Of a DNA stretch of 21,993 nt, positions 1 to 21,993 are shown in pieces. The first letter of the stretch is position 1. Every line of letters begins with the position of its first letter. Origin of the DNA: a virus. The notes beneath the pieces were generated by a model, which ran no database searches, was not told the origin of the DNA, and was given only the letters and a program-made list of their open reading frames with translations. The DNA lies in the IMG/VR virus record IMGVR_UViG_3300022818_000079, positions 1-21,993 of that record; one strand, given 5' to 3'. The translations under genes were made by a program, and so were the position numbers.

Positions 1-2
1 TA

Positions 3-1229
3 GTCAAGGTGCTTGTCAATGGCGGACAAATATCCATAAGCTTGCGGATGCAAACTGACGCGAAAGTAAAGGGGTCGGTCGATGAGTCTAAAATTGTTGC
101 ACAGATTGAAAAAACACAGGCCGCAGAAGTGGCAAAGATAAAAAAAGAACAATCTGAAGCATGGGTTACGTCGAATCAAAAAGCCGCCGATGCGGTTGTT
201 AAAAAAATAGCTGATACCGCCAAAAAGATCAAGGAGCATTTTGAAGGTATGATTGTGGCTCAAGCAAACTGGGCGAATCTTGGCGTCAAAACAACTTCAA
301 CTCTTGCTGAAAAAATGGAAGCAGCTTTAAATAAATGGAAGATTGGTTTTGGAAAAAATATAGATGAAGTCAAGAAAAAGTTTTTAGGGTTTACCGTGAC
401 ATCAGCAACAGGATTTCAGGACTACCTCCAGATTATGCAACAGGGCATGAGTAGCTTTTTTAGCAATATGGGGCAAGCGTCCGATAACTATCTCAAAAAA
501 GAATTGGCAAGAATTGAAAAAATATACCAAAAGCGAAGGGATGATCTTAAAAAAACATACGATGAAAAAATAGCTGCCCTCAATGCGATTGATGCCGCCG
601 AAGCAGAGGCCGCCCAAAGAAAAGAAATTATGACATCGGATATGACCGAGCAGGAAAAGATCAATGCCTTATTGGAAATAGATATAGCAAAAAATAAAGC
701 CGACGCCAGGGCAAAAATAGAGTCGGATTATGTTAAAGCGCAAACTGCTATTGATGAACAGGCAGCAAGAAATAAACGGCAGCTTGAATATAACGCCGCA
801 AAGGCCAAACGTGACCTTGACATTTTCCAGGCGGTTACAAATATGGGCGTGGCGATAACGGCATCGTGGAAACTCGGCTGGCCCCTGGGTATGTTTGCTG
901 CCGCGTTTGCCGCTGCCGCTTGTATTATGCAGATTAGCAATATTAAAAAAGCTCCACTGCCCGCCCTGGCTGAAGGCGGCTTGATCAATCGGCCCACACA
1001 AGTTCTGGCTGGCGAAGCTGGCCCGGAAGCAATCCTCCCTATGCGCGAATTACAGCGAATGCTCGGTGTGTCACGAAATGGCAGCGGTGGCAGTAAGACC
1101 GTTCAGGTCAATGTCACTGCCGTTGACGCGTATGGCTTTGATCGGATAATAAATGAAAAACTGATCCCCAGGCTCACGCGCGCGCTCAACAATGAATCGT
1201 TCACAATCCCCGTAAAGGCGGTAAGATAA
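3..1229 (+). CDS. Tail tape-measure protein, C-terminal part (5' end outside window)
   Basis: The reading frame is open to the left edge, so the start lies outside the window; the GTG at 9 is only an internal codon. The tape-measure protein sets tail length and fills the tail tube of siphovirus-like phages. Visible evidence is a long charged, Lys/Ala/Glu-rich coiled-coil region, a hydrophobic Ala-rich stretch around residues 280-305, and near the C-terminus the GGLINRPTQVLAGEAGPEAI segment, which is typical of tape-measure C-termini. It is followed after one base by the next tail gene, as expected in a tail operon. Function is assigned from the C-terminal motif and gene order; the family is otherwise poorly conserved. 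Confidence 0.8.
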   Translation, partial: VKVLVNGGQISISLRMQTDAKVKGSVDESKIVAQIEKTQAAEVAKIKKEQSEAWVTSNQKAADAVVKKIADTAKKIKEHFEGMIVAQANWANLGVKTTSTLAEKMEAALNKWKIGFGKNIDEVKKKFLGFTVTSATGFQDYLQIMQQGMSSFFSNMGQASDNYLKKELARIEKIYQKRRDDLKKTYDEKIAALNAIDAAEAEAAQRKEIMTSDMTEQEKINALLEIDIAKNKADARAKIESDYVKAQTAIDEQAARNKRQLEYNAAKAKRDLDIFQAVTNMGVAITASWKLGWPLGMFAAAFAAAACIMQISNIKKAPLPALAEGGLINRPTQVLAGEAGPEAILPMRELQRMLGVSRNGSGGSKTVQVNVTAVDAYGFDRIINEKLIPRLTRALNNESFTIPVKAVR

Positions 1230-1230
1230 A

Positions 1231-1992
1231 ATGAGTAAGTTATTAATTTCATACGTCAATGACTGGGATGCCGGAACGCTGACTTACACATCACAGCATC
1301 CGTCTTTCCCAGCAACGCATACACAACAGCGGTGGTTCAAGAAGCCGTGGCGGTCTGAATACCCAGCAGATCATACGACTGATCAGTATTTATATTGCGA
1401 TCTTGGAAGTACCAAAACGATTAAATTTATATCCGTTAAAAACCATAATCTACGCGCGGCAACCGGATCAATAACCGTTATTTATTATTCTGATGCCTTC
1501 TCTACAATAGCTGCGACGGACGTTTTAACCTGGCATGCTGGCATAATGGCAATCAGGGTCAATCGCAGTTACCGATACATTGCTTTAAAGGTTTCAGACC
1601 CCAGCAATCCGGACACTTATCTGGAGATCGGGCGCGTATGGGTGGGTGGTGAGTTTGTAGCACATTATGGCTTTACAATGGACAGAACTTATGCGCCGCA
1701 AGACCCTTCTGTGATTTCTTCAAGCGACGACGGCCAGGAATCATCTGTGCAACGCTCCCGCTATGGCGAATGGAACTATGTTTTCGATGCCATGACCGCT
1801 GCGGATCGGCTTGTATTTGCCGCTCTATTCCTGGCAATCGGAAAATCGATGCCCTGCTTTATTGCCGAGGTTCCTCCAGCGGCTGGCGATATGGGATTGA
1901 AAGCGCAGTATGTAAAATTCATCGAATGGGAAGAGCCGCACGTTGTCGGCACGTACTGGGCGCTGTCCGTTTCTGTGAGGAGTGAACGGTGA
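1231..1992 (+). CDS. Tail protein, possibly distal-tail (Dit)-like
   Basis: A 253-residue protein placed between tape-measure and tail-tip genes, the usual place of the distal tail protein. The N-terminal half (about residues 50-140) is beta-rich, with a pattern of alternating aromatic and hydrophobic residues that resembles a discoidin or carbohydrate-binding fold. The C-terminal part (about 175-250, including RYGEWNYVF and later WALSVSVRSE) is reminiscent of hub-ring tail proteins. No catalytic motif is visible. The stop overlaps the GTG start of the next gene (GTGA), implying translational coupling. The Dit assignment is inference from position; the tail role itself is fairly safe. Confidence 0.6.
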   Translation: MSKLLISYVNDWDAGTLTYTSQHPSFPATHTQQRWFKKPWRSEYPADHTTDQYLYCDLGSTKTIKFISVKNHNLRAATGSITVIYYSDAFSTIAATDVLTWHAGIMAIRVNRSYRYIALKVSDPSNPDTYLEIGRVWVGGEFVAHYGFTMDRTYAPQDPSVISSSDDGQESSVQRSRYGEWNYVFDAMTAADRLVFAALFLAIGKSMPCFIAEVPPAAGDMGLKAQYVKFIEWEEPHVVGTYWALSVSVRSER

Positions 1993-3650
1993 TTTACGTC
2001 AGCAAGCAATTAAATAACGCGGCTTGGTCGATGGCGAACCCGGCCTGGGCGTTGTCCTACGATTCTCCGGCAGGTCAAATACTTTGCCAAGCGGAGTACT
2101 TGGGAAAACTGTATGCTGGCGGGGACAACGGCAATATCTATGTTTTCGACGGGACCACTTGGGCGTTGTCGTATGATAGCGCTTCCCATTCTATCAATGC
2201 GCTTTATGTTTGGAATGGGAAATTATACGCTGGTGGAGGAAATAGTTACGAGATTGCAGGTGTTTTATCGTTCATATATGTTTTTGACAGCACTACATGG
2301 GAGGTAGCCTTTGCCTCTGATCCTGGTGGAGGATATGCTCCGAAATGTCTTGCTTTGTGTGCTTTGGGTGATACCTTATATGCGGGATTTAAAGGGGGTA
2401 GTTTTTATTCTCCAGGCGCATTTGAGATTCTTAAAACTACCAATGGTACAACTTGGACCATTTCGCAAGGATGGGTTTTTAATTGGACCCATGCTTTAAC
2501 GGTTTTTAATGGGAACCTATATTCCGCTGGTGAAACGCATGGTATTTGGAAATTAACTATAGCAACGGGAGCTTGGTCTCAAGTAGATACGACTGAGATT
2601 TTTTGGTATGCTCTCTATGTCTGGAATAATAAAATTTATGCTGGTGGGGGAAATGGCAAAATCCTCGTTTCCAGTAATGGATCGACATGGACTGAAGCGG
2701 TAGACCTTGGCGCTGGTAATATTCGTGCCTTTTATGAATACAACGCAAAACTCCTTGCGGCTTACGATGACAAAATCTACGAAACCGTTGACGGCACAAC
2801 CTGGACACTATTCTACGATTCAGTGGAAGCGGCGATTTATAGTCTTATCCTTTTTGGCACTGGCCTTTATGCCGGAACCGGAAGCGCTGGGAAGATATTA
2901 GTCTATAACACAATTGCCTGGAGTTGCGCTTTTGCTTACGGCGAAATTCTTGATCTTCAAGTTGATGGCGTTTCACTCACAAGAAAATACAGCCAAGCTG
3001 ATTGTATTACAACGGTAAATTCCTATTTTCACGATCATGTTTTTGCAGGGATTCTATATGTCCATATAACCGGCGGAGCAAGCCCAGGCACGCACATTGC
3101 TCCAGCCTATGTCTACGACGTGCTTGCTTTTTATTGGCGCGCAATCGAGCCTATTTTTTCCGGTGATCTCGGCCCCTGCGAACTTACCTGGAATGGAGTT
3201 TATATCGGTCCGACTCAAGGTGGAGTCAAGATTAAATTTGACGCAAAGGCCATTAATATAAAAGAGGACGGCCACGGATGCGCGGCCCTGGATGCTGTTT
3301 TTATCGGCGCGGTTGTTGCTGATATAGAAGTACCTTTGACAAGGTTTACGTTGGATGAATTGAATGCTCTGACAAAGGATTCTGTACTAATTGGTTCTGA
3401 ATTGACTCTGCAAAATCCAGTCGGCTCTTCCATGTATGAGAATGCCCAGCCGCTTATTTTAAAGCCGCTGGTTAACGGAGCAGCGGCGGTTCTATCTTCA
3501 CAATGGATCACTTTTTTTAAAGCCTTTCCCGCTGCGCGATGGGAGTTTGGCTATGACAATAACGAACAGCGAATTTATAAAGTCGCTTTTAAAATTTTCG
3601 TCTGCCAGGAAGCGCCTAATATTAATGACATATTCAAACTTGGAGGATAG
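1989..3650 (+). CDS. Tail protein with inserted seven-bladed beta-propeller
   Basis: A 553-residue protein starting at GTG (GTGA overlap; GAGGAG upstream). Residues about 20-311 hold seven repeats of roughly 40 residues with the pattern x-L-Y-A-G-G ... I-Y/L ... T-T-W, for example KLYAGGDNGNIYVFDGTTW near residue 40. This is the signature of a seven-bladed beta-propeller, a fold often used for ligand or receptor contact. The flanks, residues 1-20 (KQLNNAAW) and 311-390 (YGEILDLQVDGVSL), match the N-terminal domain of the next protein (KQLNAAVW and YGEAVEIQVDGVSL) almost contiguously. The propeller therefore appears inserted into a domain shared by both tail proteins. The remainder (about 390-553) is unrecognised. 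Likely a tail-tip or receptor-binding component. Confidence 0.65.
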   Translation: MIYVSKQLNNAAWSMANPAWALSYDSPAGQILCQAEYLGKLYAGGDNGNIYVFDGTTWALSYDSASHSINALYVWNGKLYAGGGNSYEIAGVLSFIYVFDSTTWEVAFASDPGGGYAPKCLALCALGDTLYAGFKGGSFYSPGAFEILKTTNGTTWTISQGWVFNWTHALTVFNGNLYSAGETHGIWKLTIATGAWSQVDTTEIFWYALYVWNNKIYAGGGNGKILVSSNGSTWTEAVDLGAGNIRAFYEYNAKLLAAYDDKIYETVDGTTWTLFYDSVEAAIYSLILFGTGLYAGTGSAGKILVYNTIAWSCAFAYGEILDLQVDGVSLTRKYSQADCITTVNSYFHDHVFAGILYVHITGGASPGTHIAPAYVYDVLAFYWRAIEPIFSGDLGPCELTWNGVYIGPTQGGVKIKFDAKAINIKEDGHGCAALDAVFIGAVVADIEVPLTRFTLDELNALTKDSVLIGSELTLQNPVGSSMYENAQPLILKPLVNGAAAVLSSQWITFFKAFPAARWEFGYDNNEQRIYKVAFKIFVCQEAPNINDIFKLGG

Positions 3651-5990
3651 ATGACGTACCGAAACGACTGGAAAAACCTGCGGATTGTTGAGATCAAGGT
3701 AGGCAAGCAATTGAATGCAGCAGTCTGGACACAGGACGGGGACGTTTGGTCAACGCCATTTATTTACGGCGAAGCGGTAGAGATTCAGGTGGACGGAGTA
3801 TCGCTTATTAAGGAAACAATCTATGCCAATTGCGCTGCATTGGAAGGTTCTTTTTTCCATGATTTTTTTGCTGGGATTTTATACGTTCACTTAGCTGGTG
3901 GAGTCAATCCGGGCGCGTACGTCTCACCCAGCTACACTTACAACATCGTCGCTTTTTTCTGGAAGTGTTTTGCTAACCGGCAAGAAGTCGGAGCAGAGGC
4001 TGTTGTATTTATTCCTACTGGTTGCACGTATCCTGCCTTCTATGACCCGACATTGAAAGCTGAATCTTTAAGCCAGCTTACCGCTACAGTGGCAGACCAT
4101 TTTGAATCAGCAATGGAAACTTCATCCGGCGGCATTTCAATTACAAACGCAGACGGCTGGTGGTACAGCGCCATTGATGATTTCTACTGGAACAATGCTG
4201 ACATCAGGGCGCGGGTTGGAGAGGTCGGGGATATTTATGCTGACCTGGAAACTATTTTTACTGGCAAGGTTCGGACGCCTTCGGTTACAGATGATGCAGT
4301 TACTTTTGAACTGGTAGATTCGCGCGAAGGGCGGCTACAGTCCATTCCCACGACTCACTATGACTTGATTCGTTTCCCAAATATGGACCCGGATACTGCC
4401 GGCGTCCCCATTCCTATTTTATTTGGTGAGAAAAAAAACATCACGCCGGCCAAGATAGATGCGGTCACATTTACTTATAAAATATCCGAAACTCATTTCG
4501 GGACTACCGTGTTTGAATTGGAAGCCATTGACGCAGTTTATCTCAAGGGCGTTGCCCTGACTGCGATAACGGATTACGTCGAAGATTTACATAATGGCGA
4601 ATTTCATTTAACCGCTGACCCCGGAGATGGTTTGGTTACTTGCGACGCGAGAGGAATACAGGACGGATTCAATATGTCAACTGGATTGGCAACCGGATTG
4701 TACTCTGAAGCGGTTGCCTGCCATCTATTTTTTGTCTTACACATTCTGAATGAAATCTCAGTGGTCGACATCGATCTGATCAGTTTTCTTGACTTATCTT
4801 TTGCCCGGACACAGGCGGTTGCATGGTTTTTAGATACGGATACGCCGACAATTGATTTTAACCGGCTACTTCAAAAAACTTCAATTTACCATTTTCTCCC
4901 ACTGAACGATGGAACTTTTGCTGCAAAATATTATAGAAAAACCGTCCCAGTAGGAACGCTTGAACTTCGCAATTATGACCATGCCAGTTTCAAAAAAACA
5001 AAACCGTCCGACGGAGTTTTCCGAGACATAACTTTGAAGTATAGCAAAGATCCGACGACTGGGATTTGGCTCACAGTCCAGCATACCGAAAACACAGTCC
5101 AGCAAAACTACCAGACAAAGGAACCGTATACTATTGAGACCGCTCTACGTGATGCGACGGAAGCAGCCCAGGTTTTGGCGTTTTATGTTTCATTGCTTAA
5201 GGCCCCAGCCACAAAAATTGAAACATCTATCTCCATGATTGGAGCAGCAATACTGCCGACTGACAAACTTTACAACAACAGGGACATTGTAGCTGATGGA
5301 AAACCTGTAATAATTTCAGCCGATGAAGTCTATGTCATTCTCCAGACGCGCAAAGATTTTAATGCCGGCCGTGTTGGAGTGACTGCGCAGCTCGATACGC
5401 AGCTTTCAATTTTTTCAGTTTATGCCGATATGGCATACCAGGATGTAGCGCATGGAGATCATTCAGACGTAGCCCACATTGACGGCGGCTACGGTGACCA
5501 CACAGACGAAAACTATGAGGACTTGCCCCATGATGACCACGACGATGATATGCACAATGATATTTTATATGGGGATGCCGAACATACCGACCATCAGGAT
5601 GGTCCCTATTACGATGACTGGGGGCCGTTTGATACCCCACACGTAGATGAAACTTATGATGATCATGATGACATTGCCTATGCTGATCACGCAGATAATG
5701 ATCACGAAGATATTACTCATCTGGACCATACAGACGCGACGCATTCACACGAAGATTATGCTTATCTGGACGCGACTCACGAGGATCATCAGGACGGACC
5801 TTATTATGATGATTATGCTCATACAGATACACCGCATGGAGATATCACTTATACTGATCACAGCGACGTTACTCATCAAGACTTGCAACACACCGACGCG
5901 CCTCACGTGGACACGCCTTATGACGATCATACCGACACGATTCATACAGACGCGCATACCGATATTGCGCATATTGATTCAGAATTATAA
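3651..5990 (+). CDS. Large tail-tip protein with C-terminal [His/Tyr]-X-Asp repeat tail
   Basis: A 779-residue protein with a good GGAGG site just before its ATG. The N-terminal domain (about 15-115) is paralogous to parts of the preceding protein. The middle (about 200-580) is beta-rich, with a segment around 245-265 (DPDTAGVPIPILFGEKKNI) typical in style of phage tail hub or baseplate proteins; no enzyme motif is evident. From residue 591 to 776 the protein changes to an extraordinary low-complexity tail of about 40 [H/Y]-X-D triplets, mostly spaced 3 or 5 residues apart. This tail contains no Cys and almost no Lys or Arg. Eleven bases later begins a radical SAM/SPASM gene, so the tail is a candidate substrate. 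A plain metal-binding role is the main alternative. Confidence 0.7.
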   Translation: MTYRNDWKNLRIVEIKVGKQLNAAVWTQDGDVWSTPFIYGEAVEIQVDGVSLIKETIYANCAALEGSFFHDFFAGILYVHLAGGVNPGAYVSPSYTYNIVAFFWKCFANRQEVGAEAVVFIPTGCTYPAFYDPTLKAESLSQLTATVADHFESAMETSSGGISITNADGWWYSAIDDFYWNNADIRARVGEVGDIYADLETIFTGKVRTPSVTDDAVTFELVDSREGRLQSIPTTHYDLIRFPNMDPDTAGVPIPILFGEKKNITPAKIDAVTFTYKISETHFGTTVFELEAIDAVYLKGVALTAITDYVEDLHNGEFHLTADPGDGLVTCDARGIQDGFNMSTGLATGLYSEAVACHLFFVLHILNEISVVDIDLISFLDLSFARTQAVAWFLDTDTPTIDFNRLLQKTSIYHFLPLNDGTFAAKYYRKTVPVGTLELRNYDHASFKKTKPSDGVFRDITLKYSKDPTTGIWLTVQHTENTVQQNYQTKEPYTIETALRDATEAAQVLAFYVSLLKAPATKIETSISMIGAAILPTDKLYNNRDIVADGKPVIISADEVYVILQTRKDFNAGRVGVTAQLDTQLSIFSVYADMAYQDVAHGDHSDVAHIDGGYGDHTDENYEDLPHDDHDDDMHNDILYGDAEHTDHQDGPYYDDWGPFDTPHVDETYDDHDDIAYADHADNDHEDITHLDHTDATHSHEDYAYLDATHEDHQDGPYYDDYAHTDTPHGDITYTDHSDVTHQDLQHTDAPHVDTPYDDHTDTIHTDAHTDIAHIDSEL
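5421..5978 (+). repeat. Coding repeat array of about 40 [His/Tyr]-X-Asp triplets
   Basis: This stretch encodes residues 591-776 of the upstream tail protein. Counting by eye gives 40 triplets of His or Tyr, any residue, then Asp, with start-to-start spacing of 3 or 5 in nearly all cases (rare 4, 6, 7 and one 11). A longer unit recurs 65 residues apart: residues 645-674 and 710-739 both run H-x-D-HQDGPYYDD and continue with a similar TPH-x-D ending. The DNA of the two copies differs at many third positions, so the protein pattern rather than the DNA is being kept. Confidence 0.9.
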
Positions 5991-6001
5991 AGGAGATAAA
6001 A

Positions 6002-7153
6002 ATGGGATTGACAATCAAGCCGATTGCCTGCCCTGGCGGCTGTCTGGGGTGTTATGAAAAAGAAATAAGGGAAAGCGGGACTGCTCCAAAATTTGAAATC
6101 GCAAAAGTCCTGAAAACTCTTGCCGCGCAAATGGAACTGGATAAAGAATGCAAATGGAATAGTCCGACGCTGCACGGCGGGGAGCCGTTGTTGTTGCCAA
6201 TGAATGAAATTGAAGCAATTCTAAAAATGATTTTTGATAAATACGGACGGACAGGAATCCAGACATCGGGGATTGGCATGCGACCGGATCATGTCAGTCT
6301 GTTCATCAAATACAAAACCTGCGTTGGAATTTCAATTGATGGCGATACTGCCTTCACAAATGCCGGACGCTGGAATGCCCCAGGATTCGATGCTGCCGAA
6401 ATGACACAGAAAACACTTGACTCATTAAGTTATTTAAAAGCGGCCACGGTCACAACTTCGGCAATAGTTATCTTGCGTCAATGTAATGCTGGCCATACGA
6501 TTTTACGCGACGACCTGATCCGCTTTGCTTTGCGGCTGCGGGATGAGTTTGGAGTTTTAAGTATGCGCTTCAATCCGGTAATAGCTTTTGATGGACGGAC
6601 AGAAAAACTTGAGCAGCTTAATAATAAATCCCTGTTTGCAGTTTACCGTCGGCTGATTTTAAGAGTAGTTGCTGACGAAACCTTGAAATGGTACCCGGCA
6701 TTGGATTTTATAAAACTACTCAATGGTGGATCAGGTGAATGTATTTTTACCGAATGCGATCCCTGGGCGACCGATGCTGAAATCCCCATTTTAGGTGACG
6801 GTTCATTGTCTGTATGTATGAAGTGCGAAGGACTGATTCTGCGGACAGAGAAAAGCAATGCGCGATATGAAGCGCTCCGACAAGTAAGGCAAGAGGTAGG
6901 CGGTTGCAAGGGGTGCTATTGGTGGCCATTTTGCAAGGGCGGCTGTCCCGGTGCTGGTATTAACGGCGACTGGAGAAACCGTAGTCGGTTCTGCGAGGCT
7001 TATAAAAAAACTTTCGGCTTCGTTTCTGAGCTGGCCGTATTCAATAAGCAGATAAATGACTGCAAGCAGTCAAATGAACATGGTGACAAAGCGCATGGGG
7101 ATTCTAATGACCCGGCCTGGCGGAAGATTCATACTGAATGGAAGGGAAAATGA
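6002..7153 (+). CDS. Radical SAM/SPASM peptide-modifying enzyme
   Basis: A 383-residue protein with ribosome site AAAGGAG directly before the ATG. Cys10, Cys14 and Cys17 form the CX3CX2C motif that holds the SAM-cleaving 4Fe-4S cluster, and GGEP at 59-62 is the usual SAM-contact motif. A C-terminal SPASM-type Cys set is visible: Cys247, 252, 272, 275, 302, 305, 311, 315 and 331, including CKGCYWWPFCKGGCPG, enough for two auxiliary clusters. SPASM enzymes mostly modify ribosomally made peptides or proteins (sulfatase maturases, cross-linking and cyclophane-forming RiPP maturases). It lies 11 bases after the tail gene with the [H/Y]-X-D repeats and overlaps the next gene by ATGA, so the three probably act together. 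The substrate is inferred from position only. It is unusual among phage tail operons. Confidence 0.92.
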   Translation: MGLTIKPIACPGGCLGCYEKEIRESGTAPKFEIAKVLKTLAAQMELDKECKWNSPTLHGGEPLLLPMNEIEAILKMIFDKYGRTGIQTSGIGMRPDHVSLFIKYKTCVGISIDGDTAFTNAGRWNAPGFDAAEMTQKTLDSLSYLKAATVTTSAIVILRQCNAGHTILRDDLIRFALRLRDEFGVLSMRFNPVIAFDGRTEKLEQLNNKSLFAVYRRLILRVVADETLKWYPALDFIKLLNGGSGECIFTECDPWATDAEIPILGDGSLSVCMKCEGLILRTEKSNARYEALRQVRQEVGGCKGCYWWPFCKGGCPGAGINGDWRNRSRFCEAYKKTFGFVSELAVFNKQINDCKQSNEHGDKAHGDSNDPAWRKIHTEWKGK

Positions 7154-8004
7154 AACTGATACCTGATTTTAAAATAACACCTTTTACTCGTATTGCCTGG
7201 GTCTCTACCGCTGCAAAAAATACTTGGGCCGGAGTCATCCAGCAATGCGCGACTATGGTTAACGAATTGGAAATTGAATCCGTCGCGGCTGGGCAACGAA
7301 ATTGCGCATGGTCAACGATCAGGCGAGAGGCGCTGCCGGACTTTATAAAACGATGCGCGGACAAGGGCTTGATTGTCATGCCGATAAAATGGGTAGGTTC
7401 ATTTCCTGGAAATGGCTTTTTGCATTACACCCCAAAAGGCGATAGCCAGGCGTATTGCATTATTGCTCGGCATCTCGATCATGCGATAAAATTCCGGGAT
7501 GCCTTTGAAGCTGGAGACCACGAAGCGCAAGGGGGGCAGCTCGGATTCCCGGCCTGTTGCAGCAAGGCATTTACTGAAAACTGGAAGGCAGGATTTTTTG
7601 ACCCGATATGGCAAGCGGCTTACGATGGACCGGAAAAAATGAAAGTTTCCGAAAATGAAATATTTACCGTCCTATCCGTTCAGAAAAAAACTTTCATTCA
7701 TCCATACTCAAATCCACTTTTACGTTACATTGGTTTGCGCGTAGGTTTCCATATACCACATAATTTTAATTGCCATGAAACAATAACCGCCGGGATTGAG
7801 CGCCTGTCACTTGCCAAAGATCGGGAGCTGGTAAAACTGCTTGAAGCGCTTTTATCTATGCCAATGCGCGCCGAATTATTTCATGGCATTTTGACCGTGA
7901 AAACTCCGCTATTTCATTTAATAACCTATTCAGTACCGACCGAAGAAAAATATACAATAGAGGTTGCTGGGAAGTTTATCCCAAAGGAAGGTATTGGAAT
8001 ATAG
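7150..8004 (+). CDS. DUF483-like partner of the radical SAM enzyme
   Basis: The ATG at 7150 overlaps the radical SAM stop (ATGA) and has GAAGGGA at good spacing, so I prefer it to the in-frame ATG at 7138; the product is 284 residues. The segment LGFPACCSKAF (Cys136-Cys137) followed later by FHIPHNFNCHETI resembles the G-[YF]-P-x-C-C-x-x-x-[FY] and Cys/His features I recall for DUF483-type proteins, of unknown biochemical role. Several other Cys and His residues could bind metal. The coupling to the upstream enzyme suggests an accessory or partner function in the same modification, for example substrate recognition. It is the last gene before a stretch with a new promoter. The family call is from motif memory and should be treated as moderate. 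Confidence 0.6.
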   Translation: MKLIPDFKITPFTRIAWVSTAAKNTWAGVIQQCATMVNELEIESVAAGQRNCAWSTIRREALPDFIKRCADKGLIVMPIKWVGSFPGNGFLHYTPKGDSQAYCIIARHLDHAIKFRDAFEAGDHEAQGGQLGFPACCSKAFTENWKAGFFDPIWQAAYDGPEKMKVSENEIFTVLSVQKKTFIHPYSNPLLRYIGLRVGFHIPHNFNCHETITAGIERLSLAKDRELVKLLEALLSMPMRAELFHGILTVKTPLFHLITYSVPTEEKYTIEVAGKFIPKEGIGI

Positions 8005-8063
8005 CCTTGTTTTTATCAAAATAAAAATAATTAACCGATCCCCTCCCCGTTTCCACTGATAAG

Positions 8064-8092
8064 TTGACAGAATTGATTTTTTATTATATAAT
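8064..8092 (+). promoter_or_regulatory. Perfect consensus sigma70-type promoter
   Basis: TTGACA (8064-8069), a 17-base spacer and TATAAT (8087-8092) match the bacterial housekeeping consensus at every position. Transcription would start near 8099. It follows the tail/radical SAM operon and precedes the small-gene and recombination region, so it probably drives early or middle genes. Confidence 0.85.
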
Positions 8093-8097
8093 TAATT

Positions 8098-8116
8098 GTG
8101 TACATGGATTGTGCAC
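8098..8116 (+). promoter_or_regulatory. Imperfect dyad at the predicted transcription start (possible operator)
   Basis: GTGTACAT and TTGTGCAC form an imperfect inverted repeat (6 of 8 positions pair) centred just downstream of the consensus promoter, a typical place for a repressor site. No repressor can be tied to it here. Confidence 0.3.
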
Positions 8117-8133
8117 GCATGGAGGTAAAAAGC

Positions 8134-8340
8134 ATGGCAAGGAAACGAAATGCTGGTAGGGAGCCCAAAAACTGTATTTTCTGCAATTCGAAGTTTTTAC
8201 CAATTACTGCATGGCAAAAATTCTGTAAGCCAAAATGTCATAATGAATATTGGACAAGTCGGCGGTCAAATCCAGATGACAGATTTTTGAAAATAGAAGC
8301 ACGGCTTGATGCTTTGGAACTACAAGGAAAATCAGAATGA
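8134..8340 (+). CDS. Small zinc-finger-like protein
   Basis: The start is the ATG at 8134, which has GGAGG eight bases upstream; the earlier in-frame GTG at 8098 coincides with the predicted transcription start. The 68-residue product has Cys14-x2-Cys17 and Cys31-x3-Cys35, consistent with one zinc site of the kind found in short phage and HNH-associated zinc ribbons, followed by a charged C-terminal helix (RFLKIEARLDALEL). First gene of the transcript from the 8064 promoter. It overlaps the HNH gene by ATGA, so the two may be co-translated. A DNA-binding role is plausible but unproven. Confidence 0.7.
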   Translation: MARKRNAGREPKNCIFCNSKFLPITAWQKFCKPKCHNEYWTSRRSNPDDRFLKIEARLDALELQGKSE

Positions 8341-8906
8341 AACAATTTCTATGTCTCTATGGTAACGTAGGGCTTGTTCGCGGGTTTTGTCCTAATTGTC
8401 AAAGTGAAGCAATTATTCTTGATAACAAATATACTTGCTGCGATTTCCCAATTGAAACAAATCCTGAAAAAGTAAAAAGAATGATTGAACCAATTTCTAT
8501 GCGAAAAATTCCACCCATAGCGGAACGAAGGGAAATTTTAAAATTACAAAATAATTGTTGCTTTTATTGTGGTAATGAATTTGATTCTTTTGTATGGCGA
8601 ATTCGTAAAGAAAAACAAAAAATAATAAAAGTAAAACTTTCATGGGATCACCTAATCCCTTTTAAGTTTTCACAAAATAATTTTGCTTATAATTTTGCGG
8701 CTGCTTGTCGAACTTGCAATTCAATTAAAAGCGATCATATCTATAAAAATATAGATGAAATGAAAATAGTTATGGCTTATCGGCGACGCAAAATAGGGTA
8801 TGTGGCAAACGATGACTCGCGACTTACTGAAGATAATCTTGCGCAGATCTCCGACCATGAAGACCACTTGGAAAAGCTGAAATTGTTAGAAAATAACAAT
8901 AAATAA
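8337..8906 (+). CDS. HNH endonuclease
   Basis: A 189-residue protein. Residues 70-135 hold an HNH fold: Cys75-x2-Cys78, the WDH motif with Asp104-His105, Asn119, and Cys124-x2-Cys127 followed by Asn128 and Lys131. The N-terminus has another Cys group (Cys18-x2-Cys21 and Cys34-Cys35), suggesting an extra zinc knuckle. The HNH fold cuts one or both DNA strands using a single metal ion. In phages such free-standing genes are homing endonucleases or packaging/defence nucleases; no terminase neighbours it, so homing or an accessory nuclease role is more likely. AT-rich codon use compared with the tail genes fits a mobile origin. Confidence 0.85.
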   Translation: MKQFLCLYGNVGLVRGFCPNCQSEAIILDNKYTCCDFPIETNPEKVKRMIEPISMRKIPPIAERREILKLQNNCCFYCGNEFDSFVWRIRKEKQKIIKVKLSWDHLIPFKFSQNNFAYNFAAACRTCNSIKSDHIYKNIDEMKIVMAYRRRKIGYVANDDSRLTEDNLAQISDHEDHLEKLKLLENNNK

Positions 8907-8919
8907 GTCTTTAAACCTC

Positions 8920-8934
8920 GACAATGCTATTGTC
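8920..8934 (+). promoter_or_regulatory. Perfect short dyad in the gap between genes
   Basis: GACAAT-GCT-ATTGTC is a perfect 6-bp inverted repeat about 40 bases upstream of the next promoter. It is followed by an A-rich, not T-rich, run, so it is not a + strand terminator; an operator is more likely. The rest of 8907-9032 is AT-rich and holds only this and the promoter below. Confidence 0.35.
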
Positions 8935-8974
8935 AAATAAAGTTAAAAAAAATAAAAAAAGATTATAAAAACTG

Positions 8975-9002
8975 TTGCTTTTTCAAAAAATTATGTTATA
9001 AT
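8975..9002 (+). promoter_or_regulatory. Extended -10 sigma70-type promoter
   Basis: TTGCTT (8975-8980), a 16-base spacer and TATAAT (8997-9002) preceded by TGT make an extended -10 promoter. Transcription would start near 9009, giving a short leader to the gene at 9033. Confidence 0.7.
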
Positions 9003-9032
9003 GGTAGTATGAAGATTAAGGAGGTTCCAAAA

Positions 9033-9326
9033 ATGGAAACCAAAGAAAAAAAACAACAAATGAAAATGAATGCAAGCAAACAGGATGAAGTTTTTATCAT
9101 GGCGATCGGCGAGAAGGCTAAAGAAAAATTTCCAAGGATTGATCGCTTGGGTTTGGAAATGGATTTGACGGCTTGTCATTTAAATGGCAATCCGCTACGT
9201 CTACATGACATGCTGAATGCAGCGAACATCTTTGATTTTGCGCATGACATTTTTGGCATCATGGATCATATAGATCGGACTACCGGCAAATTGTTAAATT
9301 GTTTCTCTCCGAGATTTTCGAGATAA
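9033..9326 (+). CDS. Small phage protein, DUF6874-like
   Basis: Start chosen at ATG 9033 because AAGGAGG (9018-9024) sits just upstream; the ATG at 9009 coincides with the likely transcription start. The 97-residue product has a Lys-rich N-terminus, then a conserved-looking core: DRLGLEMDLTACHLNGNPLR, then FDFAHDIFGIMDHIDR and a final NCFSPRF. This pattern matches what I remember of the DUF6874 family of small phage proteins, of unknown function. First gene after its own promoter and head of the following small-gene run. The family name is from memory; the gene itself is secure. Confidence 0.75.
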   Translation: METKEKKQQMKMNASKQDEVFIMAIGEKAKEKFPRIDRLGLEMDLTACHLNGNPLRLHDMLNAANIFDFAHDIFGIMDHIDRTTGKLLNCFSPRFSR

Positions 9327-9328
9327 TC

Positions 9329-9472
9329 ATGAAATTCAAACATCTAACTATTTATCTAAATAAGCCTAACGGCATTGAATGGGCGGAAAGACTACAACGG
9401 CTTGGATGGAAAATAATTGCAAGCAGCCCTGACGTTTTACAATTTGAAAAGAAAATTGCCGAGGAGAATTAA
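9329..9472 (+). CDS. Small hypothetical protein, 47 residues
   Basis: Starts with ATG three bases after the previous stop and ends one base before the next start. The product (MKFKHLTIYLNKPNGIEWAE at the N-terminus) is a mixed alpha/beta-looking peptide with no recognised motif. It is kept because spacing is tight on both sides and its last codons (GAGGAG) serve as the ribosome site of the next gene. Confidence 0.55.
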   Translation: MKFKHLTIYLNKPNGIEWAERLQRLGWKIIASSPDVLQFEKKIAEEN

Positions 9473-9473
9473 A

Positions 9474-9695
9474 ATGACAAACATTAAGAACTTTCCTGAA
9501 TGGAAAATCGGCCAGGAAATTGAATCAGAAAATCATACGCATTATATTGTTATAACAGATATTTCGATTGCTGGAAATTACACAGCGCAGAGACCAACAA
9601 TTATGATTACGTATGAATGGTTTGAAGGCAAACATTATACCGGACGGGAAACTGTTTCGATTCAAAATGCCATCCAAAATTTACTGAACGATTAA
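9474..9695 (+). CDS. Small hypothetical protein, 73 residues
   Basis: Start at ATG 9474, with GAGGAG in the end of the preceding gene at proper spacing; the longer frame from 9417 lies inside that gene. The product is beta-rich (HYIVITDISIAGNY, then IMITYEWFEG) and ends in a short helix. No family recognised. Part of the run of small genes after the 8975 promoter. Confidence 0.65.
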   Translation: MTNIKNFPEWKIGQEIESENHTHYIVITDISIAGNYTAQRPTIMITYEWFEGKHYTGRETVSIQNAIQNLLND

Positions 9696-9697
9696 TT

Positions 9698-9916
9698 ATG
9701 AAAACCGTAAAATTATCTACCATTAAAAAACAGATCAAGGATGGCCAAGTCGAATGTATGACTGATTTAAAAATCGGATATGTTTTTATCCGCTGGACCA
9801 AAACTGGGGAGCGGGAATATGTTGAGGTTGTAAAGCCATATACAAAAGACCAAGCCATGAAAGATATGGGACTTGTGAAAGTTCGCGGCGCTCTCGGTGG
9901 GATATACTATGAATAA
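9698..9916 (+). CDS. Small hypothetical protein, 72 residues
   Basis: ATG two bases after the preceding stop. The basic N-terminus (KLSTIKKQIKDGQVE) is followed by a beta-rich middle with YVFIRWTKTGEREYVEVV. No known motif; function unknown. The end overlaps the next gene by eight bases, supporting co-translation. Confidence 0.6.
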   Translation: MKTVKLSTIKKQIKDGQVECMTDLKIGYVFIRWTKTGEREYVEVVKPYTKDQAMKDMGLVKVRGALGGIYYE

Positions 9917-10163
9917 TCGGCCTGTTCTGCTGGCAAAAAATCCATCAGCTTGTTCTGCTTGTGGCTATCTGGACTTTGAGCGTTCAATATACGGCTCCGA
10001 ACCAAATGGCTATCCGGTTGCAGTGATGGGTTGGTACTGCCGGAAAACGCGCGGTTATTGTCAGCTCCACGATAAGTGGTTCGATGAGGAGCAGAAAGTA
10101 ATAACTGTCAAAGTGACCAATGTAGCAGACGGCAGAAGTTGGGAAGAGGAGATGATAATATGA
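9909..10163 (+). CDS. Small Cys-rich hypothetical protein
   Basis: Start at ATG 9909, inside the previous gene's end, with GGTGGGA upstream; the frame opens earlier at a GTG (9897) that lacks a ribosome site. The 84-residue product has a Cys-x2-Cys pair (CSAC, residues 15-18) and two later Cys around CRKTRGYC, which could hold one zinc ion. Overlaps the next gene by ATGA. Function unknown. Confidence 0.65.
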   Translation: MNNRPVLLAKNPSACSACGYLDFERSIYGSEPNGYPVAVMGWYCRKTRGYCQLHDKWFDEEQKVITVKVTNVADGRSWEEEMII

Positions 10164-10309
10164 AATGTTATAAATGCAAAAAACAAATCAACATTTCTGT
10201 TCGCAAACTTATCGGCGATAAATTTCGGGATGTATGCAAAAGATGTTATAAAGAAATAATGGCAAATGATGGGTATATTTTAAAAAATGGTATATGGAGA
10301 TTAAAATGA
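10160..10309 (+). CDS. 49-residue zinc-ribbon protein
   Basis: Begins with an ATGA overlap and ends with another ATGA overlap, so both borders are well defined. Cys3-x2-Cys6 and Cys26-x2-Cys29 form a minimal four-Cys zinc ribbon; the rest is Lys-rich, suggesting nucleic-acid contact. It is similar in style to other small phage zinc ribbons, but its function is unknown. Confidence 0.7.
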   Translation: MKCYKCKKQINISVRKLIGDKFRDVCKRCYKEIMANDGYILKNGIWRLK

Positions 10310-10518
10310 CCGACAGTGAAATTTACTTTGATCCCGAAATCGAAAAGGTCCGGAAGCTGGGCTATCAAAACGGCTTGGCCGGGAAAATGGACAGCCGCGT
10401 GAAATATCGCATGGCCTACATGAGTGGCTACCAGACCGGCACGAAGGAACGGGCAAAAAATATATATGATGCCCGGGTGAAAAATATTAAAAAAGTGAGG
10501 GAGGCGAAAAAATGCTAA
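10306..10518 (+). CDS. Small hypothetical protein, 70 residues
   Basis: ATG 10306 overlaps the prior stop (ATGA) and has GGAGA five bases before it, so it is preferred to the ATG at 10294. The product has a repeated helix-like pattern, LGYQNGLAGK and MAYMSGYQTG, and a basic C-terminus. No family recognised. Overlaps the next gene by seven bases. Confidence 0.6.
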   Translation: MTDSEIYFDPEIEKVRKLGYQNGLAGKMDSRVKYRMAYMSGYQTGTKERAKNIYDARVKNIKKVREAKKC

Positions 10519-10772
10519 CATTAAAAATGCTAAAGGATATGCCGCCAGGAACGGTATTCGCTACCGGAGTTATATCTGACGCCCGGCTTGCTAATGAGCC
10601 AATACGTTGGGCAGCAAAGCGCGGTGGAATCCATGACTGGGCAATATATTATCATCTGGAATCTAAAAGCCTTGATTTTGTTGTAACTCAAGGGGATAAG
10701 GTTTTTTCAAAAAATATAATTCAAGATTTGGTTCCCTGTGATGATGAAGCCCTATCAATGTATAGGAGATAA
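10512..10772 (+). CDS. Small conserved-looking phage protein, 86 residues
   Basis: Strong ribosome site (GGGAGG) before the ATG. The product reads LKMLKDMPPGTVFATGVI near the start, then RWAAKRGGIHDWAIYYHLES and VPCDDEALSMYRR at the end; this organisation recalls a common family of small phage proteins of unknown function, but I cannot name it with confidence. A compact beta-rich fold is likely. Lies in the middle of the small-gene operon. Confidence 0.65.
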   Translation: MLTLKMLKDMPPGTVFATGVISDARLANEPIRWAAKRGGIHDWAIYYHLESKSLDFVVTQGDKVFSKNIIQDLVPCDDEALSMYRR

Positions 10773-10773
10773 T

Positions 10774-10974
10774 ATGAAAATACGACAAGTCAAAAAGAAT
10801 GGTCGGCTGCTGATTGCTTTGGAAAATTTCTATGGGTCATCAGTTATAGCAACAGACGCCATGCAAAACCTTTCCTTTACAACGGCAATGATGGTATTTG
10901 TGCTTAGGAATTTGCGGCTTCATTCCGTCCCGGCGCTTTATGGATGCCGGGCAATCGTAAAGAGGCAGCCATGA
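10774..10974 (+). CDS. Small hypothetical protein, 66 residues
   Basis: Start at ATG 10774, with AGGAG immediately before it; the frame extends upstream into the previous gene but without support. The product starts basic (MKIRQVKKNGRLLIALENFY) and has a hydrophobic middle (TAMMVFVLRNL). The stop overlaps the next gene's ATG (ATGA). Function unknown. Confidence 0.6.
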   Translation: MKIRQVKKNGRLLIALENFYGSSVIATDAMQNLSFTTAMMVFVLRNLRLHSVPALYGCRAIVKRQP

Positions 10975-11060
10975 AAAAACAAACCTGGAAAACCATCGGT
11001 GAATTAATCATTGCCGGGCTGATATTTTTGCTGGCCTGGGTGTTATTAAATGCGTTTTAA
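10971..11060 (+). CDS. 29-residue single-pass membrane peptide
   Basis: ATGA overlap with the preceding stop. The product begins with a basic MKKQTWK and has one clear membrane segment (LIIAGLIFLLAWVLL). Small membrane peptides like this are common in phages; it is far from the lysis genes, so a holin role is not supported. The gap to the next gene (11061-11090) only holds that gene's ribosome site. Confidence 0.55.
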   Translation: MKKQTWKTIGELIIAGLIFLLAWVLLNAF

Positions 11061-11090
11061 AATTTATCAAATAAATCTAAAGGAGGATTT

Positions 11091-11822
11091 ATGAAGGAAA
11101 CCAACACAAGTCAGTTGCAGGATGCGAAAATCAAGGCGCTCCTGTATGGAAAATCGGGAACTGGGAAAACGTCAACGGCTTTGACTTTGAAGCCGTCAAC
11201 CACGCTTATATTAAGCGCGGAAAGTGGCTTGTTGCCATTAGCGGGAAAAGATTATGCCGTATGGGAAATTGAGTCGTTTGATGATATGGGAGAATCATAT
11301 AAACGACTTTTAAATCCCGAATTGCAATCTAAGTTCAAGGTGATTTTTGTAGACTCGCTTTCCGAAATAAACGAGCTCTGCAAAGAAAAAATCGTAAAGA
11401 TTGATCGTCCTGGGCTGGGGAAAGATTTAGGTAAGTCATATGACGATTTGCTTCAAATGCAGGACTATCAATTGCTTCAAGTAAGAATGACGAGAATGAT
11501 CCGTGCTTTCCGAGACCTTCCCTTTCATATCATTTTTACTGCGCTTGAGGACAACATTAAAGATGAACGCACGGGAGAAATCCAGGTGGTTCCGTCAATT
11601 AATGGAAAATTGGCAACCAACGTAGCGGGATTTTTCGATGAGGTTTTTCGCCAATCAACAAAAGAAATTGATGGAAAACTTCAATATCTATTCACTACCG
11701 GAAAGGTCGAAAAAGCAATTGCCAAAGATCGAAGCGGTGCATTGAACCTTTATGAAGAGGCGTCCTGGAAAACCGTGTTTGAAAAGATTTTCAAAAAATT
11801 TAAAGTCAAGGAGGAAAAATAG
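11091..11822 (+). CDS. Sak4-like RecA-fold ATPase (single-strand annealing recombinase)
   Basis: A 243-residue P-loop ATPase with AAAGGAGG upstream. Walker A is GKSGTGKT (residues 20-27), and Walker B is KVIFVDSLSE with Asp88. Length, N-terminal P-loop and context fit Sak4-type phage recombinases, which act with a phage SSB to anneal or exchange DNA strands. An SSB-like protein and a RecB-like nuclease lie just downstream. The first of three consecutive genes whose end carries the AAGGAGGAAAAATA junction, so the following gene is tightly coupled. A general AAA-type ATPase is the alternative. Confidence 0.8.
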   Translation: MKETNTSQLQDAKIKALLYGKSGTGKTSTALTLKPSTTLILSAESGLLPLAGKDYAVWEIESFDDMGESYKRLLNPELQSKFKVIFVDSLSEINELCKEKIVKIDRPGLGKDLGKSYDDLLQMQDYQLLQVRMTRMIRAFRDLPFHIIFTALEDNIKDERTGEIQVVPSINGKLATNVAGFFDEVFRQSTKEIDGKLQYLFTTGKVEKAIAKDRSGALNLYEEASWKTVFEKIFKKFKVKEEK

Positions 11823-11823
11823 T

Positions 11824-12192
11824 ATGTCAAAGGAAAAAGTTGAAGTGAAAAAAGTTACAGTTTACGGGAAACACAATTTCAGCGAAGAGGAAAAGCGCCA
11901 GGTAGCAACCGAACTTGCTGAAAAAGTACAAGAAGGGAAAAGGATTGAGGATGAAATGGTTTCGATGAAATCCAGTTTTAAGTCAAAGCTGGATGTGACT
12001 GAGGCAACGGTCAACAAGCTCTCCGTTGATTATGCTTGTGGTTATGAAATGCGGATGATTCCGTGTACTGTTGAATTTGACATGAAGAAAAAAGAAAAAA
12101 GGTTCTACGAAGTCGAAACAACGGTATTGATTAAGACGGAACCAATGACCGAAGAAGATTTACAAATGGAATTATTCAAGGAGGAAAAATAA
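11824..12192 (+). CDS. Hypothetical protein of the recombination module, 122 residues
   Basis: ATG at 11824 has GGAGG in the end of the ATPase gene; upstream in-frame codons overlap that gene and are not used. The N-terminal half is highly charged and helical (FSEEEKRQVATELAEKVQEG), likely coiled-coil; the C-terminal half contains a beta-like region with two Cys (YACGYEMRMIPC). Sits between the Sak4-like ATPase and an SSB-like protein, so a recombination or replication accessory role is likely but not shown. Confidence 0.65.
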   Translation: MSKEKVEVKKVTVYGKHNFSEEEKRQVATELAEKVQEGKRIEDEMVSMKSSFKSKLDVTEATVNKLSVDYACGYEMRMIPCTVEFDMKKKEKRFYEVETTVLIKTEPMTEEDLQMELFKEEK

Positions 12193-12193
12193 C

Positions 12194-12556
12194 ATGAGAT
12201 TATTACTAACGGTCGGGTATCAAAAGTTACTGTTTGGCAAGGGAACAAATGTAAGCGAGATCATTAATTCGCTTGACGGTGCAGCACTTATTGAGGAAAA
12301 GTATGTCGAAGGGCACACTAAAATTATCGTTAGGTCCCCCTCCGCCTATGAAAGTAATGAAATTGTCGTTAAACTTATCAATGATGATTCTGTCTTGCTC
12401 CCCGAAATTAAGGATGATAAGTTGGATATTTTGCTCAAAGTTCAAAAGAAAAGAGATGAATCTGAAAGTGAAAACTATGACCTCAAAAGCAAAATCAAAG
12501 AACTTGAAGCGAAAATTATTGAATTGACGCCCAGTGCAAAAAAGGAGGAAAAATAA
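12194..12556 (+). CDS. Hypothetical protein with C-terminal coiled coil, 120 residues
   Basis: Preceded by AAGGAGGAAAAATAAC. The N-terminal half is beta-rich (MRLLLTVGYQKLLFGKG), and residues about 80-112 are a strongly charged coiled coil (KKRDESESENYDLKSKIKEL) that could mediate oligomerisation. No family recognised. Same operon as the ATPase and SSB-like genes. Confidence 0.65.
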   Translation: MRLLLTVGYQKLLFGKGTNVSEIINSLDGAALIEEKYVEGHTKIIVRSPSAYESNEIVVKLINDDSVLLPEIKDDKLDILLKVQKKRDESESENYDLKSKIKELEAKIIELTPSAKKEEK

Positions 12557-12557
12557 C

Positions 12558-13010
12558 ATGGAGCGATTAAATTTAAAGGGAAAGGGGGGAAGTATGTTTT
12601 TAGAACCGGGGACTCATTTGGTTCATATTTTTGAAGTCAAGGACAATGACAAAACGCCGAAGCCGTCCATTGACGTTATTTTCAAAAACGATCAGGGGCA
12701 ATCCATCAAGGAAATGTTTTCGCTTTCCGAAAAAGCACAATGGCGACTGGCTCTTTTAGCAATCGCCTGCGGTTATGCTACCGACTCTGATGATCCGCGC
12801 CTGGATGATTTTCTCCCTACCGACCTAATCGGAAAAGACGTTATGATTCAGGTGGTCAAGGTGGACAAATATTCAGAGGTCAAAAGTTTTTGGAAAGTTG
12901 ATCTGGCTGCGAAATTATTAATTGATGGCCTGAAAAGGAATCCTGGTCCAGCAGCCAAGAAATCAGACCCGGCAAACGAAAGCGAACCGCCGGACAACAA
13001 TCCATTTTGA
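12558..13010 (+). CDS. SSB-like single-stranded-DNA-binding protein (DUF669-like)
   Basis: Start at ATG 12558, with AAGGAGG in the end of the upstream gene. The 150-residue product has a beta-rich body (FLEPGTHLVHIFEVKDND, then IDVIFKNDQG, later KDVMIQVVKV) fitting an OB-type or DUF669-type phage protein. It ends in a Pro/Asp/Glu tail with the last residues DNNPF, which resembles the acidic aromatic tip of bacterial SSBs used to recruit partners. The next-door Sak4-like ATPase and nuclease support an SSB role. Fold assignment is from pattern only. Confidence 0.7.
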   Translation: MERLNLKGKGGSMFLEPGTHLVHIFEVKDNDKTPKPSIDVIFKNDQGQSIKEMFSLSEKAQWRLALLAIACGYATDSDDPRLDDFLPTDLIGKDVMIQVVKVDKYSEVKSFWKVDLAAKLLIDGLKRNPGPAAKKSDPANESEPPDNNPF

Positions 13011-13017
13011 GTTGAAC

Positions 13018-14013
13018 ATGATTCTGACATACTCAAGTATTTCGACTTTTAAGTCCTGCCGTCAAAAATATCAATACCGTTATGTTGACGGCATTGAACA
13101 GCGCGACCGCCCGATTTATTATGACTTCGGCACGGCAATTCATCTGGCCCTAGCCTCCCATTACCGGGGGGCCGGACGCCTTCGGGTAATTGAAGAGATT
13201 GAAAAATACTTTGCAGAGAACGCTCCTGCTCAAGATGAATCTGAGCGCCTGCAAAAGTGGATTGAGGCTAGGGATATGGTGGAATCTATGTATCTGAATT
13301 ATGTCTGGCGCTATCCGTCTGAACCTTTCAAGGTTTTGGCTATTGAAAAACCATTCGAGATTCCCATTATTGACGTGCGTGGGGATAAATACAAGGATAT
13401 GGTTTTGGCTGGCAAGGTGGACATGATTATAGATGAGAATGGTTTGTGGGTGGGAGAGAATAAATCAGCAAAAACCATTGACGCAAATTATGAAAAAAAA
13501 CTTACCCTGGATTCGCAGTCAATGATTTATCTGGAGGCTATGGAGCGAGTTTATGGAACAAAATTCAATGGAGTGTTTTATAACGTCCTTGCAAAGTCAG
13601 TCCCAGATAAACCGACCACTTTAAAAAATGGTTCATTATCAATGGCTAAAAACCAAAACACTACTCCGGAAATTTACCTTGAAGCAATCCGAGAAGGCGG
13701 ACTGGACGATATCGATTATAAAGAATTCCTGGAATATCTGGAAGTTAACCGCCGGAGATATTTTTACCGGGAATATTTAACCTTCACCCAGGAAGATCGG
13801 CAAGAATGGCGGCGGGAACTTTGGCAGATTGCAGCGGACATTGAAAGGGCGGCGGAACTTGGGGCCTATTATAAAAACACGCAACAATGCGTGGGATTTG
13901 GAACGTGTCCATATTTTGAAATCTGCTGCGCGCCGGACAAAAATTTTGTGATCGAAAATTCCTATGAAAAGAAGGCGATACATTCCGAACTTGAAACAGA
14001 GGAGGTGTTTTAA
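13018..14013 (+). CDS. PD-(D/E)XK nuclease, RecB/Cas4/AddB-like with Fe-S Cys set
   Basis: ATG 13018 (331 residues) is chosen; a TTG at 13012 is possible, and the ribosome site is weak for both. The start LTYSSISTFKSCRQKYQYRY is typical of RecB-family nucleases. Catalytic residues visible: Asp135 in GKVDMII, then Glu147-x-Lys149 in GENKSAK, and the QSMIYLEA helix (Q-x3-Y motif). Cys14 plus Cys291, Cys297 and Cys303 match the Cys pattern that pins a 4Fe-4S cluster in AddB and Cas4. It would resect DNA ends for annealing by the Sak4-like protein and SSB. No CRISPR array or cas1/cas2 is seen, so a stand-alone phage exonuclease is the best reading. Confidence 0.85.
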   Translation: MILTYSSISTFKSCRQKYQYRYVDGIEQRDRPIYYDFGTAIHLALASHYRGAGRLRVIEEIEKYFAENAPAQDESERLQKWIEARDMVESMYLNYVWRYPSEPFKVLAIEKPFEIPIIDVRGDKYKDMVLAGKVDMIIDENGLWVGENKSAKTIDANYEKKLTLDSQSMIYLEAMERVYGTKFNGVFYNVLAKSVPDKPTTLKNGSLSMAKNQNTTPEIYLEAIREGGLDDIDYKEFLEYLEVNRRRYFYREYLTFTQEDRQEWRRELWQIAADIERAAELGAYYKNTQQCVGFGTCPYFEICCAPDKNFVIENSYEKKAIHSELETEEVF

Positions 14014-14153
14014 TGGACAGAGAACAGGAAACTTTGAACGTTATTCAGGGATTGCTTGACCTTGTGAAAAATATGCAAATTGAGATTAACAAATTGACTT
14101 GCGAAATCGCTGAACTGCGAACCAAGATTATCTCCACTAACAACAACAAATGA
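14013..14153 (+). CDS. 46-residue coiled-coil peptide
   Basis: The ATG overlaps the preceding stop (TAATG) with GGAGG just upstream, and the stop overlaps the next ATG (ATGA). The whole peptide is helical with heptad-like Leu/Ile spacing (LLDLVKNMQIEINKLTCEIA). Function unknown, but borders are well supported. Confidence 0.65.
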   Translation: MDREQETLNVIQGLLDLVKNMQIEINKLTCEIAELRTKIISTNNNK

Positions 14154-14725
14154 TTCTAATCGGCGACTTGGATAGTCTTGCGGCAGAGTACAGGGCATCA
14201 TGGTCTGGACTCTGTCGCGGGAATCCACGGACAGCATATAAATTCGGGCCTGATGGAGTAGAGCTCAGGCACGATTTTATGCGCTGGCTTGGACGCCAGA
14301 CAAATAAAAATAAGGAGGACAACATGGTATTAGTTGAAAGGTACGGTACGTCGTCAAGAATGGTGCTTGTCTTTGAAGGCAATGATGAAGGGAAAACGGT
14401 TGAACAAATACTGGCTGAAACGATTTGCAGACTTGCTCCAAATGGCGGGCCGGTGGATAGCTGGGCGATCCATTTTTCATCTATGCATCATCCGTTCAGC
14501 ACAACGCAGCGGCTCAGGGAACTGAAGATTACATTTATAAAATGGTGGACTTCTGATTATCTGGATAGGCACAGGGAATTGTGGGCAGAAAACAAGGAAT
14601 TGAAACCATTTGCGATCAAGTCTCCGCATCCATATGATTTCGTCAAAAAGGAATTCAAGTATTATTTCTATCCAGAATTTGTCGCCTGGTTGCGCCGGGA
14701 ATATTTGGAAGTGAAACATGGATAG
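14150..14725 (+). CDS. Hypothetical protein with two plausible starts
   Basis: The frame starts with an ATGA overlap at 14150 (191 residues). A second in-frame ATG at 14324 has a strong AAGGAGG site, giving a 133-residue form. The first 58 residues (for example DLDSLAAEYRASWSGLCRGN) look like real protein, so both forms may be made, or the long form may be a fusion with an embedded start. The rest is aromatic-rich (FIKWWTSDYLDRHREL, YYFYPEFVAWLRREYL) with no known motif. Overlaps the next gene by eight bases. Confidence 0.6.
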   Translation: MILIGDLDSLAAEYRASWSGLCRGNPRTAYKFGPDGVELRHDFMRWLGRQTNKNKEDNMVLVERYGTSSRMVLVFEGNDEGKTVEQILAETICRLAPNGGPVDSWAIHFSSMHHPFSTTQRLRELKITFIKWWTSDYLDRHRELWAENKELKPFAIKSPHPYDFVKKEFKYYFYPEFVAWLRREYLEVKHG

Positions 14726-14927
14726 GAAATACAACAGCCAGGAACGCCACTACAAAGACCCAGACAAGTGCCGCAGCACCCGCTCAATTGCATTCACAGA
14801 CGCCGAATGGGAAACGGTGAATAAAGCCGTGGCGGTCAGTGGAGTCGGCAAGGGTCAGTTCATGGTCGCCAGGGCGCAGGAGTATTTGATGATGTGTGAG
14901 ATGCGGAAGGCAGAGAGGGGCGAGTGA
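14718..14927 (+). CDS. Ribbon-helix-helix-like DNA-binding protein
   Basis: The 69-residue product has a basic N-terminus, a short strand RSIAFTDAEWETV and two helices (VNKAVAVSGVGKG and QFMVARAQEYL), the layout of Arc/MetJ- or MobC-type ribbon-helix-helix proteins. These bind DNA as dimers and often act as regulators. It overlaps both neighbours (upstream by eight bases, downstream by GTGA), linking it to the methyltransferase. The fold call is by pattern. Confidence 0.6.
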   Translation: MDRKYNSQERHYKDPDKCRSTRSIAFTDAEWETVNKAVAVSGVGKGQFMVARAQEYLMMCEMRKAERGE

Positions 14928-15745
14928 AGCGGATTGAATTATTCAATGACCATTTTCAAAACTATAAAGTTTATGGAATACCGAAGGCTCAATTAGTTTT
15001 AACCGATATCCCCTATAACGTGGGGATCAATGCCTATGGATCGAATCCCGCTTGGTACATCGGTGGAGATAATGAAAACGGACAAAGCGACCTTGCCGGG
15101 AAAACATTTTTTGATACTGACTCGAAATTCCGCATTCCAGAGTTTTTGCATTTCTGCGCCAAAATGATCGGCCCTGAACCAAAGGAAGCCGGCAAGGCTC
15201 CCTGTATGATTGTGTTCTGTTCATTCGAGCAGCAATTCCTTTTGATTGAAGAGGCTAAAAAATACGGCCTGAACAAATATATAAATTTGATTTTCAGGAA
15301 AAACTTTTCGGCTCAGGTCCTAAAGGCTAATATGCGTGTTGTCGGAAACTGTGAATATGCCCTGATTTTATACAGGGACAAATTGCCAAAGTTCAACAAC
15401 AACGGCTCAATGATTTTTAACTGCATTGACTGGCCCAGAGAAAATAATATACCAAAACTTCATCCCACCCAAAAACCGCTGGCCCTAATGGAATATTTGA
15501 TAAGGGTTTTTACAGACGTAGATGAAATTGTCATTGATCCATTGGCGGGCAGCGCCGTGACGCTTCTGGCAGCAAAAAACCTGAACAGGAAAGCGTATGG
15601 CTTTGAGATTAAAAAAGATTTTTTTAATGAAGCAAATAATAAAATATTGTCGCTTTCAATGCCGAAAATGTTCTGTGAAAGTAAAAAGCCGAAGTGGGAT
15701 AAAAATAAAGATTTATCCAATTCCCTCTTGACATTCGCAAAGTGA
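14924..15745 (+). CDS. Orphan DNA methyltransferase (N4-cytosine or N6-adenine type)
   Basis: A 273-residue protein with a GTG start (GTGA overlap). The catalytic motif IV appears as TDIPY at 27-31, with Ile in place of the usual Pro of D-P-P-Y. HPTQKP starts at residue 180, and the SAM-binding motif I is DPLAGSAVT from Asp205, close to the DPFxGSGT form. Motif IV before motif I indicates the beta-type order of amino-methyltransferases. No partner restriction enzyme is present, so it likely protects phage DNA or marks it. The C-terminal coding end contains the TTGACA of the promoter for the next transcript. Confidence 0.85.
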   Translation: MKRIELFNDHFQNYKVYGIPKAQLVLTDIPYNVGINAYGSNPAWYIGGDNENGQSDLAGKTFFDTDSKFRIPEFLHFCAKMIGPEPKEAGKAPCMIVFCSFEQQFLLIEEAKKYGLNKYINLIFRKNFSAQVLKANMRVVGNCEYALILYRDKLPKFNNNGSMIFNCIDWPRENNIPKLHPTQKPLALMEYLIRVFTDVDEIVIDPLAGSAVTLLAAKNLNRKAYGFEIKKDFFNEANNKILSLSMPKMFCESKKPKWDKNKDLSNSLLTFAK

Positions 15746-15756
15746 AGGAATAGGAT
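15728..15756 (+). promoter_or_regulatory. Promoter of element A
   Basis: TTGACA (15728-15733), a 17-base spacer and TAGGAT (15751-15756, 4 of 6 matches). The 12 bases around the -35 (CTCTTGACATTC) are identical to those of the promoter at 21340. It overlaps the end of the methyltransferase gene. Confidence 0.5.
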
Positions 15757-15762
15757 GGTAAT

Positions 15763-15879
15763 ATGCAGTCTGGTATCGGGTATGAAAAAACAAACATCGA
15801 AATTTAAGGGCGGCCTCTGCGGATTTGTCAAGCCTATTCAGGCAAGCCAGATACCGGCTGCACAGGGGCCGCTTTTTTT
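15763..15879 (+). ncRNA. Element A: candidate small RNA or attenuator with terminator-like stem
   Basis: An A-rich leader is followed by a 10-bp GC-rich stem with one G-U pair (15810-15819 with 15863-15872) and seven Ts (15873-15879), the layout of an intrinsic terminator. Inside the stem are small hairpins (GCCT-ATTC-AGGC at 15832-15843; AGCC/GGCT at 15845-15859). If transcribed from the 15728 promoter, the RNA would be about 117 bases. The same layout occurs at 18944 and 21340. It ends about 13 bases before the replication gene, so it could be a free RNA or a read-through control for that gene. Confidence 0.5.
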
Positions 15880-15895
15880 CAAGGGGAATAAATGA
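15782..15895 (+). CDS. Possible 37-residue leader peptide across element A
   Basis: The frame from ATG 15782 is open through the whole element A stem and ends with an ATGA overlap onto the next gene. The product is basic and Gly/Pro-rich (MKKQTSKFKGGLCGFVK at the start). No good ribosome site is visible. It may be a leader peptide, or just an open frame created by the RNA element. Confidence 0.25.
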   Translation: MKKQTSKFKGGLCGFVKPIQASQIPAAQGPLFFKGNK

Positions 15896-16659
15896 ACGGA
15901 ACCAGGAAAGAAGCAATGTCTTTTTTACATGATTCAAATTCCAGACATGATGTTAAAATGCTGAAACTCTGGAATAAATTTGGATATGAGGGGATTGGAA
16001 TATTTTGGTGTATCGTAGAAATTTTAAGAGAGCAACCTAACTTTAAATTTAAGATATCCGATATTGAACTTTTGAGTATCGAATTGCGAATCAATAAAGT
16101 GCTTATTAAAGACCTTATAACTTTCTGTCTCTCGCCAGAAACTGGACTTTTTAAAAATGAAAATGAATCGTTTTTTAGTGAGTCACTTTTACGTCGAATG
16201 GAGAAATTCAAAGAAAGTCGTTTTCGTATGAGTGCTGGCGGAAAGCTAGGTATGGAGAGACGCTATTCTAAAGGAGTTTCTAAGGTGCTTACAAGTAGGT
16301 TACAAGGTGGTAATAAGGTAATAGAAAAGAAACTAACTAAAACTAATTCTTTTCTTAAACCTAAAATAGAAGAAATAAGAGCTTATATCTTAGAGAAAAA
16401 ATACAATGTAAATGCTGAAGCATGGCTTGCACGATATGAATCGAATGGTTGGATGGTCGGAAAAAATAAAATGAAAAGTTGGAAAGCGACAATTGCTTAT
16501 TGGCATCATAACGATTTCGCAGGGGGTGTATTTAAGAATAAAATTACTCCATTACCAAATGATCGTTGTGGTCCAAATGAGTCTCAGGCTGAATTTGACG
16601 CGCGCCGGGCAAAGGTTTATGAAGAGTGCGAAAGACAAAACACTATGGAGGGCAAATGA
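15892..16659 (+). CDS. Replication organizer, DUF4373 / Lin1244-like N-terminal domain
   Basis: A 255-residue protein with AAGGGGA before the ATG. The N-terminal part (SFLHDSNSRHDVKMLKLWNK, then GYEGIGIFWCIVEILRE) matches the DUF4373 (Lin1244/Lin1753-type) domain found in phage replication initiators related to DnaD. The C-terminal part (AWLARYESNGWMVG and SWKATIAYWHHN) matches the short helicase-recruiting tail often seen in these proteins. The middle (about 115-165) is a Lys/Thr/Ser-rich linker. It would bind phage origin DNA and recruit helicase with its loader, which is the next gene and starts with an ATGA overlap. Confidence 0.75.
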   Translation: MNGTRKEAMSFLHDSNSRHDVKMLKLWNKFGYEGIGIFWCIVEILREQPNFKFKISDIELLSIELRINKVLIKDLITFCLSPETGLFKNENESFFSESLLRRMEKFKESRFRMSAGGKLGMERRYSKGVSKVLTSRLQGGNKVIEKKLTKTNSFLKPKIEEIRAYILEKKYNVNAEAWLARYESNGWMVGKNKMKSWKATIAYWHHNDFAGGVFKNKITPLPNDRCGPNESQAEFDARRAKVYEECERQNTMEGK

Positions 16660-16665
16660 ACTGCG

Positions 16666-16673
16666 AAATCTCA
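16666..16673 (+). repeat. Left 8-bp inverted repeat of the inversion
   Basis: AAATCTCA is the exact reverse complement of TGAGATTT at 17123-17130. Exactly eight bases match. A local hairpin (AATCTC/GAGATT, 16667-16683) overlaps this end and may help breakage or strand switching. Confidence 0.85.
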
Positions 16674-17122
16674 TAAAGAGATTCTGAAGTTATAAATGCA
16701 GTATTGGCAAAGTCTTTAAGGTATTCTAACTGTACGGCTTTTGCAAGATGTGTTTTGCCGCGTCCCGTTTGGCCGTAAATAATCAGTGTTTGAAATTCAG
16801 ATTTTTCCCAGTTTTTAACCTTACTAAAAGCATCCTGATTTTCATTTTCAATCTTAAAGGTTTTGAAGTTCTTTTCTTTGTCAGTATGCTTTTCTATATT
16901 CTCATTTACCTTTTCAATAACCCGATCTGGGCATATCTCGCGAATAGATTCAGTCAACCATTTATCGCGACGAATTCCAGGACCCCAGCCATAATAAGCC
17001 CAGTGGAATCCTTCAAAGCAGACCATATAAGTGACAGCATCGATCTGCGTCGGATTTTCGTGATTCATCTTTCGCACGATACGCTCGTGAATTTTATCTG
17101 CAATTTTACGATCATCATCTTT
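16674..17122 (-). other. Inverted 449-bp segment carrying the helicase-loader N-terminal half
   Basis: On the minus strand this segment encodes residues about 7 to 155 of the loader, including Walker A (YGQTGRGKTHLAKA). In the present orientation the minus-strand frame opens at a GTG (17077) and runs out past the left repeat to 16643, ending with a few junk residues. There is no evidence that this fragment is expressed. It is the only minus-strand coding sequence of the window. Confidence 0.85.
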
Positions 17123-17130
17123 TGAGATTT
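17123..17130 (+). repeat. Right 8-bp inverted repeat of the inversion
   Basis: TGAGATTT, the partner of AAATCTCA at 16666. In the restored gene these bases encode part of Tyr-Glu-Ile-Leu, in frame on both sides. Confidence 0.85.
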
Positions 17131-17425
17131 TAATTAAGGCGCAGCCAGCAAATGAATATGATATTAACGTTCATCAGCAGCTTGCAGATATTCGGGGATC
17201 CGCATTATTTATTCTGGATGACTTGGGCGCTGAACGAAAAACAACTGGCAGTTTTTTTGAAGAGCAATTAAAAAAACTCATAGATGAAAGGCATGGTCGG
17301 ACGATTATAACCACAAACCTTTCTACACAGGAGCTATCTAGCCGATACAATGAAAAGATAATTTCAAGATTAATGGAAAATTCTATCACGGTCCATCTGC
17401 GTGGGATTGACCATAGGAGGTCTTA

Positions 17426-17656
17426 ATGGAAACGCAAAAAACTAAACTAACAACACAGGAAGCTGCTAAATATCTGCGGCTTTCTCTTAGCTGGATTTAT
17501 CGGCTTGTAGCGCAAAATGAAATACCATTTCATCAGCGTCCAGGCAAACATGAGCATCTCGGTGTCGGCAGGCGCAATTGCAATCTGTGGTTTGACAGAG
17601 CAGAACTTGATACTTGGAATGATTCAGGAAAAAACAATGTGGAAAAAGAAATTTAG
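17426..17656 (+). CDS. Excisionase-type helix-turn-helix protein
   Basis: ATG overlaps the stop of the helicase-loader remnant (TAATG) with AGGAGG just upstream. The 76-residue product reads KLTTQEAAKYLRLSLSWIYR with later RRNCNLWFDRAELDTW, the usual layout of the small MerR-like HTH domain of excisionases and phage regulators (residues about 8-62). It may be a directionality factor for recombination or a transcription regulator. No integrase or recombinase is in this window. The end overlaps the transglycosylase gene. Confidence 0.75.
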   Translation: METQKTKLTTQEAAKYLRLSLSWIYRLVAQNEIPFHQRPGKHEHLGVGRRNCNLWFDRAELDTWNDSGKNNVEKEI

Positions 17657-18209
17657 CCCATTCACAAATGACTATACGAAGGTATGTATGTCTTTTGCGC
17701 TACTGGTTGCTATTATTGTAATTCTTTTTGTCTGGCCGGAGATATGGAAGCGCGGGGAACTGATTAGAGAAGCAGCAACCGCCATAGAGGAGCTTCAAGC
17801 GGACAAGGCGGAGCTGGCTGGCGATCTGCAGGACCTGCGGCAAGACCGTTACTACCAAAAGTATTCTTTTCAGTTTGTAATGAACATACTAATTGCCAAA
17901 ACAAAACAATACGGGATTCCAATTAATGTGGCATTGGCTTTGCTACAAATAGAGAGTAGCTTTAATGCGCAAGCTATATCAGCAACCGGCGATTATGGTT
18001 ATTTCCAGATTAATGAAAAGTCCTGGAAGTTTGACAAGGCCCGTATATTTGAGCCTGAATATAATATTGATTTAGGTTTGAAAATCTTGCAAGGGCATTA
18101 TAAGCAAGCCGGGTCATGGGCTATGGCGCTGGCGCTTTATAACGCAGGTAAGAATTATGAGCGATCTGAACATCCAAAAAAATTATCGGAAAGCATTTTT
18201 ATGAGATAA
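17637..18209 (+). CDS. Membrane-anchored lytic transglycosylase (SLT domain)
   Basis: ATG 17637 is chosen because it begins a basic N-terminus followed by one membrane segment (about 18-38, FALLVAIIVILFVWPEIW); the longer frame from 17517 lies inside the previous gene. A coiled coil (about 45-75) links to an SLT domain from about residue 88: catalytic Glu106 in LLQIESSFN, then GYFQIN and LALYNAG. The enzyme cleaves the beta-1,4 bond of peptidoglycan and would act on the outer side of the membrane, as a signal-anchor endolysin or entry/release hydrolase. It stands directly before a second muralytic gene. 190 residues. Confidence 0.85.
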   Translation: MWKKKFSPFTNDYTKVCMSFALLVAIIVILFVWPEIWKRGELIREAATAIEELQADKAELAGDLQDLRQDRYYQKYSFQFVMNILIAKTKQYGIPINVALALLQIESSFNAQAISATGDYGYFQINEKSWKFDKARIFEPEYNIDLGLKILQGHYKQAGSWAMALALYNAGKNYERSEHPKKLSESIFMR

Positions 18210-18212
18210 AAC

Positions 18213-18662
18213 ATGAACGAAAATTACAATCAAGCTTTTGAATTTTTAATGGCCCATGAAGGATATAAATCTGTTTCGCTTTCTGATGCTGGTGGCAGAA
18301 CAATCTTTGGCATCTCTTCTAAGTCCTGGCCTTTACTTGTTAAGGAACTTTGGGTGTTGCCATTCGATGAGGCCCGGCAACGCGCAAGAGAATTCTACAA
18401 GACGAAATATTGGGATACGCTGCAATGTGGCGACTTGTTGTATCCTATGGACATTATTGCGTTTGATACTAGTGTCAATATAGGTACAATCAGGACTATT
18501 AAGATGTTAAAAGAAAATGAAGCAATGTTTGATTTTCTGATTGCAAGAATTAGGTTTTATGTAGAGATTTCAGCGAAAGAAAATAATATTATTTTTTTAC
18601 GTGGATGGATAAATAGGGTGCTGTCGTTGTATGGCGTTATTACTGCGCAGAGTAAGCTATGA
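18213..18662 (+). CDS. GH108-type muramidase (endolysin)
   Basis: A 149-residue protein three bases after the transglycosylase. The N-terminal motif FEFLMAHEGYKS has the catalytic Glu16, followed by DAGGRTIFGIS (the usual form is a Thr-Asn/Tyr-Gly-Ile motif), and later DTSVNIG; these are features of glycoside hydrolase family 108. The C-terminal RIRFYVEIS and FLRGWINRV match the peptidoglycan-binding domain often fused to it. It cleaves the glycan backbone during host lysis. It has no signal peptide, so export needs a holin, none of which I can identify nearby. Confidence 0.85.
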   Translation: MNENYNQAFEFLMAHEGYKSVSLSDAGGRTIFGISSKSWPLLVKELWVLPFDEARQRAREFYKTKYWDTLQCGDLLYPMDIIAFDTSVNIGTIRTIKMLKENEAMFDFLIARIRFYVEISAKENNIIFLRGWINRVLSLYGVITAQSKL

Positions 18663-18958
18663 AGCAAAGTAAAAAGTCTATACGCAATCGGCTGGACAAA
18701 CAGATCGGCGAATGTGTCCGGGCCAGGGGTGCTTGTGAGCGCTGCGGGAAAATTATGCAGCTGCAATGTTGTCATATTTTTTCAAGGAGGTATAAGAAAT
18801 TGAGGCATGACGAAAGAAATCTTTTGGCACTTTGTGCTTCATGCCATTTCTGGGCGCATGCTAATCCGATTTTATTTTCTGAGTTTTGCCGGGAATATCT
18901 TGGGGATGAAAAATTCCAAGAATTAATTGATTTAAGAAATGATTTGACAAAACCATAA
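18659..18958 (+). CDS. HNH protein, NinG/Rap-like
   Basis: A 99-residue protein overlapping the endolysin by ATGA. Cys26-x2-Cys29, LQCCHIFSRR with His39, Asn54, and Cys59-x2-Cys62-His63 followed by FWAH build an HNH/zinc-binding core similar to NinG/Rap-type recombination nucleases of phages. Such proteins act on branched DNA, but a small HNH endonuclease of another type cannot be excluded. The end of the gene contains the -35 of the promoter for the next transcript. Confidence 0.75.
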   Translation: MKQSKKSIRNRLDKQIGECVRARGACERCGKIMQLQCCHIFSRRYKKLRHDERNLLALCASCHFWAHANPILFSEFCREYLGDEKFQELIDLRNDLTKP

Positions 18959-18972
18959 AATCATGTTATTAT
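18944..18972 (+). promoter_or_regulatory. Promoter of element B
   Basis: TTGACA (18944-18949), a 17-base spacer and TATTAT (18967-18972) with TGT just before it (extended -10). Transcription would start near 18979. It overlaps the end of the HNH gene. Confidence 0.7.
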
Positions 18973-18978
18973 TAAAAT

Positions 18979-19084
18979 GCGAGCATATATGATTTTAACT
19001 AAAAACGAAAACAACAGGGCCGGGGTGTTTATTCCTTGCGGTATTCTCCGCAATCATATAAGCTCGCAAACCCCGGCTCTTTCT
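18979..19084 (+). ncRNA. Element B: candidate small RNA or attenuator in the 5' end of a GIY-YIG gene
   Basis: After an A-rich leader, an 11-bp GC-rich stem with one G-U pair forms between 19016-19026 and 19070-19080. It encloses a perfect 6-bp hairpin TTGCGG-TATTCT-CCGCAA (19036-19053). A weaker T-rich stretch (CTCTTTCTC) follows. The RNA would be about 106 bases. The element lies inside the putative N-terminal coding part of the nuclease gene. Confidence 0.5.
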
Positions 19085-19780
19085 CATACAGTTTATATTT
19101 ACCGGAATATTGAAAATCCAGATATGGTTTATATTGGCAAAACCAGCATGGGGTTAAAGAAAAGAGATGGGTTACACCTAAAATCAAAGACGAGTATTCC
19201 GTTTGATGGTTTTTATAGAAAACATCCATCAAAATATTCCTTGTCAATTTTGAAATCGTGTAATTCAGATCAAGAGGCTATTGCTTGGGAAAAGATAATG
19301 ATTGCTCAATTCAATTCTATTTGGCCCAACGGATATAATTTTATGCCGGGCGGTTCTGGTGGTCCCGGAGTTTGGGCCAATATGTCAGAAGAAAAGAAAA
19401 AACAATTTGCGATTGGAAAATCAAAATGGGCCAAAGAATTTATGAACCGTCCAGGAATTAAAAAAATATTATCCGAATCTTCAAAACGATATGCCAATTT
19501 GCCGGAAGTAAAAATAGCAAGATCGGATAGAATGATTGGAGATAAGAATCCAAACAGGGATGGGATATATGGTGGAATAAAATTTAGAAAAGATAAAACA
19601 TTGTCGGAAATTACAAAACAAAAAATAAGAGAATCGAAACTTGGTTCTAAAAATCCAAATTATGCTAACCATAAACCTTGGACTCAAACAAGATGGGATG
19701 CTCAGGAAAAATGGCGTGCAGACAAGTTTCAGCAGCTTTTGGATGAAAGAAATAATATAGAAAAGATCAAGGAGGTCTAA
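18989..19780 (+). CDS. GIY-YIG homing-type endonuclease with NUMOD3 motifs
   Basis: The nuclease domain is clear: VYIY and VYIG (about 35 and 47 residues from ATG 18989), Arg of KKRDGLH, a Glu in EAIAWEKIM and NGYNFMPGG. A C-terminal NUMOD3-type DNA-binding repeat (LSEITKQKIRESKLGSKNPN) follows. Start is uncertain: ATG 18989 or 18977 lie at or near the predicted transcription start without a ribosome site, and the first 35 or so residues run through element B. This family cleaves a recipient genome to spread its own gene. It appears inserted between small phage genes with its own promoter and ends right before a gene with a GGAGG site. Confidence 0.85.
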   Translation: MILTKNENNRAGVFIPCGILRNHISSQTPALSHTVYIYRNIENPDMVYIGKTSMGLKKRDGLHLKSKTSIPFDGFYRKHPSKYSLSILKSCNSDQEAIAWEKIMIAQFNSIWPNGYNFMPGGSGGPGVWANMSEEKKKQFAIGKSKWAKEFMNRPGIKKILSESSKRYANLPEVKIARSDRMIGDKNPNRDGIYGGIKFRKDKTLSEITKQKIRESKLGSKNPNYANHKPWTQTRWDAQEKWRADKFQQLLDERNNIEKIKEV

Positions 19781-19781
19781 C

Positions 19782-19985
19782 ATGAAGCAGGTGAAAACGA
19801 TTGTGGTTATTCCGAAAGAGGCTGTTTTTTGCCCGTGGAATGACCCTCCGCAGTTCGTTAAATCGAAATTTTATTGTACCCATCCAGATGGGCCAACCAA
19901 TTGTAGGGAATATGAAATCCCCAAACTCTGCCCTCTCCGCAAGTTCGATTACCTTATAAAATTAGGAGGCAAAGATGAAAAATGA
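19782..19985 (+). CDS. Small Cys-containing hypothetical protein, 67 residues
   Basis: ATG one base after the nuclease stop, with AAGGAGG in the end of that gene. Cys17, Cys32, Cys41 and Cys50 may form a metal or disulphide site. The sequence starts KQVKTIVVIPKEAVFCPWND; no family recognised. It overlaps the next gene by eleven bases. Confidence 0.6.
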   Translation: MKQVKTIVVIPKEAVFCPWNDPPQFVKSKFYCTHPDGPTNCREYEIPKLCPLRKFDYLIKLGGKDEK

Positions 19986-20175
19986 TTTGTATGCAATTAG
20001 TAAGCGCAATCATAATTTATGTCCCATGTGTCGCCAGGATTTAAGAGCCGAACCCCATGATGGTTTACGAGGAGTGGATTGTCCACAATGCGGACAAGGC
20101 ATGAGATGGAGATGGGCAAAGAAATTAAAAACCATGATCTCCGCCCGTGAAAAATCGGAGGCGAATAATGGATAA
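19975..20175 (+). CDS. Small zinc-ribbon protein, 66 residues
   Basis: Strong AGGAGG before the ATG. Cys16-x2-Cys19 and Cys36-x2-Cys39 form a zinc ribbon, and the C-terminus is basic (MRWRWAKKLK), suggesting nucleic-acid contact. Part of the late small-gene run; function unknown. Overlaps the next gene. Confidence 0.65.
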   Translation: MKNDLYAISKRNHNLCPMCRQDLRAEPHDGLRGVDCPQCGQGMRWRWAKKLKTMISAREKSEANNG

Positions 20176-20365
20176 GCTGAAAGCGTGCTGTAATAATTGT
20201 GGAAATCGTTCCGATAAAAATTATCTGTTGTTTAGTCGCATGAAAGGAATGGGCGTTGAGTTTATTCTGTGGTGCAAGATGTGGGATAGGTTTGCAAAAC
20301 CTAATCATACTTGTAATTATTGGAAGAATAACAGCCGCGCCGTCAAGGAGGGAACCGATGGGTGA
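20168..20365 (+). CDS. Small Cys-rich hypothetical protein, 65 residues
   Basis: ATG 20168 is preceded by CGGAGG; the in-frame GTG at 20147 lies in the previous gene. CCNNCGNRSD near the start and later WCKMWDR and HTCNYW give five Cys and a His, a possible zinc site. No known family. The C-terminal end holds the ribosome site for the next gene. Confidence 0.6.
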   Translation: MDKLKACCNNCGNRSDKNYLLFSRMKGMGVEFILWCKMWDRFAKPNHTCNYWKNNSRAVKEGTDG

Positions 20366-20891
20366 TTCAAAATCATGCCCGCCGACGTGCGAATTACGAA
20401 ACAACGATTACTGCCCGTCCAGTAATTGCCAGCTGAAGCCGAAGCCAGTGCAGTCCAAACCGGCAGACTCAAAACCTTGCGCCGCCGGACTTACAATGAA
20501 ATGCAAAGTTGGATTTTGTAATTATTTTGTGGATTGCCCACACCGCTTGCGTCCCACTTACGAAGATGCGCTTGCCGCCGAAATCGCAACTATGCCAGAT
20601 GCTGAATTTAAGGCTAACTGTGAAAATCTTAAGGAGATGTGCAAGCCACGAATAATTAATGGCAGGTATCCAGTAGACGAAACCCCGGTGAGCGATAAAC
20701 CTGATATTGAAAATTGCAATGATTGTTATAAACAGGGAGTAGTGGACGGCCGAAACTCCGGCCTCGACGCGGCGATTGCGGCGGTGGAGAACCTGATGGA
20801 AAACAATACATCTATTCAGGGAAAACTGTCTGGATTACATTTTATCGCCGCCATATCGGTGCTCAAAAAGGGAGGACGAAATGGGACGTAA
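20358..20891 (+). CDS. Hypothetical protein with Cys-rich N-terminus, 177 residues
   Basis: ATG 20358, with AAGGAGGG just before it; the frame opens earlier at 20256 within the previous gene, but without a site. The N-terminal 65 residues are Cys- and Pro-rich with several Cys pairs (CPPTCELRNNDYC and CKVGFCNYFVDC), possibly disulphide- or metal-bound. The C-terminal half is helical (YKQGVVDGRNSGLDAAIAAV). Function unknown. The stop overlaps the next gene. Confidence 0.6.
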   Translation: MGDSKSCPPTCELRNNDYCPSSNCQLKPKPVQSKPADSKPCAAGLTMKCKVGFCNYFVDCPHRLRPTYEDALAAEIATMPDAEFKANCENLKEMCKPRIINGRYPVDETPVSDKPDIENCNDCYKQGVVDGRNSGLDAAIAAVENLMENNTSIQGKLSGLHFIAAISVLKKGGRNGT

Positions 20892-21063
20892 AGAAAATTT
20901 TATTAAAAAGTGGGGGATGACTCCGACTGAATTTAAAAAGAGAAAAAAGCAAAGAAAAGCAATGGCAAAAGAGTTTAATCTAATAGAACCGGAAGGTACG
21001 GAAATTGACGATACCACAGAAGAAGATTTAAGCCATTGCGATATGGTTGAAGAAAATTATTAG
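20881..21063 (+). CDS. Small charged hypothetical protein, 60 residues
   Basis: ATG overlaps the end of the previous gene, with GGGAGGACG before it. Lys/Arg-rich in the first half (TPTEFKKRKKQRKAMAKEF), acidic in the second, so it could be a small DNA- or RNA-contact protein or an inhibitor. No motif recognised. Confidence 0.55.
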   Translation: MGRKENFIKKWGMTPTEFKKRKKQRKAMAKEFNLIEPEGTEIDDTTEEDLSHCDMVEENY

Positions 21064-21072
21064 GAGGATGAA

Positions 21073-21327
21073 ATGGATGAGAAATTAGAGAAGTATTTTG
21101 AGAAAAAATCTCAAAAAATACTGAACGCTTTTGACGCATTTAAGGGAACGGTATTTGTTGCAAAATTATTAAAGCAAATCTACCTCGCCGGTTTCCTTGC
21201 CGCGCAGGAGAAGATTGGAGGAGAAGTGGATATGTTAAATGCAAGGTGGGGTTTCTTGGGTATCGAAAACGGTTGGTGGATTAAGTATAGCGAAGCACTC
21301 GCCGCAATAAAATCGGTGAAAATTTAA
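21073..21327 (+). CDS. Small helical hypothetical protein, 84 residues
   Basis: Preceded by TAGGAGG. The product is helical and moderately hydrophobic (KLLKQIYLAGFLAAQEKIGG), ending in a helix SEALAAIKSVKI. No family recognised. The stop is followed immediately by an in-frame ATG (21328) of the next region. Confidence 0.6.
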   Translation: MDEKLEKYFEKKSQKILNAFDAFKGTVFVAKLLKQIYLAGFLAAQEKIGGEVDMLNARWGFLGIENGWWIKYSEALAAIKSVKI

Positions 21328-21339
21328 ATGAAATATCTC

Positions 21340-21368
21340 TTGACATTCATTTTTTTATCGGGTATAAT
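21340..21368 (+). promoter_or_regulatory. Perfect consensus promoter of element C
   Basis: TTGACA (21340-21345), a 17-base spacer and TATAAT (21363-21368), all 12 bases as in the consensus. CTCTTGACATTC around the -35 is identical to element A. Transcription would start near 21375. Confidence 0.8.
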
Positions 21369-21374
21369 TCTATC

Positions 21375-21496
21375 ATGCGATATGGTGATTGGAATGTCAA
21401 ACAAAACAGAAAATAATAGCGGCCCCGGAGGTCTGGCTAACGCTCCGCTAATCGGCGGGGAGGGCCAATCGCCTATCGCAACCGGGGCTGCTTTTT
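21375..21496 (+). ncRNA. Element C: candidate small RNA or attenuator in the 5' end of a GIY-YIG gene
   Basis: An A-rich leader, then an 11-bp GC-rich stem with one G-U pair (21418-21428 with 21482-21492) followed by a five-T run. Inside is a GC-rich hairpin (CTCCGC-TAATCG-GCGGGG, 21443-21460) and a TGGC/GCCA pairing. About 122 bases if it starts at the promoter. The stretch is also open in the frame of the downstream nuclease. Confidence 0.55.
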
Positions 21497-21993
21497 CTCA
21501 TAAGAAATCAAGGGTTGGAATTATTTACAAAGTCACTAATTTGGTCAACGGAAAAATCTATATTGGAAAAACTATAACCGGATTAAAACAAAGAATATCG
21601 GTGCATTTATGGGACGCCAGGCATAAACGAAAAATATATGCTTTGCATGGTGCGATAAATAAATACGGGGAAGAAAATTTCAAATGGGAAATTATGGATC
21701 GATGCCTATTCCCTGACATGCTATGCGAATTGGAAAAAAAATATATCAGGGAATTAAACTGCAAGGCACCAAACGGATACAACCTAACCGAGGGCGGTGA
21801 GGGTATGGTTGGGTATGTGGCATCTGAAGAAACGAGAAAGAAAATGAGTGCCATTCATCTGGGAAGGCCGTGTTCGGAAAAGATGAAAGAAATACTTAGG
21901 GTAAAGATGGGTAAAGAAAATCATCCGTTTTGGGGGACTCACCCATCGGAAGAAACAAGAAAAAAATTAGTGGATAATTTAAAAAATAATCCC
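21394..21993 (+). CDS. GIY-YIG homing-type endonuclease with NUMOD3 motifs (3' end outside window)
   Basis: The frame is open to the right edge (200 codons from ATG 21394). Residues 42-67 hold the nuclease core: GIIY, IYIG and the Arg of LKQRISV, with a later Glu in CELEKKYI and NGYNLTEGG. The C-terminal SEETRKKMSAIHLGRP and a second SEETRKKL are NUMOD3 DNA-binding repeats. Start is uncertain: 21394 has only a weak site; a GTG at 21385 and an ATG at 21328 are in the same frame, the latter reading through the promoter into a signal-peptide-like start. The first 40 residues (Gly/Pro/Ala-rich) come from element C. Second member of this family in the window. Confidence 0.85.
   Translation, partial: MSNKTENNSGPGGLANAPLIGGEGQSPIATGAAFSHKKSRVGIIYKVTNLVNGKIYIGKTITGLKQRISVHLWDARHKRKIYALHGAINKYGEENFKWEIMDRCLFPDMLCELEKKYIRELNCKAPNGYNLTEGGEGMVGYVASEETRKKMSAIHLGRPCSEKMKEILRVKMGKENHPFWGTHPSEETRKKLVDNLKNNP

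Follow-up and report, generated by a model that had tools for sequence, protein, structure and literature searches.

We have identified a viral gene trio in which a SPASM radical-SAM enzyme and a DUF483-like partner follow a tail-tip protein that ends in a long series of [His/Tyr]-x-Asp triplets. The genes lie on the plus strand of a 21,993-nucleotide stretch of DNA, analysed as a whole and called the window here. Our comparison of viral loci supports a tie between the enzyme and partner, on the one hand, and phage tail proteins rich in aromatic-x-Asp/Asn triplets, on the other hand. We consider, with a probability of about 0.6, that the radical-SAM enzyme and its partner modify the C-terminal triplets of the tail-tip protein, most likely as cyclophanes, and that this would make a stiff rod.

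The proposed substrate is a tail-tip protein of 779 residues (positions 3651 to 5990), an open reading frame of which residues 131-401 match phrog_8917 (unknown function). Its last 191 residues (589-779; positions 5415 to 5987), the proposed modification sites, hold 42 [His/Tyr]-x-Asp triplets, 28 with His and 14 with Tyr. Asp stands two places after 28 of the 29 His and 14 of the 16 Tyr of this region, and the triplets are spaced by 5 residues (26 times) or 3 residues (10 times). In 20,000 shuffles of the region, the triplet count averaged 11.7 and never exceeded 23, which confirms the dense C-terminal tail at 3- or 5-residue spacing that an earlier note on this DNA had described. The repeat is heterogeneous, unlike simple DNA repeats, and six further loci have the same tail-tip body with a His-x-Asp tail adjoining the enzyme. 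Searches of phages with the tail gene (nucleotide) and the tail body (tblastn) each returned 0 matches, and an AlphaFold2 model of the tail body from six sequences (pLDDT 44) was set aside. Upstream are a tail gene with an Ig-like domain (1989 to 3650), which shares a 77-residue segment with the tail-tip protein, and a likely tape-measure end and distal-tail gene (9 to 1992), whose gene order is matched in the relative L170. The latter places our finding in the tail-tip module.

The proposed maturase is a SPASM radical-SAM enzyme of 383 residues (6002 to 7153), which scores above the Pfam cut-off for PF04055. A ribosome-binding site read from the sequence, AGGAGA (5991 to 5996), comes directly after the tail stop codon, and the ATG at 6002 follows the tail reading frame after a gap of 11 bases. 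The CX3CX2C motif for the SAM-binding 4Fe-4S cluster (C10, C14 and C17; 6029 to 6052) is invariant in 56 sequences. In the SPASM domain (6740 to 6994), aligned with the anaerobic sulfatase maturase 4k36/4k37, the window enzyme has nine Cys between residues 247 and 331; eight of them (247, 252, 272, 302, 305, 311, 315 and 331) are invariant in the 56 relatives, which by sequence is enough for two auxiliary clusters. The motif, the nine Cys and the 11-base gap had all been noted earlier and were recovered on this reading frame. The enzyme itself carries His-Gly-Asp triplets near its C-terminus (HGDKAHGD; 7079 to 7102), resembling the substrate, and such C-terminal His-x-Asp triplets are present in 52 of 62 unique viral enzymes versus 10 of 54 bacterial ones.

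In the tree, enzymes of the window type form their own clade of SPASM enzymes (support 100/100), and the tree gives this clade no firm position among the SPASM groups, next to a named cyclophane family or otherwise. Every named cyclophane family model scored the window enzyme under its cut-off: AmcB 47.6 bits (cut-off 425), YhhB 44.4 (445), FxsB 33.3 (370), GrrM 24.8 (310) and XyeB 24.4 (450). The closest solved structures are those of the anaerobic sulfatase maturase (PDB 4k36/4k37), which have the same two-auxiliary-cluster SPASM layout. However, its CDF aligns with CGR in the relatives and C-M in the window, so that the Asp following directly on the Aux I Cys, which we take to be the catalytic Asp, is replaced. 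The NCBIfam model TIGR03942 gave 51.1 bits against a cut-off of 349.45, and the window system is without a sulfatase target. We therefore rejected sulfatase maturation, on the basis of the TIGR03942 score and the replaced Asp.

The partner runs to position 8004 and has 288 residues if it starts at 7138, or 284 if it starts at 7150. The second start gives the ATGA overlap reported in the earlier note. That note had also called the protein DUF483-like; the label holds by homology, although Pfam gives no match for the window protein, and its relatives match PF04467 weakly (a homolog in L008 reached 25.7 bits against a gathering threshold of 25, the others fell below). The motif P-x-C-C (P138, C140 and C141; 7549 to 7560) is invariant in 66 sequences. 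A second motif, H-x-P-[C/H]-x3-C (H205 to C212; 7750 to 7773), is conserved across relatives, with C212 conserved in 100% and residue 208 being Cys in 97% (His in the window). Together with C140 and C141, this second motif is likely a metal or Fe-S site, as judged from conservation. Because of these four conserved thiolates, the partner may have an electron-transfer, metal or substrate-handling role. An AlphaFold2 model of the partner was confident (pLDDT 91), and a fold search with it against the PDB gave no match at E 0.001. The best PDB match, 2guk (Z 6.6 over 101 residues), is another protein of unknown function, and we drew no partner function from it.

Relatives on viral contigs were found by profile scans; scans of the contigs with single proteins (window enzyme, tail body) found nothing. 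The enzyme led us to 56 viral loci after dereplication. A dense repeat reading frame is present in 53 of them and lies directly upstream of the enzyme in 40, and the partner is present in 55; the loci are partly related, and the counts are not counts of independent events. A pattern scan that ignored the enzyme led to the same pairing, with the enzyme on the same contig in 28 of 29 heterogeneous repeat loci. Simple DNA repeats are found among the enzyme-less pattern matches (L218, L224, L225, L235, L252 and L286). In 50,697 phage records, the window enzyme and partner as queries matched no phages but phiMa, Cumys and phiLo, three Thermus phages that carry the enzyme; two queries with repeat proteins likewise matched these three only. 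The pairing of H/Y-x-D repeats with SPASM genes, for which a search of phage genomes had been proposed, thus occurs across dozens of phages. In these loci, heterogeneous repeats do not routinely lack the enzyme, and the viral enzyme is not mostly beside a different peptide.

In 90 repeat proteins, 97% of 2,743 His have Asp or Asn two places on, and Pro never occupies the middle position of a triplet. Tyr is followed by Asp at this distance in only 32% over all repeat proteins, versus 14/16 in the window; Tyr-x-Asp usage belongs to the window and some relatives. Between related pairs, differences amount to 4.4% at His, 12.5% at Asp, 24.5% at the middle position and 30.4% in the spacer, and about 26% of the kept His codons differ synonymously. 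The His and Asp of the triplets are under purifying selection. When His changes, it becomes Phe or Tyr in 29 of 48 cases, and Asp becomes Asn in 122 of 136. One relative, L124, uses PFxN almost throughout (37 of 40 Phe with Asp or Asn at +2), with the enzyme nearby. This substitution pattern fits the rule of three-residue cyclophane enzymes, an aromatic residue with Asp or Asn two places on, rather than metal binding. The cyclophane idea of the earlier note is consistent with the pattern, while its enzyme falls under the cut-offs of the named families.

Three-residue cyclophanes are known with Tyr-Cβ(Asp) for YxdB, His-Cβ(Ala) for HaaB and Phe-Cβ(Asn) for XncB/OscB (PMC11002830). As for the triceptide enzymes (XyeB/XncB, GrrM/OscB, YxdB, HaaB, YhhB and FxsB; PMC11002830), a SPASM radical-SAM gene adjoins a substrate with aromatic-x-residue triplets. 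On the other hand, the phage substrate is not a short precursor with a few sites but a tail protein with tens of them, and the phage system has a DUF483-like partner, a separate clade and triplets on the enzyme itself. Likewise, unlike the short leader and core precursor of a RiPP cluster, the window substrate is a tail protein of 779 residues. Bacterial relatives of the enzyme do occur in RiPP-like clusters, with 20 short precursors that end in a single (I/V)H(I/V/L)D, and one such cluster, viewed in detail, contains further RiPP enzymes. The Hxs system combines tandem His-x-residue triplets with radical-SAM maturases. It has H-x-S triplets and two radical-SAM proteins, HxsB and HxsC, whereas the window has H-x-D triplets and a single radical-SAM gene. 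The NCBIfam models of HxsB and HxsC gave no match to the window enzyme at E 0.1, and the third triplet residue is Asp or Asn in 97%. We therefore rejected membership in Hxs, to which the earlier note had drawn a parallel. In HK97-type capsids the virion is also reinforced covalently, but in the head, by autocatalytic isopeptide bonds and with no radical enzyme.

In the proposed mechanism, the approximately 42 aromatic-x-Asp triplets of the tail-tip C-terminal segment would be modified post-translationally. Cleavage of SAM would yield a 5'-deoxyadenosyl radical that removes a hydrogen from the β-carbon of Asp (or Asn), and this carbon would then join the aromatic ring of the His, Tyr or Phe at the first triplet position, so that each triplet loses two hydrogens. 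Such cross-links, made all along a highly polar and otherwise disordered segment, would stiffen it and give a rod at the tail tip or fibre that resists proteases and heat. The His-x-Asp tail of the enzyme itself may reflect self-modification or substrate mimicry.

The enzyme pair could instead modify the triplets by another reaction, such as Asp β-hydroxylation or oxidation, epimerisation, or a step completed by the partner and, in relatives, a fused methyltransferase, which we regard as a serious but clearly less probable reading. Considering that the partner is conserved throughout the viral loci (55/56), that in several relatives it carries a fused class-I methyltransferase-like domain and that the enzyme stands outside all named families, other chemistry is conceivable. 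One bacterial cluster viewed in detail points the same way, with an aKG-HExxH peptide β-hydroxylase, a B12 radical-SAM C-methyltransferase and a YydG-like epimerase-type gene. A DUF483-like partner is not known to us from any cyclophane system, and an additional or different reaction may accordingly take place. However, the tolerance of His, Tyr and Phe with Asp or Asn fixed at +2 best fits a bond from the aromatic ring to the β-carbon, and simple oxidation of Asp would need no aromatic residue two places before it. Dense His and Asp also resemble metal ligands, and metal-binding HxH sites exist in phage tail spikes. It is nevertheless improbable that metal-binding or metal-bridged repeats shape the tail non-covalently while the neighbouring enzymes act elsewhere, since His gives way to Phe or Tyr and not to Cys, Asp or Glu, heterogeneous repeats hardly occur without the enzyme, and L124, which has the same enzyme close by, uses Phe-x-Asn in place of His-x-Asp almost throughout.

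Homologues of the radical-SAM and DUF483 genes, together with a third gene, were described by Kolesnik et al. 2024 (PMC11437467) as an "rSAM module" of the Thermus phages Cumys and phiMa. Arguing from deazapurine gene context in some cyanobacteria, these authors put forward a possible DNA modification. The upstream third gene encodes a His-x-Asp repeat protein (Cumys_13 and phiMa_29); the passages of that paper which we found do not mention the repeat, whereas we propose the repeat gene as the substrate, and in the window the repeat is fused to the tail-tip protein. The gene trio is thus not wholly new, although the function proposed for it in 2024 was a different one. Our search for literature connecting radical-SAM chemistry to DUF483, HxD motifs or phage tails, with most subscription journals outside its coverage, found this paper and otherwise only general or unrelated ones. 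In L024, a cyanobacterial relative, a His-x-Asp tail is attached to a KilA-N protein, which would suit DNA modification. We consider this reading very unlikely, because the genes lie within the tail module in phiMa, Cumys, the window and L170, nearly all viral loci have the repeat protein, the enzyme is of the SPASM type, like peptide maturases, and bacterial relatives adjoin short precursor peptides. Finally, some enzyme-less pattern matches are simple DNA repeats, as expected if a functionless tandem repeat lay beside an unrelated gene by chance. For the window this has a negligible probability, and both the selection pattern and the co-occurrence refute it: the repeat is heterogeneous, its codons differ by synonymous changes that leave His and Asp in place, and the association with the enzyme is strong and broad.

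In summary, our preferred reading is cyclophane formation on the tail-tip triplets. We give even odds to a broader picture, in which the system is widespread among phages and tens of cyclophanes between aromatic residues and Asp/Asn zip a tail or fibre protein of the virion into a rigid rod after translation. The cyclophanes would be made by a new SPASM clade, whose enzymes carry and perhaps modify the substrate motif themselves, with an unrecognised Cys-rich partner, and a bacterial RiPP branch would end in a single His-x-Asp. The reaction can be tested in the cultured phages Cumys, phiMa and phiLo on Thermus thermophilus. If true, it would give an unnamed SPASM clade and the DUF483-like proteins a substrate, account for a gene trio of Thermus phages and prophages that is as yet uncharacterised, and offer a source of multiply cross-linked protein rods. 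On the same condition, the bacterial branch would point to a RiPP group, likewise uncharacterised, in Bradyrhizobium, Sphingomonas, Dokdonia and other bacteria. Our reading would extend the radical-SAM peptide chemistry of small bacterial products to a structural part of the virion in many phages.

The window comprises a single viral record of 21,993 bases. Its tail open reading frame (3651-5990, plus strand, 779 aa) ends in a segment (residues 589-779) in which 28 of 29 His and 14 of 16 Tyr have Asp at +2. The earlier note had put the [HY]xD triplets of this C-terminal tail at about 40; we counted 42, mainly at a spacing of 5 or 3, whereas 20,000 shuffled sequences averaged 11.7 and never exceeded 23. 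On re-reading the sequence, the neighboring genes also proved to be arranged as first described: the radical-SAM ORF (6002-7153) begins 11 bases past the tail ORF and is preceded by an AGGAGA site, and its end is overlapped by the start of the DUF483-like partner ORF (7138/7150-8004). Genes upstream of the tail ORF resemble tail genes: one is probably the end of a tape measure, another is distal-tail-like and another has an Ig domain. In L170, the closest relative of the window, gene order and sequence read as tail tube, tape measure, distal tail, His-x-Asp-tailed tail tip, radical SAM and partner. Two consecutive tail genes of the window (1989-3650 and 3651-5990) have a homologous segment of ~77 aa in common (E 6e-22), suggesting a domain duplication in the tail module. 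Elsewhere, the window encodes GIY-YIG/NUMOD3 (18977-19780) and HNH (8337-8906) endonucleases, probably homing endonucleases, a DNA N6/N4 methylase (14924-15745) and lysis genes (17517-18662). A DnaC/DnaA-like ATPase is apparently split into a P-loop half on the minus strand (16643-17077) and a C-terminal-like half on the plus strand (17223-17426); the inverted stretch may have arisen by inversion or by misassembly, since an imperfect 18-nt inverted repeat (16626-16643/17060-17077) flanks it.

The repeat and the enzyme occur together well beyond this window. In tblastn searches of 50,697 phage records with the window proteins, homologs of the enzyme and partner were found, at 31-34% identity, only in the Thermus phages phiMa, Cumys and phiLo, and the phage-genome search proposed in the earlier note, run with two repeat-protein queries, matched these three alone. 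In phiMa and Cumys, the gene immediately 5' of the enzyme, located past the baseplate genes, encodes a protein made mostly of His-x-Asp triplets, and in phiLo three proteins of this kind (474-782 aa) are encoded at a distance of a few kilobases from the enzyme. The phiLo enzyme gene lies directly past IS605-family transposase genes (L004:3804-5099, 10815-11944), separate from the three repeat genes and on the opposite strand. Profile searches yielded 10 viral loci at first and 80 subsequently, along with 78 bacterial ones, with E-values in the collection scans relative to the candidates. Among 56 dereplicated, partly related viral loci, the partner was present in 55 and a dense repeat ORF in 53, directly upstream of the enzyme in 40. 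The three loci without a repeat ORF were L005 (phiLo-like) and L116, both on short contigs, and L144, the sole exception for which 10 kb of flanking sequence exists on both sides. This viral contig (L144:10001-14857) carries two radical-SAM and two DUF483-like genes, and no dense repeat ORF lies less than 10 kb away. When viral contigs were scanned blind to the enzyme, with a DNA pattern of four His-x-Asp triplets at five-residue spacing, at least 45 loci had an in-frame dense ORF, with heterogeneous triplets in at least 29. Repeat genes routinely lacking the enzyme would have spoken against the original proposal; among the 29 heterogeneous loci listed, 28 lie on a contig that also encodes the enzyme, and the remaining one (L251) is a 10-kb fragment. 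We estimate that ~20 of these 29 are independent, since some are near-copies or contigs known from the enzyme search. The dense ORFs without the enzyme among the matches listed were mostly simple DNA repeats or belonged to a collagen-like family; the contig of one family member (L247) does bear the enzyme.

The 90 non-redundant repeat proteins contained 2,743 His, of which 2,665 (97%) had D/N at +2, and Pro never occupied the middle position in 3,082 triplets. Across 51 related pairs, His changed at 4.4%, Asp at 12.5%, the middle residue at 24.5% and the spacer at 30.4%, and roughly one in four codons of retained His and Asp differed synonymously. One could regard such triplets as a metal-ligand repeat. 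However, His was replaced (n=48) chiefly by Phe (15) or Tyr (14), and 122 of 136 Asp changes were to Asn. The L124 repeat is PFxN, with D/N at +2 of 37 of 40 Phe and just five His; three other loci (L121, L117, L123) mix Phe-x-Asn with His-x-Asp/Asn, and Tyr-x-Asp is used by the window, L134, L021 and L052. The repeat unit is thus aromatic-x-Asp/Asn, which argues against metal ligands.

In the bacterial branch, the partner was present in 61 of 62 loci (fused to the enzyme in 21) and a dense repeat ORF in 30 of 62; some of the loci with dense repeats could be prophages or wrongly binned phage contigs. In Bradyrhizobium, Paraburkholderia, Sphingomonas, Tahibacter, Dokdonia, Aquimarina, Marinicella and others, the enzyme is accompanied by ~20 short ORFs of 76-107 aa in total, whose products terminate in (I/V)H(I/V/L)D followed by 0-3 further residues. 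They include L060:8660-8893, L065:6679-6933, L072:6640-6897, L075:5526-5762, L079:6697-6927, L081:3080-3316 and L090:12670-12969. They look like a leader and a core with one triplet, apparently an uncharacterised RiPP precursor group near radical-SAM and DUF483-like genes, and this arrangement supports the triplet as the target of the enzyme. Two further radical-SAM proteins, a B12 C-methyltransferase (TIGR03975) and a YydG-like protein, and an aKG-HExxH peptide beta-hydroxylase are encoded in the L065 (Bradyrhizobium) cluster as well. At seven other bacterial loci (L022, L020, L045, L026, L036, L063, L085), proteins of ~900-1400 aa adjoin the enzyme and have only between a few and ~18 His-x-Asp triplets, located near the C-terminus in the sequences inspected; the two tested (L022 and L085) had no Pfam match, and a HExxH hydroxylase-type gene comes next in L022. 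In Fulvivirga, with the enzyme present, a 1044-aa protein (L068:6841-9975) ends in H-[IV]-K repeats (PHIKHIKAPHIKHVK), possibly another target motif. A KilA-N domain protein of the cyanobacterium Scytonematopsis (L024:9110-9874, minus strand), with a His-x-Asp repeat end and adjoining radical-SAM and DUF483-like genes, is a candidate non-tail substrate.

In the enzyme, CX3CX2C and eight other Cys were invariant (56 sequences). The nearest solved structures are anaerobic sulfatase maturases; the eight Cys match the two auxiliary clusters of these maturases, in which the Aux I Cys is followed by an Asp that is replaced in the His-x-Asp enzymes. Matches to NCBIfam peptide and cyclophane maturase models were far under cut-off, and a tree of 53 rows grouped the His-x-Asp enzymes in a single clade (100/100), distinct from GrrM, FxsB, XyeB and the sulfatase maturases and with no firm position among the SPASM groups. 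The enzyme itself bears the proposed substrate motif, with C-terminal His-x-Asp/Asn triplets in 52 of 62 unique viral and 10 of 54 bacterial sequences; in the window enzyme, this tail carries EHGDKAHGD. In the partner, C140, C141, C212 and P138 were invariant (66 sequences) and 97% had Cys at position 208, where the window has His; these Cys suggest a metal or Fe-S site. Its AlphaFold2 model was confident (pLDDT 91), with no clear match in the PDB. Pfam DUF483 matches of these proteins were weak, and in some relatives the partner has a methyltransferase-like domain fused to it.

We consider it very likely (about 0.88) that the triplets are modified. Among known three-residue cyclophane enzymes, YxdB joins Tyr to the Asp beta-carbon, HaaB joins His-Ala, YhhB joins His or Tyr to Arg, and XncB and OscB join Phe-Asn and Trp-Asn/Asp (PMC11002830). 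Based on these residue pairs, the best-supported reaction would be a link made by the enzyme from His, Tyr or Phe (i) to Asp or Asn (i+2), and by this analogy cyclophane chemistry is rather probable. The arrangement had at first been considered new. This stands for the link of such radical-SAM enzymes to tail proteins, for which we found no report in the literature partially covered, and not for the rSAM-DUF483 module: the available passages of Kolesnik et al. 2024 (PMC11437467) describe it for Cumys and phiMa, where a third gene accompanies it, note similar loci in prophages and cyanobacteria, propose DNA modification and do not mention the repeat. Compared with triceptides, the proposed chemistry would be alike, whereas the substrate class, enzyme clade and partner appear to be new, and the repeat segment of the tail protein may work as a rod.
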